In this document: piece after piece, positions 1-62,523 of the stretch
Layout: each line of letters opens with the position of its first letter
How positions within the stretch are numbered: position 1 is the first letter of the stretch
Source: Chloroflexota bacterium
Lineage (GTDB): Bacteria > Chloroflexota > UBA6077 > SHYK01
DNA: 62,523 nucleotides
Assembly: GCA_035652535.1 (NCBI GenBank)
Contig: DASRDP010000010.1
Coordinates: 1-62,523 of the forward strand
Direction of reading: 5' to 3'
Program-made: the position numbers and the translations under genes
The notes under the pieces: model-generated
What the model was told of the DNA's origin: nothing
Database searches by the model: none
The model's input: the letters and a program-made list of their open reading frames with translations, nothing else

Positions 1-312
1 GTTGGGCCCGAGGCTCACGGTGGAGTAGGCGCCTGTCTCCGGGTCGAGCTGACCCAGCGTCCCGTCGCGCTGCCCCGTGTACCAGACGCGGCCGGACCCG
101 TCTGGCGCCGCGTCGTGCGGGCCGCCCCCGTTCTGGACCGCGAATTCCTGCACCGTGAACGGCGTCTGCCCCTCAGCGCTCCAGGACTGATTCGCGGAGA
201 TCGCCACGGCGATCAGTGCCGCCGCAGCCGCGCCCAGGCCAATGAACCCCTCGAGCGACCATCGACCGTGTGCGCCACGGACAAGCCAGCCAGGAACGAA
301 ATCCGTGAGCAT
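1..312 (-). CDS. Streptogramin lyase (Vgb)-like beta-propeller protein, N-terminal fragment
   Basis: An open frame of 104 codons begins at ATG 312 and runs off the left edge. A GGGAGG-like ribosome site lies just upstream of the ATG. Residues about 20-35 form one hydrophobic segment (Ala/Ile-rich), suggesting a signal peptide or membrane anchor. After it comes a stretch with the pattern GGGPHDAAPDGSG then VWYTGQ and GTLGQLDP, which is typical of the first blade of virginiamycin B lyase/NHL-type propellers. Vgb enzymes linearise streptogramin antibiotics, but most chromosomal relatives are secreted propellers of unknown substrate. Only the first blade is visible, so the catalytic His residues cannot be checked. 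Family assignment is fairly sure; function is not. Confidence 0.6.
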   Translation of the reverse strand, partial: MLTDFVPGWLVRGAHGRWSLEGFIGLGAAAAALIAVAISANQSWSAEGQTPFTVQEFAVQNGGGPHDAAPDGSGRVWYTGQRDGTLGQLDPETGAYSTVSLGPN

Positions 313-493
313 TCAACCTCCCCTCGTGGCCTCATCGAGATCATATGCGGTCCTCGCCCTCCGGGGGTCGCCGCCGACCCAGCCGGTTGACCATGGCCCA
401 GATGGGTCGCTATATTGCCAGCGCTAGGCCGCTGCGATCAATTCGGCCTACCGCCTGGGCGAGCGACGCGCCGAGTAGAGTTGCGGGAGATGC

Positions 494-1177
494 ATGGACG
501 GCTCGCCGTCGCGCCACTTAACCCTCACAAATGGGGCGGACGGGAGCCCCATCGGCTTCGCCGTTCGGCGTATCGTGCTGGCCGGATACACGGGACGGGA
601 TCGCGCAACGGTCCAACGGCACGTGGACGAGCTGCGCGAGCAGGGGGTCCCGGCGCCGAGCCAGACGCCCGAGCTGTATCGGATCGAAGACGGCGCGATC
701 CAGATCGGCGGATCGCTCAAGCGCGCCGGCGGCTGGTCCTCGGGCGAGGTGGAGTTCGTTCTGCTGGTGGCGCCCGAAATGACCTACGTGGGAGTGGGAA
801 GCGACCACACCGATCGCGATCGGGAGCGCGCCTCAATGATCGAGGCAAAACGCGCGTATCCGAAAATACTCGGGAGTGTCGTGTGGCCGCTCGAAGCGCT
901 GCTCCCCGACTGGGATGGGCTGACCCTGCGAAGTTGGGTCTCTGGCGCGGGCGAGCGACGCCTCTATCAGGAGGGATCCGTCGCGTCCATCATGGCGCCG
1001 CAAGACCTCCTTGCCCTGCTGGAGAGGGACGAGCGCGGGCCGGGGCTGGCGCTCTACTCCGGGACGCTGCCGGCCCTCGAGCTCGCGCCAGAGCGTGGTC
1101 GCTGTCTATTCGAGGGCGCCATCGTGACGCCTCGCGGCCAGGCCCTGATCACCTGTGAATACACATACGAGGCGTGA
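494..1177 (+). CDS. DUF2848 family protein
   Basis: 227-residue protein whose early segment (AGYTGRD near residue 31, followed by VQRHVDELREQGVP) and the later SGEVEFVLL and VGVGSDHTDR stretches fit the DUF2848 family, a widespread group of unknown function often found near amidohydrolase and transport genes. No signal peptide or membrane segment is visible, so it is probably cytoplasmic. The start is ATG 494, preceded by GGGAG about 4 nt upstream. It ends 4 nt before the next gene (cupin), so the two are probably co-transcribed. The biochemical role is unknown; a fumarylacetoacetate-hydrolase-like fold has been suggested for relatives, which I cannot confirm from sequence alone. Confidence 0.75.
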   Translation: MDGSPSRHLTLTNGADGSPIGFAVRRIVLAGYTGRDRATVQRHVDELREQGVPAPSQTPELYRIEDGAIQIGGSLKRAGGWSSGEVEFVLLVAPEMTYVGVGSDHTDRDRERASMIEAKRAYPKILGSVVWPLEALLPDWDGLTLRSWVSGAGERRLYQEGSVASIMAPQDLLALLERDERGPGLALYSGTLPALELAPERGRCLFEGAIVTPRGQALITCEYTYEA

Positions 1178-1181
1178 ACCG

Positions 1182-1529
1182 ATGCCAAAGCCCGAATATG
1201 AGTTTTTCGAGCCGTCGAACATCCCGGCGACCAACGTTGGCGGCGTGAAGGGACTCAGCGAGCGGATCCTCAGTCGCGACCCCGAGACGGGGGACTACAC
1301 GCGTATTTTGCAATTCGAGCCCGGCACCGACACGAGCCCGATGGGTGTGCAGCGGCACGATTTCTGGGAGGAGGTGTGGATCCTCGAGGGGAGCCTCCAC
1401 GACATATCGCTGAACCAAACGTTCCGCGCGGGGATGTACGCGTGCCGCCCACCGGGCATGCCCCACGGCCCCTGGCGAGCCCCGGAGGGCTGCCGGACTT
1501 TCGAGATCCGATACTTCCGCAAGTCTTAG
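1182..1529 (+). CDS. Cupin domain protein (ChrR-like)
   Basis: 115-residue single-domain cupin. The motif HDFWEEVWILEGSL (residues about 49-62) supplies the first cupin motif with a His and Glu, and CRPPGMPHGPW near residue 88 supplies the second motif with the final metal-binding His. Start is ATG 1182, with GAGG at 1169-1172, only 4 nt after the upstream DUF2848 stop. A longer frame exists but lies inside the previous gene. Such small cupins bind a divalent metal and act as dioxygenases, isomerases or sensors. The substrate cannot be read from the sequence. Probably in an operon with the DUF2848 gene. Confidence 0.8.
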   Translation: MPKPEYEFFEPSNIPATNVGGVKGLSERILSRDPETGDYTRILQFEPGTDTSPMGVQRHDFWEEVWILEGSLHDISLNQTFRAGMYACRPPGMPHGPWRAPEGCRTFEIRYFRKS

Positions 1530-1591
1530 GACGCTGCGACCGGGCTGGACGGTCGATTATCATTGAGCATCTTCTCAGGAGGCAGGCCACC

Positions 1592-1861
1592 GTGGCCGCG
1601 ACGAGCCAATTGACCTCACTTGACATTCGAATTCGGCAGCAGGTTCTGCCCTCCGGGGACGCGTCCCATGGCACACCGGACCCGGTGCTGAAGCGCAGCT
1701 TCTTCTTCGCGTTCCCGGAAGGCGAGGCGCAGGTCGACCAGACCGACTACGGCCACCCCGGAAAGATGAACCCCTGCTATCCGCAGGTCATTCCGACGCG
1801 GCTTGCCGCCAAGACGCAGGCAATCCTCGCCGCAGCCGAGGCGCTCGCCGCTCTGCTCTAA
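1592..1861 (+). CDS. Small hypothetical protein
   Basis: 89 residues starting at GTG 1592, which has a very good ribosome site, AGGAGG at 1578-1583, about 8 nt upstream. I do not recognise the family. The middle has aromatic and acidic residues (RSFFFAFPEGE, then DQTDYGHPGK and NPCYPQV), and the C-terminus is an alanine-rich helix. It has no membrane segment. It may be a genuine small protein or the tail of a larger enzyme family. The TAA stop at 1859-1861 is in the same frame as the following alpha/beta hydrolase, which itself lacks an obvious upstream start codon. Confidence 0.5.
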   Translation: MAATSQLTSLDIRIRQQVLPSGDASHGTPDPVLKRSFFFAFPEGEAQVDQTDYGHPGKMNPCYPQVIPTRLAAKTQAILAAAEALAALL

Positions 1862-2014
1862 CCGGACGCTGAAGGCGGTCGGTCAATCTCCGCTCCCATC
1901 CGAGCATTCGCCGAGCGATCTGTACGGCGGCTGACGGTCCTCAACACTTCCAGTGGGGCTGAGCTGGCTGTCTGGATCACCGCCCCGCGACGCGCGCGGC
2001 CGGGACCGACCGTT

Positions 2015-2704
2015 GTGCTCGTTCCTGGAGGGATCTCCCCGGGCAGTCAGTCCTTCGGTATCACCGGAATCGCAGACCGCTTCGCGCGCATCGGCTTCCG
2101 CGTCGCGCATTTCGACCCTGACGGCCGCGGCGAGAGCGGCGGGATCGAGGACTTCGGCGGTCCTGTACACCAGGTCGGCCTCGCGGGGGTCGTTCGCATG
2201 GCGGCGAGCGACGAGGCGGTTGACGCCGCTCGTTTGGCCGTCCTGTCGTTCGACGCGGGCGCCCTGATGGCAACCGGGGCCGTCGCGCGCCATCCCGAGC
2301 TTTCCGTCCGCCTTCTCATCGACTGGGAGGGTCCCGTGACGCGAGCCGACGTCGCGAAGGTGCTCGTGAGCGGGGCCGACGGTGACGCGGCGTCTCTCGC
2401 GGGCCACGACGAAACGTGGTGGCGCGAGCGGGAGCCTGCCCGCTGGCTTCCCCGCGTTCGCGTGCCGTATCTGCGGATGCAGGGCGATCCGGACCACGCG
2501 GGTCTCGACCCATCGCGCGCCGTCACCGCCGTCCGGCTTGCCGCGGCATCGCGGTTCGGTGGAAAGGGCCGAGCGCCGTGGGTGCGGCTGAACGGCGACG
2601 CGCCGAACTGTCCTTCGGAGCCGCCTGATGGACGGTGGCTACCTGCGATGCCGGCCGAGGTCGCGGCGCTTTCGTATCTCGTGGAGCTGCTGCCGCCGCG
2701 CTGA
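2015..2704 (+). CDS. Alpha/beta hydrolase-fold protein, start uncertain
   Basis: Strand-loop order typical of the alpha/beta hydrolase fold: VVLVPGG-like oxyanion region at the start, FDPDGRGES near residue 33, and a nucleophile-elbow-like LSFDAGA around Ser78 in place of the classic GxSxG. The C-terminal part (GDPDHAGLD, later LNGDAPN) resembles the acid/His region. The first standard start codon is GTG 2015, but protein-like sequence continues upstream in the same frame (RRLTVLNTSSG, ELAVWITAP) back to about 1862, just after a TAA. No ATG, GTG or TTG lies there; CTG 1931 is one option. Either a rare start codon is used or the gene is split by a stop. Substrate unknown. Confidence 0.6.
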   Translation: MLVPGGISPGSQSFGITGIADRFARIGFRVAHFDPDGRGESGGIEDFGGPVHQVGLAGVVRMAASDEAVDAARLAVLSFDAGALMATGAVARHPELSVRLLIDWEGPVTRADVAKVLVSGADGDAASLAGHDETWWREREPARWLPRVRVPYLRMQGDPDHAGLDPSRAVTAVRLAAASRFGGKGRAPWVRLNGDAPNCPSEPPDGRWLPAMPAEVAALSYLVELLPPR

Positions 2705-2792
2705 CGGTCGCGCCCGAACGCGGCGGCGAAGCGGGCGGGGCGGGCGAGCGGCCACCGTTTCTGAGGGCAGACCGCTCAGCGCCCGCGCGGGG

Positions 2793-4163
2793 CTATTTGG
2801 ACGCGGGAGCGATGGTCCGCGATCCCCCCGCGTGCCTCGACGGCGCCGCGGGCGCGCCGGGCGGCTCCTGTCGCCCCCCCGAGGCGGTCACGCGCGGCGC
2901 GAGTTGAACGACGGGCGACTGCGACGTCGTCGTAACGATGGCGCCGCTGTGAAGCTGGGTCTGATTGGTCGGAGCCATGAGGACTGGCTGGGCAGCCGCC
3001 GCGGCCGTCCCTCGGATCACCACCGGCGAGCCGGCGCTACCGCCCACGCGCCCGGCGCTCGTGGCCTGAATTGACCCGCTCCCGTGCATGGCGGGGACGG
3101 TTGGCCCCGTGGCAGCAGCGCCGCCGCGGACCTCCGAATTGGTCTGCACGACTCGAAGGGATGATTCATTCGACTGGTGGACGCTCTGCAGCGCAGCCGA
3201 CGCGGCAAAGAGCGCGGGGACCGGACCGCTGGGCGCCCCCTTCGCGGAATCCACCGCCACCTGGACTGTCCCGCGGCCAACTCGGGGAGCTTGCTGGCCC
3301 TCCACTCCATTCGCGGCCACGCGGGCCGACCCGCCGCCGCGCTCTCCGCGATCCGGCGCGGGCTCGCCGGCGATTGCCGGTTGGGCCGGGGCCGTAACCG
3401 TCCCCGGCGCGGGGGGAAGGAACGCGCCGGCCGGTTCCGGAGCCATCTTGGGACCGCCGGCGCGGATGGGCCCCGGCTTGCCGGCCGCGGGACTGGCAAC
3501 GGTCCGCGGCGGCAACTTGGCGCTCGCAGTAGCTCCTCCCGTCGACCCCTTCGCGGCATTCGCCGCGGGCTGAGCGATGAGCGGGCCGAACGCCGGCGCC
3601 GCGATTATCGGCTTGGGCGCCGGTCCGGCGGGTGCGGCTGGCACGGCGGCGGGGAATGGAGCCGGCGAAGCTTCGATCTCTTGCGCCGGGGCTTCGGTGC
3701 TGGCATCGTTCCCCTCCGCCGAACCATCGGGTCGATTCGCCGTGTCCGCTGGCGCAGGCCGATCGTTGAGGGCGGACGGCGCGTCTTCGGGCTCGACCAC
3801 GCGCCCCGACGACGGCTCTTCTCCCGCGTCGGTTGTCGCTTCGGGCTCGGCGGCGACGGTCTCATCCGGGAGCAAGCTCGCGACTTCGGGCTCCGCCGGC
3901 GCGCCTGGCGAACGCGGTGGTGCGAGGGACGCGCTCACGGAGGCGGCCTGAGAGGCGTTCTTCGCGACACTTGCCCCATTGGTCTCGGCCGTCGGCGATG
4001 CGTCACCACGGTGGAGGGCTGATGGTGACGACATCAGCAGCGCGACGAGGAGGAGACCGGCCGCGAGCCCGCCAGCGCCGACGTACGCCAGCGCTGCGAA
4101 TCGCAGGGGCGCGCTCGCGCTCGCCTGAATGACCCGGTCGCGGAGCCTGAGCCACCGTGTCAT
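2793..4163 (-). CDS. Membrane-anchored, disordered Ala/Pro-rich protein
   Basis: 456 residues with one transmembrane segment (about residues 18-45, rich in Leu, Ala, Gly) after a short basic N-terminus. The remaining ~400 residues are low-complexity Ala/Pro/Gly/Ser with Glu patches, predicted to be extracytoplasmic and disordered. No known domain is visible. The ATG overlaps the stop of the upstream histidine kinase in an ATGA arrangement, so translation is probably coupled and the two proteins may be made in fixed ratio. The composition resembles periplasm- or wall-spanning anchors. Because high-GC DNA easily yields such frames, it could be questioned, but the perfect ATGA junction and the N-terminal anchor support it. 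Confidence 0.6.
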   Translation of the reverse strand: MTRWLRLRDRVIQASASAPLRFAALAYVGAGGLAAGLLLVALLMSSPSALHRGDASPTAETNGASVAKNASQAASVSASLAPPRSPGAPAEPEVASLLPDETVAAEPEATTDAGEEPSSGRVVEPEDAPSALNDRPAPADTANRPDGSAEGNDASTEAPAQEIEASPAPFPAAVPAAPAGPAPKPIIAAPAFGPLIAQPAANAAKGSTGGATASAKLPPRTVASPAAGKPGPIRAGGPKMAPEPAGAFLPPAPGTVTAPAQPAIAGEPAPDRGERGGGSARVAANGVEGQQAPRVGRGTVQVAVDSAKGAPSGPVPALFAASAALQSVHQSNESSLRVVQTNSEVRGGAAATGPTVPAMHGSGSIQATSAGRVGGSAGSPVVIRGTAAAAAQPVLMAPTNQTQLHSGAIVTTTSQSPVVQLAPRVTASGGRQEPPGAPAAPSRHAGGSRTIAPASK

Positions 4164-5569
4164 GCAATCAACTCCTCTTCGCTCGTGACGGGAATCTGCA
4201 GGCGGAATGTCGCGCCGTGGTCCAGCCGACTCTCCACCTCGATGCTTCCCCCCATGCGTTTCACGATGGCGTGGGTCAGAGCGAGACCGAGGCCTGCGCC
4301 TCGCTCGCGACCGACTCGGGGGTCCTCGCTCCGAAAGAACTTGCTGAACAGGCGCAGCTGATCGCCCTCACTCAAACCGACGCCCGTGTCGGAGACGCCG
4401 AGGGTCGCGACTCCACGCTCGATCCGGTCGCGAACCCAAACCCGAATCTCGCCGCCGTCTGGCGTGTACTTTACCGCGTTGCTGACGAGATTGCTGAGCG
4501 CCTCACGCAGTAACAGGGGCGAGGCGTATACGGTAGGGGCACGGTCCGGCACCTCCACGAGAAGCGTCTGCTGCTTTTGATCCGCCAGCGGCGACAGTTC
4601 GTCGACGACATCTCGAACGACGATGCTGAGGGGAACATTCTCTCGAGCATAGACGCCCTCGTCCATCTCCACCTTGTTGATCTGCAGCAAGTTCTCCATG
4701 AGCCGCTCGATCGTCTTCCCCGCTCGAGTGATTCGGTCCAAGTGTTTGATCACGTCCGAGTGGGACGCTTGATTGCTGGCCAACGCGCCGCGTGCGAGCT
4801 GCGCGTACCCGAGCACCGTCGTCAGCGGGTTGCGCACCTCGTGCGTGATGAGGTGCGTCAATTCCTCCTGCACCACGCGTGCCCGCTCGAGTCGGCTCCG
4901 CTCTTCTTCCGCTTCCTCGCGCGCAATTCGGAGCCTCCACCACTCGCCGACGACGAACAGCACCGCCAGCAACGATGCGAGCGCCATCAAGAGCCCGCCT
5001 TCGCCGAGCAGGTCGCCTGCGACGATGGCCACCACCCCGATCGGCGCGGTCGCGAGGGAAAGTACCAGGTCGGGGCGCTCGACGTGCGGATCGTCGGCGG
5101 GCGGAAGCTGCGCCCGCTCGGCCAGTTGCCACGCCCCGGCCAGCAAAAGCGCAAACAGCCACACCACCAGCAGCGATCGCGCCTCGGCCTGTGGGAAGCT
5201 GGCGATCACGCGATCGGCGGCCTCGAACGCGAGAATGCTGATGGCGCCCGCCGTTACCGCGGAAAGGATAGACACCCTGCGCGCGAGGTTCGCCACGAGA
5301 ATCGCGCCGAGGAGGAGCGGAGCGATGCTGCCCCCGAATCGCCAGTAAGCGGGCACCAGTGGAACCAGGAGAAGCGACGATGGCTTCTGTCCACCGTGCA
5401 TTGGCGCGGCGATGAGCGATCCGACGAGGAGCGCGACCCCAACCGGGGCATACGCCTGGTTCCACACGTCGTGTGGACCAGTGACCCACAGCGCCCAAGC
5501 ACTGGCAATCACGAGGAGCGTCGCGTAGCCAATGCGCAAGCCGGTGCGTCGACTCATTCGCTCGACCAT
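4160..5569 (-). CDS. Membrane sensor histidine kinase
   Basis: 469 residues. The first ~210 residues contain about six hydrophobic segments forming a membrane sensor module without a large periplasmic loop. A short coiled-coil linker (EEAEEERSRLERA, about 218-230) leads to the HisKA box with phospho-accepting His243 in LITHEVRNPLT. The ATPase domain shows the N box (NLVSNAVKYTPDG, about 360-372), the G1 box (DTGVGLSEG) and the G2 box (GAGLGLAL). It lacks a receiver, so it needs a separate response regulator; stand-alone receivers lie at 5800-6195 and 12015-12377, but pairing is not shown. It is followed with ATGA overlap by a disordered membrane protein. An AT-rich stretch (5700-5760) upstream may hold its promoter. 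Confidence 0.9.
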   Translation of the reverse strand: MVERMSRRTGLRIGYATLLVIASAWALWVTGPHDVWNQAYAPVGVALLVGSLIAAPMHGGQKPSSLLLVPLVPAYWRFGGSIAPLLLGAILVANLARRVSILSAVTAGAISILAFEAADRVIASFPQAEARSLLVVWLFALLLAGAWQLAERAQLPPADDPHVERPDLVLSLATAPIGVVAIVAGDLLGEGGLLMALASLLAVLFVVGEWWRLRIAREEAEEERSRLERARVVQEELTHLITHEVRNPLTTVLGYAQLARGALASNQASHSDVIKHLDRITRAGKTIERLMENLLQINKVEMDEGVYARENVPLSIVVRDVVDELSPLADQKQQTLLVEVPDRAPTVYASPLLLREALSNLVSNAVKYTPDGGEIRVWVRDRIERGVATLGVSDTGVGLSEGDQLRLFSKFFRSEDPRVGRERGAGLGLALTHAIVKRMGGSIEVESRLDHGATFRLQIPVTSEEELIA

Positions 5570-5769
5570 GTCAAATCATCCGGTCGATCAAGTCGCTCCG
5601 TGCGACGAGGGCGCGGTCCGCACTCCTCCGTTACGAGCGCTCAAGTCTGACGAGGGGAAAATCGATGATCGCGCTCAGTCATGTTTCGATCTCTCGTCGA
5701 AATGTTCGCGTTCTTTATCCTTTTTTCTATTCTATTGAAACGTGAAGCAATTCGCTCCGGTCCGGCTGT

Positions 5770-5784
5770 GAAGCGCAGCGCTTC
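5770..5784. repeat. Perfect 7-bp inverted repeat
   Basis: GAAGCGC and GCGCTTC flank a single A just after the stop of the receiver gene (read on the minus strand) and before the AT-rich block upstream of the histidine kinase. The loop is too tight for a full hairpin, and no T-run follows on the minus strand. It could be a weak terminator stem or a regulator site. The only evidence is symmetry and position. Confidence 0.3.
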
Positions 5785-5799
5785 GATAGAGAGAGGCAG

Positions 5800-6195
5800 T
5801 TAACGTTCCCGGTGGTCACTTTGGCGGAGCAGCCACGTGGTCACCCTGGCCCGGAGATTCGACGGCGTGAACGGCTTAACCAGAAAGTCGTCTGCCCCCC
5901 CGGCGAACCCCTGGGCGGCCGATCCCTCGTCATTGCTCGCCGTCAGCACGATGATCGCCATTTGTCGAGCGCCGAAGCGAGCCCGAAGGCGGCGGATGAC
6001 CTCGAATCCATCGGTCTTCGGCATCTTCAGGTCAATGATCACCACATCGGGGCGTTCACGAAACGCCGCTTCAAGGGCCTGCGCCCCGTCGGACGCGGTC
6101 ACCACGTCGTGGTGATCGGCTCGAAGGATCGAGGCGATGAGATCGATGATGTCGGGGTCGTCGTCGGCCACGAGGATCTTGTACGCGTCCGGCAC
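5800..6195 (-). CDS. Single-domain response regulator (receiver only)
   Basis: 131-residue REC domain without an output domain. Acidic pocket DDD at 11-13, phospho-acceptor Asp55 in VVIIDLKMP, Thr/Ser switch region at TAS (85-87) and conserved Lys107 in LVKPFTP are all present. I place the start at GTG 6195 because CGGAGG lies 5 nt upstream and the protein then begins just before the first receiver strand. It lies 23 nt after the MBL-hydrolase stop and is surely co-transcribed with it. At 59140-60462 the same two modules are fused in one protein, which argues that this receiver acts with or on the MBL hydrolase. Confidence 0.88.
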   Translation of the reverse strand: MPDAYKILVADDDPDIIDLIASILRADHHDVVTASDGAQALEAAFRERPDVVIIDLKMPKTDGFEVIRRLRARFGARQMAIIVLTASNDEGSAAQGFAGGADDFLVKPFTPSNLRARVTTWLLRQSDHRER

Positions 6196-6218
6196 GTGGG
6201 CCTCCGATTGCGCGCCTA

Positions 6219-7112
6219 TCAGAACAGGATAGTCGTGCCCTCGGCAGCGCCAAAGACCTCGACGTCGGATCCATAAGCGGCTGCACGCGACCGGGCGGCG
6301 GCGACGATGGCGTCGACGGCCTCGTCGTTGTGCGTCGGGTCGTGGTGGTACAGGGCGAGTCGCTTCACGCGACCGAGCACGCCGATATCCGTCGTGTAGC
6401 TCGTCGTGGAGTGGCCCCATCCGATCTTCGCCGGATATTCAGCATCGGTGTATTGCGCGTCCATGATGAGAAGGTCCGCCTCGTGAACGAATTCCGCGAG
6501 CCGCCGGTCCTCTTCGTGCACCAGATGCGGCAGGCTGCCCCGCTGAGGCGCGACAGAGCTGGATGGTCCCAAAACCCGCAGCCCGTGGGGCTCTGTGTCG
6601 GACGCGTAGATCACCGCCTGTCCGTCGGCTTCCACCCGGTACCCGAGACACACACACGTGTGGTTCAGGTAGTGGACGGTGACCTTTACGTCATCGATGG
6701 AAAACGCGCCCTCACGAACTTCGTGGAAGCCGATATCCGCCTGCATATCGTCGAGGGTGACCGGAAAGTAGGTGTATTCCATCTGGTTCGCCAGGACCTG
6801 ATTCAGGCTACCACTGATGCCCGACATCCCGTGGAGGGTAAAGGCGTTGCCTGCGACGAAGGCTGGGGAGAAGAATGGCCACCCCTGGATGTGGTCCCAG
6901 TGGGTATGCGAGAGCATGACGTGGCCGCGAACCGGTCCATCCTGCTCGATTAGCGACATGCCCAACTCGCGGATGCCGGTGCCGCTGTCGAAAATGATGA
7001 GGACGCCGCTGTCCGTCCTGACCTCCACGCACGACGTGTTGCCGCCGTGGCGAACGGTTCGCGGGCCAGGGGAGGCGATGGACCCTCGAGTGCCCCAAAA
7101 GGTGACCCGCAC
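6219..7112 (-). CDS. MBL-fold metallohydrolase
   Basis: 297 residues. The opening RVTFWGTRGS followed by HGGNTSCVEV and the metal motif SHTHWDH (His69, His71, Asp73, His74) place it in the metallo-beta-lactamase fold near the PhnP/tRNase Z/cyclic-nucleotide phosphodiesterase branch (COG1235-like). Further ligands are likely in LNHTCVC (about 149), SDTEPH (about 171) and HHDPTH near the C-terminus. No signal peptide, so cytoplasmic. The start is GTG 7112. It is followed after 23 nt by a receiver-only protein. A class II-type cyclic nucleotide phosphodiesterase role would fit the nearby class III cyclase, but this is inference; the substrate is unknown. Confidence 0.88.
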   Translation of the reverse strand: MRVTFWGTRGSIASPGPRTVRHGGNTSCVEVRTDSGVLIIFDSGTGIRELGMSLIEQDGPVRGHVMLSHTHWDHIQGWPFFSPAFVAGNAFTLHGMSGISGSLNQVLANQMEYTYFPVTLDDMQADIGFHEVREGAFSIDDVKVTVHYLNHTCVCLGYRVEADGQAVIYASDTEPHGLRVLGPSSSVAPQRGSLPHLVHEEDRRLAEFVHEADLLIMDAQYTDAEYPAKIGWGHSTTSYTTDIGVLGRVKRLALYHHDPTHNDEAVDAIVAAARSRAAAYGSDVEVFGAAEGTTILF

Positions 7113-7274
7113 TTCGCCCCCCGGCAGCGCGATTGATTCGACGTTTGGTGGGCCGTCGTCTGGCCCTCCAACTCCGTAACGTGGCCCGCGGAAGTATCGG
7201 GGCGCGCCGAACCGGTTCAGCGCACGGCAGCGTTCGCAAATGGCTGGTTGGCCGCCGCTCGTTGGCCGGGAATT

Positions 7275-7604
7275 CTACACTTTGCGCCACCAGCTCGGGA
7301 CCGCGAATCCGTCGTCTTCGTCGGGATTGCCAGGAATGAACCCGGCGAAGCGAACCATGGGCGAACGGCGGAGTAGCCCAGGAATTACCTGCCCGTGGAT
7401 CACGAGCTTCGCCATGTGCTCCGATCCGGCCTCGTCGCGAATCGACGCGATCGCCTGTTCGTACGCTCGCCCGCCGGCTTCGCCCGCTCGAAGCGCCTCG
7501 ATCAGCGCCTTTGTCGAAAAGCGGTTGCCCACGACGCGACCGATGGCGTCGGCAACATGAGGCTCAAGGATCGTGATCGCTTCCTCGTCGTCCACGTGTG
7601 CCAC
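7275..7604 (-). CDS. Conserved hypothetical protein
   Basis: About 109 residues reading VAHVDDEEAITILEP at the start, with a helical middle (FSTKALIEALRAGEAGGRAYEQA) and a C-terminus RFAGFIPGNPDEDDG ending in PSWWRKV. I do not recognise a family. Start chosen at GTG 7604, which has GAGGG a few nt upstream; a longer frame would overlap the promoter and start region of the divergent binding-protein gene. It is transcribed toward the MBL gene, with about 160 nt between them. Codon use and the charged, non-repetitive sequence support a real soluble protein. Function unknown. Confidence 0.55.
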   Translation of the reverse strand: MAHVDDEEAITILEPHVADAIGRVVGNRFSTKALIEALRAGEAGGRAYEQAIASIRDEAGSEHMAKLVIHGQVIPGLLRRSPMVRFAGFIPGNPDEDDGFAVPSWWRKV

Positions 7605-7670
7605 TTCGCCCTCCGCGACCTCCGTTCGCGCGTCGCGCTGGAACGCTCCGCGCGGTTCCGGACGCCTACT

Positions 7671-7676
7671 TATAAT
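7671..7676 (+). promoter_or_regulatory. Consensus -10 element for the binding-protein gene
   Basis: A perfect TATAAT stands out in GC-rich DNA 80 nt before the proposed GTG start at 7751. No good -35 hexamer is visible at 16-18 bp, so the promoter may need an activator. Expected transcription start is near 7683, immediately before the 18-bp palindrome at 7687-7704. Confidence 0.5.
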
Positions 7677-7686
7677 GCTGCCAGGG

Positions 7687-7704
7687 ATCGGGCGCGCGCC
7701 CGAT
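7687..7704. promoter_or_regulatory. Perfect 18-bp palindrome, candidate operator
   Basis: ATCGGGCGC followed directly by GCGCCCGAT is a perfect two-fold symmetric site centred about +12 relative to the start predicted from TATAAT at 7671. That is a classic position for a repressor blocking transcription of the downstream binding-protein gene. No T-run follows, so it is not an intrinsic terminator. Confidence 0.5.
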
Positions 7705-7750
7705 GGGGGTGTTCCTTGCGGCCATTGCCTTTCTTGTTCCGAAGGAGCAC

Positions 7751-9490
7751 GTGAGCCGGTGGCCGTTGCCGGCGGTGACCCGCCGGCGTTTTCTCCAGCT
7801 CGTGCCGGCGGCATTCGCGGCCGCCGCGTGCCAGCCACCGGCCATTTCCCAACCCCGCCCCGTGGGATCCGAGAGCTGGGAACAGCATCCCGGCGGGAGC
7901 ATAACGCTCGCGGTGGAGGCCGAGCCCCAAACACTCGTTCCCTCCGTCGGCGGGCCTCGATCGGATGCGGCACAGCACCTCTTCAACCTCGTGCACCAGT
8001 CGCTGGCTACCTACGATGACCAGGGTCGTCCCTCCCCCCGGGTAGCGCTCAGCCTTCCATCCCTCGAGAACGGCACGTGGAAGGTCTTCGACGACGGCAC
8101 CATGGAGACTGTCTGGACACTTCGGGACGACGTTCAGTGGCACGACGGCGAGCCACTGACCGCGGACGATGTCGTTTTCAGCTGGCGCGTGTTCAACGAC
8201 GCGGCCGTTCCGATCGGGTCGCGCAAGGTCGCACGCCTCATCGACGCGATCGATGCGCCCGATTCGCACACGGTGGTGATGCACTGGCGCGCGCGCTACG
8301 CGTTCGCCGATCAGATCACCGGAAACGATCTCACCCTGCTCCCGAGCCACCTCCTGGAGGCGTCGTATGACCTCAGGCGAGAGCAGCTTGCCGCGCACCC
8401 CTACTGGCGCGCGCAGTTCGTCGGTGTGGGACCGTTCCGCGTCGATCAATGGAGCAACGGGACGATCCGCCTCACGGCCTTCGACGCCTATTTTCTTGGG
8501 CGTCCGGTCCTCAACGCCATCACCGTTCGGTTTCTGCCCGACAGTAGTGCGGCGGTCGCGGCGCTCCTCGCTGGGGGAATTGACGTCATGCTTCCGCGCC
8601 GTGCCGTTCCGGGCGTGGTTCTGACCCTGCAGCAGCGCTGGCAGGATGCCCGAGACGGGACGTCGGCGGTGCTCCCGGGATATAGCTGGCTCTTTCTTGC
8701 GCCCCAGTTCAGTGGACCGCAGCCGGAGGACCTGCTGGACCTTCGGGTACGACAGGCCCTCGATTGCTCCCTGGATCGCGCTGCCATCGCGGAGGCGGTC
8801 ACGGGCGACCGCTCGCTGGCGTCCGATCTCTGGGTCCCATCTGCTGATCCGCAGTACGCGCTGCTCGGTCCGGACTACACGCCCACGGAGTACGACCCAG
8901 CGCGCGCACGGGATCTCTTTCGCGAGGCCGGATGGCGGCGGGAGTCCGCCGACGACGTCCTCGTGAAGCAGGGCAGGCGATTCGAGATCGAGCTGACCAC
9001 GCCCCCAGAGTTCGAGCGCACGAGCACCGCCGTGGCAGAGTTCTGGCGGGAGGCTGGGGTCGCGGTCCAGGTCAGCATCCTGAATCGTCCCGCACTCACG
9101 GACCGCGCCGGGCGCGCCGCCTATACCGGCGTGGAGCTGGCCGGCGCAACCCCCAGCCTGGCGCTGATCGAAGGGCGACTCAGCAGCTCCAACATTCCGC
9201 TTGCCGAGAACCAGTGGGTCGGAGCGAATCGCGGTCACTACGCCAGCACGAAGATCGACGAGCTGCTCGACCGCGTCTGGACGACCATCGACCCACAGGC
9301 GCGTGGCGCCGCCGAGCGCGAGCTTACCGCGCAGATCGCGTCTGAGCTTCCCATCCTGGGACTCCTGTTCTACCCGGCCATGGCGGCTGTTCGTTCGAAC
9401 GTCCGTGGAGTCAAATGGCCGCGCGCGCAAACGCCGACAGGATGGGCGTCGGCGACCTGGAACGCCCACGAGTGGAGCGCGGCTAGCTGA
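7751..9490 (+). CDS. ABC transporter substrate-binding lipoprotein, family 5 (peptide/nickel type)
   Basis: About 579 residues. The N-terminus carries a twin-arginine-like TRRRFLQL followed by a hydrophobic stretch ending in AAAC, a lipobox, so it is probably exported by Tat and lipidated. The mature part has SBP_bac_5 hallmarks: DGTMETVWTLRDDVQWHDG, then LTADDVVFSW and later VGPFRVDQW, with a C-terminal AELPILGL-like segment. Family members bind oligopeptides, nickel or other solutes. No permease or ATPase gene is adjacent, so it is an orphan binding protein. GTG 7751 is preferred (GAAGGAG just upstream, Tat motif near the N-terminus); ATG 7703 is an alternative but sits in the palindrome. 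It overlaps the convergent polB end by 8 bp. Confidence 0.85.
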   Translation: MSRWPLPAVTRRRFLQLVPAAFAAAACQPPAISQPRPVGSESWEQHPGGSITLAVEAEPQTLVPSVGGPRSDAAQHLFNLVHQSLATYDDQGRPSPRVALSLPSLENGTWKVFDDGTMETVWTLRDDVQWHDGEPLTADDVVFSWRVFNDAAVPIGSRKVARLIDAIDAPDSHTVVMHWRARYAFADQITGNDLTLLPSHLLEASYDLRREQLAAHPYWRAQFVGVGPFRVDQWSNGTIRLTAFDAYFLGRPVLNAITVRFLPDSSAAVAALLAGGIDVMLPRRAVPGVVLTLQQRWQDARDGTSAVLPGYSWLFLAPQFSGPQPEDLLDLRVRQALDCSLDRAAIAEAVTGDRSLASDLWVPSADPQYALLGPDYTPTEYDPARARDLFREAGWRRESADDVLVKQGRRFEIELTTPPEFERTSTAVAEFWREAGVAVQVSILNRPALTDRAGRAAYTGVELAGATPSLALIEGRLSSSNIPLAENQWVGANRGHYASTKIDELLDRVWTTIDPQARGAAERELTAQIASELPILGLLFYPAMAAVRSNVRGVKWPRAQTPTGWASATWNAHEWSAAS

Positions 9491-11951
9491 GGGCAGGCTC
9501 CTGTTGGTTCTCGGCCGCGAGCCCCTCGGCCTCTGCTTCATCGGCGGTGTCTGGTTCCCGATCCGTCACGCATAGGGGCTGGATGGTCGCGAGCGGGGCG
9601 TCAAAAAGGCCTTCGGATTCGCTGAACAGGGCCTCCAGATCCTCCGGTCGAAATGCCTTGTCCAGCCGCTGACAGCAGGTGGTTCGCAGTCGATTGATGT
9701 AGAAGTCGGCATCGTAGTCCGGTTCCCCGCCGGGTTGAAGGAGCTTCTTGGCCCCTTTCGCCTGGTAGTAGCGGATGCGCTCTCCAGGCCGCCATCCCGT
9801 GTGACCGGCCGCGAGATACACCTCGTACGGCTCCTCCCGTCGCTTGGCCTTGGCATACGTCTGCGGGGCCTTGGTGAGGGGCATCGAGACGCAGAGGGCC
9901 GCCGCGGGGACGCGGTGCGCCCGAAGATCGGCGCACGTCGAACGGTACAGCGCGCGGACCGACTCGAATTCGCCGCGAAGGACGTGCATGATGACCCGCG
10001 ACAGGAACTCCTGAATGAACGGCTCGGTCTTGGCCGAACGAAATGCAACGCCAACCAGCCGAACGGGGTCGCGCTGGCGGAATCCTTGCTGCGCTTCCGA
10101 GTCGTAGTCGAGGAGCGCGTAGTTCTTTTCGAGATAGCTGTACATCGCCCGATAGCGGCCGTCGTGCTCCACTTGAATCCCCGTCGGCATTGCTCGGGCC
10201 ACGTCCTCGATGAGGGCAAGCTCATCGTCGTGGGTCCAGGTACCGCCTTGTGGATGCGGCGGCATGCTGAACAGCACGCCGTCCGTATCGGCCTCGATGA
10301 GCGTCGCCCCGCGGGTCCGAAGCTCGTCCAGAAGGAGGCGGAGGATCTCTCGCCCACGCGCCGTGACGCGCTCGGCGGCCGCGGTATCGCAGAACAGGGC
10401 GAAGCTGGCGCCGAGGCTCCCGTAGAACGAGTTGATGAGCACCTTCATGGCGGACTGCATCGCGTCGTGGAAGGCGCGCGCGTCGTCCGCGCCTTCGCCG
10501 CGCGCAGCCCGCTTGTGCATAAGCCGTAGCGTGGTCAGCTCCTCTAACAGCCCGAGGAACGCGCCGATTTCGTCGTTTGCGGGCCCGATGCGGTCGGCCA
10601 GCATGATGCTCGGGTAAAGGGATGCGACGTCCGCCTTGACCACGTTGCCGATGATTCCCGTCGTAAAGAGGCCGGTCGCCCCGCCCGCGAAGGTGCCGGA
10701 CGCGCGCCCGATCGGAAGCGAGTGGCCCGCGGCGACGTAGGCGCGCACCAAGAGCGGCTCGATCAGCCCTTGGCCGGTCCCTGCCGTGGCGATGCGCTCG
10801 AACGGCTTGGGCACCATGGACGCGAGGGCGAAGGCGGGCGCGAGCAGAATCTGCGAGAGCCGGTCCACCTCTTCCACGTCGTCCATGCAGTACCGCCGCA
10901 CTCGCTCGGGGTCCTGCTGGAAGACGTTCCAGATCTCGGCCCCATCGACGTACTCCCGGTCGTCCATCGCGATGCCGAAATAGCGCGCGGCCTCCTTCAA
11001 GCCGCTGCTGCGAAGATCACGCTGGATGGCGCTGTAACGGCGCGTAGCATGGAGGGTGTCGATGATCTCGCGCCCCGCGAGGCTGTAGCGCGTGAACGGT
11101 TGGTTCGCGGCGCCGATCTTCACGGTGTCTCGGCTCTCGAAGAACTCGGAACCGTCGCGTCCAAGAGGGAGGGGCACTCCGAGGGTCTGGGCACGCTTGA
11201 TCAAGAACCGAATGTCGAAGTCGAAAATGTTGTGGTTCTCGATGACGTCCGGATCCCGCTCGCGGATGATGGCGACCAGTCGCCGAATCAGCTCGGCTTC
11301 GTCCATCTCCGCCGTGTCGAGAAGCATCGCAAAGCCGTCCGAATCCTTGATCGAGACCATGAAGATCCGGTCTTGCCCAACGCCGAGTCCGGTGGTCTCG
11401 AAATCGAACTGCAGGCGGCGGATGTCGGCATAGGTCATTCCCCCGTAGTACGTCCGCCCCGTGATCGTGAGGTACTGCTCAACCACCGGACGAACGTACA
11501 TCAGCTCCGAGATCGGCTCTTCTAGGCTGCCATCGTCGTGGCGCCGATGGATCGTGTCCACGATCTGCTGCTCGACCGCGTCGAGCTGGTCAGTCAAGAC
11601 GAGGTACTGGAAGGTGTTTGCGCCGCGGAGTCGGACCAGGCCTACAGACCCATCCGGCACAGACGGGGTGGATTCGAGCGCTTCTGGACCGAGGTCGACA
11701 ACCGGGAGGCCGTCCGCCAGCTCTCGGTGCGCGAGGAAGAACCAGTTGGGGAACCGCTCCTCTTCGCAGACGACCTCACCACCCACTCGCCGCCACACGC
11801 GTGCCTTGCCGTGGCGACTGGCGGCGACGGAAACGATCCCCGGCGTGTCGTCGCGACCGAAGAGGAGGGATCGCCGGTCGGAGCCCGTTGTCGGGACAGC
11901 CTCGGACAGGCGCTCAGCCGTCATCCCGCGCTCATATTCGGGACGGGCCAT
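9483..11951 (-). CDS. polB: Family B DNA polymerase
   Basis: About 822 residues with both 3'-5' exonuclease and polymerase domains. Numbering from a TTG nine nt upstream: Exo I is DFETTGL (186-192), Exo II NHNIFDFD (242-249), Exo III YCMDD (357-361); polymerase motif A is DVASLYPSIM (444-453), motif B KVLINSFYGSLG (506-517) and motif C EADTDGV (556-562). All catalytic acids are present, so it should be an active proofreading enzyme. In bacteria such polymerases usually serve repair, restart or translesion synthesis beside PolC/DnaE. It is somewhat longer than E. coli Pol II (783 residues). ATG 11951 is chosen over TTG 11960. It has no replication neighbours here. Confidence 0.93.
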   Translation of the reverse strand: MARPEYERGMTAERLSEAVPTTGSDRRSLLFGRDDTPGIVSVAASRHGKARVWRRVGGEVVCEEERFPNWFFLAHRELADGLPVVDLGPEALESTPSVPDGSVGLVRLRGANTFQYLVLTDQLDAVEQQIVDTIHRRHDDGSLEEPISELMYVRPVVEQYLTITGRTYYGGMTYADIRRLQFDFETTGLGVGQDRIFMVSIKDSDGFAMLLDTAEMDEAELIRRLVAIIRERDPDVIENHNIFDFDIRFLIKRAQTLGVPLPLGRDGSEFFESRDTVKIGAANQPFTRYSLAGREIIDTLHATRRYSAIQRDLRSSGLKEAARYFGIAMDDREYVDGAEIWNVFQQDPERVRRYCMDDVEEVDRLSQILLAPAFALASMVPKPFERIATAGTGQGLIEPLLVRAYVAAGHSLPIGRASGTFAGGATGLFTTGIIGNVVKADVASLYPSIMLADRIGPANDEIGAFLGLLEELTTLRLMHKRAARGEGADDARAFHDAMQSAMKVLINSFYGSLGASFALFCDTAAAERVTARGREILRLLLDELRTRGATLIEADTDGVLFSMPPHPQGGTWTHDDELALIEDVARAMPTGIQVEHDGRYRAMYSYLEKNYALLDYDSEAQQGFRQRDPVRLVGVAFRSAKTEPFIQEFLSRVIMHVLRGEFESVRALYRSTCADLRAHRVPAAALCVSMPLTKAPQTYAKAKRREEPYEVYLAAGHTGWRPGERIRYYQAKGAKKLLQPGGEPDYDADFYINRLRTTCCQRLDKAFRPEDLEALFSESEGLFDAPLATIQPLCVTDREPDTADEAEAEGLAAENQQEPALS

Positions 11952-12014
11952 GACCGTCAACAGGATTGGGAAGCGCGCGCGACAGTGGTGATGTCTCCCG
12001 TGCTGATCTCATGC

Positions 12015-12377
12015 TCAGGATACGAGTTGCTCGATGACGCGGAGTAGCTGGAGCGGGCTGAACGGTTTGGTCAGATACTCGTCTGCCCCCGCGGCGAACC
12101 CCGCCTCGCGCTCGGACGGCTGCGCGGCGCTGGTGAGCATGACCACGGCGGTCGATCGCAGGTCCTCGTCGCTCTTGATTCGCCGGCAGACTTCGAGCCC
12201 GTCCATCACCGGCATCTGAACGTCGAGGAGGGCGAGCTTCGGTCGCTCTGATCGCGCAAGCGCGAGCGCCTCACCGCCGTCACTCGCTTCGATGATCTCG
12301 TAGTCCTCACTGGCGAGGGTGGCCGCGACCAGGAGACGCAGGCTCGGCTCGTCGTCAGCTATGAGCAGCTTGTGCAT
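12015..12377 (-). CDS. Single-domain response regulator
   Basis: 120-residue receiver with DDE at 8-10, phospho-acceptor Asp52 (LALLDVQMP), switch Thr/Ser (MLTSA, 80-84) and Lys104 (LTKPFSP). No output domain. It lies 24 nt downstream of the class III cyclase and appears to be the third gene of an operon with the GntR-receiver-receiver protein. A CheY-like role in controlling the cyclase or relaying phosphate in this operon is a reasonable guess, but no kinase is adjacent. Confidence 0.88.
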   Translation of the reverse strand: MHKLLIADDEPSLRLLVAATLASEDYEIIEASDGGEALALARSERPKLALLDVQMPVMDGLEVCRRIKSDEDLRSTAVVMLTSAAQPSEREAGFAAGADEYLTKPFSPLQLLRVIEQLVS

Positions 12378-12401
12378 CCGAAGATCCTTCGTTGGATTGC
12401 G

Positions 12402-13142
12402 TCACCCTGTGCTCCCAAACCGCAGCCGATAGAGCGAGAGGGCCCCGACGCGCCCTCGAATGGGCCGCGTTCCCAAGAGATCGGCGGAAACCTGGTCGGA
12501 CACCGCGTGGTACGCCGATTCCGACAGCAGGACTTCACTGGCCCCGGCGACCTGTGCGAGGCGCGCCGCCACGTTGACGGGGTCGCCAATGATTCCCAGC
12601 TCGCACCGCTCGGGGGGACCCATCGTCCCAACGACGACGCGGCCGGAGCACAGCGCCACGCCAACCTCGAGGCGGAACCCCCACTCGTTGGCCCGCCGGC
12701 GATTGAGCCCCTCATTGGCGCCAATAACGCCGATCGCCGCGGCGAGGGCACGCGATGAGTGATCGGGCGCGTCAGCCCACGCGCCGAAGGTGGCGAAGAG
12801 TCCGTCTCCGAGGAACTTCTCCACGGTGCCGCCGCACCGCACCACCGCCCGCACGACCACCCGAAAGTGCTCATTCAGGACGGTCAGCAGTTGATCTGGG
12901 TCGGATTCGAGCCGTTCCGCGATCGCCGTGAAACCGCGGATATCGGAGAAGAGAATGGTCGACTCGCGAACGCGCGTTTCCGGAAGCGATGGCGCGAACA
13001 CGTCCAGCGGAACGGGGACCAGCCGCTCGTACGCGCGCCGAAGCGCATTCATCCGCGCGACATCGCGGGCGAAAAGCAGCGTTTGGGCGTGCGACGTCCC
13101 TCCGGAGTCGCCGTACGACACGCGGTTGTCGGGCTTGGCCAC
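12402..13142 (-). CDS. Class III adenylate/guanylate cyclase
   Basis: 246 residues with a short N-terminal region and one CHD catalytic domain (about 58-240). Metal-binding aspartates are Asp67 (FSDIRGF) and Asp113 (LGDGLFA); a Lys109 in VEKFLGDG fits the purine-recognition lysine of adenylate cyclases, with Asp187 and the transition-state pair Asn190 and Arg194 in GDPVNVAARL. So the active site is complete and probably makes cAMP as a homodimer. There is no membrane segment or HAMP. Start is GTG 13142 with GGAGAGG about 4 nt upstream. It lies between the GntR-REC-REC gene (51 nt) and a receiver (24 nt), which suggests two-component control of nucleotide synthesis. Confidence 0.88.
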   Translation of the reverse strand: MAKPDNRVSYGDSGGTSHAQTLLFARDVARMNALRRAYERLVPVPLDVFAPSLPETRVRESTILFSDIRGFTAIAERLESDPDQLLTVLNEHFRVVVRAVVRCGGTVEKFLGDGLFATFGAWADAPDHSSRALAAAIGVIGANEGLNRRRANEWGFRLEVGVALCSGRVVVGTMGPPERCELGIIGDPVNVAARLAQVAGASEVLLSESAYHAVSDQVSADLLGTRPIRGRVGALSLYRLRFGSTG

Positions 13143-13193
13143 GCGGCCTCTCCGAGGGCGGGACGGATCTCAATTCGAATCGGGCCCGCCGCA

Positions 13194-14195
13194 TCATACC
13201 ATGGAAGTCGCTGGCATCGGAGAGCGGCGCAGCTCGAGCGACGCGCGGACGCCTTCGCGGTCGAACGGCTTCGTGAGCACGGTAAAAGCCCCCCCGAGAC
13301 GGATGACGTCCTCGGGAAATGCCGTGACGATGACGACGGCCGTAGACGGGTTGGCTTCAGCAATCGTAGCTGCCAGCTCGGGGCCGCCTCCCGGCATGCG
13401 CACGTCGAGAAAGATGTGGCTGAAGGGATGCTCCCGTAACGCGAGCAATGCTTGCCCTCCGGTCGACGCCTCCGACACGTCGTATCCGAAGCGCTCGATA
13501 TACCCCCGCAGGAGCTGACGGACGTCTGGGTCGTCATCCACCACCAGCACCTTGTGGGGATGGCGACCGGAGATCGCCTGCCGCCGATTCTCCGCTCGCC
13601 CGCGACCGAGGAGGCCGGCATGCTCGATGACGGACTCGATGTGGTGACGCTGAAAGGGCTTCGTCACGATCAGCACCGGACACTCCGGGCGTCCATGGAG
13701 GTCTCTGAGATCCTCAGGGAACGCGGTCACCGCGGCGATAGGCAGGTTAGGCCACCGCTTGCTCACAGTGCGAATGAATTCCACGCCGTCCGTTGTGGAC
13801 GGCATTCGTACGTCGCTCAGGACGAGGCCGATCCGGGGGTTCCTCTCGAGGGCTGCGATGCCTGCTTCGGGTCCATTGGCTTCAATGACGCCGCAGCCAC
13901 AATCTTTGATGTGCTCCCGGAGGAGCGTACGGACCGCGGCCTCATCGTCGACCACGAGGACTTCGGTACTTGGTCCGGTTTGAACGAAGGTGCCCCGTCC
14001 ATGCTGGAGCGAGATGAACCCGTCGTCGGCAAGGGCCGTCAGCGCATGGCGGAGGGTCATCGGAGCCACCCCGAAGGCGACGCTCAGCTCGGCATGGCTC
14101 GGGAGCTGTTGGCCAGGCGGCCACACCTCATCGATGATCTTGCGGCGGATCTCTTCGTAGACTCGCCGGGATCGAGGCCCCAATCGACGAGGCAC
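13194..14195 (-). CDS. GntR-type winged helix fused to two receiver domains
   Basis: 333 residues. Residues 8-72 form a GntR-family winged helix (VYEEIRRKI, PGQQLPSHAEL, VAPMTLRHAL, GRGTFV). Instead of the usual FCD or UTRA ligand domain, two complete receivers follow: REC1 (78-190; Asp128 in LSDVRMP, Lys179) and REC2 (215-322; Asp264 in FLDVRMP, Lys309). All phosphorylation residues are present in both. Most response regulators put the receiver first and the DNA-binding domain last, so this order is unusual. It heads an apparent operon with a cyclase and a receiver, and repeated CGTAACA motifs lie directly upstream, suggesting autoregulation. The protein is probably a phosphorylation-controlled transcription factor. 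Confidence 0.85.
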   Translation of the reverse strand: MPRRLGPRSRRVYEEIRRKIIDEVWPPGQQLPSHAELSVAFGVAPMTLRHALTALADDGFISLQHGRGTFVQTGPSTEVLVVDDEAAVRTLLREHIKDCGCGVIEANGPEAGIAALERNPRIGLVLSDVRMPSTTDGVEFIRTVSKRWPNLPIAAVTAFPEDLRDLHGRPECPVLIVTKPFQRHHIESVIEHAGLLGRGRAENRRQAISGRHPHKVLVVDDDPDVRQLLRGYIERFGYDVSEASTGGQALLALREHPFSHIFLDVRMPGGGPELAATIAEANPSTAVVIVTAFPEDVIRLGGAFTVLTKPFDREGVRASLELRRSPMPATSMV

Positions 14196-14226
14196 CGGCC
14201 ATCCCCCCGCACAAGGGTCGCACTAT

Positions 14227-14243
14227 CGTAACATAACGTAACA
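14227..14243 (-). promoter_or_regulatory. Tandem heptamer, candidate operator upstream of the GntR-receiver gene
   Basis: CGTAACA occurs twice, at 14227-14233 and 14237-14243, with a 10-bp period, i.e. one helical turn, 32 nt before the gene start. A related GTAAC occurs again near 14264. Same-face direct repeats suit cooperative binding by a response regulator. AT content is locally high. No footprint evidence; inferred from repetition and position. Confidence 0.4.
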
Positions 14244-14283
14244 GAACGCTAGTATGGTAGCAGGTAACGCCGCGCGTTGCTCG

Positions 14284-14718
14284 CTACGAGCCGCGAAGCT
14301 CGAAGAAGTGTTGTCGATGATACTCCTGAACGCGCGCGACGAGATCGCTGTATCCGTACATTTCTCGAACGATAGTTTCTCCCACCATTACCACAGCGTC
14401 GAAACCCGCGCCCGTCTCTTCGATGGTCACACCTGAGGCTCGCATCTGGTCCAGATCCCGGCCCACGGTGCGCAGGAGCTCGGCTGAGCCATAACGGAAC
14501 ATGCCCTCGGCCAGGCCGCGGTGCATGCGGGCTGCGGCTCGAAGCGCCTCGATGGCCGATCGATCGTAGTGCTGAGTCGCGCGCGCCCCGCGGCCATCGT
14601 CCCAGGAGACCTCGATCGATTCGGGGCCCTCGACAATTCGGATCGCATGCGCGTTGATGTCGTCCAGAAAGCGTCCGAGGGCCCGAAGGGTGTCCGAGTA
14701 CTCGCCGGGCGTCAGCAC
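14284..14718 (-). CDS. Small conserved protein, paralogue of the product at 44036-44485
   Basis: 144 residues, soluble, family not recognised. It shares a clear pattern with the 149-residue protein at 44036-44485: ML..GEY.D.LRA.G..LD at the start, VSW followed by DGRGA (here) or GDGE (paralogue), Y.R, LR..AR..R, then LRT.G..LD in the middle. The C-terminus (VMVGETIVREMYGYSDL) differs. A good ribosome site (GGAGGA-like) precedes ATG 14718. It lies upstream of the GntR-receiver operon, while its paralogue lies upstream of a universal stress protein, hinting at a regulatory or stress role. Function unknown. Confidence 0.6.
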   Translation of the reverse strand: MLTPGEYSDTLRALGRFLDDINAHAIRIVEGPESIEVSWDDGRGARATQHYDRSAIEALRAAARMHRGLAEGMFRYGSAELLRTVGRDLDQMRASGVTIEETGAGFDAVVMVGETIVREMYGYSDLVARVQEYHRQHFFELRGS

Positions 14719-14742
14719 AGTGTTCCTCCATCCTCCGCGGAC

Positions 14743-15285
14743 TCAGGCGCCCGGGAGCACCCTGCGTACGGCGCGATAGACCCAAATGGCGCTTACGACG
14801 CTGAAGAGGAGCGGCGCAAGCAGCGCGACGAGGAAGAATGGACGGTCAACCTGGGGCTCGCTCAGCCATGCGACCAGGAGCTGCCCCACGGTTCCAAGGG
14901 CAAAGACACCGAAATATCCCATGGCGGCAGAGCGGGCGCCAATGCGATCCACAACCTTGAGCCAGCCGCGCCACGAGAGGAAGTCACGGGGACGAAACCG
15001 CTGATAGACTCGCGCGTGCTCGCGCGCGGCGCGCAGCTGCGCTTCCCAGAGCCCAGGCGTGCTGGCGAGGGCGGCGAGGGACAGCGAGATCGCGGCGAGG
15101 GTCAGGGCCTCCACCGCCCCGCGCATACGCAACGCGGCCGCCGGCAAAGCCCCGAAAAGCGAGACCGCGATGCACGCGGCTACTGCGTAGAGGGAGACGC
15201 GTCCTCGTCCCCCGTGGAGAAAGCTCCAGCCGGCGTACAGGGCGAACGCCAGGATCAGGACCGTGACGATTCGGCTCGGGTCCAC
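14743..15285 (-). CDS. Hypothetical integral membrane protein
   Basis: 180 residues starting at GTG 15285. Four hydrophobic segments are visible (about 6-22, 33-52, 60-75 and a pair at 122-170), with a basic cytoplasmic-looking loop between (QLRAAREHARVYQRFRPRD). No recognised domain. It ends 24 nt before the small conserved protein and probably shares a transcript with it. Function unknown. Confidence 0.55.
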   Translation of the reverse strand: MDPSRIVTVLILAFALYAGWSFLHGGRGRVSLYAVAACIAVSLFGALPAAALRMRGAVEALTLAAISLSLAALASTPGLWEAQLRAAREHARVYQRFRPRDFLSWRGWLKVVDRIGARSAAMGYFGVFALGTVGQLLVAWLSEPQVDRPFFLVALLAPLLFSVVSAIWVYRAVRRVLPGA

Positions 15286-15388
15286 TGGTGGGCCGCAATC
15301 TCATCTCGTTCCGCGACCGTCCCGGTCACGCGGATGCGCCCCGCCACCCGACGCGCCGCTGTCGGAACGTCGCCGGCGGCCGTCCGGC

Positions 15389-16213
15389 TCAACGAGCGTG
15401 CGGTAGATCTGAGCGTTCGCTCACGTCGATGAGCACGCCGTCCGGATCCGCGAGATGGAAACTCCCGTGGCGGCACCGCGCGAACAGCTCGTATCGCACC
15501 TCGCCTTCCGCGTATCCGTGGAGGGGTGACGGCGCCAGACCCGGGTTCTCCGCAACCATGGCGTCGAGGTCACGCTCGAACTGCGCGAGGCTCTCCACTT
15601 CAAAGCCAATGTGGTCAAGCGCCGGGCGCTCGATGCCGGTTCCAGCGAAGTCGGAGATCTTCCAGGGCGCCACCACGAGGGTGACGGTCCCGTCCGTCAG
15701 GCTGTAGGTCGGATCGTCCGGATCCCTGGGCAATGGGGTGAGGTCGAAGACCTCCGCATAGAAGCGAGCGAGGAGCGCGGGGTCCACCGTGCGAAGCTGA
15801 AGGTGGCTGATTCGGCGAGGATTTCGCGCGTCGATCTTCTCGGCATAGAGCCCGCCGCGGTTCTCCATTCCCTCCTGGGACAGGTCGAACACGTTGCCGA
15901 GGGGGTCATGCGTGCTGATGCCGGCGAATGGCCGATTGCTGGGCCGCTTCAACAGCTCGACGGTCGGAAAGTCGTCTCTGAGGCGCGACGCAATCTCATC
16001 GACGCTCTCCACCTCGAATCCGAAATGGTCCAGCCCTGCCTGGCGTCCGGCTTTGCGCGGGTTGATGTTCAGCCCCACGTAGCCGTCCGAAACGGTGACG
16101 GCCCGCGCCGCCTGCGTCTCGGCCATGCGCATGCCGAACAGGGTCGCATAGAAGGCGCCGAGTCGCTGGAAATCGTTGCTGACGATCGCCATGTGCTTCA
16201 GTTTGGCGGACAC
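15389..16213 (-). CDS. VOC family (glyoxalase/extradiol dioxygenase-like) two-module protein
   Basis: 274 residues made of two vicinal-oxygen-chelate modules (about 5-120 and 135-255). The first begins KLKHMAIVSNDFQRLGAFY with a His metal ligand, followed by LDHFGFEVES; the second has ISHLQLRTVDPALLARFYAEVF and LDHIGFEVES. The pattern fits catechol 2,3-dioxygenase-like or lactoylglutathione-lyase-like proteins. Start is GTG 16213, with GGAGGG 5 nt upstream; longer frames are unlikely. The second module lacks a clear complete ligand set at its end (VSERSD follows VLIDV). Substrate unknown. Confidence 0.82.
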   Translation of the reverse strand: MSAKLKHMAIVSNDFQRLGAFYATLFGMRMAETQAARAVTVSDGYVGLNINPRKAGRQAGLDHFGFEVESVDEIASRLRDDFPTVELLKRPSNRPFAGISTHDPLGNVFDLSQEGMENRGGLYAEKIDARNPRRISHLQLRTVDPALLARFYAEVFDLTPLPRDPDDPTYSLTDGTVTLVVAPWKISDFAGTGIERPALDHIGFEVESLAQFERDLDAMVAENPGLAPSPLHGYAEGEVRYELFARCRHGSFHLADPDGVLIDVSERSDLPHAR

Positions 16214-16318
16214 GAGACCCTCCTTCCCCGCTACCGGACCTGCGAGCACTATCCTACCGGCCGCGAGAGCGCCGGCCCGCGGCGGCTCACGCGCCCGAAT
16301 CGCACAACCGTCGGTGCG

Positions 16319-16807
16319 CTAGCCCCTCTTCTCCGCGGCCGCTTCCGCCGCCGCGGCGCGCTTGCCTCGGGCCGACTCTCGGAAGAAAACGATCCTCCGC
16401 TTCGGCGGGCGGGCCGGCAGGGTTCGAAACTGGCAGTACACCGCCGGATCCGGACCGGGATTGTGCAGGCGGTAATAGTAGCCAGCGTCGATGTGAACAA
16501 ATTGACCCGGGCCCAGGACGAGGTCCTCGCCTGACTCCACGCCTGTCAGATGGAGCTTGCCCTGCCAGACCAGAAACGTGTGCTCTTCCCCGGGGTGGCA
16601 GTGCATTTCGTCCGCCTGGCCGGGCTGATAGCAGTTCAGGATCACCGCGGACTCATCCTGCTGGGTGAGGGGGACAAAGGCATTTCGCTCCGTGACAGCG
16701 TTTTCGACGATGCTGGCGACCTGCCATCCCTTGTTGCGAAACATCTGACGTTCGATCATTTGATCACGGGGGTTGGGCTGCTGCGACTGTGCTCCACCTT
16801 CGGCCAT
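16319..16807 (-). CDS. Cupin domain protein
   Basis: 162 residues. Cupin motif 1 is MHCHPGEEHTFLVWQGKLHL (about 68-87), giving two His and one Glu ligand, and motif 2 is GPGQFVHIDAGYYYRLHNPG with a His. The N-terminus is Gln-rich and the C-terminus has an Ala/Lys/Arg tail after FFRES. Likely a metal-binding cytoplasmic oxygenase, epimerase or regulator. Its 5' end faces the divergent QueG gene across about 70 nt. Confidence 0.8.
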   Translation of the reverse strand: MAEGGAQSQQPNPRDQMIERQMFRNKGWQVASIVENAVTERNAFVPLTQQDESAVILNCYQPGQADEMHCHPGEEHTFLVWQGKLHLTGVESGEDLVLGPGQFVHIDAGYYYRLHNPGPDPAVYCQFRTLPARPPKRRIVFFRESARGKRAAAAEAAAEKRG

Positions 16808-16877
16808 CGATGCTCCTCATGGCGTTCGCCGCGTGCGATATCGTGGCAATCATATTCCGGTTTGTGGCAGGGCACCA

Positions 16878-18038
16878 GTGGCGGCAAAAGAGACGCTCGC
16901 GGACGTGATTCGGGCGCGGGCGATGGCGCTGGGATTCGACCTGGTCGGCTTTGCCGCGGCCGGCCCGTTCGCGCGGGAGGCCGAGCTCGTGCTGGCGAGC
17001 CTGCGGGATGGGCGGCTCGAAGGGATGCGCTGGTTCAGTCCAGACCGGGTGCGCCTCTCGTGCGACCCGGAGCGGCTGCTGCCCGGTGCGCAGAGCATCA
17101 TCGCGCTCGGCGTGGCATACGCACAAAAGCCGCCAGCGCTCGTACCCGACGGGCGTCGGGGCAGGGTGGCGCGCTACGCCTGGGGGCGCGACTATCACGA
17201 CGTGATCCGGCCGAAGCTTCGGACCCTCGCGGACACCATCGTCGCCGAGACCGGTCCCGCCACGCGGTGCCGTTGGTTCGTGGATACGGGTCCGTTCGTC
17301 GATCGCGCTGCGGCCGAACGGGCGGGGCTGGGGTTCATCGGCAAGAACACGTGTGTGCTCACCGGGCAGCACGGTTCCCTCGTCTTCTTGTCGGCGATCC
17401 TCACGACCGCGCACCTGGAGCCAGATCCCGTGGGCGCCCGTGACTGCGGCTCCTGCCGACTCTGCCTCGACGCGTGCCCGACCGGTGCGCTCACCGATGC
17501 CTTTCGCATGGACGCGACGCGGTGCATCTCCTACCTGACCATCGAACATCGCGGGTGGATTCCCAGGGAGCTGCGGCCCCAGATGGGCGACTGGGTCTTC
17601 GGGTGCGACGTCTGCCAGGACGTCTGCCCGTGGAATCGGGCCCGGTCGGCCTCGTCGCACGAAGAATTTGCGCCGGATGTTGGCGCGGGCGAGACGCTGG
17701 ACCTTCCCGGGCTGCTCCGCCTCGACGACCGCGCGTTTCGCGATCGATTCCGCGGCACACCCCTCACGAGACCGAAGCGTCGTGGGATCCTCAGGAACGC
17801 CGCGATCGCGCTCGGGAACGCCCGGGACCCGAGCGCGGCGCCGGCGCTGATCGAGGCGCTATGCGACCCCGACCCCGTCGTGCGCGGGCACGCCGCGTGG
17901 GCGCTGGGGCAGATTCAGCCGCTGGCGGATGACGCGCGCACGGCGCTCGATCGCGCGCTCGCCGTCGAGACCGACACGGATGCGCGGGCAGAGATCGAGG
18001 CCGCGCTGGGTTCAGCTGGCCCGCGCGGCCGCGGCTAA
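16878..18038 (+). CDS. queG: Epoxyqueuosine reductase
   Basis: 386 residues starting at GTG 16878. The catalytic Asp136 lies in FVDTGPFVDR, typical of QueG, followed by LGFIGKN. Two [4Fe-4S] sites are set by Cys190, 193, 196 and 200 (CGSCRLCLDACP), Cys216, and Cys243, 246 and 250 (CDVCQDVCP). A HEAT-like repeat region (LGNARDP, ALIEALCDPD, VRGHAAWALGQI) at the C-terminus should bind tRNA. The enzyme is cobalamin-dependent and reduces epoxyqueuosine to queuosine at the wobble base of GUN-decoding tRNAs. The 3' end overlaps the convergent amidotransferase gene by 27 bp. Other queuosine genes are not in the window. Confidence 0.95.
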   Translation: MAAKETLADVIRARAMALGFDLVGFAAAGPFAREAELVLASLRDGRLEGMRWFSPDRVRLSCDPERLLPGAQSIIALGVAYAQKPPALVPDGRRGRVARYAWGRDYHDVIRPKLRTLADTIVAETGPATRCRWFVDTGPFVDRAAAERAGLGFIGKNTCVLTGQHGSLVFLSAILTTAHLEPDPVGARDCGSCRLCLDACPTGALTDAFRMDATRCISYLTIEHRGWIPRELRPQMGDWVFGCDVCQDVCPWNRARSASSHEEFAPDVGAGETLDLPGLLRLDDRAFRDRFRGTPLTRPKRRGILRNAAIALGNARDPSAAPALIEALCDPDPVVRGHAAWALGQIQPLADDARTALDRALAVETDTDARAEIEAALGSAGPRGRG

Positions 18039-18734
18039 CACGAACCGCCGCAGGAGTCGCTCGCTGGCCGCGTGGCCGGGCACCAGCTCCTCCGGATGGA
18101 ATTGAACGGCCAGGGCAAAGGGGTGGCCCGGCCGCTCGATCCCCTCGACCACGCCATCCGACGCGACGGCCACGACCTCGAAGCCCGGCGCTATCGCGCC
18201 GACGGCCTGGTGGTGGAGGCTGTTGACGGGAAGCTCGCCAGGTCCGAGGATCTCTCCCAGCCGCGATTCCGGCTCCACAACGCGGACCGAATGCGCAATG
18301 GCCGACCGTGGCTCAACTCGATGGACGAGGGCGCTCGGGACCTGGCTGGCAATGTCCTGAATCAACCCGCCGCCCGCCGCCACGTTCAGGCACTGCTGTC
18401 CGCGGCAGATGCCGAGGACGGGCTTCTCTTCTTCGAGAGCCCACCGCGCGAGGCGCAGCTCCGCGTCGTCGAGGGGCGGATCGACGGCCCCGAGCAGCGG
18501 GTGGGGCGATTCGCCATAGGTCGATGGCTGCAGATCGGCCCCGCCGGGCAGGAGCAGCCCGTCGATGGCGTCGAACAGCCCGCGCAGCGGCTGGTCGTCG
18601 GCGAGGGCCGGCATGAGGAGCGGTACGCCCCCAGCGGCGGCAATCGCTCGGCTATAGGCCTGGTTGATCACGAATCTTGGCGGTCGATCCTCGGCCACCA
18701 GGGTACTGCAGACCATCCCGATTCGGGGCAGCAC
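18012..18734 (-). CDS. Class I glutamine amidotransferase-like (gamma-glutamyl hydrolase, PuuD/peptidase C26 type)
   Basis: About 240 residues. Nucleophile Cys110 in LGICRGQQ, an oxyanion segment LLPGGADLQP (about 61-70), and His plus Glu in AVQFHPEEL near residue 220 make the class I triad. The single-domain architecture and PSTYGESPHP match the peptidase C26/PuuD group that hydrolyses gamma-glutamyl amides such as gamma-glutamyl-GABA. Start placed at GTG 18734, 1 nt beyond the stop of peptide deformylase, so the two are almost certainly co-transcribed; GTG 18758 is another option. The end overlaps queG on the other strand. Confidence 0.85.
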   Translation of the reverse strand: MLPRIGMVCSTLVAEDRPPRFVINQAYSRAIAAAGGVPLLMPALADDQPLRGLFDAIDGLLLPGGADLQPSTYGESPHPLLGAVDPPLDDAELRLARWALEEEKPVLGICRGQQCLNVAAGGGLIQDIASQVPSALVHRVEPRSAIAHSVRVVEPESRLGEILGPGELPVNSLHHQAVGAIAPGFEVVAVASDGVVEGIERPGHPFALAVQFHPEELVPGHAASERLLRRFVLAAAARAS

Positions 18735-18735
18735 G

Positions 18736-19491
18736 TTAGGTCCACGCCCGCTCGTCACACGATGTCCCGCAGAAGCACGACCGGGTGCGCGCGCGACTTC
18801 GCCCACCCGAACCGCCTGCGCGGGCCCGGGCGCTGGAGGGCGCTGCCGAACCCGATGCCGTGGCGCTCGCCTCTGCGCGGCCGGCCGCGTTTGATTCTGG
18901 CTGCGCTTTCCCCTCCTCGGGGTGGTCGGCGCCCGTCTCAGGCTCTTCGGACGGCGGGGTTTCCTCGTCCAGGACGCGGGGCGTGCGCCGACGGCGCCGG
19001 CGCGACCCCGGCTCGACTTCGCGCAGCTCGTCGAGGCTCTTCAGATAGTCGATGAAGAGGATCCCGTCGAGGTGGTCGATCTCGTGCTGGAGGATGTGCG
19101 CGAGCGGCCCGTCGGTCTTGATGCGCACGTCCTTCCCGGTGCGGTCCTTCCCTTTGACGGAGACGCGCACCGCGCGGGGAACGGTCCCGACGTAGCCGGG
19201 GATCGAGAGGCATCCCTCTTCGGCCATCCACTCGCCTTCTTTGGCGAGGATCTCGGGATTGATCAGCACGGTCTGGTGCAACTCCTCGGTCTCCTCGTCG
19301 GCATATTCGCAGACGATGACGCGCAGCAGTACGCCGACCTGGGGCGCTGCGAGCCCAACCCCCTCCGCTGCGCGCATCGTTTCGATCATGTCGTCGATGA
19401 GGGTTTGAATCGATCGATCGACGCGCTTGACTTTGACGCTCTTCATGCGGAGGCGCGGGTTCTCGAGGGTGAGGATCGGCCGGGTCGCCAC
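18736..19491 (-). CDS. def: Peptide deformylase with a long basic C-terminal tail
   Basis: 251 residues. All three deformylase motifs are present: GVGLAAPQVG (45-54), EEGCLSIPG with metal-binding Cys94 (91-99), and QHEIDHLDG with His136, Glu137 and His140 (135-143). The enzyme removes the formyl group from nascent proteins. The start is GTG 19491 with GGAG 6 nt upstream. After residue ~160 comes an Arg-rich segment (SRRRRRRTPR) and about 85 residues of acidic then Arg/Ser/Ala-rich low-complexity tail, absent from the usual ~170-residue enzyme. The tail may help contact the ribosome, but that is inference. Confidence 0.93.
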   Translation of the reverse strand: MATRPILTLENPRLRMKSVKVKRVDRSIQTLIDDMIETMRAAEGVGLAAPQVGVLLRVIVCEYADEETEELHQTVLINPEILAKEGEWMAEEGCLSIPGYVGTVPRAVRVSVKGKDRTGKDVRIKTDGPLAHILQHEIDHLDGILFIDYLKSLDELREVEPGSRRRRRRTPRVLDEETPPSEEPETGADHPEEGKAQPESNAAGRAEASATASGSAAPSSARARAGGSGGRSRARTRSCFCGTSCDERAWT

Positions 19492-19535
19492 ACAATTCTC
19501 CGATCGGGGTCTCGGCCAGATTCTAGCATCCGCTC

Positions 19536-19994
19536 TCAGGGGGTCGACGGCTCCCGGGCGCCCTGCGCCATCGTCTCCTCGATGAGGGCGAAGTCCGTCT
19601 CGGGCAGGACGTGCACGTTCCCTTGGAAGGCGAGCCGCCAGTGCTGAGGCGGCCACTTCCGCGCATATTCCATCTGCTCGACGAGGAGCCGCGCTGGGAC
19701 GTAGTCGTCCTCGTCGAGGACGACGTCCGGCTTGATGGAGAACCGAAACGGATAGTCTTCCCCGGGCTTGTCGCTGGTCCAGATGGGCGTGTGGTCCTCG
19801 AAATAGCGGGAGGTAATGGTGGCGGTGAAGGCGAATGCCTGCAGACCCGTCGCGTAGAGGACGACGCGGTCGCCCGGCTGCATCTTCTCCGCCTTCTTCC
19901 GATGGCCCTTTTTGATCCCCTGGATCGTGAAGTTTCGTTCGCGCGTTTTGGCGATGTTGTCCGGTGAGGTGACGAGACACCAGCATGTCGGCAT
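19536..19994 (-). CDS. EVE domain protein (PUA-like nucleic-acid base reader)
   Basis: 152 residues starting at ATG 19994 with GGGAGG about 6 nt upstream. It opens with MPTCWCLVTSPDN and then KKGHRKKAEKMQPGDRVVLYATG and FAFTATITS, which matches the EVE (formerly DUF55) fold related to YTH and PUASRA domains. Family members bind modified bases such as methylated or hydroxylated cytosine or methyladenine. Here it is a stand-alone domain covering the full protein. It is divergent from the glycolate oxidase gene with only 61 nt between starts, and lies upstream of peptide deformylase. Confidence 0.85.
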   Translation of the reverse strand: MPTCWCLVTSPDNIAKTRERNFTIQGIKKGHRKKAEKMQPGDRVVLYATGLQAFAFTATITSRYFEDHTPIWTSDKPGEDYPFRFSIKPDVVLDEDDYVPARLLVEQMEYARKWPPQHWRLAFQGNVHVLPETDFALIEETMAQGAREPSTP

Positions 19995-20043
19995 TGACGC
20001 CTCCCCTCTCGAGTCAGTCACCGGCAGTATAGCGACCGACTCG

Positions 20044-20049
20044 TATAAT
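20044..20049 (+). promoter_or_regulatory. Consensus -10 element only 7 nt before the GlcF start
   Basis: TATAAT ends 6 nt before GTG 20056. Transcription would begin at or very near the start codon, giving a leaderless mRNA. No Shine-Dalgarno can be seen in front of the GTG, which agrees with this. A clear -35 hexamer is not visible. Confidence 0.45.
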
Positions 20050-20055
20050 CCGCGC

Positions 20056-21390
20056 GTGGAGCACCACCGCATCCCGACGCCGCCGGTCTATCACGGTGAG
20101 CCGCACTTTCGCGGCGGCGACGCTCCCGACTACGACAACCTGCTCTCATGCGTGAAGTGCGCGGCATGCTCGGCCGTGTGTCCCACGTATGCCACGGACG
20201 CTATTGAGGTGCAGTCCCCGCGTGGTCGGGTCCAGCTCATGCGCGCCGTCGACGAGGGGCAGATTGACCTGAGCGCCGTCGTGGCCGAGCACATGTATCA
20301 CTGCCTCGATTGCCGCGCCTGCCAGAGCGTGTGCCCCTCCGGCGTGCGCGTGGGCGAGCAGGTCGTGCGCATGCGCGCGGTGATCGAGCGCGGCCGGCGG
20401 CAACCCTGGCCGAAGCGGTTCGTCCTCAGTCAGGTGATGACCCGCCCCGACTGGCTCGAGGCGGCGGTCTGGCCGCTGCGACTCTACCAGTGGCTTGGGA
20501 TCCAGTGGCTCGTCCGCCGATCCGGGCTGGTCCGGCTCTTGCCGCGAAGCCTGCGATCGATGGAGCGCCTGTTGCCGCCGCTCCCGCGAACCCCGCTGCG
20601 GCGCGCGCTGCCCGAGGTTACTCCGGCCGTGGGCGAGCGCCGCTACCGCGTCGGCTTCTTTCTCGGGTGCGTCATGAGCCTCGTGTTCGCCAAGACGAGC
20701 GCGCGCACCGTTCGGATCCTCTCGGAGAATGGGTGCGAGGTCGTGCTGCCGAAGGCGCAGAAGTGCTGCGGCGCCCCGCACGCGGGGGAGGGCGACGTCG
20801 ACACCCTCAAGCGGCTGGCGCGCCACAACGTCGAGCTTTTCGAGCGCTACTCCGTCGACTACGTGGTCGCCGACTGCGCGGCGTGCTCCGCGCAAACCAA
20901 GGAGTACGCGGAGCTGCTCCGCGACGATCCGGAGTTCTCGGCCCGTGCGGAGTCTTTTAGCCGCCGCGTTCGCGACGTGACCGAATTTCTCGCCGCGATC
21001 CCGCTGCGCGAGCCCCTGGCCGAGGTCCGGAAGAAGGTGACCTATCACGAGGCGTGCCACCTCTGCCACGCGCAGGGGGTCTCGCGGCAGCCGCGCACCG
21101 TCATGGCCGGCATCCCGGGTCTGTCCCTCGTCGAGATGCGTGAGGCGAGTTGGTGCTGCGGCAGCGCGGGCGTCTACAACCTGACGCATCCGGAGCGGGC
21201 CGAGCAGATCCTGGATCGCAAGCTTCGGAACGTCGCGGCCACCGGTGCCGAGGCTGTGGCCGCGGCGAATCCGGGGTGCCTCCTGCAGCTCATCGCGGGC
21301 GCCCGCGAGCGCGGGCTCGACGTCGCGGTCGTGCACCCGGTGGATCTGCTGGCCGAGGCCTACGAGACCCCGAAGTCGCTGGGTCCTTAG
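20056..21390 (+). CDS. glcF: Glycolate oxidase iron-sulfur subunit-like protein
   Basis: 444 residues. Two ferredoxin-type [4Fe-4S] motifs, CVKCAACSAVCP (Cys32-Cys42) and CLDCRACQSVCP (Cys83-Cys93), precede a membrane-peripheral helical region and two CCG domains, whose signatures KCCGAPHAGEG and WCCGSAGVYN are intact. This is the GlcF/LutA/HdrD-like arrangement that passes electrons from an FAD subunit to the quinone pool. The likely FAD partner, GlcD, is 1.2 kb downstream. GTG 20056 is the chosen start; it has a TATAAT immediately upstream and may be leaderless. Glycolate versus lactate or another 2-hydroxyacid cannot be separated here. Confidence 0.88.
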   Translation: MEHHRIPTPPVYHGEPHFRGGDAPDYDNLLSCVKCAACSAVCPTYATDAIEVQSPRGRVQLMRAVDEGQIDLSAVVAEHMYHCLDCRACQSVCPSGVRVGEQVVRMRAVIERGRRQPWPKRFVLSQVMTRPDWLEAAVWPLRLYQWLGIQWLVRRSGLVRLLPRSLRSMERLLPPLPRTPLRRALPEVTPAVGERRYRVGFFLGCVMSLVFAKTSARTVRILSENGCEVVLPKAQKCCGAPHAGEGDVDTLKRLARHNVELFERYSVDYVVADCAACSAQTKEYAELLRDDPEFSARAESFSRRVRDVTEFLAAIPLREPLAEVRKKVTYHEACHLCHAQGVSRQPRTVMAGIPGLSLVEMREASWCCGSAGVYNLTHPERAEQILDRKLRNVAATGAEAVAAANPGCLLQLIAGARERGLDVAVVHPVDLLAEAYETPKSLGP

Positions 21391-21558
21391 CGGGCCGCGC
21401 AAAATCCGGTCGCGTTGAAGATCCCGTTCGCCTCGATCGAAGGGCGCTCGCGCTGAAAATCCGTTCGCCCCGAGCCCTTTTCATTCGCTCGGGACAGGCC
21501 CTGTCGCAGGGCGCTCGTGCGTGCCATACTGTGCTGACCTGACAGCGGGGAGGCGCGC

Positions 21559-21753
21559 GTGGGTGATCCGTACTTCATCAAGCTCACGATGGTGAACGGC
21601 GCCCCCACATGGATCAACCTCGCCAACGTGGCGTTCATTTACCAGCAGCCCGGCGCCCAGACCGTGGTCCGCTTCTCGGGGCCTCCCGACAACCAGGTCG
21701 GCGTGAAAGAGAGCCTCGCAGACGTGGCGGAGCTGCTGCCGCCCTTCGCGTAG
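21559..21753 (+). CDS. Small FlbD-like protein
   Basis: 64 residues starting at GTG 21559 with a strong GGGGAGG 6 nt upstream. The sequence FIKLTMVNG, then WINLANVAFI, VVRF and VKESLADVAELL follows the pattern of the small flagellar-associated FlbD family (IxLTRLNG, then a V/I-rich strand, then a final VxESxEEV). No other flagellar genes are in the window, so it is an orphan, and the resemblance is short. It may be a small beta-rich protein of another role. It lies between glcF and the convergent RidA gene. Confidence 0.5.
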   Translation: MGDPYFIKLTMVNGAPTWINLANVAFIYQQPGAQTVVRFSGPPDNQVGVKESLADVAELLPPFA

Positions 21754-21879
21754 CGTCCAAGACGAACCTGGGGTGTCGGATGGTATGAGCTTCGCCATTG
21801 CCACAGCTGCGCCGCTCTGGCAGGGCGGGGATCTCCGGCCTGCCAGACGAGGAGGCCACGTTTGTGGGTCGTGAACGCG

Positions 21880-22338
21880 CTATGCGACCTCGACCACCAT
21901 CTCAATCTCGACCGACGTATTCAGCGGGAGCGAGCCAACGCCGAACGCCGCTCGCGCGTGCCGGCCTTTGTCGCCAAAGACCCTGACGAGGAGGTCCGAG
22001 GCGCCGTTGATCACCTGCGGGTGGTCGGTGAAGGTGGGAACGGCATTCACCATTCCGGTCAGCTTGACGACTCGGCTGACTCGATCGAGGTCCCCCAGCT
22101 CAGACTTCAGGGTCGCCAGGAGGTTCAGCATCGTGAGCTGGGCCGCCTCATATCCCTGCTCGATCGTGATCTCCTGCCCCAGCTTGCCGATGGAGACGAA
22201 TTTGCCATCGCGCCGCGGTCCGCGTCCAGATAAGAACAGCAGATTGCCCGTTCGCACCGCCCCGACGTAGTTCGCAATGGCCTCCGGGGCCTCCGGCAAT
22301 TGAAGTCCGAGCGCTGCGAGCCGCTGCTCCGCTTCCAC
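21880..22338 (-). CDS. RidA/YjgF family protein
   Basis: 152 residues. Family features include EQRLAALGLQLPEAP at the start, VRTGNLLFLSG, GYEAAQLTMLNLLATLKSELGDLDRV and a C-terminal SVEIEMVVEV. This is the longer RidA-like subgroup; the canonical deaminase Arg at the end of the family motif is not obvious, so imine deamination is possible but not certain. GTG 22338 is chosen because GGAGGAGG lies 4 nt upstream and relatives begin at this point; ATG 22371 is an alternative with no ribosome site. The neighbouring PLP lyase (23980) would release reactive enamine/imine products, the usual RidA substrates. Confidence 0.85.
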   Translation of the reverse strand: MEAEQRLAALGLQLPEAPEAIANYVGAVRTGNLLFLSGRGPRRDGKFVSIGKLGQEITIEQGYEAAQLTMLNLLATLKSELGDLDRVSRVVKLTGMVNAVPTFTDHPQVINGASDLLVRVFGDKGRHARAAFGVGSLPLNTSVEIEMVVEVA

Positions 22339-22471
22339 CAGTCCTCCTCCGCGCACGTTGTGTGTCGACATCTTAGGGTAATGATGGAATCGTTCGCTTG
22401 AAAACCGGCGCGAGAAGCGGGATGATCCCTTCCAGTGACGCCCGGGCCGTACGCTCCGGGCTTGGGCGAGA

Positions 22472-22539
22472 CGGTCATCCCGAGGGCGCGGCCCGAGGGG
22501 TCTCGTTTGACAGCGATGCTGCGCTGCGCTCAGCATGAC
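22472..22539. repeat. Intergenic dispersed-repeat-like element with inverted repeat
   Basis: The stretch resembles a common family of short intergenic repeats in bacteria of this type: a GTCATCCCGAGG arm, then CCGAGGGGTCTCG, and finally an inverted repeat ATGCTG-N9-CAGCAT ending in ATGAC. It lies in the 259-bp divergent gap between the RidA and GlcD starts. No second copy was found in this window, so the repeat status rests on recognising the pattern. Confidence 0.4.
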
Positions 22540-22597
22540 TTCATTCGCCGTCTCCGACCGAAAAGGCGGGCGAGCGGCGTGGAAGGATGAGAGGGTG

Positions 22598-23983
22598 ATG
22601 GCCGGCGACGTCGAGCGCGCCCACCGTGCACTCGAGCAGGCGCTCGCACCCGACCGGGTGACGATGGCGCCAGAGGACATGGTGGTCTATTCGTACGATG
22701 GAACCTGGATCGTCGGGCGGCCGCAGATCGCCGTCACGCCTCTCAATGCCGAGGAAGTTGCCGCGACCGTGCGCGTCGCCCGGGACGAGGGGATCCCCAT
22801 CGTACCCCGGGGCGCGGCGAGCGGGCTCGCGGGCGGCTCGGTCCCCCTCTTCGGCGGCATCGTGGTCAACATGACGCGGATGAACAGCATTCTCGACATC
22901 GACCGGGTGAACATGACCGTCGTCACGCAGCCGGGCGTGGTCACCGCCACCCTCCAGGCGGCGGTCGAGCGGGAGGGTCTCTTCTACCCGCCCGACCCGG
23001 CGAGCCTGAAGCAGTCCACCATCGGGGGCAACCTCTCGACGTCCGCCGGCGGTCCGCGCTGCCTGAAGTATGGAACGACCCGCGACTATGCGCTCGGCCT
23101 CCAGGTCGTGCTCCCCAGCGGAGAGATCATGCGAACCGGCGCGCGTACCGCGAAGAATTCCAGCGGGTACGACCTGACCCACCTCTTCGTGGGATCTGAG
23201 GGGACGCTCGGCCTCATCACCGAGGGCACCCTCAGACTCATCCCCGTGCCGCGCGCCCGGCGTACGGTGATGGCGGACTTCGCAGACGTCTCCGCGGCTG
23301 CCAACAGCGTGACGGACGTGCTGGGGGCGGGCATCGTCCCGTGCGCGATGGAGCTGATGGACCGAACGACCCTGACCCTCGTCGAGGAGTACCTGAAGGC
23401 AGGGATCAACACGAACGCGGGCGCCCTGATTCTCATCGAGATCGATGGGGACGAGGAGGTGGTGCCGCGACAGGCCGACGAAGTGGCGGCCATCTGCAAT
23501 GAACGAGCGATCAGCGTGCGGCTCGCCCGCGACGCCGCCGAGGCGGACGGTCTCTGGAACGCCAGGCGCTCCGTGGCCGCCGCGTTCGGCCAGCTGCGGC
23601 CGAATCGCCTGGGCGAGGACATCGCCGTCCCGCGCAGCAAGATCCCTGAGGCCGTCGAGCGCATTCGCGACATTGGCGCCGAGCACGACGTGACCATCGC
23701 TATTTTCGGGCACGCCGGCGACGGCAATCTTCACCCGAACCTCCTCGTCGATCTCCGAGACGAGGACGAGACGAGGCGAACGCTCGCGGCCGCTGACGAG
23801 ATCTTCCGTCTCGCTATCGAGATGGGAGGTGTGATCTCGGGCGAGCACGGCATCGGCATCATGAAGCGGGAGTATCTCGTCGAGAACCTCGATCCCCTCG
23901 CCCTGGCGACGATGCGGGGCATCAAACAGCTCCTCGATCCAACGAACATCATGAACCCGGGCAAGGTCCTGGCTCCACTGTGA
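22598..23983 (+). CDS. glcD: FAD-binding 2-hydroxyacid oxidase (glycolate oxidase subunit GlcD-like)
   Basis: 461 residues. The FAD-binding PCMH domain includes VPRGAASGLAGGS, NMTRMN and TIGGNLSTSAGGPRCLKYG; the substrate/cap domain ends with FGHAGDGNLHPN and GEHGIG, the metal/hydroxyacid signature of the GlcD/D-lactate dehydrogenase family. ATG 22598 is chosen (GAGAGG upstream; N-terminus fits the family). It oxidises a D-2-hydroxyacid and passes electrons to an iron-sulfur subunit, probably the GlcF-like protein at 20056. Its TGA overlaps the GTG of the following PLP enzyme (GTGA), so the two are translationally coupled. Confidence 0.92.
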   Translation: MAGDVERAHRALEQALAPDRVTMAPEDMVVYSYDGTWIVGRPQIAVTPLNAEEVAATVRVARDEGIPIVPRGAASGLAGGSVPLFGGIVVNMTRMNSILDIDRVNMTVVTQPGVVTATLQAAVEREGLFYPPDPASLKQSTIGGNLSTSAGGPRCLKYGTTRDYALGLQVVLPSGEIMRTGARTAKNSSGYDLTHLFVGSEGTLGLITEGTLRLIPVPRARRTVMADFADVSAAANSVTDVLGAGIVPCAMELMDRTTLTLVEEYLKAGINTNAGALILIEIDGDEEVVPRQADEVAAICNERAISVRLARDAAEADGLWNARRSVAAAFGQLRPNRLGEDIAVPRSKIPEAVERIRDIGAEHDVTIAIFGHAGDGNLHPNLLVDLRDEDETRRTLAAADEIFRLAIEMGGVISGEHGIGIMKREYLVENLDPLALATMRGIKQLLDPTNIMNPGKVLAPL

Positions 23984-24954
23984 CCGATGCCAGCCACGAT
24001 CGCCTGACGGCCGAATACGTTCGCGAGGTCTGGGCGAGCCTTGGGTCCATCGTCATGCCGACGCTGCTGCTCCACAGTAGCGCCCTCGACGAGGCGGTCG
24101 GCGCCCACGTAACGCTGGCCTGCGAGACCTTTCAGCGAACCGGCTCGTTCAAGTTCCGCGGCGCCTACAATCTCCTGCGGAGCGTGTCCGCCGAGCGGAT
24201 CGTGAGCGCGTCCTCCGGAAACTTCGGCCAGGCGGTGGCCCTCGCCGCGCGGATGCTGGGAAAGCACTGCACCGTCGTGATGCCCAACACCTCCGCTCGC
24301 GTCAAGATCGAGGCCGTGCGCCGAAACTGCGCCGAGGTCGATCTCATCGATACGGCCACGGTGCGTCGCCTGGACCGCGTACAGGAGGTCATGGAGCAGC
24401 AGCCGGGTAGCTTCTACGCGCCAGCCTTCGACGACCTCCGCGTCGTGGCGGGGAACTCATCCCTCGGGCGGGACGTGCTGGCGCAGGTCGCCGACCTGGG
24501 TGCGCTACTCGTGCCGGTCGGCGGTGGGGGGCTGATCTCCGGCATTGTGACGGCGCGCGACGTGCTGGGGAGCCGAACGCGAATCGTGGGCGCTGAGCCG
24601 GCCATCGCCAACGATGCTGCCCGGTCCTTCAGATCCGGAACGCTGATCGCAAACGACGAGGAGCCGCCCACCATCGCCGACGGGGCGCGCACCCTCTCGC
24701 TGGGGGCCGTCACATGGCCCATCGTTCAACGGGGCGTCGACGAGATCGTCGAGGTACCCGAGGCGACGATCGCCCACGCCACGCGCCTGCTGTTTCGCAC
24801 CGCCAACGTGAAGGCGGAGCCGACCGGCGCGCTTGCGCTCGGGGCGGCGCTGGTGTGCCGCGAGCGATTCGCGGGGCAGAGGATCGGGTGCATCGTGAGC
24901 GGCGGCAACGTCGACGCGGACGTCTACGCGGCGATTCTCCGCGAAGAGCTGTAA
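23980..24954 (+). CDS. PLP-dependent threonine/serine dehydratase or racemase family protein
   Basis: 324 residues of fold type II. The PLP Lys58 is in RTGSFKFRGA, followed by the phosphate/substrate loop ASSGNFGQA, the glycine loop PVGGGGLISG and a C-terminal SGGNVD. This places it with catabolic threonine dehydratase, serine racemase and hydroxyaspartate dehydratase; there is no regulatory ACT domain. The GTG start overlaps the GlcD stop by 4 nt, so both act in one operon. With GlcD and RidA close by, breakdown of a hydroxylated amino acid or photorespiration-like 2-carbon metabolism is plausible, but the substrate is not determined. Confidence 0.85.
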   Translation: MTDASHDRLTAEYVREVWASLGSIVMPTLLLHSSALDEAVGAHVTLACETFQRTGSFKFRGAYNLLRSVSAERIVSASSGNFGQAVALAARMLGKHCTVVMPNTSARVKIEAVRRNCAEVDLIDTATVRRLDRVQEVMEQQPGSFYAPAFDDLRVVAGNSSLGRDVLAQVADLGALLVPVGGGGLISGIVTARDVLGSRTRIVGAEPAIANDAARSFRSGTLIANDEEPPTIADGARTLSLGAVTWPIVQRGVDEIVEVPEATIAHATRLLFRTANVKAEPTGALALGAALVCRERFAGQRIGCIVSGGNVDADVYAAILREEL

Positions 24955-24961
24955 CGGCCTG

Positions 24962-25582
24962 CTACGTCCGCCCCATCGCGCCGTGGCGACGCGCAAAGGT
25001 CACCAGCGCCTCCACCTGCTCCTCGTTGGGTGATGCTTGCCAGCGGCGCGCCTTGATGAGCTGAAGCGCATCCACCGCGGAATATCCCGACGAGACGAGA
25101 ACACAGGCGCCCAATAAGGGGCCGCGGCCCACGCCGTGCAAACAGTGAACGTAGACGCGCCGGCCCCGCTGGATCTGATCGGTGGCCCATTCGACCCCGG
25201 CGTCCAGTGAGGACTGGCTCAGCTCGTGGGTATCCGGAGCGGGGAGCCAGAGGAAATCCATCCCTTGGCGACGAAGCGCCTCCTCGTCGTCGCACGCCTC
25301 GGCCCGGCAGTCGACGACCGCGCTGACCCCGATGCGCCCGAGCTTGGGAATGTCCGACCGCCGAAAAGCGCCACCGACCGCTAGCTCGTCGGTGATCCAT
25401 GAGAAATTGAGCTTGGTCGGCGCGAACTCCAGGACCCGCGCGAAGCCCTTTCGCGTGAACCGCAGCGCCTCCTCTGTCGCTCGTGAGATCAGAGACTTGT
25501 CACGCAGCTCGCGCGGGAGGTCTTCGGCGAACGCCGCGTCCGCGACGGGTTGAATCGGCGGGACGGGGCTAAACTCGGACAC
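24962..25582 (-). CDS. Dual-specificity protein phosphatase-like protein
   Basis: 206 residues. The P-loop HCLHGVGRG carries Cys147 and Arg153 (the CX5R signature), and PAPDTHE provides a likely general acid Asp117; VVDCRAE at about 89-95 and TDELAVGG near 64-71 are further DSP-family features. Likely removes phosphate from proteins, phosphoinositides or nucleic-acid ends. Start is GTG 25582, overlapping the thioredoxin reductase end by 14 nt, so it is translated from the same transcript. The first ~45 residues have no recognised domain. Confidence 0.8.
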   Translation of the reverse strand: MSEFSPVPPIQPVADAAFAEDLPRELRDKSLISRATEEALRFTRKGFARVLEFAPTKLNFSWITDELAVGGAFRRSDIPKLGRIGVSAVVDCRAEACDDEEALRRQGMDFLWLPAPDTHELSQSSLDAGVEWATDQIQRGRRVYVHCLHGVGRGPLLGACVLVSSGYSAVDALQLIKARRWQASPNEEQVEALVTFARRHGAMGRT

Positions 25583-26519
25583 GTTCCGCCCGGAACACCT
25601 GGTCCTCGATGTAGTGCTCGGCCGCGATCGCGGCGGTCGTCGCATCGCCCACCGCCGTCGTGATCTGGCGAGCGAGCTGTGACCGGACGTCGCCGGCCGC
25701 GTAGAGGCCCGGCACGCGGGTTTCCATCCGCTCGTTGGTGATCAGGAATCCTTGCTCGTCGTGGTCCAGGTGGTCTTCGAAGAGCCCGCTATTTGGGCTG
25801 AACCCGATGAAGACGAAGACGCCATCGAGGGGCAGGCGCCGCTGGCTCCCGTCCTTGAGGTTGCGGATGGTCGCCCACTCCACGGTCTGCGTGCCGCCGA
25901 TCTCGTCGACCACCGCGCTCGTGATGAACTCGATCTTCTCGTTTTCGCGGGCTTTTTCCTGCAGGATCGGCTGGGCTCGAAACTCGTCGCGCCGGTGGAT
26001 GAGGTACACCTTCGACGCGTGCCGAGTCAGATAAATCCCCTCTTGGAACGCCGAATCGCCGCCGCCGACGACAGCGACAACCTTGTTCCGGAACAGTGGC
26101 CCATCGCACACGGCACAGTAGGAGACGCCACGCCCGGCGAGCAGCTCCTCGCCCGGCACCTCGAGCTTCTTCGGCACGCCGCCGGCCGCCATGATCACCG
26201 TTCGCGAGCGATACGATGGGCCTTCTTCGGTCGTCGTCGTAAAGATGTCGTTCCCGCGCGTGATACGCTGCACGGTCCCCTGCTCGATCTGGAGCCCGAA
26301 TGTCCGTGCGTGCTCCTCCATCTTCTCCGCGAGCTCCCGGCCCGTGGTCGACACGAAGCCCGGATAGTCCTCGATGAGGTCCGTATTGAGCAGCTCGCCG
26401 CCGGGAAGTAGCTTCTCCAGCAGCACCGCCCGGAGGTTTGCCCGCGCCGCGTACAGCCCGGCCGTGAGGCCCGCCGGACCGCCTCCGACGATCACGACGT
26501 CAATCAGTTCTTCGTTCAC
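25569..26519 (-). CDS. trxB: Thioredoxin reductase
   Basis: 316 residues with the FAD motif VVIVGGGPAGLTAGLYA (8-24), redox pair Cys135/Cys138 in SYCAVCDG, NADPH motif VVGGGDSAFQE and the C-terminal FAD motif GLYAAGDVR. Length and motif order match low-molecular-weight bacterial TrxB, which keeps thioredoxin reduced using NADPH. ATG 26519 has a GAGAGGAG-like site upstream. It is followed by an overlapping dual-specificity phosphatase gene. No thioredoxin gene is adjacent. Confidence 0.95.
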   Translation of the reverse strand: MNEELIDVVIVGGGPAGLTAGLYAARANLRAVLLEKLLPGGELLNTDLIEDYPGFVSTTGRELAEKMEEHARTFGLQIEQGTVQRITRGNDIFTTTTEEGPSYRSRTVIMAAGGVPKKLEVPGEELLAGRGVSYCAVCDGPLFRNKVVAVVGGGDSAFQEGIYLTRHASKVYLIHRRDEFRAQPILQEKARENEKIEFITSAVVDEIGGTQTVEWATIRNLKDGSQRRLPLDGVFVFIGFSPNSGLFEDHLDHDEQGFLITNERMETRVPGLYAAGDVRSQLARQITTAVGDATTAAIAAEHYIEDQVFRAERVRV

Positions 26520-26709
26520 CGATGCTCCTCTCGCTCTGCACTCACCTTGTACAACGCTGCGCCACTCGGTAATCTTTCACGCTGGCGGCCCGCGGGGATC
26601 GGCGATGCAGCCGAAGGCCCTCTCTGAGCGGCGGGAGGCCTGCCCCGAGAGAGGTTGACGGGACGCGAGCGGTCCCGCGTGTTTCTCAGCACACCGCTAA
26701 GGATACGGC

Positions 26710-28389
26710 ATGGCGCGATGGCGGAAGACGGACACGGCGGTCCTCGTCGCCATCCTCTGCATCGCCGGCGCGACCGCCCTCCTCTGGCTGTACACGATTC
26801 CCTTCCACAAGGCGCCCGACGAAGGCGCCCACTTCCAGATCGTGCGCTTCATCAGCGACCACGGCCGACTTCCGGTCTTTTCGCCGGATGACCTCTGGCT
26901 GATTGCCACCCCCTCCGGCGCCGTCGAGACGTACGCGGCGTACCCGCCGCTCGCCTACATGGTCGACGCAGGCGTCGGTTGGCTGACCCGGGAGGAGGCG
27001 ATGTGGGCAGCCCGATACGCTTCTCTGGCGTCGTACATCGGCACGGTCGCCCTAACGTACTGGATCGCGCGCCGCCTCTTCCCCGATTCTCGGGCGATCG
27101 CCATCACCACCGCCATGCTCGTCGGGTTCTTGCCGCAGCTCACGTTTACGGCCGCGTATGTCAATAACGACGCCCTGGCCGTCCTGGAGACCGCCGCGAT
27201 GCTCGGCCTGCTCATCTGCGCATGGCAATCCGGAGCCCGTGCGCGCACGCTCGCAGGGGTCGGCCTGCTCGCGGGCGAGCTCCTCATCACCAAGTACACG
27301 TTCTACGGCGTGGCCGCCATCGGCTTTGGAACGGCCGCGCTTCTGGCGATTCGGGAGGGCCGCTCGCTCGGCATGCGCCTCTTCGCGCTTGCCGCGGCGA
27401 CCGCCGCCACCAGCGGCTGGTGGTTCGTTCGGAACATCGCCCTGTACGAAGAGGTGATCCCGGGCCAGGTCATCGCCGATGCGAAGGCGTCCGCGGGCGG
27501 AAATACGCTCTTCGTGCCGATCGACCACGGCGTGACGCTCCTCACCCTGTCCACCCAGACGAACTTCTGGGAGATGACGCTGAAGAGCTTTGTCGCCGGG
27601 TTCGGGTTTATGGCCATCTTTCTTGACGCGCCGTACTACTGGCTTGTCGCGGGCATCGCGGCGGTCGGGGTCATCGGCGTTCTCGTCGCGTTGCGAAAGG
27701 GTCGACCGGAGCGCCCGCGGCTGGCGGCCGCGGCGGTCGCGCTGGCCATCATCGCCAGCACGATCGCGCTGGACATGGTCGTCAACGTCTACGGCGAATA
27801 CTCGCCCCAGGGGCGGTACCTGTTCCCCGCCCTCATCCCGCTCGCGCTGATCGTCGCGCGCGGCTGGTTCGCGTTCTCCGACTTGAGCCGCTTGCTCCGC
27901 TGGGTCCCGAGCATGGGCGTCCTCGCCTTCGTCGGTCTGAACCTCATCGGCCTCGTGTTTTTCGAGATACCGCGCCACTACGGCCCCACTGCGGAGCGGA
28001 TCATGGTGCAGATGGACAGGCCGTCGAACGCCCGCCACGGGGGCGAGGCGATCGAGGTGGCCGGATGGAGCCTGGTGGAGGGGCAGCCAGCGTGGCGGCC
28101 ATTCGCGCCTGACCTCGTGTCCAGGTACCGTCAGCCGACGCCAGAGGTGAAGATCTACGCGGACGGGCCGCCGGGCGTCGGCCGATTCCTCGCACAGGCG
28201 CGAAACGGGTTCAAGCGCCCGGACGTGGCCGACTTCTACGGCCGGCTGAAGGCCATCGACCGAACCGGCTTCTGGTTCATGGTGCCGGCCGGCTCCCTCT
28301 CGCCCGGTCGCCACGCGCTGTACGCCTGTGCGACCGCGCCTTCCGCCACAGCGCCGACGTGCGGGGAGAAGGACCTCGAGATCCTGTAG
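26710..28389 (+). CDS. DUF2142-like multispanning membrane protein (possible GT-C glycosyltransferase)
   Basis: 559 residues with about ten to twelve transmembrane helices. PDEGAHFQIVRFI in the first extracytoplasmic loop, with acidic residues at the place of the GT-C catalytic Asp/Glu, and EYSPQGRYLFPALIPL late in the protein fit DUF2142, a GT-C-related family found in cell-envelope polysaccharide loci. The C-terminal ~110 residues look soluble and extracytoplasmic. AAGGA lies 7 nt before ATG 26710. Substrate unknown; no other glycan genes are next to it. Confidence 0.78.
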   Translation: MARWRKTDTAVLVAILCIAGATALLWLYTIPFHKAPDEGAHFQIVRFISDHGRLPVFSPDDLWLIATPSGAVETYAAYPPLAYMVDAGVGWLTREEAMWAARYASLASYIGTVALTYWIARRLFPDSRAIAITTAMLVGFLPQLTFTAAYVNNDALAVLETAAMLGLLICAWQSGARARTLAGVGLLAGELLITKYTFYGVAAIGFGTAALLAIREGRSLGMRLFALAAATAATSGWWFVRNIALYEEVIPGQVIADAKASAGGNTLFVPIDHGVTLLTLSTQTNFWEMTLKSFVAGFGFMAIFLDAPYYWLVAGIAAVGVIGVLVALRKGRPERPRLAAAAVALAIIASTIALDMVVNVYGEYSPQGRYLFPALIPLALIVARGWFAFSDLSRLLRWVPSMGVLAFVGLNLIGLVFFEIPRHYGPTAERIMVQMDRPSNARHGGEAIEVAGWSLVEGQPAWRPFAPDLVSRYRQPTPEVKIYADGPPGVGRFLAQARNGFKRPDVADFYGRLKAIDRTGFWFMVPAGSLSPGRHALYACATAPSATAPTCGEKDLEIL

Positions 28390-28421
28390 CGGTCGGAGGC
28401 CGGCTTCGCTCGAAGAAGAGT

Positions 28422-31400
28422 CTACGTTTCCTCGAAGCCGAAGCTTGTGAACTTCAGCGTCCGCGCATTCTCGCTGACGGTCCGCACGACGTGATCGGAG
28501 GCCCCGTCGGGGATCTCGGCTTCGATTTCAACGGTGATGGTGACCTTCGAGCCGACGATTCCACTGAGGTGCTGGACCACCTCCTCGGCCACGGTGCCGG
28601 CGTCGCGTGCGAGACGGGTGGCGTCCAATTGCACCGTGCCGTGAAACCGCCTCAGCACCTTGGCCGGTGGTGGTGCGACGGCCGCCTCGCCGTCCCTGAT
28701 CTGGCCCTCGGCGCCGTTCTCCTTCCCCGGCGGGTATCTTCCTGAGGCCCCTCCGGGTGTTGGGGGCGTGGCAGTCTCCTCGGCATCCAGCTGGCGGCGG
28801 GCGGCCTCGGTCTTCACAATCAGGCTGCGCCCGTCCATGAGGACGCTTCCGACGCGCCCGAGGCGGAGGCCGGCGTAGCGCCCATGGGCCTCGTCCCAGG
28901 CCTCGGCATAGGCGAAGCCATCGGTCTCGGGAGTCAGCGATGCGGCGCCGTCGGCGATGCACTGCAAGAGCACCTGCTCGTCCTTCAGCCTGGGGAGGTA
29001 CAGGTACTTCGTGAAGTAGTCCCACAGCTGGCGGATACCGACGTGATCGCCCTGCCACAATGGCACCCGATCCAGCTCCATGCGCAGCAGCGCCGATCCG
29101 TATTCGGTGAACAGCAGGCTGCCGGCCTTGAGCTTGCGGCTCGCCCGAACGGCGAGCGCCTCGCCCCCCTTAAGCCCGGTCTCCTGCCAGGTGACCTCAC
29201 TCTCCCCCGCTTGCTGTTCCGGAACGAGAACCAGACTGTAGGTTTCTGGGAGGCGGGTATCCACCGTCTCATCGGCCTGCTGGCGCTTGCTGGCCGCCTG
29301 GCCGGCCTGGAAGACATCCAGATTTAACTCCTCCCGCTGATCGTCGATGGACTTCCAGGCCAGGTACTGACGCACCGCCGTCTCCAGCTCGGCCAAACGA
29401 GCCCGATCGGGCGCGAGGAACACCAGCATGTTCCGGTGATCGCGGGGACCGGTCCCCTTGGAGTCCAGGATCCGGGTGGCCGCCGCCCGGGCTGGACTTT
29501 CGGCCCCGCGTGGCACATGCGGATGGTCCGGATCCAGGATCACGAGTCGGGCCGACTGCTCATCGGGTACGTCGGCTGGCGACGCGGGACAGGGGTGCAC
29601 GCTCGCGAAATCGCCGCGCTGCCCGCGTTGCGCGCGCACCCGCGCGCGGATCTCCGCCAGCACCGCATCGCGCGAGAGTTGCTCGGCCCGATCCTGGGCA
29701 AGGCGGGTCACGCTGGGCTGACGAGCAAACCAGTAGCGCTGATTGTCCACGTACAGATGGGTGGCCCGGTCGGTGAGCCGCCGCAGAGCGTCCCCGAAAA
29801 TGGCCGGGCTCTCTCCGGGCTGCACCGCTCCCAGCTTGATCTGCCGGTCCTCGAGGCCGCGGTTCGGCGAGTCCGGCCCTTTTGGCGCCGAGCCCAGAAA
29901 GATCGTCCGCGCCACCCGGCGGGTGGAGGAATAACGACCGAGGTTCGGGTTCTCGGCGTCGAGCGCGAGGGCCACCGATTGCGGCCCGTCCACGTCGGTC
30001 TCGATCACCGGGTCCCACGGCTCTTCCAGGTACTGGCGGAACTCGTTGTGGATCTCGGCCTCCTCGATCGGTATGGTCCCCGGAAGGATCAGGAGGTTGG
30101 CGTCCTGGCGCTCCCAGAGCGCATGGATCACGGCCGCCATGAGTCGCAGCACCCCTCGGGTTCGCTGGAAGCGGTCGAGCGCCGACCAATCGCCGAACAG
30201 CCGGTCGAACAGCTCGGGATGGATCGGGTAGGCCTGGACGATGCGCTGCTCGTAGGCGGCTTCGCGGCAGTGGGCGGGAAACTCGCCGGTCTCCTTCCGA
30301 TACAGCTGGGAGAACGCCTTTGCCACGGCATCGCGCTGCGCACTCTGGCTCGGATCGGCGATCGGCTCGAAGAGTCTCCTCCGCACGATCTCGAACCCCT
30401 CCTCGGTTGACGCGGGGCGCCACGGGGCGTCCAGTCGGCGGAAGATGTTGCTGATTCGCTCCAGGGCCCGCTTGCCCGCCTCGCCGCCAACCTCCACGTC
30501 GGACGAGGGAATGGCGGCCACGACCAGAGTTTGGGGCGCCTGGCGGGCCGCCTCGGCCAGCGCCTGAGCGAAGGTGAGATTGGCCTCGAATGAACCGGCC
30601 GGGAGTCCCTCCACCCCCTCGAGCTGGCGCACGAAGGCCACCCACTCGTCGATCAAGACCAGGCAGGGCGCGAACAGCTCGAACAGATCGCGCAGCGCGT
30701 CCGATCCGGGGCTGACGCTCTTCTGGTCGGCGTCCGCGACAAGCCCGTAGCCGTCCGCGCCGCCGAGCTGCCACGCCATCTCGCCCCACAGGGTTCGGGT
30801 AACGGTCCCATCGGGCTTCCGTCTGGGATTGGACGGGGACAAGGCGGTGCCTACCAGGACGGCGCGGTGGGCGGCGGGCGGGCGCTCGACCCCGGCCTCG
30901 ACCAGCAAGGGCGCGACGCCGGGAAGCTCGCCCGCCGGCGCGCCCGAGAAGAGATGGTAGAGAGCCAGCATCGAGTGGGTCTTACCCCCACCGAAGTTGG
31001 TCTGCAGGTCCACGACCGGGTCCCCGCCGCTACCTCCGCCCAGGCGCCGGAGAGCGTCGGTGAGGAGCTGGCGCAAGCTCTGAGTGAGGAAAGTCCGTTG
31101 GAAGAACTCGCGCGGCTCGGCATACTCCGGCAGCCCTTCGCCGCGGTGCACCTGGCCCAGGTCCGCCGCGAACTCCGCCTGCCGATAGCGGCCCGAGGCC
31201 ACGTCGGGGTGCGGCGTGATGACCTCGCGCCATGGGCGAAGGTCGCCAGAGGGCTGCCCGCCGAGGGGGAGGGTGGCGGCCCGCCGGGCCTCGCGCCGGG
31301 GCTGGGCCTCGTACTGCACGCGGATCTGTTCCTGCTTGAGCCGGTCCAGCTCCGCCGCCTCCGGCGCTGAAATGGCGCTCAGCATGCGGCTCACGCTGTC

Positions 31401-31742
31401 GAGCGCCCTGAGCGCGTCGTCGGGGCTGAACGACTTCTGATGGGCCCACTCGTTGCGCGTCGTGAGCAGCTCGTGAACCAAGTTGCGCTCGAATTGGCCG
31501 AGCTTCTTGCCGAAGACCTCGCGCCACTGCTCGCGCATGAGGACGAGCAGGGCCTGCACGTCGCCGCTGCCCCTTTGCGCATCAAAGTTCGCGGACGAGC
31601 CGCTCCGGGCAATGGCCTGCTGTGCTGCCTCCAGCCACCCCTGCTTGAAGACCGCCTGCATCTCGCGACGGACGTAGGGTTCGAGCCCGCCCTGAAGCAG
31701 CTCCAGCGCCCGCCCAACCCGGTCGCGGTTACTCATCGCCAT
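28422..31742 (-). CDS. DUF499 AAA+ ATPase with N-terminal HEPN_Swt1-like domain (defence-associated)
   Basis: 1106 residues. The first ~125 resemble the Swt1-type HEPN domain and contain the HEPN nuclease signature Rx4H: Arg96 and His101 in RNEWAH. An AAA+ ATPase follows, with Walker A NFGGGKTH (249-256) and Walker B LVLIDE (361-366); this is the DUF499/COG1483 family. The C-terminal part is long, with no motif I can name. DUF499 proteins recur with DUF1156 methyltransferases and SNF2-type helicases in defence islands, as here. Start ATG 31742 has GGGAGG 7 nt upstream. It is transcribed away from hicBA and separately from the rest of the locus. Confidence 0.88.
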   Translation of the reverse strand: MAMSNRDRVGRALELLQGGLEPYVRREMQAVFKQGWLEAAQQAIARSGSSANFDAQRGSGDVQALLVLMREQWREVFGKKLGQFERNLVHELLTTRNEWAHQKSFSPDDALRALDSVSRMLSAISAPEAAELDRLKQEQIRVQYEAQPRREARRAATLPLGGQPSGDLRPWREVITPHPDVASGRYRQAEFAADLGQVHRGEGLPEYAEPREFFQRTFLTQSLRQLLTDALRRLGGGSGGDPVVDLQTNFGGGKTHSMLALYHLFSGAPAGELPGVAPLLVEAGVERPPAAHRAVLVGTALSPSNPRRKPDGTVTRTLWGEMAWQLGGADGYGLVADADQKSVSPGSDALRDLFELFAPCLVLIDEWVAFVRQLEGVEGLPAGSFEANLTFAQALAEAARQAPQTLVVAAIPSSDVEVGGEAGKRALERISNIFRRLDAPWRPASTEEGFEIVRRRLFEPIADPSQSAQRDAVAKAFSQLYRKETGEFPAHCREAAYEQRIVQAYPIHPELFDRLFGDWSALDRFQRTRGVLRLMAAVIHALWERQDANLLILPGTIPIEEAEIHNEFRQYLEEPWDPVIETDVDGPQSVALALDAENPNLGRYSSTRRVARTIFLGSAPKGPDSPNRGLEDRQIKLGAVQPGESPAIFGDALRRLTDRATHLYVDNQRYWFARQPSVTRLAQDRAEQLSRDAVLAEIRARVRAQRGQRGDFASVHPCPASPADVPDEQSARLVILDPDHPHVPRGAESPARAAATRILDSKGTGPRDHRNMLVFLAPDRARLAELETAVRQYLAWKSIDDQREELNLDVFQAGQAASKRQQADETVDTRLPETYSLVLVPEQQAGESEVTWQETGLKGGEALAVRASRKLKAGSLLFTEYGSALLRMELDRVPLWQGDHVGIRQLWDYFTKYLYLPRLKDEQVLLQCIADGAASLTPETDGFAYAEAWDEAHGRYAGLRLGRVGSVLMDGRSLIVKTEAARRQLDAEETATPPTPGGASGRYPPGKENGAEGQIRDGEAAVAPPPAKVLRRFHGTVQLDATRLARDAGTVAEEVVQHLSGIVGSKVTITVEIEAEIPDGASDHVVRTVSENARTLKFTSFGFEET

Positions 31743-31810
31743 GGCTCACCTCCCGTATCCGGACCCCGCCGCAAGGATCAACATGGGAAGCAGCCGCGGC
31801 GGGCATCTCG

Positions 31811-31816
31811 TATACT
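31811..31816 (+). promoter_or_regulatory. Candidate -10 element for hicBA
   Basis: TATACT lies 49 nt before the hicB ATG at 31866, in the divergent gap between the DUF499 gene and hicB. No strong -35 is visible. HicB proteins normally repress their own promoter, so an operator is expected in this gap, but none is obvious. Confidence 0.35.
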
Positions 31817-31865
31817 CAAGCGCTTCTCGATCTGGCTGCGCGACGATACGTGGTGGAGGGCAGGA

Positions 31866-32234
31866 ATGCCGGGAACCTGGCGCCTCGATGTGCCCCGGGG
31901 GCGAGCCGCCGCGCGTTCTACGGTCGAAGGCTTCGCGGTTGTGACCCTCGTCTTCCGGCACCAGGGGGACGACGTCTGGACTGGGGAGTGCCGGGAGTTG
32001 GGGACGGCCACAGACGGCTCCAGCCTCGCGCGGGTCCACGCCGAGCTGGTCGACCTCGTGGTTCTCCACCTCAACGCGCTCGAGGAGGCGGGAGAGCGCG
32101 AACGATTCTTTCAACGGCACGGGATTCCCTTCTACGGGGCGGACGCGGCGCCGAAGGTGATCCAGCTGGCGTTGCCGCTGGACGAGGGCACATTCGTGCA
32201 CCCGCACAAGGTGCCCCTGGCGCGCGCGGCATAG
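31866..32234 (+). CDS. hicB: HicB-type antitoxin
   Basis: 122 residues starting at ATG 31866 with GGAGGG 5 nt upstream. The core VTLVFRHQGDDVWTGECRELG, then TATDGSS and VHAELVDLVVLHLNALEEAG follows the HicB partial-RNase-H fold, in which the degraded RNase-H-like domain blocks HicA. There is no visible C-terminal ribbon-helix-helix or HTH; the tail (VIQLALPLDEG) is short, so DNA binding is uncertain. It precedes hicA by 10 nt. It sits on the strand opposite to the flanking defence genes. Confidence 0.75.
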   Translation: MPGTWRLDVPRGRAAARSTVEGFAVVTLVFRHQGDDVWTGECRELGTATDGSSLARVHAELVDLVVLHLNALEEAGERERFFQRHGIPFYGADAAPKVIQLALPLDEGTFVHPHKVPLARAA

Positions 32235-32244
32235 CCCATATGGG

Positions 32245-32502
32245 ATGGCGGACGAGCTTCCCGCGCTCACTGGCAGCCAGCTCATCCGGTTGCTGACCCT
32301 GGACGGCTGGGAGGAGCAGCGCCGCTCCCGGCACGGGGTCGCGCTCGGGAAGGCGATCGGCGGGAGACGGCGCGTCGCCGTGGTCCCAACCAAGACCGGC
32401 TCGATGCATCCCAACACCCTGGCGCGGCTCCTGGGTCCCAAGCAGACCGGTGTGGGGCGGGCGGGGCTGGTGCGCCTCATCGAGCGGCACGGCCTGCGCT
32501 GA
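32245..32502 (+). CDS. hicA: HicA-type mRNA interferase toxin
   Basis: 85 residues. The double-stranded-RNA-binding-like fold is seen as LTGSQLIRLLTLDGWEEQRRSRH, giving catalytic His30, then RRRVAVVPTK, followed by NTLARLLGPKQTGVGRAGLVRLI, matching the GTLxxILxxxxLxxxEL end of the family. HicA cleaves mRNA and tmRNA when free of HicB. Gene order here is hicB then hicA. The stop is 13 nt from the convergent end of the DUF1156 gene. Confidence 0.75.
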   Translation: MADELPALTGSQLIRLLTLDGWEEQRRSRHGVALGKAIGGRRRVAVVPTKTGSMHPNTLARLLGPKQTGVGRAGLVRLIERHGLR

Positions 32503-32515
32503 TGGGTCCCCCAGC

Positions 32516-35323
32516 TCACAGCAGCTCGCCCTGCTCCGGCCGGCCACTGGCTCCCGCCAGGCGGCGGACCTCCGGCCACGCCACCACCAAGCTGTTGTAG
32601 CCGAGCGCCTCCTGGGCCCACTTCTTGCGATCGGCGGCCACGTAGAGGCGATAGGCCAGGTCGCGCGCAGCCTCGCCCAGGCCGCCCACCTGGGCGAGCA
32701 GGCGGGCCGCGGCCTGCTCGCCCCCGTCCTCCAGCCGGCGGATTAGGTGCTGGGTGACTTCCCAGATGGTCACCCGCCGATCCCTTATTGGATCCCAGTC
32801 GGCCGGCAGCTCGTCGCGCCGCAACAGCCGCACCCGGCCCTGGCGCGCCTGAACGATGCCAGCCTCGACCAGGGCGTTCAGGGCGGTGTTCTTGGCCTTG
32901 GAGAGCGTCTCCGCCACGCCGAAGGCCCCCTCGTTGGCACCGAACTGCTCGAACCAGGCCACCGCCCACCGCGTCTCGGCGTCGAACTCACCCTCCTGCT
33001 CCGCGAGCACCGCGTCGAGGGCCTCGTTGATGAGCGCCAGCGCCGTGCGGACGGGCATGGCCGAGCCGTCGGCCTCCAGCACCCGGTGGTACCTCGAGAA
33101 TACGGCCATGCCCGGCCCGATGGCGGCCTGGGCCAGGTCCACGGGCGCGATTCCCTCCCGTTGCAACATCCTCAGCGCCGGAGGGAGCTCCCGCTTCAGC
33201 TCGGCCAGGAACTCGCGGCGATTCGTGACCGGGGCCGAGTCGGGCCTGGGCCGGCAGACCAGGACGATGGATGAGGCGAGTGCGTTTGTACCACGCCCCA
33301 CGTTGCGGGTAGCGAGCTCTGAGCGGACGGGCCAGGTCCCTGTGATCACCAAGCCGGCCTTCATCAGGCCTTCGAGCATGGTTTCCCAGCCCGTTGAGGA
33401 GACCGTGGCTCCGCCGTTACGACCGCTGTCATCTTCGCTTTCGGCCTGTTTGAAGGCATAGAACGCGGTCAGCGGGTAGTCGGGATGCTGCGCATCGCGC
33501 ATGCGTTGGAAGGTGGCGGTGAGCCCCTGCTCGAAGAATTCCGCCGCCTGGTCCCGGTTGCCCACGAAGCGGTATGGGCTGGCCACCAGTTCCTCGGCTT
33601 TGGGGGTCAGCAAGGTGCCAAATAAGTCAGGGTAGAGGGCGCCGACTGACCGTCGAAGCCAGACATAAAAATAGTCTGCTAGATCCGCGTAGCCGATGTT
33701 GTCGTAGTAGGGGGGATCGGTGCACGCCAGGCGGCTTAGCGGTGCATCCACAGTCCGCCCGGCGTCCGATTGCCGGACGCTCGCCAGCACGCGACAAGGT
33801 GATCGCCCGAGGCACGTCGCCGTCCATTCGACATTGTTTACCCAGTTACCTGAGGACTCGCTGAACGGATTGCCTTCGGCAAAGTCCCACGTCATAGGGA
33901 TGGCTTGGCGGGCGAATGTCGCCCTGAGCGCTTCCATCTTCGGGCTGCTGTCCCAAGTGCATATTGTGGAACCGCGATCCGCGCTGCGGTCCAGGGCAAA
34001 CGCCAGATACGTCGCCACCGCATCTGCGTAGGCGGCCGCGCCCGCGCCGCCGTCGTTTAGGGGCACGCCATCGTCGGGCAGGCCCGCCGCGAGGGCGTCC
34101 GCGCGCGCTCGCTCGCGCGCCTCCCCCACCAGATCGCAGAACGTGGTGAGGGCCACGAGCTGGCGGGGGGTGAACGCCTCGCCCCACGTCTTCATCCCGT
34201 ACATGGGCAACCGGTCCACATCGTGACTCGGCGTCGTCACAAGTTCTTCGGGCCTCCACTTTGGCTTCGCACTGCGGGCCACTGCAACGTGGTCGCTGTC
34301 AGTTGCGACGAAAGCCCGCCCGCGTCTCGTCTCGGCAACCGTTGCCAGGGGCGTGGATCTCATGCGGCTAGCCTGCGCCTCTGACCGAACGTATGCCAGG
34401 GAGGCAGACGTGCCGCATACCAAGCACGTCGCACCCTGGCGCCCAACCGTTCCCGCCCGTGCGACCCCCTGCCCCGTCCGAACCTCGAATCGGACCGTTT
34501 TCGCTGCCCTGTCGAAGATGGGTTCTACCCAGGCCTGCTTCCCCTTCTTGGTCGAGAGCCAGAAGGAGCGCACCAGCGGCATCTCGGCGCCGCACGCCGG
34601 GTTGGGGCAGCGCACGGTGCGCGCCCAGAGCCAGGCGATCACCGTCGCCTCGCCGCCGCCCTGCTCCGGCGGCAGCTTCACCTTCGGGTAGAGGTGACCA
34701 ATACGCCGCTCGGCCTCATCGCGCATCCATTTCCCGTAGTAGCGCACGTCCTCCGCCAATCCCTGCGCGCCCCGCCAGCCGTCGGCGTGGCCGATCTTGC
34801 GCCTTGCCTCCGGGTTCACCGGCGGCTGGCCCGCGAAGCGGGGCGGGATCTCGATCAGCGCCTTCGTGATGAGCACCGCGACCGGGTTGAGGTCGCTGGC
34901 GTGCACTTCCAGCCCCAGGCGCTGCGCCTCCAGCGGGATCGATCCGCCGCCGCAGAAGGGATCCAGCACCGGCGGTGGGTTTCCGTCGGTCGCCTTCTGG
35001 ATCTCGGCCCGGGCCGCGGCGAGCACCTGCTCGTTGGTGGTGTTCTCCCACTTCACCAGCTGCTCGATGATGCGGAAGAGCCGCTGGCGCTCCGCCTCCT
35101 GAGCCTCTTCGGTGGGGAACTGCTCCGGATGGCTGGAGGGGTCATCCACGAGCGAGGCGAACAGCACCGCTCGACAGGCGGCCAGCGGCCGGCGCGCCCA
35201 CCACAAGTGCAGCGTCGAGGGGTGCCCATGTCGGATCGACTTCTCGCGGGCCGACTCGCGGTTGATCGCCTCCAGGGGCAGGGCCACCTCGATGAGCTTT
35301 TTGCGATACGGAGCGTCTTTCAC
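32516..35323 (-). CDS. DUF1156 DNA methyltransferase with zinc ribbon (defence-associated)
   Basis: 935 residues, starting at GTG 35323. The N-terminus (PLEAINRESAREKSIRHGHPS, then LHLWWARRPL) is DUF1156. Motif I for SAM binding is DPFCGGG (121-127) and the catalytic N6-adenine motif is TDPPYYD (535-541). Cys239/Cys244 and Cys300/Cys303 form a zinc ribbon inserted between them, as in COG1743 adenine-specific methylases. So it should methylate adenine in DNA, marking self, and works with the DUF499 ATPase and the SNF2-type helicase. A start 98 nt after darG suggests the same transcript. No restriction endonuclease subunit in the classic sense is visible. Confidence 0.88.
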   Translation of the reverse strand: MKDAPYRKKLIEVALPLEAINRESAREKSIRHGHPSTLHLWWARRPLAACRAVLFASLVDDPSSHPEQFPTEEAQEAERQRLFRIIEQLVKWENTTNEQVLAAARAEIQKATDGNPPPVLDPFCGGGSIPLEAQRLGLEVHASDLNPVAVLITKALIEIPPRFAGQPPVNPEARRKIGHADGWRGAQGLAEDVRYYGKWMRDEAERRIGHLYPKVKLPPEQGGGEATVIAWLWARTVRCPNPACGAEMPLVRSFWLSTKKGKQAWVEPIFDRAAKTVRFEVRTGQGVARAGTVGRQGATCLVCGTSASLAYVRSEAQASRMRSTPLATVAETRRGRAFVATDSDHVAVARSAKPKWRPEELVTTPSHDVDRLPMYGMKTWGEAFTPRQLVALTTFCDLVGEARERARADALAAGLPDDGVPLNDGGAGAAAYADAVATYLAFALDRSADRGSTICTWDSSPKMEALRATFARQAIPMTWDFAEGNPFSESSGNWVNNVEWTATCLGRSPCRVLASVRQSDAGRTVDAPLSRLACTDPPYYDNIGYADLADYFYVWLRRSVGALYPDLFGTLLTPKAEELVASPYRFVGNRDQAAEFFEQGLTATFQRMRDAQHPDYPLTAFYAFKQAESEDDSGRNGGATVSSTGWETMLEGLMKAGLVITGTWPVRSELATRNVGRGTNALASSIVLVCRPRPDSAPVTNRREFLAELKRELPPALRMLQREGIAPVDLAQAAIGPGMAVFSRYHRVLEADGSAMPVRTALALINEALDAVLAEQEGEFDAETRWAVAWFEQFGANEGAFGVAETLSKAKNTALNALVEAGIVQARQGRVRLLRRDELPADWDPIRDRRVTIWEVTQHLIRRLEDGGEQAAARLLAQVGGLGEAARDLAYRLYVAADRKKWAQEALGYNSLVVAWPEVRRLAGASGRPEQGELL

Positions 35324-35421
35324 AACACCCCCACTGCCTGCTTCACATGCGGCTGGGTTCTCGAGCGCGCCCGAAAATGTCCCTTGAGCGCGCGCTACTG
35401 AACATCAGGCGGCCCGAACCC

Positions 35422-36531
35422 TCAGGCAACATTCCGCTCGTTGAAGGGCAAAGGCAAATCTTCGCTTGGCTCCAACTCGAGCCAGCCAATCAGGTTGAGG
35501 CTGCGGATCGCTTCGGCAAACTTTGTGTTCTGGATGGGTGGTCTCCGTCGCTGCTTCCACTCGGCAGCAGCCCTTAAAACCTCCATCTCCGAGTGCTTGC
35601 GTCCATCTGCCGCGAGCTCGCGCGCCGCAAAGTGGACTGTGGCAGCGACCTCAGCTTGCTGGGTTCTCATTCGTAGGAAAAGATCGGTTAGTCGGTCGAT
35701 CGCGCCGCTCCATGCGGCCAATTGAGCCTGGAAGGCCACCTGCGCGTCCCCGAAGGTGGGGCCGGGGACAATGGTGAAAGCGCGGCCTCGCTGCTCCTCT
35801 CTTATCAGCCCGTTGTTAACCAGCCGAGAAGTCACCCGCTTCAGCTCGGGCGCGAATGGGCCGTAGCTGCCACGCACATGGGTCAGTCCAGTCGGGACCC
35901 CAGCTTCCGACGCGAAGTAAGCAATCTTTTGGAACATAGTTCGGCCAATGGGCCAGTGATACGGCTCCTGCTCAATTCGATCTACCACAGCGACAAGCGC
36001 AACCCATGTGGGCTGAATCCTGGGAGCCTGTAGCATAGCGTGCGCGCCGTCGTCAGACAGGAAGCTCAATTGGAGCTGATCGTCTGGAGTGCCATACGGT
36101 GCGTAAACCTCGACCGGTATGTCCAGCCGGCTGAGGTGGCGAAACAGTGTTGGCCCAACAACTTCCCACTCAAGTTGCCCTTGCCCACATCCAAGGGGGG
36201 GCACCGCTAGTGACGTAATGCCCCACTCCCGGTAGTGCTGCTCCAGGTACTCCAGGCCAGCGACGATGTCGCTCAGGCGGGACACAGCGCGCCAGTGGTC
36301 CTTGGTGGCGAAGTTAAGTACCCAGGGCAATTCCCTGCGCCGATACAGGTACGGCCTTCCCAGCCGAACTTCGCGCCGGGCGCAGCGCTCCACGTAGTCT
36401 TGGAACATCTCTGGAAAGCGCTTCTTGAATTCCAGCGCGATGCCTTTGCCCATCACTCCAACGCAATTCACCGTGTTGACAAGCGTCTGAGCGCTTGAGT
36501 CGAGGATGTTTCCCACACGAGTTGTTATCAT
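35422..36531 (-). CDS. darG: DarG-type macrodomain antitoxin (DNA ADP-ribosylglycohydrolase)
   Basis: 369 residues. The N-terminal ~150 form a macrodomain: ITTRVGNILDSSAQTLVNTVNCVGVMGKGIALEFKKRF is split over residues 2-39, with the ADP-ribose motifs NTVNC and GVMGKG, then PPLGCGQG near 110. The remaining ~210 residues match the DarG C-terminal region that binds DarT. It removes ADP-ribose from DNA thymidines placed by DarT. ATG 36531 is chosen because GAGGGA lies 6 nt upstream and it lies 13 nt after darT; the longer frame starts inside darT. The antitoxin follows the toxin in the operon, as is usual for this pair. Confidence 0.88.
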   Translation of the reverse strand: MITTRVGNILDSSAQTLVNTVNCVGVMGKGIALEFKKRFPEMFQDYVERCARREVRLGRPYLYRRRELPWVLNFATKDHWRAVSRLSDIVAGLEYLEQHYREWGITSLAVPPLGCGQGQLEWEVVGPTLFRHLSRLDIPVEVYAPYGTPDDQLQLSFLSDDGAHAMLQAPRIQPTWVALVAVVDRIEQEPYHWPIGRTMFQKIAYFASEAGVPTGLTHVRGSYGPFAPELKRVTSRLVNNGLIREEQRGRAFTIVPGPTFGDAQVAFQAQLAAWSGAIDRLTDLFLRMRTQQAEVAATVHFAARELAADGRKHSEMEVLRAAAEWKQRRRPPIQNTKFAEAIRSLNLIGWLELEPSEDLPLPFNERNVA

Positions 36532-36544
36532 GGCAGTCCCTCGC

Positions 36545-37144
36545 TCATCTGAAGAACAGATCACTCTTCACTTCGATCGGGATGTCGGGCGCGACTGATG
36601 CGACCGCCTGCGCTCCATCCTGCGTCGGGACGTAGATGCCCAGGATGTGTTGGGCAGGCACAACATCGGGAACCAGAACCTCGGCACACATGGCGGCTTT
36701 GTGACGCCACTCAGCGATCTGGTCTTCGGGATGGGTCCAGTAGCGGGCGAAAACGTAATCGCGATCTAACAGTGGCAGGCCAGCACTCGGCGGGCTAAAC
36801 CGAGCATGGCCGCTCGCCGCGTTTTGGTCAGTGACCACCACCCCCGGCAAATCCAGCACGTCCGGCGAGATCCGGAGCACGCACAGCTGGGTGCTGTTCG
36901 GCCCCATGCTCAGCGCATACATCATGGGGTTCCGAGCGTTGATGTAGAGATTGGCGTACTGGTGCAATCGTCGGCCGCCGGCCACAACCACCCCCGCCCG
37001 GATTTGCTGCACAACTGGATCTGCCATAGATGCGTGCTCGAGGTTCGTAGCCCGGGTATGGGAGAGAACCCCGCTTTGAAGGATGCTGGGCAGATTCTCC
37101 ACGTGCTGGATGTTATGCAGCTCGCCAATCTCATCGCGCTGCAA
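36545..37144 (-). CDS. darT: DarT-type DNA thymidine ADP-ribosyltransferase toxin
   Basis: 199 residues (DUF4433). The NAD-binding start LHNIQHVENLPSIL and the segment QYANLYINARNPMMYAL (62-78) are hallmark DarT features, with Arg71 and Glu155 (MCAEVLVP) as the probable catalytic glutamate. DarT transfers ADP-ribose from NAD+ to thymidine in single-stranded DNA and blocks replication; this is an established anti-phage mechanism. The only standard start is TTG 37144, which overlaps the helicase stop by 14 nt, so its translation is coupled to the helicase. It lies 13 nt before darG. Confidence 0.9.
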   Translation of the reverse strand: MQRDEIGELHNIQHVENLPSILQSGVLSHTRATNLEHASMADPVVQQIRAGVVVAGGRRLHQYANLYINARNPMMYALSMGPNSTQLCVLRISPDVLDLPGVVVTDQNAASGHARFSPPSAGLPLLDRDYVFARYWTHPEDQIAEWRHKAAMCAEVLVPDVVPAQHILGIYVPTQDGAQAVASVAPDIPIEVKSDLFFR

Positions 37145-40100
37145 CCTGCCCCCCGGAATCCGAGCTCACGGGATCCCGGGCTGGGAAGGGCACGTCCAGC
37201 GCCGAAGGATCCTCTGCCCGAGCCAGCATCTCTCCCAAGTCGTAATTGACACTCGTCACACCGAAATCCGGCTCGCGCCCGAACGGTTGGCGCACGTACC
37301 AGGGGCGGCCGTCGTCCCCGTCCACCTCGACGATCGCCAGAATGTAGTCATCCGGCTTGTTCAGCCCGGTGAGGATCTCGTTCTTGGTCACCGTCACGGT
37401 CCGCGCGCCGGCGACTCTTCCCTTGACCTCGATGAATCGCAGCCGCCCGGTGCCCGGCACGTGGGACTCCACGTCGTACCCCCGCTTCTCGGAGGAGACG
37501 TCCACCGGCTGGAAACCGAGGCGCCGTTCGGTCTCCAGCACGACCTCCAGCGCAAGGCGCTCGATGCGGGCCGTCTCCTGGGCCTGGTGGCCCAGATCGT
37601 CGGGGCCGGCTCCCGCGCTCAGTCTGGCGACCAGTCCAGCCGGGACCACCAGCGCACCGCCGACGACGACGGGTGGCAACGGCGAGAGCTGCCTCTCCTG
37701 CTGCAGCTCCTCCATGCGTCGCTGAAGGCGCACTTCCAGCTCGTCGGCCCGCTGGCGAGCACGGGCGGAGTTGAGGCGCGGCGTTCGGCCTGCCTCTTCC
37801 TGGGCCCGCAGGTCCGCGGCGCGATGGTCCCAGTACGCGATCTCCTTGGTCAGGCGGTCCTTGACGGCCGCCACGGTACGATCAACCAGCTCTTCCTTCC
37901 TGGCGCGGACTTCGCTCAGGTGCCGGGGAACCAGCTCCGATACTGCGTACTCCATTGCCATCGCTTCGAGATCCGTTCGCGTCCACGCGCTGGACAGCTC
38001 GGACTCCAGCATGCGACGCTCATCATCGGTGATGGGGCGGTAGTCGAGATAGGGCGCGTATCCCGCCGAGCGCCCCTGGCCCGTCGAATCGATCTCGACG
38101 AACTGCAGCTGACGGGAAACGACGCGTCGGTTGCCGGCGCGATCGGTCCGCGCGTCCTGGATGGCGTGCTCGAGATAGAGCAGCACACGAGGGGCATCGC
38201 CGTCATCGTCGGGATCGACCAGGATCGCTCCATTCTTCAGGAGGTCGCGATAGCGTTCGAGGACGAGATCGATCGTAGCGTCGAGCAGGGGGTGGCCAGG
38301 GCACACGAACGACGCGAGCGCCTTCCCGGGAACGCTGATGAGGTCCTTCTCGAAGGTGATCCGCTCGTAGCGCTGGAGGACCGGTTCCCCGACGCCCACG
38401 AGGCGGTCGCGGCTTCGGATGACCGCCGGCACGTGGGTGATCTCGAATCGACGGGGCTCCCGCTCCCGGATCGTGCCGCCGAGCAGGCGGAAGGCTTCGA
38501 TGAAGAAGGCAGCTATGAAATGGGGCTGGAGCCGGCGGGCTGCGGCGCGCTCCATGTCCTCACGAATGCGGCGCACCTGGCTGGCGTCCATCGCATCGCG
38601 GGCCAGCGCTCGCTCCTCGAGGAGGTCCCGCAGGTGGTCGCGGTCGAGGGCTCCCTCGACCGCCAGACGCAACCGATCGCGAACCTCGGGCTGGTCTCCA
38701 TAGCGGATCGCCTCGATCAGCAGCTCGCGAAGGGGCCGCTCGTCGAACACCTTCCCGAGAACGTCGAACACCTGGCCGCCCAGAGCAGCTCGCTCGGCTT
38801 CCAGCTTTCTGAACAGGGCCAGGAAGATCTCCCCTTCGCGGGTGCCGTCGGCGACCAGGTTCCACATGTGGCAGACCTCGGTCTGGCCAATGCGGTGGAT
38901 GCGCCCAAACCGCTGCTCGATCCGGTTGGGGTTCCAGGGCAGGTCGTAGTTGACGAGCAAATGGGCGCGTTGGAGGTTGATGCCCTCGCCGGCCGCGTCG
39001 GTCGCCACCAGGATCTGGACCTCCTTGTCCTGGGTGAAGGCCTCCTGCACCTTTCGCCGCTCCTCCCGCCCCAGGCCGCCGTGGATGATCACGACCGACC
39101 CCGGGGAGCCGAGCAACGTCGTTATCCGCTCCGCGAGATAATGGAGCGTGTCCCGGTGCTCGGTGAAGATGATCAGCTTGCGTCTCGCCCCGCCCGCATC
39201 GAACATGTCCTCACGTCTCTGGAGCAGCGCCGACAGCTCCTCCCACTTCCGATCGGTGCCGCTGCGCCGCACTCCGTCGGCAAGCTGCTCCAGGCGCTTC
39301 AGCGCAGCGATCTCCAGCTCCAGCTCGGCGATCGTGCGGGCGGCCGTGGCCTGGTCGAGGATCTCCTGCTCCAGCTGCTCGCGCTCCGCGCTCGGCGCCT
39401 CCTCGTCGATCTCCAGCAGGTCTTCCGTGTCAATGCCAGCAGCCGGCAGATCGCGAAAGGCCTCCTGGCCGCGGCGGTGGATCTGCTCCTCTCGCAGCCG
39501 ACGCTCCAGGCGTTCCCGACGGCGGCGCAAAGACTGATAGATGGCTTCGGGTGAGGACGCGAGGCGGCGCTGAAGGATCGTGAGCGCGAAGCCCACCACG
39601 GTGCCGCGGCGGGACTCGCCCTCCCGCGCCAGTCGGTCGGCCCGATTCATCTCCTCGCGCACGTAGTCCGTGACCTGGGCGTAGAGGGCCAGCTCCCCGG
39701 GCGATGGGGTGTAGGACACGGTGTTGGCGTAGCGCTCGGGAAACAGCGGCGTCTCGTCGAACCGGAGGAGCTGCTCCTTGACCAGTCGGCGCATGAGATC
39801 CGAGGTATCCACTTGGTGGACGCCGTCCCGGAAACGGCCCTCGAAGCGGTCGCCATCCAGCAGCGCCAGGAACAGCTGGAACTCCTCCTCCTTACCGTTG
39901 TGGGGCGTGGCGGTCATGAGGAGGAAGTGGCGGGTCAGCTTGGATAACAGCTGCCCGAGCTGGTAGCGCTTGGTGTACTTGACCTCTCCACCGAAGAAGC
40001 TGGCCGACATCTTGTGCGCTTCGTCGCACACGATCAGGTCCCAGTCGGTCTGCTCTAGCTTGGCCTGCAGCTCTTCATTGCGGCTGAGGTGATCCAGGCG

Positions 40101-40712
40101 CCCGATGATGAGGTCCATCTCGGCGAACGGATTCCCGCTCCGAGAGGACTCGATCTTGTCCCGGGTGAGGATCTCGAACGGTAATTGGAACCGTCGGTAC
40201 AGCTCGTCCTGCCACTGGTCCACCAGCCCGCCCGGACAAACGATGAGGCAGCGGCGGAGATCACCTCGGACGAGGAGCTCCTTGATCAGCAGGCCCGCCA
40301 TGACGGTCTTCCCGGCTCCTGGGTCATCGGCAAGCAGGTAGCGGAGTGGCTGGCGAGGCAACATCTCGCCATAGACGGCCGTTATCTGGTGAGGAAGGGG
40401 GTCGATGAGGGAGGTGTGGACGGCGAGCAGGGGGTCGAAGAGATAGGCGAGGCGAATCCGGTGGGCCTCGGAGGCGAGGCGGAAGCGCGCTCCGTCGGCG
40501 TCGAAGCTCCACGCGGCCCCCGCCTCAATGACCTCGAGGCTGGGCTCCCGGTCCCGGTAGAGGAGCTCATGGCCAAGCCGGCCGCCGATGTCCTTGTAGG
40601 TCAGCTCGACTACCGAATCGCCATGCCACGTGACATCCACGACGCCCACGGGACCGTCGGGCAAGACGCCCCTGACCCGGGCTCCCCGCGTCAGCTCTTC
40701 GAGCCGCGCCAC
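37131..40712 (-). CDS. SNF2-type DEAD/DEAH helicase with C-terminal DUF3883 (defence-associated)
   Basis: About 1193 residues. Walker A is DDPGAGKT (129-136), the DEAH box CDEAH (229-233) and motif III LLMTATPH (264-271); the second RecA lobe holds the KLIIFTEHRDT strand, NYDLPWNP and a motif VI of type QRFGRIHRIGQ. The last 130 residues are DUF3883, with Asp1080 then Glu1095-x-Lys1097 (GYDVES, FIEVKGR) giving a PD-(D/E)xK-like nuclease core. So the protein may unwind and also cut DNA. GTG 40712 is the start (GGGGGAG 8 nt upstream); a much longer frame is not supported. It heads the operon that continues with DarT and DarG. Confidence 0.9.
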   Translation of the reverse strand: MARLEELTRGARVRGVLPDGPVGVVDVTWHGDSVVELTYKDIGGRLGHELLYRDREPSLEVIEAGAAWSFDADGARFRLASEAHRIRLAYLFDPLLAVHTSLIDPLPHQITAVYGEMLPRQPLRYLLADDPGAGKTVMAGLLIKELLVRGDLRRCLIVCPGGLVDQWQDELYRRFQLPFEILTRDKIESSRSGNPFAEMDLIIGRLDHLSRNEELQAKLEQTDWDLIVCDEAHKMSASFFGGEVKYTKRYQLGQLLSKLTRHFLLMTATPHNGKEEEFQLFLALLDGDRFEGRFRDGVHQVDTSDLMRRLVKEQLLRFDETPLFPERYANTVSYTPSPGELALYAQVTDYVREEMNRADRLAREGESRRGTVVGFALTILQRRLASSPEAIYQSLRRRRERLERRLREEQIHRRGQEAFRDLPAAGIDTEDLLEIDEEAPSAEREQLEQEILDQATAARTIAELELEIAALKRLEQLADGVRRSGTDRKWEELSALLQRREDMFDAGGARRKLIIFTEHRDTLHYLAERITTLLGSPGSVVIIHGGLGREERRKVQEAFTQDKEVQILVATDAAGEGINLQRAHLLVNYDLPWNPNRIEQRFGRIHRIGQTEVCHMWNLVADGTREGEIFLALFRKLEAERAALGGQVFDVLGKVFDERPLRELLIEAIRYGDQPEVRDRLRLAVEGALDRDHLRDLLEERALARDAMDASQVRRIREDMERAAARRLQPHFIAAFFIEAFRLLGGTIREREPRRFEITHVPAVIRSRDRLVGVGEPVLQRYERITFEKDLISVPGKALASFVCPGHPLLDATIDLVLERYRDLLKNGAILVDPDDDGDAPRVLLYLEHAIQDARTDRAGNRRVVSRQLQFVEIDSTGQGRSAGYAPYLDYRPITDDERRMLESELSSAWTRTDLEAMAMEYAVSELVPRHLSEVRARKEELVDRTVAAVKDRLTKEIAYWDHRAADLRAQEEAGRTPRLNSARARQRADELEVRLQRRMEELQQERQLSPLPPVVVGGALVVPAGLVARLSAGAGPDDLGHQAQETARIERLALEVVLETERRLGFQPVDVSSEKRGYDVESHVPGTGRLRFIEVKGRVAGARTVTVTKNEILTGLNKPDDYILAIVEVDGDDGRPWYVRQPFGREPDFGVTSVNYDLGEMLARAEDPSALDVPFPARDPVSSDSGGQVAAR

Positions 40713-40792
40713 AGATCGGCTCCCCCAAAAACGGTGAACGGGCCCAATGCACCAGAGCTCATGAATCCAGGAAGGGACAGTACAGAACGCAT

Positions 40793-40822
40793 ATTCTACT
40801 CGCCGACGAACCCCGCTGCCAG
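40793..40822 (-). promoter_or_regulatory. Candidate promoter of the helicase-DarT-DarG-DUF1156 operon
   Basis: Read on the minus strand, CTGGCA (40822-40817) and TAGAAT (40798-40793) are separated by 18 bp, an acceptable match to a housekeeping promoter, 81 nt before the helicase GTG. Four and five of six bases fit the consensus. This is a sequence match only. Confidence 0.4.
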
Positions 40823-40864
40823 CCGTCGTGCGTGGTTGATCGTTCTGGTCCTCTCTCGGCGTCG

Positions 40865-41275
40865 TTAGTTGAAGGCCAGGTCGAGGTGCCAGCGCATTGC
40901 CTCGAGCTGTTCGAAGGAATACGAGGGCACGACGAGCGATCCGACCGCCAGCTCGTAGAGCTGTGCCCGCGGCACGTTCGCGCGAAAGACCACGCGGCAC
41001 GGCGAATCGTCCTCGGATGCCCCCGCCGGGAGGTCCATCGTCACGTCGCCGATGAGGGTGTTGACCTCGTTCCGGATCGTCACGTCGGTGTGGAGCAGCG
41101 CGTACGGGTTGCCGCAGGTGGGGGTGGTGACGGTCCCGGTCAGCGTGTAGACCGGGGGCGTGGTCGGAGCGGCCACGGGCGTCGCGCGCGGACCGCCGGC
41201 CCCCGGCGCCGTGCACCCGATGCACGTCAGGAGCGCCAGAACCGCGGCTCGCGCCCCGGTCGGCGCCCTGATCAG
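40865..41275 (-). CDS. Putative lipoprotein, non-canonical start likely
   Basis: About 136 residues. A hydrophobic stretch ending in CIGC (lipobox with Cys) gives a signal for lipidation, then a Pro/Thr-rich linker and a domain with TLTGTVTTPTC, VTIRNEVNTLIGDVTMDLP and CRVVFRANVPRAQLYELAV. The fold looks like a small beta-sandwich; no family recognised. No ATG, GTG or TTG gives a sensible signal peptide, so CTG 41275 (GGGAG 5 nt upstream, overlapping the permease stop) is the best start, though uncertain. It is the last gene after the ABC exporter genes and may be its accessory lipoprotein. Confidence 0.5.
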   Translation of the reverse strand: MIRAPTGARAAVLALLTCIGCTAPGAGGPRATPVAAPTTPPVYTLTGTVTTPTCGNPYALLHTDVTIRNEVNTLIGDVTMDLPAGASEDDSPCRVVFRANVPRAQLYELAVGSLVVPSYSFEQLEAMRWHLDLAFN

Positions 41276-42120
41276 CTCAGCTCCCGGCGAAGGACGTTCG
41301 CGCTCAGCACGAGGGTGACGGCGTCGAATACCAGGAGCACGCCGACCATCTCGATGACGAGGAGCCAATCCCAGCCGTTGATGACGAGGCTTCGGGTCGC
41401 GTCGATGGCGTAGGTCATGGGGTTGAAGCGGGCGAGCAGCCGCATCCACGGCGGCATGATCGATATCGGAGCAAGTGCGCTACTGAGAAACACGAGCGGC
41501 AGGCCGATGAAGCCGATGAGGGTGAAAAAGTCCCCGTGGCGCTTCAGGGAGAACGCCAGGATCATGGAGATGCCGACAAGCCCAATGCCGAGCAGCATGC
41601 CGATCACCAGGATCATCGCGATGCCGCCGAGCCCCGAGGCGATGCGCACGCCCAGCGCGTACGCGACGGCGAGGATCAGTAAGCTCTGCGCCGAGCCGAT
41701 GAGCAGTATGTACAGGAATCGGCTGACGACCAGGGAGAGCCGGTTGATCGGCGCGACCATTAATCGTTGCAGGAACCCGCTCTCGCGGTCGAAGAGCACT
41801 TCCACGCCTGAGTTGATGGACGCGTTGTAGACGGTCATCACGACGGATCCGGCCGTCATGAAGGTCAGGTACGTCACGCCGGGCACCAGGGCGCCCGAAG
41901 CCATCCCGGAAAACAGGTGCCCGAACAGGATGAGCCACAGGACCGGCTGCGCCAGCGTGGTGATGAGCCCGATCGGCTCTCGACGGAGGCGGCTGAACCA
42001 CCGCCCCATGAGGACGGCGTTTTCGCCGACGAAGCCCACCACCGCTCCGGCGCCAGGGCGCGCGGCGCGGGTTGTCGTGCCTTGGAGGACGAGCCCCGGC
42101 GCGTCGGATGTCGCGCTCAT
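41272..42120 (-). CDS. ABC-2 type permease (DrrB-like)
   Basis: 282 residues with six transmembrane helices of the ABC-2 membrane family: PIGLITTLAQPVLWLILFG, YLTFMTAGSVVMTVYN, DRESGFLQRLMVAP (the conserved intracellular helix), then SRFLYILLIG, LVFLSSALAP and the last helix near LLVIEMVGVLL. It should form the pore of a drug or lipid exporter with the ATPase upstream. The ATG overlaps the ATPase stop in an ATGA arrangement. Confidence 0.88.
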   Translation of the reverse strand: MSATSDAPGLVLQGTTTRAARPGAGAVVGFVGENAVLMGRWFSRLRREPIGLITTLAQPVLWLILFGHLFSGMASGALVPGVTYLTFMTAGSVVMTVYNASINSGVEVLFDRESGFLQRLMVAPINRLSLVVSRFLYILLIGSAQSLLILAVAYALGVRIASGLGGIAMILVIGMLLGIGLVGISMILAFSLKRHGDFFTLIGFIGLPLVFLSSALAPISIMPPWMRLLARFNPMTYAIDATRSLVINGWDWLLVIEMVGVLLVFDAVTLVLSANVLRRELS

Positions 42121-43103
42121 GCCACCCTCTCCCCCTGGACTCGCTCGCGGAGCGAATATCCCGTCAAGTGCAAGAATACATCGTCCAGGCTCGGCCGCTG
42201 ACAGACGATGGACGTGGGCGGGCCCCCGGCGCGCTGCGATTCGGCCAGCACCACGGGAATGGCCTCGGCATGGCTGGTCACCTCGAGCCACAGGCCATGG
42301 GGCTGCCGGTAGACGGCGAGCACTTCCGGCCGCGCCGCGAGGGCGCGCTCCAACGCTTCAGTGTCTGCGTGGCCATTGGCGTCGGTCGCCGCGAAATCCA
42401 GACGAATCGACTCGTGGCCGTGGGCGCGCTTCAGCTCGTCGGGCGTGCCGAGCGCCTGGATCACGCCGGCGTCGATGATGGCGATATGGTCGCACAGGGT
42501 GTCGGCTTCCTCGAGGTAGTGCGTGGTGAGCAGGACGGTCGTGCCCGCCTCGCGGAAGCCCATGATGTAGTTCCACAGGCGATGGCGCGTCTGCACGTCG
42601 AGCCCCAGGGTGGGCTCGTCCAGAAACAGAACGCGCGGGCGGTGAATCAGCCCCATCGCCAGGTCCAGCCGTTTCTTCATGCCGCCGGAGTAGGTCCGCG
42701 CGATGCGGTCTGCCGCGTCGTCCAGCTCCACCAGCTCCAGCAGCTCGCGCACGCGCCCGGCGCGCTCCTGGCGTGGCAGGTGGTACATGCCGGCTTGCAG
42801 CAGGAGGTTCTCGCGGCCGGTCAGATACTGATCGACCGTGACCTCTTGGGGGACCCAACCGATGAGCTGGCGAACCGCCGCGCTCCCGCGCTCCACGTCG
42901 ATCCCCGCCACCCTCGCCCGGCCGCCAGACGGCGGGATAAGGGTAAGCAGCATCTTGATCGTCGTGGTCTTTCCGGCGCCGTTGGGGCCCAGCAGCCCGA
43001 ACACTTCGCCCTCGACCACGGAGAACGAGACGCCGCGCACCGCTTCCGTCGGTCCGAAGCTCTTGCGAAGGTCCTGCACCTCGATCACGGGGCTCTCTGC
43101 CAC
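42117..43103 (-). CDS. ABC transporter ATPase (DrrA-like)
   Basis: 328 residues. Walker A GPNGAGKTT (39-47), signature YSGGMKKRLDLA, Walker B VLFLDEP and D-loop TLGLD are complete; a C-terminal domain of ~90 residues follows, as in daunorubicin-resistance DrrA-type exporters. Start is GTG 43103 with GAGGAGG upstream. It is coupled by ATGA to the permease, and 16 nt follow the UspA stop. Substrate unknown; antibiotic, lipid or polysaccharide export are possible. Confidence 0.92.
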   Translation of the reverse strand: MAESPVIEVQDLRKSFGPTEAVRGVSFSVVEGEVFGLLGPNGAGKTTTIKMLLTLIPPSGGRARVAGIDVERGSAAVRQLIGWVPQEVTVDQYLTGRENLLLQAGMYHLPRQERAGRVRELLELVELDDAADRIARTYSGGMKKRLDLAMGLIHRPRVLFLDEPTLGLDVQTRHRLWNYIMGFREAGTTVLLTTHYLEEADTLCDHIAIIDAGVIQALGTPDELKRAHGHESIRLDFAATDANGHADTEALERALAARPEVLAVYRQPHGLWLEVTSHAEAIPVVLAESQRAGGPPTSIVCQRPSLDDVFLHLTGYSLRERVQGERVA

Positions 43104-43119
43104 CGGGTCCTCCTCGCGG

Positions 43120-43962
43120 TCAGCCGGTACGCCGGGCGCGGACGAGGAGGGCCGGCTTGTCCAGCTCGCGCATCACGTGCTCGGCCACGCTCCCATGGCG
43201 CAGCCGGTCGAAACCGCTGCGGCCGTGAGTGCATAGGATGACGAGGTCCGCCTCGCCCGCGGCCCGCTGAATGACCGCGCGCGGCTCACCGACCTCGACG
43301 GCGAGCTGGACCGAGACGCCCGGAACGTTGAGGCGAGCTTTCACCCCCTCGAGGTAGGTCATGGCGGCGGCGCGGGCATCGGGGGCGGCGACGGCCCGAA
43401 AGAGGGTCAGCGACGTAACGGGCCTGCCGGCGAGCGCTTCGGTCACGGGAATCGCCTCTTCGGCGACGCTGGACCCATCCAGCATGAGGAGCGCGCGTGC
43501 CAGGTCCGTTGCGGATGTGCTCGCTCGGCGAATGACGAGGACCGGCGCGGTGCCATCGCGGATCAGGCGATCCGTGACGCTGCCCAACGCGAACCGAACG
43601 ATTCCGGTCCGTCCGTGGGTCGCCATCACGACGAGGTCCGGGCGCTCCTGCGCCTCGTAGTCGAGAAGGGCCGCGGACACGGGCCCCTTCAGTAGCTCGC
43701 TCCGGACTTTGGGCCAGCGGGGTCGCACGTCGTCTTCGAAGCGCGAGAGGTCGGCGCGAAGTTCACGCTCGATCGCCTCCGCGAATTCATCGAAGATGCG
43801 CGGGTCGACGGCCGTATCGTCGGCCGGGAGCGCGGCGGTGGCGGGTTCGAGGACGCGGACGAGGACGAGCTGAGCATCCTGCGCGCGGGCAACCACTTCG
43901 GCGATGGCGAGCGCCTTTTCGCTCTCCGCGGATCGATCTGTGGGAACCAGGATCTTCTCCAT
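43120..43962 (-). CDS. Tandem universal stress protein (two UspA domains)
   Basis: 280 residues with two Usp folds (about 1-145 and 155-278). Domain 1 begins EKILVPTDRSAESEKALAIA and ends with VVMATHGRTGIVRFALGSVTDRLI, the ATP-binding GxxGxxG-type motif; domain 2 ends with VILCTHGRSGFDRLRHGSVAEHVM. Both have the nucleotide-binding site. It likely helps stress survival. It lies 16 nt before the ABC ATPase and about 74 nt after the small conserved protein, so it is probably part of the same operon. Confidence 0.9.
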   Translation of the reverse strand: MEKILVPTDRSAESEKALAIAEVVARAQDAQLVLVRVLEPATAALPADDTAVDPRIFDEFAEAIERELRADLSRFEDDVRPRWPKVRSELLKGPVSAALLDYEAQERPDLVVMATHGRTGIVRFALGSVTDRLIRDGTAPVLVIRRASTSATDLARALLMLDGSSVAEEAIPVTEALAGRPVTSLTLFRAVAAPDARAAAMTYLEGVKARLNVPGVSVQLAVEVGEPRAVIQRAAGEADLVILCTHGRSGFDRLRHGSVAEHVMRELDKPALLVRARRTG

Positions 43963-44035
43963 GCGGCTTCTCCTTCGATCGTCGTCGGGTCCCTGAGCGT
44001 GCCTGATCCGTGGGTCCTGTATTCGGTGCCGCCGG

Positions 44036-44485
44036 CTACGGACTCAGTCGTTTCCCGGTGCCGCGAAGTTTTCGGCGCTTCGCGCTCATCTCGCCGATGG
44101 TCGCGCGGGGGTACCACTCGGCCATGCTGTGCCAGTCGAGGACGCCCACGACGCGGTGTCCCTCGGGCAGCTTGATGAGGCGCTCGAGCACGATTTGCTG
44201 CTCGTCGAGGTACTGGCCGATGGTTCGGAGGCTCTCTGCTTGCTCGCCAGGCGGGCCATGAGCCGGCTCCTCTCGGAGCTGCCGGGCACGCTCGCGAAGC
44301 TGCGCCACCTCCTCGCGGCCGTACCGCTCGCGCTGCCGTTCGCCGTCACCCGTCTGCCAGGAGACGACGATTCCGGCCCCGCGGATGGCGATCTCGACCG
44401 CGGCCACGTCTGACCCCGCGAGGCGCTGGTCGAGGGTCCAGCCGATGGCCCGCAGCACGTCCGCGTATTCACCCTGCTTGAGCAT
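44036..44485 (-). CDS. Small conserved protein, paralogue of the product at 14284-14718
   Basis: 149 residues. It shares with the 14.3-kb paralogue the N-terminal ML..GEYADVLRAIG..LD block, VSWQTGDGE, RYGR, QLRERARQLR and ESLRTIGQYLD. The C-terminus is distinct (LPEGHRVVGVLDWHS then KRRKLRGTGK). Soluble, helical, no recognised domain. It is followed by a UspA gene. Function unknown, but the repeated association with signalling or stress genes suggests a regulatory role. Confidence 0.6.
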   Translation of the reverse strand: MLKQGEYADVLRAIGWTLDQRLAGSDVAAVEIAIRGAGIVVSWQTGDGERQRERYGREEVAQLRERARQLREEPAHGPPGEQAESLRTIGQYLDEQQIVLERLIKLPEGHRVVGVLDWHSMAEWYPRATIGEMSAKRRKLRGTGKRLSP

Positions 44486-44653
44486 CGATCCTCCGCTTCG
44501 GCCATCCGAGCGGGATGGGGAGCGCCGCTTATTCTATGCCGGCGCGTCCCTCCACGATGTCGCGTTCTTTTCCCGGCGAATTGGGTGATGTATCGTAATC
44601 TGCCGCCAAGATCTCGATGGTTTTGGCTGAGCGTCTGATTTCGGAGTTTGCCC

Positions 44654-45724
44654 ATGCGAGCAGTCCGATTTATCGCCACCATCTGCGTCGTCGTCACCAC
44701 CGTGGGATGTGGCGGAAGCCGCGCCGGGGCGCCGGCCGGCGCCTCGGCGTCGGGCGGCGGCTCGCCTGTAGCGGCCGAGCCCGGCCCGTCCAAGGTGGGG
44801 GTGGGCGTCGTCGGTAGCGCCTCCGACGCGGGGCTCTTCATCGCGGAGGAGAAGGGGTACTTCGCGCAGCAGAAGATCGAGGTGGAGACCACCCGCTTCT
44901 CGACAGCGGCGGACATGGTGGCGCCCCTCGGCCGCGGCCAGCTCGACGTTGGCGCGGGCGCGCCGAGCGCGGGGCTCCTCAACGCCATCGCCCGGGACAT
45001 CCCGCTGAAGATCGTGGCCGACAAAGGGAACGTCAACCCCGGCTTCGGGTTCCAGGCCATCATGATCCGAAAGGACCTCTGGGACGCGGGCGTGCGCGGC
45101 CCGGCAGACCTGCGCGGGCGAACGGTGGCGATCAACGCCCGCGACATCACGCCGGAAGTGCTGCTTGACCACTATTTGCGCAGCGGCGGACTCACCATCA
45201 ACGACGTCAACGTCGTGACCCTCGGATTTGCGGACATGTTCTCGGGATTTGCCAATGGATCCGTGGACGCGGCCTTCCCCATCGAGCCATTCGTGACCCA
45301 AATCGTGGAGAGCGGAACGGCGGTGATCGCCGTGCGCGCTGACGCCGTGCTGCCCGGCCAGCAAGTCGCCGTCATCTTGTACGGCCCGAACTTTGCCCAG
45401 AACACCGACCTCGCGCGGCGGTTCATGGTGGCGTACATCCAGGGCGTGCGCGACTACAACGACGCGTTCGCGAAGAACGACCCGGCGAAAAAGGCCGATG
45501 TATCAGACATCCTCGCGCGAAACACGCCGGTGAAGGACCTCTCGCTCTACGACAAGATGGTCATGCCTGGGCTCAATCCCAACGGTCGTGTCAACCTGGA
45601 CAGCCTGAACGACTCGCAGAACTGGTGGATCGAGAAGGGCTCGCAGGGCGCCCGCGCCGATCTGAGCAAGGTGGTCGACGACCAGTACGTCGACTACGCG
45701 GTGAAGCTCTTGGGCGCATACTAG
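44654..45724 (+). CDS. NMT1/SsuA-like ABC substrate-binding lipoprotein
   Basis: 356 residues from ATG 44654 (GGAG upstream). A signal peptide ends in TVGC, a lipobox. After a Gly/Ala/Ser linker, the core VGVGVVGSASDAGLFIAEEKGYFAQQKIEV matches the NMT1/SsuA-type fold used for nitrate, sulfonate, taurine or thiamine-precursor uptake; GQLDVGAGAPSAGLLNA and GSVDAAFPIEPFV are further family hallmarks. No permease or ATPase is adjacent, so the partners must be elsewhere. Ligand unknown. Confidence 0.85.
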   Translation: MRAVRFIATICVVVTTVGCGGSRAGAPAGASASGGGSPVAAEPGPSKVGVGVVGSASDAGLFIAEEKGYFAQQKIEVETTRFSTAADMVAPLGRGQLDVGAGAPSAGLLNAIARDIPLKIVADKGNVNPGFGFQAIMIRKDLWDAGVRGPADLRGRTVAINARDITPEVLLDHYLRSGGLTINDVNVVTLGFADMFSGFANGSVDAAFPIEPFVTQIVESGTAVIAVRADAVLPGQQVAVILYGPNFAQNTDLARRFMVAYIQGVRDYNDAFAKNDPAKKADVSDILARNTPVKDLSLYDKMVMPGLNPNGRVNLDSLNDSQNWWIEKGSQGARADLSKVVDDQYVDYAVKLLGAY

Positions 45725-45858
45725 TCGTCCGTTGTCTTCAAGACACATCGCGGCGGTTCCCAGCGCCGTCGAGAACCGAGAACACGGCTGCGGAGCTTAG
45801 GCTCGATCATCCCTCGTCCCACCCGGTTCGGCGATTTGGTCCCTGCGGGAGCCGCCTG

Positions 45859-46224
45859 TTACCAGCGGCTGCCTCGGCTCCGAACCGTCGCATATGCGCT
45901 GCCGCGCTGGCCCGCGTAGCAGTCCGAACAGTAGACGGGCTTGTCCGTCCGCGGCTGGAAGGGGACTTCGGTGTCCTTGCCACACTGGGCACATACCGCG
46001 GGGTACATCTGTCGCTCGCGGCGCTCGTAGCCGCCGCCAGCATAGCTCCCCCCGGCATAGCTGCCGCTATAGCCACCCTGGCTGCGCTTTCGCTCGGCGC
46101 GGCAATCCGGGCACCGGCTGGGCTCATTGGTGAAGCCCTTGGCGGCGAAGAACTCCTGCTCACCAGTGGTGAACGTGAAGCTCTGGTTGCAGTCACGGCA
46201 GATTAAGGTCTTGTCGGTATACAC
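45859..46224 (-). CDS. Double zinc-ribbon protein
   Basis: 121 residues. Cys9/Cys12 and Cys38/Cys41 form one zinc ribbon (CRDCNQSF...CPDC); Cys78/Cys81 and Cys99/Cys102 form a second (CAQCGK...CSDC). A Gly/Tyr/Ser-rich linker joins them. The N-terminal module with FTTGEQEFFAAKGF is common in bacteria of this type as a stand-alone zinc-ribbon protein, sometimes fused to a cold-shock domain. Nucleic-acid binding is plausible but not shown. The flanking gap 46225-46406 holds nothing recognised. Confidence 0.75.
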   Translation of the reverse strand: MYTDKTLICRDCNQSFTFTTGEQEFFAAKGFTNEPSRCPDCRAERKRSQGGYSGSYAGGSYAGGGYERRERQMYPAVCAQCGKDTEVPFQPRTDKPVYCSDCYAGQRGSAYATVRSRGSRW

Positions 46225-46406
46225 GTGCTGACTCCTTGGGTCAGAAAAGTTGGCGCAGAATCAGTCAGCACAAAGAGAGGAGGCGAACAAGAGAACCGGA
46301 GGACGAACCCGAGGAAGACCTGCGCGACACCCCGCCAGCTGGCGGGCTCGATTCATAACCACTGCTCAACTATACCCGAATCCCGCGCCGTGCGCCCCCC
46401 GATCCG

Positions 46407-46754
46407 TCACGAGGCCTGGACCTCGTCTCCCTGCTCGATGGCCGCTCCTGACTCCAATCCACGAAGCTCTTGGTCCCAAAGGCGCAAGCAGTCTGTCGCC
46501 TTGCGCCGTGGACTCGTGAGCGCCGGCACGCGAATCCGTCCCTCGGCGATGCGGGCCAGCTCCACCCGGATCCCATCGAAGTCCGGGGCTCCGACTCGCT
46601 CCTGCAGGAACACGAGGAGCCGGCAATCATCGCGCAGGCTGTCCCACCGCGTCCGGTTTAGGACGACCCCGCTGAGCTCCGCTTGCCCGGATGCAAGCTT
46701 GGCGGCGAGGAACGCAGCGCTGGCGCTCCACGGCCTCTCGGCACTCTTATTCAC
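46407..46754 (-). CDS. Hypothetical protein
   Basis: 115 residues from GTG 46754 (GGAGAC upstream), overlapping the previous gene by 8 nt. No family recognised. The sequence is helical with charged residues (LRDDCRLLVFLQERVG, VELARIAEGR, LRLWDQELRGLESG). It seems to be soluble. The overlap suggests it is co-expressed with the SRPBCC protein upstream. Confidence 0.5.
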   Translation of the reverse strand: MNKSAERPWSASAAFLAAKLASGQAELSGVVLNRTRWDSLRDDCRLLVFLQERVGAPDFDGIRVELARIAEGRIRVPALTSPRRKATDCLRLWDQELRGLESGAAIEQGDEVQAS

Positions 46755-47337
46755 GCATTCGTCTCCAGTCCACCGGCCGGGAACGGGGCGAAAAGCGTTC
46801 CGCCTGTCGGCGCACGCGGACCGCATCCGCAACCGAGGGCCGCACGCTGTTCGGCTGTTCCAGGCGATCGCGAAAGTCGATCAGGATCTGAACGATCTGA
46901 TTCTGAAGGGCACCCGCGCTCAGGCTCGTGCCAGCCAACTCGACGGTCAGCGTGTAGCGCGTGTGACCGGCGCTCGCCGAGTCTCGTTCGAAGATGTGGC
47001 GCTCCACGACCTTGGCGGAATCGCAGCAGCCCTCGATGGTCAGCGCGGCATTCTGCTCGAATGCCGTGATCTCCAATTCCCACACTTCCGTCGCCCCGTC
47101 GGCAGCCCGGCGCGTTTCCGTGCAGCGTGCCCCGAGCTGACGTCCGCATGGGCCGCTGAGCTCGCCGGCAACGGTTGCGCGGTGCCATTGCGCGCGCATC
47201 TCCAGGGCGCATCCTCGATCGAACACTTCCTCGATCGGGCGCTCGATGACGATGCTCTGCCGCGCCGTTCTGGATCGATCGGGTCGCTGTGGGGCCGCCA
47301 CGTCATGTCTCTGGGGCAATAGCTCGTCTTGCACCAT
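46747..47337 (-). CDS. SRPBCC (START-like) family protein
   Basis: 196 residues from ATG 47337 (CAGGAG upstream). The start of the fold (RTARQSIVIERPIEEVFDRG) resembles SRPBCC proteins that enclose a hydrophobic ligand pocket, and the pattern QWHRATVAGELSGPCGRQL, VWELEITAFEQ, YTLTVELAGT follows strand-turn features of the family. Ligand and function unknown. The following hypothetical gene overlaps its stop. Confidence 0.6.
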   Translation of the reverse strand: MVQDELLPQRHDVAAPQRPDRSRTARQSIVIERPIEEVFDRGCALEMRAQWHRATVAGELSGPCGRQLGARCTETRRAADGATEVWELEITAFEQNAALTIEGCCDSAKVVERHIFERDSASAGHTRYTLTVELAGTSLSAGALQNQIVQILIDFRDRLEQPNSVRPSVADAVRVRRQAERFSPRSRPVDWRRMRE

Positions 47338-47383
47338 CGTGCTCCTGAGGCTCGCTGTCACACTGCCGAACGATCGGCGACGG

Positions 47384-47680
47384 TTACGCGCTCACCGTGT
47401 CCTGGCGTCGGCCGCGCAGCAGATCGATGAGCTCCCGAACCGTGAGTTCCCGTTCCCCGATGCGCCCAAGGCTCTGGTCGAGTTGTACGGAGTAGCGCTT
47501 CCGGCGGCCGACGCGCTCCGAGCTGAGATAGCCGGATTGTTCCAGGTCGCGGACGATCTCCCGCGTTGCCCGCTCGGTAATGCCTACGGCCAACGCAATC
47601 TCGAGCCCGGTGCTCTCCGGGTGACGGCTAATGTACGTCAGCACCAGGGCGTGGTTGGTGAGAAATCTCCACGCTGGCAT
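47384..47680 (-). CDS. Winged-helix transcriptional regulator (MarR/ArsR-like)
   Basis: 98 residues with a single wHTH: NHALVLTYISRHPESTGLEIALAVGITERATREIVRDLEQSGYLSSERVGRRKRYSV covers the recognition helix and wing (shown by features ERATREIVRDLE and GRRKRY). No ligand domain, so probably a small dimeric regulator. Divergent from the cold-shock gene and upstream of the SRPBCC gene. Target genes unknown; either neighbour is plausible. Confidence 0.75.
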   Translation of the reverse strand: MPAWRFLTNHALVLTYISRHPESTGLEIALAVGITERATREIVRDLEQSGYLSSERVGRRKRYSVQLDQSLGRIGERELTVRELIDLLRGRRQDTVSA

Positions 47681-47838
47681 GGATGGCGTTCGTTCCTCCG
47701 CAGTGGTCCCCGGATTGCCGTGCCGTCGTACGAGGTGTCACGGATCATGTATTCTACTTCATGTGTGCGGTCGGGGCGGCCAGTCGGACGGCTGGCCCCA
47801 CAAAGGATCCGCATGCGCCGCCAGAAAGGGAGCAGGAC

Positions 47839-48063
47839 ATGGCCACCGGGATCATCAAGAAGCTCGTCAGCGATCGGGGCTTCGGCTTCATTCTTCCGCA
47901 GGGCGCATCGGCCACCGGGGAGGACTTGTTCTTCCATCGGAGCGACGTCCAGGGGGCAGGATACGAGGCGCTCCACGAAGGAGACACCGTGACCTATGAC
48001 GTCGGGCGGGACGCCCGTCGGGGGACTGCCAAAGCAGAGAACGTTCGGGCCGGGCGCGACTGA
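47839..48063 (+). CDS. Cold shock-domain protein
   Basis: 74 residues from ATG 47839. RNP1 is RGFGFI (13-18) and RNP2 LFFHRS (30-35). The family binds single-stranded RNA and DNA. A loop insert (QGASATGE) is slightly longer than in CspA. The start is preceded by GGGAGCAGGAC. About 80 nt of potential leader lies between a weak -10-like TATTCT (47751) and the start; long leaders are typical for cold-shock genes. Confidence 0.9.
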   Translation: MATGIIKKLVSDRGFGFILPQGASATGEDLFFHRSDVQGAGYEALHEGDTVTYDVGRDARRGTAKAENVRAGRD

Positions 48064-48168
48064 ACCTCCGGCGGGTTGATCCCCGCTGGATCCGAGCCGC
48101 GCGAAATCTGACGGCACGGAGCTATCGACCGCCGTGCGCCCCGATGGATTTGGTCCCTGGCCACACTT

Positions 48169-48975
48169 CTAGCCGAAGAAGTCTGCCGCTGCACGCTGGA
48201 ACGCGTCCGCCGCGTCGAGCTGGACCAGGTGCTTGCACCGATCGAGGACGCGGAGGTCGAGATCCGGATATCGCTGCCGCAGGAGCGATGCACGCTCCGG
48301 CACCGAGCCGCGATCATCGCGCCCGTAGATCATGAGGACCGGGACTGTGATCTCGCCCAGGCGGGTCCAGAGCGGCTCGCGCGGCGCGCCCCCCGGTGCC
48401 GCGGCGGGTCGGGCGCGCACGTGCCCCAGGCTCATCTCGTACCGTTTCTCCACGAGCTCAGGCGTGATGAGGGCGTGGTTCCAGAGCTGCTGTTCCAGAA
48501 CGTGGCGCACGTCATCGCGGGTCGGCTCGCGGCCAAACACGTTCTCGCCTTCGCCCGGGGTTGGCGCCTGGCCGCCCTCGGGCGGTGGGAGCAGGCTCCC
48601 GGTCCCGAGGACGAGGATCCTGCTGATCCGCTCGGGGTGCTGAAGGGCCAGCGCAACCGCGAAGTTGCCGGTCTGCGAATGGCCCACGAGGCCGGCCTTG
48701 TCGATCCCGAGGGCATCCATGAACGACAGGATGAACGCCTGCTGATACGCCGAAGATGGATCGGCCGGATCCGGCGAGCGTCCATAACCCGGGCGGTCGG
48801 GAGCAACGGCGCGCAAGCCGCGCGCCGCGAGCGGGGCCAGGTGCTGCTCCCACACGTCCGCGGACGAGCCCAGCGCCGCGCCGTGGAGAAGGATCACCGC
48901 GGGCCCCCGACCCTCCTCCAGGTATCTGATGTTCAAGCCATCCACGGTCACGTATCGGTCGGTCGTCGTGGCCAT
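48169..48975 (-). CDS. Alpha/beta hydrolase
   Basis: 268 residues. Nucleophile Ser100 in GHSQTG, oxyanion HG at LLHGAALG, and acid/His in GRDDRGS and CKHLVQ complete the triad. Similar to MhpC-like hydrolases or epoxide/ester hydrolases. Cytoplasmic; substrate unknown. It is a stand-alone gene convergent with the cold-shock gene. Confidence 0.88.
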   Translation of the reverse strand: MATTTDRYVTVDGLNIRYLEEGRGPAVILLHGAALGSSADVWEQHLAPLAARGLRAVAPDRPGYGRSPDPADPSSAYQQAFILSFMDALGIDKAGLVGHSQTGNFAVALALQHPERISRILVLGTGSLLPPPEGGQAPTPGEGENVFGREPTRDDVRHVLEQQLWNHALITPELVEKRYEMSLGHVRARPAAAPGGAPREPLWTRLGEITVPVLMIYGRDDRGSVPERASLLRQRYPDLDLRVLDRCKHLVQLDAADAFQRAAADFFG

Positions 48976-49148
48976 TGCGTCGCCTCCTTCTGGTCATACG
49001 TATGCCGCGCGCAACGGAATTGGTGCCATCCACCAGCTCGGGAGCGACCGTCCCCCGTGGAGGGGAAGTAGCGCGCCCGTGGCGGGCCATTGTACTGCGG
49101 ACCGTGGAGTACCATTGCAGAGGGACCCATCCCTGTGGAGCGCCGATC

Positions 49149-49643
49149 GTGGATGCGCTTGCCTTCTTGCGGGAACAATCCGCTCAGGCCGATCGAAACC
49201 TGCGCCAGGTCTTCACCCCGGTCATGCCTGACCAGGCACAATGGCGTCTGGCCGGATCCACCGCCAACACGATCGGCGCCACGTTTATGCACGCATACTT
49301 CAGCGAGGACCAGATGGTGCAGGACATGCGCGGAGCGTCCTCCATATTTGAGAACGGGGGATGGCGCGACCGCCTGGGCTATGACCACTCCAACGTCTGG
49401 ACCTTTGAGGGAAGGCACGACCCACGGCTCCTTCTCGAATATGCGGAGGCCGTGGCCGCGGCGACCGAGGCGTTCCTCGCTGAACTCGATCCGGCGGCGC
49501 TGGACGACGTGATCGATACCCCGCGCGGCCCGCAGCCCCGGGCGCGACGGCTGTCGGTCTACCTCGTGCATCACAAGGCGCAGCACGCGGGTGAGATCGC
49601 CGCGCTCCTCGGCTGTCAGGGTGTCAAAGGCCTTCCGTTCTAG
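49149..49643 (+). CDS. DinB-family protein
   Basis: 164 residues from GTG 49149 (GGAG about 8 nt upstream). A four-helix DinB fold is suggested by AFLREQSAQADRNLRQVF, a His in ATFMHAYFSEDQMVQ, and the closing VYLVHHKAQHAGEI with the typical metal His pair. Relatives bind metal and act in thiol transfer or stress. Specific role unknown. Confidence 0.72.
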   Translation: MDALAFLREQSAQADRNLRQVFTPVMPDQAQWRLAGSTANTIGATFMHAYFSEDQMVQDMRGASSIFENGGWRDRLGYDHSNVWTFEGRHDPRLLLEYAEAVAAATEAFLAELDPAALDDVIDTPRGPQPRARRLSVYLVHHKAQHAGEIAALLGCQGVKGLPF

Positions 49644-49671
49644 CCGGCGCTGATCGGACGCCGGTCGCGAG

Positions 49672-52600
49672 ATGCGCCGCCGATTGCCCCTCGCGCTGCT
49701 CATTGTCCTGCCTATCGCGGCGCTGGCGGCCGTCATCCTGGCCGTCGGCCTGTTGCGCCGTGCCGGCTACGACGTGGTGCGGTTTCGAGCCGCAGCCTTC
49801 GTGGGTCACTGGGCGTCCGCGTCGGATCGCTCCTGGGTTCGCGCCACTTCGGGCTGGGTCGCCTTCGGCAGTACGGGGATACCAAAGGTCGACCAGTCGT
49901 TCGATGGGATGACGCTGGCCATCGGCGGACGCACGTTCGACCGGGGGATCGGTGCGTTCGCTCCGTCCGAAGTGGTCTACGACCTCGATCCCTCGGATTC
50001 ACTCTTCGCTGCCACCATCGGCATCAACGACGGCGGGCCGCCCGGCGAAGGCAGCGCCACATTCTCGATATTCCTGGACGACCTGCTGCTCTACCAGAGC
50101 CCGCTGATTCGCTCAGGGCAGCCGGGCCGGGACGTCATCGTTCCCCTCACGGCACCCGGGCGCCTGCGGCTCGTCGTCCAGCCCGTCGGGCCGCTCTCTC
50201 CCTGGAACCTGGCGACGTGGGGCGATGCGCGCATCTTCCAAAGCGTGGCGGTGTTGGGCGTGCCGCAGGAGCTGGGAATCGCGGTGCAAGCCGCGCGCAC
50301 GCGGTCCGCCAACGCGACGCGTCGATCCGCGGCCGAGAGCCGGCTTGGCGCGCAGACGGCGCTGCGGGCCGCTGAGGTGGACGACGACATCGGCGCCTCG
50401 GACGGCGGGACGGCCGTCGCGGCATTCGACGAGGCGCGCGGCGACTGGGTGATTGGGAACGAGTCAGCCGCATTCGTTCTCGGGGTCGGCACGCAGACGC
50501 GAGGGCAGGTCTCGGTGCTCCGGCGAAAGGGGCCCCAGCTCATCCTCGACCGAAGCACGTCCTCGGTGGAGTTCACGGGTCGAACCTATCGCCTCGCGGA
50601 GGGAACTCCTAACGCCGCGGACGTCAATCCCGCCCGGGTGAACGTGTCCGGCTTCGGCCCCGGCACCCAGATCACCATCCCATTCAGCTATCCAGATGGA
50701 ACGGAGATCCAGGTCAGCGTGATTGCGCTGGACGATTCGCCGGCGTTTCTCTACCAGCTCCAGCCCGCCGCCCCGATTCCGTCGGGCGCAACGTACGACT
50801 ACGTCGACGGCAACGGTGCGCTGCTCTTGGGCGACCAGGCCCAGTACCTGACCGACGTCAGCCGAATCCGGTCCGGCTCGATCCGGGACGACGGAGTGGC
50901 GCGCCACGAATCGATCGACTTCGGCAAGCCCCTCCTGGTGTGGGGCGGGGCGCTTGGCGCCCCGGTCCTGATGGCGACAATCGACGAGACAGACCTGATG
51001 ACCGATTTCGCCGTCCTGCTCACGCCCGGTCAGCTCCAGGCCGACGTGCACTACGCCGCGCGCCGGTCCCGCCCCATGGGATCGGCGCCGCGCCTGTATC
51101 TCGAGGTGTCAGACGAGACGCGAATCGCCCACGCTTTCGATCGCTATCGAACCGCGATGGGCCAGCTCTATCCGACGCGACCGCCACCGTCGTGGCTCCG
51201 CTATCAGTGGTCGACCTGGTACGTCTATTTCATGGGTATCTCGGACGCCGCGATTCGCGCGCAGATCGACTACATCGCGGACCACCTGGCGGACCTGGGG
51301 CCGTGGCACGTGGTCATCGACGCGGGCTGGTACGTGGCGGAGGGTCGGCCTGGATCCAGCTTTGAAAACGTGGACCGGGCCAAGTTCCCCGACGGCATCC
51401 GCCCGGTCGTGGACTACGCCCATTCGCGGGGCGTCAAGGTCGCACTGTACCTCTCGGTGCCCTATCTCGACTCGCGCGAGCAGTCCGGCGATTGGCTCGG
51501 GCTACGAGGCGTTATCGACGCCTATCGGCCGTGCCTGACGATTCTGGGATCCGACCCCAGCAGCACCTCGTACGCGTTCGACTTCGATCGCCCATGTACC
51601 CGCGACTACTGGCGGTCGGTACTGACGAACTACTTTCGTGACTACGACGTCGATGGGCTGGTCGTGGACGGGCTCGGATTTGCCGAAGGCGCCAAGGTCA
51701 GCCCGCGAAGGCTGGACCCCGTCGGGATCGTGGACCGCGTCGCTGAGCAGACGGTGGACATCTACCAGTTCATGTACCAGACGGCCAGCAGGCTCAAATC
51801 CGACATGTATCTCGAGGGCGGCTGGCACTTTCCAATGATGGCGAAGCCATACGCGACCAGCTTCTGGCTGAGCGACAGCGTGGCGCGATTCTCGAGCCCG
51901 TACCCATTTGCCGGCCTGGTGGAAGCCGTCGACTACGCGGCGTTCCAGCGGATCGCGCTCGGCCAGCCCGCCCATCTCGGCTGGATCAACGACCTGCCCA
52001 GCAATGACCAGGTCAATCGATGGCGGCTGGAGGCGGCGCTGGCGCTGGCGTGCATGGTCGGTGACGGCACGAATCTCCTCGACCTCACACCCCGCAACTT
52101 GGCGGCCCTCCGCGCGCGTCTGGTGCACCTGAGGCCGTACGTCGGAACCACCGTCGTCGACGATCCTCAGCGGCCGACCGTTTTCGGGACGATGCGCGAC
52201 GACCTGGCTTTCATCGGCATGCTCAATCGATCGGTGGGCTCACAGCAGCTTCAGGCGTCCCTGACCGACTTCGGGCTGTCCTCGGATCGACCCTACACGG
52301 TGTACACGCCGGAAGACGATGCGGCCAAGCTGGCCGAAGGGGCGATTGTCGACACGCTGGAGGGCGAGTCCTTCCGTCTGTCGGTGATTCCGCTGCGCCC
52401 CGGCGTCGTGTGGACGGATAGCTCGTACGTCCAGCGTCTGGGCCGCGATGCCCTCGTTGTTCGGCTGCGTGGTCCGACCAGCATCCGAGGCTTCGCGGCG
52501 ATCTACGCGCCCGGGCTCCAGTCCGTGTCCATGGATGAGCGGCAGCTCACCGAGGGGGTGGGTGGGCCGCTGGGCCGGATCCTCGAGGGCGACTACCAGT

Positions 52601-52677
52601 ACGATGAGACGACGGGCATACTACGGCTTCGCTACGATCACGACCAGGAGCACGTGCTCCGGATTGCCCTTCGCTGA
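49672..52677 (+). CDS. Membrane-anchored glycoside hydrolase with NPCBM-like domain (GH36/GH27-like)
   Basis: 1001 residues. The N-terminus is an uncleaved-looking membrane helix (8-29). Residues about 38-190 resemble an NPCBM carbohydrate-binding module (DRSWVRATSGW, GIGAFAPSEVVYDLD). The middle ~190-475 is beta-rich. The catalytic TIM barrel (about 480-800) has QWSTWYVYFMG, VVIDAGWY, VDYAHSRGVKVALYLSVPYLD and DVDGLVVDGLG (659-669), with an aspartate there as the likely nucleophile. This matches the alpha-galactosidase GH36/GH27/GH97-like clan. A C-terminal beta-domain follows. It probably hydrolyses an external alpha-galactoside or similar glycan. Confidence 0.8.
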   Translation: MRRRLPLALLIVLPIAALAAVILAVGLLRRAGYDVVRFRAAAFVGHWASASDRSWVRATSGWVAFGSTGIPKVDQSFDGMTLAIGGRTFDRGIGAFAPSEVVYDLDPSDSLFAATIGINDGGPPGEGSATFSIFLDDLLLYQSPLIRSGQPGRDVIVPLTAPGRLRLVVQPVGPLSPWNLATWGDARIFQSVAVLGVPQELGIAVQAARTRSANATRRSAAESRLGAQTALRAAEVDDDIGASDGGTAVAAFDEARGDWVIGNESAAFVLGVGTQTRGQVSVLRRKGPQLILDRSTSSVEFTGRTYRLAEGTPNAADVNPARVNVSGFGPGTQITIPFSYPDGTEIQVSVIALDDSPAFLYQLQPAAPIPSGATYDYVDGNGALLLGDQAQYLTDVSRIRSGSIRDDGVARHESIDFGKPLLVWGGALGAPVLMATIDETDLMTDFAVLLTPGQLQADVHYAARRSRPMGSAPRLYLEVSDETRIAHAFDRYRTAMGQLYPTRPPPSWLRYQWSTWYVYFMGISDAAIRAQIDYIADHLADLGPWHVVIDAGWYVAEGRPGSSFENVDRAKFPDGIRPVVDYAHSRGVKVALYLSVPYLDSREQSGDWLGLRGVIDAYRPCLTILGSDPSSTSYAFDFDRPCTRDYWRSVLTNYFRDYDVDGLVVDGLGFAEGAKVSPRRLDPVGIVDRVAEQTVDIYQFMYQTASRLKSDMYLEGGWHFPMMAKPYATSFWLSDSVARFSSPYPFAGLVEAVDYAAFQRIALGQPAHLGWINDLPSNDQVNRWRLEAALALACMVGDGTNLLDLTPRNLAALRARLVHLRPYVGTTVVDDPQRPTVFGTMRDDLAFIGMLNRSVGSQQLQASLTDFGLSSDRPYTVYTPEDDAAKLAEGAIVDTLEGESFRLSVIPLRPGVVWTDSSYVQRLGRDALVVRLRGPTSIRGFAAIYAPGLQSVSMDERQLTEGVGGPLGRILEGDYQYDETTGILRLRYDHDQEHVLRIALR

Positions 52678-52757
52678 GGCCGTCGGATCGTTGACCCGCC
52701 GCGGCGGCCTTGGGTACCCTAGCACCGGTCCCGAGCGTGAAGGTGGAGGAGCGGCCG

Positions 52758-53477
52758 ATGCAGCCGGTGTACAACAATCCAGATTTCGTCCGACCCGATC
52801 CCGGAGACCCGGCAGAGGCCCTCGGCCACGTGGATATCCAGCCCAATTTGCGCGTCGGCATGCCGGCGCCCGACTTCGATCTCCCCACGGCCGATGGCGG
52901 GCGCTGTCGGCTGAGCGACGTCCTGCGCGAGCGGCACGCGGTCTTGATCTTCGGCGCCATCACGAGTCCGGTGACGGCCACGAATATGCCGGAGCTCAAT
53001 CACCTGTGGGAATACGTGCGGTGGCGCGGGATCCAGTTTCTCTTCATCTACGCGCGCGAGCCACATCCAGGCGAGGTGTACCCACACCACACGTCCATGG
53101 AGCAGAAGATCGCCGTCGCGCGAGAGTTCCAGCAGGTCGAGCACGTCCGCTTCCCGGTGCTGGTCGATGAGCTCGATGGAAGCGTCCATCGAGCTTACGG
53201 ACCACGGCCGAACCCGATCTTCGTCGTCCACCGCAACGGGCGCCTGGTGTATCGGGCGGGCCACGCGCAGGCTCCCGAGCTTCGTGATTACCTCGAGCAT
53301 CTGCTGCTGTGGGACCAGGCGATCGCCCAGGGGCTTCCGCTCCACAACATGTACATCGAGCAGATCCGGTTCATCATTCCGGACCCGGTTCACCACAGGG
53401 AGATCGTGAAGCGCGCGGGACCGAAAGCCGTGAAGGAGATGCAGGCATCCTTCGGGGAGCACAGCTTCCTGACGTGA
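52758..53477 (+). CDS. Deiodinase/redoxin-fold protein lacking the catalytic cysteine
   Basis: 239 residues from ATG 52758 with GGAGGAG 6 nt upstream. The AhpC/TSA- and iodothyronine-deiodinase-like core is clear: RVGMPAPDFDLP, then VLIFGAITSPVTATNMPEL, FLFIYAREPHPGEVYPHHTSMEQK and later FPVLVDELDGSVHRAYG. In deiodinases and peroxiredoxins the loop after FG holds a catalytic Cys or Sec; here residues 66-75 read GAITSPVTAT, without one. Only one Cys (Cys50) lies upstream. So it is either non-redox or uses another residue. It follows the glycosidase gene by 80 nt. Confidence 0.72.
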   Translation: MQPVYNNPDFVRPDPGDPAEALGHVDIQPNLRVGMPAPDFDLPTADGGRCRLSDVLRERHAVLIFGAITSPVTATNMPELNHLWEYVRWRGIQFLFIYAREPHPGEVYPHHTSMEQKIAVAREFQQVEHVRFPVLVDELDGSVHRAYGPRPNPIFVVHRNGRLVYRAGHAQAPELRDYLEHLLLWDQAIAQGLPLHNMYIEQIRFIIPDPVHHREIVKRAGPKAVKEMQASFGEHSFLT

Positions 53478-53513
53478 CAGTCGCTTCGGCCCGGCCCGCC
53501 CGACGTCGATTCG

Positions 53514-53717
53514 CTACTCGGCACTCCAGATGACGGCCCCGTCACCATCGAGCATCTGCATCGTCGGCGTTCCGTCCTCGGCCACTGAGAGCCGGATCCG
53601 AGGCCGTCCCTGCTGATCCCAAAGGATCATCGAGGTGCTTGGCGGCAGATTGCCGAGCGGGCCACGCCCCATTCCGAAGCGGGCGACCGCGGTTCCATCC
53701 TGCGCGTAGACGCTCAT
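53514..53717 (-). CDS. Short hypothetical protein, possibly the end of a frameshifted gene
   Basis: 67 residues from ATG 53717, with repeats of the type YAQDGTAVARFG and LWDQQGRPRIRLSVAEDG, TPTMQMLDGDG, which are typical of short beta-repeat proteins. Protein-like sequence in the same frame continues upstream to about 53850 (LLRPRAGPDGTRRLVVGVGG) but without a standard start, while another frame offers GTG 53862. A single frameshift could have separated the two. Family and function unknown. Confidence 0.45.
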   Translation of the reverse strand: MSVYAQDGTAVARFGMGRGPLGNLPPSTSMILWDQQGRPRIRLSVAEDGTPTMQMLDGDGAVIWSAE

Positions 53718-53877
53718 TCCCGACCCATCCGGGTCGTCGGCGTCGATCCCGCCGACGCCGACGACAAGCCGCCGCGTTCCGTCGGGACCGGCCCGCGGGC
53801 GAAGAAGGGCGGCTGACCGCCACTGAGTGGAACGTTCGCTTCGCTCGATATGACCAAGTCACTCGTCGGGCGCACCT

Positions 53878-54498
53878 CTAGCCCTTCGGCAGCATCTCGG
53901 CGGGGGTCTGCCGTGGGCCCACACTCTCAAAGTATTTGCCCGTCTCGAGGTCGTACCGGCCCTGCAAGTGCTCGCCTGCCTTCTGGCTGCGAATGATCAC
54001 GGCGACCGTCCGCTCGCCGACGGTCACTTCGGCGTGGACCTCCTTCGGCCCGACGAGGTCGATCTCACCGGGGCCCACGTGGACGTCGACCGTCTTCTTG
54101 ATCTCCGCGTAGTCCGGCCTCGACCCGTCGTCGATTCGGTCGTATTTTTCAATCCGCTCGTGCCCGTCGAGCACGCCATACAGGGTATAGATGTGGCCGT
54201 GGTCATGGATGCGGGTGCGCTCGCCGGCCTGACGGCTCCCCCCCTTGATGAGCCCGTTGATGGCGAACCCATACTCCGGGTCTTCGTAGAAGAGCAGGTT
54301 CTCCGCGCGCCCATCCTTGACGACGCAGTCCGGCCAGTGCTTGGACGCCTCGCGCACCGCCGGATCGGCGAGCAGCTCGGCGAGAATCGGCGTTAGCTCG
54401 CGCCAGCGCTTGTCCAGATCGGGCTCCTCCGCGAACAGGTCGCGGGTCTTGCTGATGAATCGTTCCAGCGCGTTCTCCGTGGTCGTGCGTGCTGCCAT
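53878..54498 (-). CDS. Cysteine dioxygenase-like cupin protein
   Basis: 206 residues from ATG 54498 (GGAGGAG upstream). Cupin ligands are in IHDHGHIYTLYGVLDGHERI (His98, His100, His102) and in KEVHAEV (His about 155). The long helical N-terminus (FISKTRDLFAEEPDLDKRW) and fold resemble cysteine dioxygenase-type iron oxygenases. The true substrate may be another thiol or carboxylate. The last gene of a minus-strand cluster with two amidohydrolases and TctAB. Confidence 0.7.
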   Translation of the reverse strand: MAARTTTENALERFISKTRDLFAEEPDLDKRWRELTPILAELLADPAVREASKHWPDCVVKDGRAENLLFYEDPEYGFAINGLIKGGSRQAGERTRIHDHGHIYTLYGVLDGHERIEKYDRIDDGSRPDYAEIKKTVDVHVGPGEIDLVGPKEVHAEVTVGERTVAVIIRSQKAGEHLQGRYDLETGKYFESVGPRQTPAEMLPKG

Positions 54499-54539
54499 TT
54501 CTCCTCCGTTCGCCCGGGCGCGCCGCCCGCGGCCGGTCA

Positions 54540-55676
54540 TCACCGAACGCTTGCCTCGACGCCGACCCCGTAGAATCGGGCGCAGTTGTCCCAAAGGATC
54601 TTCCGCTTCTCCTCGTCGGTGAGGGAGAGCATCAGGAAGCTCTCGACGGCCTTCGGGTACTTCGAGTCGCCGTGGGGATAGTCCGTCGAGAACACGAGCT
54701 GATCGCACCCGAACTCCTCGATGGTGAACCGGGCTGGCTCCTCGTCTGGCTCGATGGACACCCAGCACTGGCGCCGGAAGTACTCGCTGGGCGGCATGTC
54801 CAGGTGCTCCATGAAGATGTCGCCCTCCCGCTCGTACCCCTCGTCCGCGCGCCAGATGAGCCAGGGAACCCACGAGCAGTTCGCCTCGAGGAACGCCACC
54901 TTGAGCCCCGGGTGCCGCGCGAGAACGCCGCCGCAGAGGAGCCCGCCCAGGCCGAGCATTTGGGACACCGGTTGCGAGTAGATCCGGCGGATCCCGAAGT
55001 TCGGGTCGAAGTTGTCTCCCACCTGGGGCGAGGCCGAACCGGTCGCCTCGTGGAACCCGACAGGAATCTGCAGCTCCTCGAGGGTGTCCCAGAGCGGCTC
55101 GTAGTACGGGTCGTACCAGTTGTGGCCGTTCACGATGTTCGATCGGAGGAAGATCGATCGGAAGCCGTACTCCTTCACGACGCGGCGCGTCTCGGCCACG
55201 GCGTCGCCGATGTCGTACACCGAGACCATCCCGGAGCCCAGGAGCCGGTCCGGGCGGGCTTCGCAGAACTCGTGCAGCCAGTCGTTGTAGGCCCGGGCGA
55301 TGGCGTTCGCGAAGCGCGGATCCATGGATGGACGGGTCAGGACGGAGAGGCCGCGCGTCGGGAACAGCACCGCGGCGTCGATCCCCTCGACGTCCATAGC
55401 CTCGAGCTGGCAGTCCGGTGTCCAGCCGCGCTCCGAGTGGTCGCGATAGATCTGCTGGTTCTTCTCGAAGTTTCGGCCCCGATTCGGCGTCCCACGCGTC
55501 ACTCGGGCGGCCGGGTCGTCCTGCGGAAAGACCGTCCGGAGGTCGCGAACGTTGTCCGACGTGACGCCGCGGGGCGCCAGGTCTTTGAACTCGGGAGCGA
55601 TGTACTTCGGCCACAGGTCGGGTGGCTCCATGATGTGCATGTCGCTGTCAAAAACTTTGAATCCGTTCTTCGCCAT
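54540..55676 (-). CDS. Amidohydrolase-2 (COG2159) metal-dependent hydrolase/decarboxylase
   Basis: 378 residues with the TIM-barrel opening FDSDMHIMEP (Asp12-x-His14 as metal ligands), FLRSNIVNGHNWYD, GFHEATGS and VFSTDYPHGD near the end, the pattern of COG2159 (ACMSD-like) proteins. These catalyse non-oxidative decarboxylation or hydrolysis of aromatic acids. The ~60-residue region (TRGTPNRGRNFEKNQQIYRDHSERGWTP) is the usual lid. It is related to the next upstream gene (55792-56823). Substrate unknown. Confidence 0.85.
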   Translation of the reverse strand: MAKNGFKVFDSDMHIMEPPDLWPKYIAPEFKDLAPRGVTSDNVRDLRTVFPQDDPAARVTRGTPNRGRNFEKNQQIYRDHSERGWTPDCQLEAMDVEGIDAAVLFPTRGLSVLTRPSMDPRFANAIARAYNDWLHEFCEARPDRLLGSGMVSVYDIGDAVAETRRVVKEYGFRSIFLRSNIVNGHNWYDPYYEPLWDTLEELQIPVGFHEATGSASPQVGDNFDPNFGIRRIYSQPVSQMLGLGGLLCGGVLARHPGLKVAFLEANCSWVPWLIWRADEGYEREGDIFMEHLDMPPSEYFRRQCWVSIEPDEEPARFTIEEFGCDQLVFSTDYPHGDSKYPKAVESFLMLSLTDEEKRKILWDNCARFYGVGVEASVR

Positions 55677-55791
55677 AGACCTCCTCCATGTCTCGGCCAG
55701 TCGTCCAATGCCGCGCCCCCCGCGACGTGCTCGGGGAGGAGTGACGTCTACCCCCGATCCCAGCCTTCCCCGAGACGGGGGAGGAGCATCT

Positions 55792-56823
55792 CTACACCGC
55801 GACCGGGACGTTGGCGAGCGCGGGATACAGCCGCCGCGCGTTGTCGCCGAAGATGTTGCGCTTGTTCGTGTCCGTCAGGTCTGTGCGCTCCGCCAGCTCT
55901 CGCGTACTGTTGGGGAACGCGCCGTCCCAGTGTGGGTAGTCGGATGAGTAGACGAGGGTCTCGTCACTGCCGAGGTAGTTGATGACCGTGGGGATCATCC
56001 ACTCCTCGGGCTCGGCGCCGAAGAACACGCGGCCGCTCTTCATGTACTCGCTCGGCGGCTTCGTCAAGAGTGGCGCCTCGAAGGGCCGGTGCTCGTACTC
56101 CTCGTCCATGCGATCGGCAAGCATGGGGATCCAGCCCACCATCCCCTCGAGGAACGCGACTGTGAGGCGGGGGAACTTCTCGAGGACGCCGCCATAGATC
56201 ACCTGGACGGTGGCGGTCATCTGCTCGACGGTGTGGCCGAGCGTATGCTCCGCGAGGAACGTGTCGAAGCGGTTGAACCGCTCGATCTCCGAGCCCTGCG
56301 CGTGGAATGCGATGGGCACGTTGTACTGCTGGGCGCAGGCGTACACGTCGTCGTAGCATGAGTCGCTAAGCTGGTGGTTGTAGACGAATGTGTGGAGCAT
56401 GGCTCCCACGTGGCCAAGCTGCGTCACAGAGCGCTCCAGCTCGCGGGCCGACGCCTCCGGGTCGACGAGCGGGAGCACGGCGACGCCCTTCAGACGGTCG
56501 GGCTTGTTGCTGCAGAACTCCGCGAGCCAGTCGTTGTAGGCGGAATGCAGGGCGACCGCGAAGGCGCGATCGCGGAGCGCCCACGCCCCCAGGAGCGTTG
56601 TCGTGTACAGGACCGACACGTCGATCCCCTCGGTGTCCATATCCTCGATCTGGATCGAAGGGTTGCCGTGTCGCCGCCCGTATTTGCCGCCGACGCTGCG
56701 GTCGACGAAGCCGTTCCCGCGCATCGGGTACGTCCGGAACCTGGGCTCCATGTATCGGCGGAGCCCCTCCTCGTCCTCGTGGACGTGGCCGTCGCTATCG
56801 ATCACAACGAAACCGTCTCGCAT
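55792..56823 (-). CDS. Amidohydrolase-2 (COG2159) metal-dependent hydrolase/decarboxylase
   Basis: 343 residues, paralogous to the downstream protein. Opens with VIDSDGHVHEDE (Asp11-x-His13), then DTEGIDVSVLYTT, AYNDWLAEFC, PIAFHAQGSE and VYSSDYPHWDG. Likely metal-dependent hydrolase or decarboxylase of the same family. Divergence between the two suggests sequential or alternative steps on related substrates. It lies 115 nt from the 54540-55676 gene; the gap holds nothing recognised. Confidence 0.85.
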   Translation of the reverse strand: MRDGFVVIDSDGHVHEDEEGLRRYMEPRFRTYPMRGNGFVDRSVGGKYGRRHGNPSIQIEDMDTEGIDVSVLYTTTLLGAWALRDRAFAVALHSAYNDWLAEFCSNKPDRLKGVAVLPLVDPEASARELERSVTQLGHVGAMLHTFVYNHQLSDSCYDDVYACAQQYNVPIAFHAQGSEIERFNRFDTFLAEHTLGHTVEQMTATVQVIYGGVLEKFPRLTVAFLEGMVGWIPMLADRMDEEYEHRPFEAPLLTKPPSEYMKSGRVFFGAEPEEWMIPTVINYLGSDETLVYSSDYPHWDGAFPNSTRELAERTDLTDTNKRNIFGDNARRLYPALANVPVAV

Positions 56824-56933
56824 GTGGAGCCTCCTCTCCCTGTGGCGCGAAGCGGGCGCGCACCCCGGCTGCCCTTTTCGCTCCCCATCCTACGCCGGGT
56901 TGCGCAAGACGGCAACATTCCTCCCGCCCGCGC

Positions 56934-57539
56934 TCAGCCTCCGCGCATGAGCTGCATCAGGAGCTGCACGATCTGCGCATCCGGCCACTCGAAGCCAAAA
57001 GTGTCCGGCACGAATCCCATCGGAAGCTGGATGTTCAGACCCACCTCGAAGATGAGGAGGAAGAAGAGGTAGATCGAGAGGGCGATGGCGACGCTCGTCA
57101 CCCAGCTCTCCCGCGCGGCCAGGCGCAGGAATGTGAGGGCAAGGCCGGCCGCGCCGATCTTGAATCCGAAGAGGACCACGCCGGCCGTGAACGCGAAGAT
57201 CCAGGCGGACATCTCCAGGGCCCGGCGCCGCGCCAGATCCGGCGGGATCTCCGGCTCCTCGGCCTCGCCCGCGGCGCGCGCCTCCGCGGCCGTGTCCGCG
57301 GGCCCGACATCGCGCGCGGGCCCCGCAGACCGCTCGACGGATCCGACGCGCTGGGGTGGAGCGAACAAGACGCGCACGGCGACGCCGAGCTGCACCAGGG
57401 CCAGGGCGAGCGCCGGCCAGCCCATCGTCCAGGGGAACAGGCGGGCCCGAGCCGGCCAGTCGCGCGCCTGCCACAGCATCCATGCGATGATGAGGGTCAG
57501 GCAGATGCTGAAAAGGAGATCAGCTCTCTTTCGCAACAA
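56934..57539 (-). CDS. tctB: Tripartite tricarboxylate transporter small subunit
   Basis: 201 residues. Four transmembrane helices (about 8-22, 30-50, 105-135, 145-165) and an internal acidic linker match TctB. Start is TTG 57539 inside the end of TctA (20-nt overlap; GGAAGAG upstream), so translation is coupled. It forms the membrane complex with TctA for uptake of a tricarboxylate or other carboxylate. A C-terminal segment (LPMGFVPDTFGF) is short and soluble. Confidence 0.82.
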   Translation of the reverse strand: MLRKRADLLFSICLTLIIAWMLWQARDWPARARLFPWTMGWPALALALVQLGVAVRVLFAPPQRVGSVERSAGPARDVGPADTAAEARAAGEAEEPEIPPDLARRRALEMSAWIFAFTAGVVLFGFKIGAAGLALTFLRLAARESWVTSVAIALSIYLFFLLIFEVGLNIQLPMGFVPDTFGFEWPDAQIVQLLMQLMRGG

Positions 57540-59046
57540 GCAGCTCTTCCCTCACACCCAGGCGACCAGCCAGCCGCTTTTGGAGGATAGGGGCCACGAC
57601 GAGCGCGATGCCGACGAGGATTGTCCCGAGCAGGATCGGCCGCAGCAGGAAGGCGAACTCATAGCGGGAGTACGAGATAAACAGGTTGCGCTCGATGAGC
57701 TTTCCCAGGACCAGCCCGAGGATGAGCGGCGGCCGCGGCCAATCGAGGTAGACCATGATCATGCCGAGGAACCCCGCAGCCACGGTGATCCCGAGATCGA
57801 ACAGGGAATTCCGCTCGGAGAACCCGCCGAACAACACCAGCATCACGATGCCCGGCAGGATCAGCGACGTGCGGATCTCCGTGATCCGCACCATCTGATT
57901 GATCAGGAGGAAGCTCAGTCCCACGCTGACCACGTGGGCGACGACGATGACCCAGACGAATGAGAAGGTGAGATCGAGCTTCGAGGTCAGCATGCTCGGG
58001 CCGGGCTGAATCCCCTGGATGAGGAACGCGCCCAGCAGGATCGCCATCGACACGCTGCCCGGCACGCCAAAGGCCACCGTCGTGATCAGGTTCCCGCCCT
58101 CCTTGCTGTTCATGGCGGCCCCCGGGCCGAGGACGCCCCGCACGTCGCCATGACCGAAGCGGGACTTGTCCTTCGCGCTCTGCACGGAGTGGGCGTAGGT
58201 GACCCACTGGGCAACGGCGCCGCCCAGTCCTGGTATCACCCCCAGCACCGTGCCGAAGAGGCTGCACCGCATCGTCAGCCCCCAGTGGATGAAGGTGTCT
58301 TTGCACCCCTGCCAGACGCTGCCGATCTTTCCTACCCGCGTTTCGGAGATGCTGCTCTGCTTGATCCAGAGGTCAACCAGCTCGCCGATGCCGAACAAGC
58401 CGACCGTGACCGGCACCAGGCCGATGCCATCCCACAGCTCCAGACGGCCAAAGGTGTACCGTTGGATGCCCGACTGCTGGTCGAGGCCGACCATCGACAG
58501 CATGAGCCCGAGGGCGCCGGCCAGGATGCCCTTGCGGAGGTTTCCGCCGCTGAGCGCTGCGACGAAGGCGATGCCCAGGAGCGCGAGGCCGAAGAATTCG
58601 GGCGAGCCGAACGCGAGGACGATGGGGCGGATGAGGGGGACCGAGAGCCCGAGAATCGCGGCGCCCACGACGGCGCCGACCAGGGAGCTGGTGAGCGCGG
58701 CGCCGAGCGCGCGTCCCGTCTCGCCGTTCTTCGCCATCGGGTGCCCGTCCAGCACCACCGCGGCGGCGAGAGGTTCGCCCGGCACGCCGAAGAGGATCGA
58801 GGTAATGTCCCCGAACATCACGGAGACAGACAGCATGCCCAGCAGGAACGCGAAGGCCTCGACGGGCTTCATGTGGAACGTGAAGGGCAGCATCAGCGCC
58901 AGGGTGGTCGGCGCGGAGATCCCCGGCAGGATGCCGATGATGAACCCGATGAGGATCCCGAGCATCATCAGCGGGAACGTCGGCCAGGTGAAGACCTGGG
59001 CGAGCCCGCTCAGCGAAGCCTGGAGCAGCGTGTCCATGCGCGACAC
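57520..59046 (-). CDS. tctA: Tripartite tricarboxylate transporter large subunit
   Basis: 508 residues, about 11-12 transmembrane helices. Signatures include the TctA family start FTWPTFPLMMLGILIGFIIGILPGISAPTT split over 18-47, SVMFGDITSILFGVPGEPLAAAVVLDG and later GVIPGLGGAVAQW and KEGGNLITTVAFGVPGS. It transports a carboxylate using the proton or sodium gradient and needs a periplasmic TctC/Bug binding protein, which is not found next to it in this window. It is the first gene of the catabolic cluster. Confidence 0.93.
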   Translation of the reverse strand: MSRMDTLLQASLSGLAQVFTWPTFPLMMLGILIGFIIGILPGISAPTTLALMLPFTFHMKPVEAFAFLLGMLSVSVMFGDITSILFGVPGEPLAAAVVLDGHPMAKNGETGRALGAALTSSLVGAVVGAAILGLSVPLIRPIVLAFGSPEFFGLALLGIAFVAALSGGNLRKGILAGALGLMLSMVGLDQQSGIQRYTFGRLELWDGIGLVPVTVGLFGIGELVDLWIKQSSISETRVGKIGSVWQGCKDTFIHWGLTMRCSLFGTVLGVIPGLGGAVAQWVTYAHSVQSAKDKSRFGHGDVRGVLGPGAAMNSKEGGNLITTVAFGVPGSVSMAILLGAFLIQGIQPGPSMLTSKLDLTFSFVWVIVVAHVVSVGLSFLLINQMVRITEIRTSLILPGIVMLVLFGGFSERNSLFDLGITVAAGFLGMIMVYLDWPRPPLILGLVLGKLIERNLFISYSRYEFAFLLRPILLGTILVGIALVVAPILQKRLAGRLGVREELLVAKES

Positions 59047-59139
59047 TCCACCGCGTCAGGGGTCGACCAACCGGCTAATAGTATCCGCAGTCCGAGCCGA
59101 GCGGTGGGAGGCCGCGTCGATCGTGCGTGACCTATCGCC

Positions 59140-60462
59140 TCATTCCCGGGCGCGGGCCAGGCACGAGCGAACGCGCGACGCGAGCTGGGGCATCGTGAAG
59201 GGCTTGGTCAGATAGTCGGTCGCCCCGAGCTCGAACCCCTCGCGCAGGTCGCTTTCGGAGTCCATGCTGGTCAGGAGCAGCACCGGCAGATGGGCCGTCC
59301 GCGGGTCGGCGCGGAGCGCCCGGAGGACGTCGAGCCCGCTCATTGTCGGCATAACGATGTCGAGGAGCACGAGGTCCGGCGCCCACTCGAGGACGGCACG
59401 GATCGCCTCTTCGCCGCTGGGCGCCTCGCGAACGGTGTGCCCGTCGCGCTCGAGGGCGAGACGCGCCAGAGCGCGCATGTCGGGGTCGTCGTCGGTCACG
59501 AGGATGCGAGCCGCCGTCGCGACCCGTGCGTGGCTGGGGCCCACAAACTCACCCGAGGTCTCCGTCGACGGCTCCAGGATCAGCTCGCAGCCCTCGAAGG
59601 CGCAGAAGACCTCCATCGCCGGGCTGCGCGCCGCCGCGAGCGCCCGGGCCCGGGCCTCGATCTCCGCCACCATCGCGTCGTCGTGGCGCGGGTCGTGGTG
59701 CGAGAGGGCCAGTCGCCGCACGCCGGCCGCGGCGGCCAGCTCCACGACGTAGTCGAACGTGCTGTGCCCCCACGTCTTCTTTGCCGGGAACTCCTCCGGG
59801 GTGTACTGCGCATCGTGGATGACCAGGTCGGCGTTGGCCATGAAGCGCGCGTGGCGTCGGTCGCCCTGATGGAGGATCGCGTCCACGCGCCCGGGCGGCG
59901 CATCGGACCGCCAGAGGAGGTCCGAAAAGGGCTCGTGGTCCGTCAGACAGGCGACCGCGACGCCGCCCGCTTCGATTCGATAGCCCAGCGTCATCGTCGG
60001 GTGGTGGAGGTACTGGGCGAATACGTGGGCGCCGCCGATCTCGTGGTGGCCCTCGGTCAGCTCGTGGCACGTGATGGACGCCGGGAGCTGGTCTAGCTCG
60101 ACCGGAAAGTGCTGAAACTCCATTTGGCCGGCGAGGGTCTGGTGGAGCGAGCGATTGATGTCCTCCGGGGCATACACGGCGAAGCGATTGCCGTGGACGA
60201 AGAGCGGGCCGAAGAACGGAAATCCCTGGATGTGGTCCCAGTGGGTGTGGGTGAGGAGGATCGTGGCCGAGAGCGCACCCGTCGTCCGCGCCATCAGGGC
60301 GTCGCCGAGCGGGCGGGCGCCGGTGCCGACGTCGAAGATGAACGTCTCGCCGGAGCCGGTCTGAAGCTCGACGCAGGACGTATTTCCGCCAAAGCGGACC
60401 GTGCCCGCGCCCGGTGTCGCGATCGAGCCCCGCGTCCCCCAGAACCGCACCCGCATGCGCAC
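59140..60462 (-). CDS. MBL-fold hydrolase fused to a response-regulator receiver
   Basis: 440 residues. Residues 1-290 are an MBL hydrolase with THTHWDH (His72, His74, Asp76, His77) and the same opening as the gene at 6219-7112 (RVRFWGTRGSIATPG). Residues 318-440 are a complete receiver with Asp368 (LVLLDIVMP) and Lys410 (LTKPF). So hydrolase activity may be controlled by phosphorylation. In the 6-7 kb region the same two modules occur as separate genes. It lies 123 nt after a hybrid kinase with an Hpt domain, which may phosphorylate it. Possible substrates include cyclic nucleotides; not shown. Confidence 0.88.
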   Translation of the reverse strand: MRMRVRFWGTRGSIATPGAGTVRFGGNTSCVELQTGSGETFIFDVGTGARPLGDALMARTTGALSATILLTHTHWDHIQGFPFFGPLFVHGNRFAVYAPEDINRSLHQTLAGQMEFQHFPVELDQLPASITCHELTEGHHEIGGAHVFAQYLHHPTMTLGYRIEAGGVAVACLTDHEPFSDLLWRSDAPPGRVDAILHQGDRRHARFMANADLVIHDAQYTPEEFPAKKTWGHSTFDYVVELAAAAGVRRLALSHHDPRHDDAMVAEIEARARALAAARSPAMEVFCAFEGCELILEPSTETSGEFVGPSHARVATAARILVTDDDPDMRALARLALERDGHTVREAPSGEEAIRAVLEWAPDLVLLDIVMPTMSGLDVLRALRADPRTAHLPVLLLTSMDSESDLREGFELGATDYLTKPFTMPQLASRVRSCLARARE

Positions 60463-60585
60463 CCCCGTCGCACCGCGAAGTATGCCCGTCCGGCCCGGCA
60501 GGCGCTACCTGGGGCGGGTTTCGGGGTAACCCGCGCCCCCGGGGTGCTGAAGGTCCAACCGCCGGCAGCGGTCCGCGACGCCTGT

Positions 60586-62523
<1,938 letters not shown>

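Follow-up and report, generated by a model that had tools for sequence, protein, structure and literature searches.

How could a repressor head from a family built around metabolite sensing come under the control of receiver domains? This question is raised by the gene at 13194..14195 (minus strand, GTG start, 333 aa) of the 62,523-nucleotide Chloroflexota stretch analyzed here, hereafter referred to as the window. GntR proteins constitute a large repressor family known for sensing metabolites, with a single effector domain each. The GntR-REC-REC design of the window protein, in which two receivers (REC) follow the GntR head, appears to put such a repressor-type head under histidine-kinase control. 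As described below, this architecture is real, rare, and recurrent.

Domain composition of the window protein

Pfam analysis of the 333-aa protein identified a GntR domain (PF00392, residues 9-71, 67 bits against a gathering cut-off of 27, E = 1e-18), which places the protein in the GntR family, and two stretches matching Response_reg (PF00072, 125 bits, E = 2e-36). With such E values the matches are not due to chance, and they bear out an earlier note that had described a GntR winged helix joined to two receivers. The GC3 of the gene (0.75) fits a real gene. The host genome is a draft of 4.45 Mb in 168 contigs.

The GntR/HutC-like winged helix is encoded at 13983..14171 (minus strand), and its closest solved structures are FadR and NagR/YvoA; the NCBIfam HutC model scored 56 bits, under its cut-off. 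Pfam matched no UTRA effector domain in the window protein, the C-terminal part being occupied by the receivers. The earlier view that receivers replace the effector domain thus stands, although its wording, according to which "both ligand positions" were replaced, was loose for proteins with one such domain. An N-terminal DNA-binding domain is usual for GntR proteins and inverted for response regulators.

We have obtained an AlphaFold (AF2) model of the window protein, built from 11 family sequences. The individual domains were well formed, with only ~6 residues linking the wing to REC1. The REC1-REC2 linker (13560..13619, minus strand; aa 193-212) was predicted to be flexible, with pLDDT < 50 at aa 198-212, and the domain arrangement in the model is unreliable (pTM 0.49).

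The dre sites of NagR and its base-reading residues Arg38 and Arg48 have been described (PMC4333415). The window head has Ala and Pro at these two positions, and both arginines are likewise absent from the head of a relative found in genome G199. Hence, the reading mode of these two heads must differ from that of NagR.

Distribution of the GntR-REC family

The three-domain order was also found in a genome of the same bacterial family (G001, 46-47% full-length identity) and in two genomes of the same order (G014 and G007, 37-40% identity). That full-length relatives occur in three further genera of Chloroflexota rules out a joining error in sequencing or assembly. Relatives with a single receiver behind the GntR head were present in G024, G014, G040, G009, G010, G230, and G199. 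In the large genome samples, eight candidates were scored per genome, so that the counts are lower bounds: among 400 Chloroflexota genomes sampled, at least 11 matched the GntR-REC profile, the match in G004 being confined to the receiver, whereas none of 398 Bacillota genomes sampled around a Rossellomorea genome did. The assignment of the first sample to Chloroflexota is inferred from a sample drawn around an Anaerolineales genome (G400), in which identical matching contigs appeared with identical coordinates. The two-receiver forms detected came from four genera, all of one Chloroflexota order. The domain order had been claimed to be rare, and these counts agree with the claim. The architecture is not named in the literature that we searched, the main reviews of response-regulator outputs lying outside that search. 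A plasmid match (H2, 95% coverage) was rejected as a GntR-REC protein, being part of a long multidomain response-regulator protein, and a scan of the genome_contigs set returned nothing beyond ordinary receivers.

The window genome contains five GntR domains. Its contig C4 carries tandem paralogues, a 197-aa GntR-REC and a 329-aa GntR-REC-REC protein (L037:5093-7403, corresponding to G000:C4:65092-67402), with eroded receivers in the longer gene; the frame of paralogue G000b (C4:66425-67390) is open despite the loss of the phospho-Asp in both receivers (Ser and Asn). A lone Crp-type HTH gene sits between the two C4 paralogues.

Active sites and switch residue of the receivers

REC1 (13620..13967, minus strand; aa 77-192) carries D83, D84, D128, T157, and K179, and REC2 (13230..13559, minus strand; aa 213-322) carries D220, D221, D264, T291, and K309. 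Both therefore display the acidic pair, Asp, Thr/Ser, and Lys of response regulators. This alignment reading confirmed that all catalytic residues had been kept, as noted earlier, and supported that both receivers are active, as far as their residues can tell. The T-to-K segment of REC2 (beta4-beta5) spans 18 residues versus 22. The five catalytic residues are present in REC2 of G001 and G014a as well, and the phospho-Asp is replaced by Ser in REC1 of G014b and by Glu in REC2 of G007. Given such dead receivers in part of the relatives, not every member of the family can depend on phosphorylation.

In classical response regulators, an aromatic residue three positions before the Lys (K-3) acts as the switch, as exemplified by Tyr106 of CheY. 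This position is occupied by Ile in REC1 (I176) and by Val in REC2 (V306), and family receivers have Val, Ile, or Thr there in 20 of 21 cases, with no Y-T switch aromatic. Among the other receivers of the window genome, 60 of 73 have Tyr, Phe, or Trp and 13 of 73 are non-aromatic (20/21 versus 13/73 non-aromatic, Fisher P = 7e-11, relatedness ignored).

The beta4 motif of the window receivers is VTAFPED. When compared to FATGUY receivers, both RECs presented VTAFP and the non-aromatic K-3 residue, and the literal F-A-T-G-U-Y motif was not matched. The top NCBIfam model for the window protein was that of PhyR (PRK09191, 98.6 bits, under the cut-off of 240). Together, the VTAFPED motif and the PhyR model point to receivers of a PhyR/FATGUY-like type. 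According to one study, which leaves open what the FATGUY motif means, such receivers probably work without relying on allosteric control of the alpha4-beta5-alpha5 face (PMC9981736). A FATGUY receiver takes phosphate from several kinases (PMC5964349).

Receiver history and possible exchange of DNA-binding heads

We have analyzed 94 receiver domains (the 21 family members and the 73 others of the window genome) in a tree based on ~117 alignment columns, in which deep forks are weak. A single branch with support 99/95 split the family receivers from all others. The REC2 domains of the window protein, G001, G007, G014, and G000b formed one group (98/80), with the REC1 domains placed elsewhere. 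REC1 and REC2 are thus two old, separate lineages in this tree, and the idea of REC2 being a recent copy of REC1 was rejected. As REC2 domains group across genera and REC1 domains fall elsewhere, the two-receiver form must predate the split of two bacterial families. The receiver of the 197-aa paralogue is of the REC2 type, and either receiver type can occur alone behind a GntR head.

Related C-terminal receivers were also found in the same inverted order with an N-terminal HTH_17 (excisionase-type) head in G027 and G028, which belong to another family of the class (L051:4022-4690 and L052:2776-3525; the G028 HTH_17 match was slightly under cut-off). These forms suggest that DNA-binding heads are swapped among related receivers. 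The receiver-only relative of G004 (L041:4759-10001), close to REC1 and devoid of a GntR head, adjoins a chemosensory-type cluster consisting of CheW, CheR, CheW, MCP, and CheA-like genes (gene names read by eye).

Gene neighbors and candidate kinases

The window gene itself has no kinase gene as a neighbor. The next gene downstream, after a 51-nt gap, encodes a class III nucleotidyl cyclase (12402..13142, minus strand; PF00211, 63.5 bits) and is followed, after 24 nt, by a gene for a single-domain REC with the classical Tyr at K-3 (12015..12377, minus strand; PF00072, 97.7 bits). Each of the two could possibly be an operon partner of the window gene. The idea that the window gene, the cyclase gene, and the lone REC gene form a conserved operon was rejected because this arrangement was absent near the relatives, and the neighborhoods of GntR-REC genes were not conserved among the relatives compared. 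Downstream of these signaling genes, positions 9483-11960 (minus strand) encode a diverged family-B DNA polymerase, for which the best NCBIfam models are those of DNA polymerase II, well under cut-off.

Kinase genes do adjoin some of the relatives. The GntR-REC gene of G040 precedes the gene of a hybrid kinase (dCache-HAMP-PAS-HisKA-REC) and then that of a lone REC; the one of G230 precedes a HisKA kinase gene. In the window genome, the gene of a many-PAS histidine kinase (domains read by eye) is oriented divergently to the two C4 paralogues. Based on the HisKA kinases adjoining the G040 and G230 relatives and on the kinase adjoining the paralogues of the same genome, HisKA kinases are the likelier partners of GntR-REC proteins. 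An HWE/HisKA_2 partner, an idea arising from the likeness to PhyR, was not supported, the kinases beside the relatives being of the HisKA type. The genome encodes a sole HisKA_2 kinase, and this one is followed by a REC regulator of its own, the tail of which, judged by eye, is ANTAR-like.

Downstream of the two-REC genes of G014 and G007 (L035:5178-6032 and L036:6879-7889) lie genes whose predicted secreted products resemble each other, that of L036 having no Pfam match. They are a possible common target.

Candidate DNA targets

The 88-nt gap upstream of the window gene (14196..14283, minus strand) is a candidate promoter/operator, containing ACTAGC and the repeat GTTACGTTATGTTACG (14227-14242). 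No palindromic operator was recognized in front of the gene, and the GTTAC repeat recurs once elsewhere in the genome, in inexact form. Of 13 family genes, 7 have the CTAGC motif in the 120 nt that precede them, versus 17 of 113 controls (P = 0.003, motif chosen post hoc).

The start codon of the G199 relative is preceded, at positions -21 to -4, by an 18-bp palindrome, TAGTGGTCTAGACCACTA (L049:5414-5431). The palindrome core TGGTCTAGACCA (L049:5417-5428), which we take to be the DasR/NagR dre site, has its only perfect copy in the 1.6 Mb G199 genome at this place. The palindrome resembles dre, the operator type of the HutC-family regulators NagR and DasR. This putative operator link is indirect, since the window and G199 heads both lack the base-reading arginines of NagR.

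Proposed mechanism and alternative explanations

As established for NagR, DasR, and FadR, GntR heads contact DNA in dimeric form, the dimer being held by the effector domain. We find it rather probable that the window protein is a GntR-headed response regulator whose dimeric binding to operators is set by separable receivers phosphorylated by HisKA kinases. The HutC-like winged helix would bind its operator as a dimer, with its own promoter probably among the targets, resulting in autoregulation. The two receivers, the only evident dimerization modules in the protein, would take over from the usual metabolite-binding domain the tasks of holding the dimer and moving the heads. Their phosphorylation by HisKA-type kinases would alter the dimer geometry and, through it, the affinity for the operator. 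This reading is supported by the domains and active-site residues, the relatives of the same order, the two receiver groups, the kinase genes next to relatives and paralogues, the G199 palindrome, and the CTAGC counts. Against it count the missing kinase neighbor, the variable neighborhoods, the absent arginines, the dead receivers of some relatives, and the unreliable domain arrangement of the model. We infer both DNA binding and phosphorylation, with repression as the more likely sign of regulation. The two independent phospho-inputs put forward in the earlier note are plausible judging from the sequence, each receiver being an input of its own. Separable modules fit the data because the REC1 and REC2 lineages are separate and either kind stands alone behind a GntR head, and we prefer two inputs over one input plus a PleD-like adaptor.

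A PleD-like role is conceivable in view of the missing Y-T switch residue and of close relatives in which one or both receivers no longer have the phospho-Asp. REC1 would then be the sole regulated input and REC2 an adaptor giving the dimer interface, its active site being a remnant. The best fold matches, PleD and 3luf/3mf4, are indeed two-receiver proteins, although such matches mainly reflect any REC-REC pair. The shortened beta4-beta5 segment of REC2, the Glu in place of Asp in G007 REC2, and the higher divergence of REC2 relative to REC1 in G001 and G007 also speak for an adaptor. We nevertheless regard it as unlikely, given the intact REC2 catalytic residues of the window protein, G001, and G014a and the GntR protein that carries a REC2-type receiver alone (G000c).

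Lower still is the probability that the window protein is a constitutive DNA binder or a decaying paralogue, with receivers serving for docking or dimerization without phosphorylation. The loss of the phospho-Asp in G000b, whose frame is still open, and in G014b would be compatible with it, as would the switch residue missing from 20 of 21 family receivers. However, the window protein retains every catalytic residue in both receivers, and FATGUY-type receivers without the switch do get phosphorylated (PMC9981736, PMC5964349). The fusion of two genes by an assembly or sequencing error has a negligible probability and is already refuted: apart from the draft status of the genome (168 contigs), no support was found for it, the frame is uninterrupted, and the order is repeated in G001, G014, and G007 with 37-47% full-length identity.

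Going beyond the reading of two separable inputs that we favor, we would tentatively suggest, with more doubt than confidence, that a Chloroflexota lineage combines FATGUY-like, Y-T-switchless receivers with swappable heads (GntR, HTH_17), and that its two-REC proteins integrate two kinase signals in an undescribed switch. With the effector domain exchanged for receivers, in this case two in a single protein, the GntR repressor family has apparently been wired to kinase signaling. Since each receiver type is also found by itself and natural copies with dead receivers exist, the GntR-REC family is a useful comparative set. It lends itself to studying the way in which a GntR head is moved by a receiver devoid of the Y-T switch, and the question of which logic a receiver pair follows (AND gate, OR gate, or adaptor pair).

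Comparison with known systems

The window protein shares with the GntR/HutC repressors (NagR/YvoA, DasR, and HutC; FadR) the N-terminal winged-helix head with its GRGTFV wing and, in one relative (G199), a dre-like operator at the own promoter. It differs from them in having two receivers instead of UTRA or FCD and in the absence of both base-reading arginines. As in PhyR, the effector is N-terminal and the REC part C-terminal, and the VTAFP beta4 motif and the non-aromatic switch position resemble those of PhyR and FATGUY-type receivers (MrrA, SdrG, CckA-REC, and CpdR). Unlike PhyR, its output is a GntR winged helix rather than an ECF-sigma-like domain, it has two receivers, and the sole HisKA_2 kinase of its genome adjoins another regulator. 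Two tandem receivers on one output, together with the top fold matches, liken the protein to PleD (REC-REC-GGDEF), whereas its output is DNA-binding and N-terminal and the active site of its second receiver is kept. Finally, it combines REC and winged helix as the OmpR/PhoB-type response regulators do, but in the reversed order, with Pfam GntR in place of Trans_reg_C, without the Y-T switch residue, and with two RECs.
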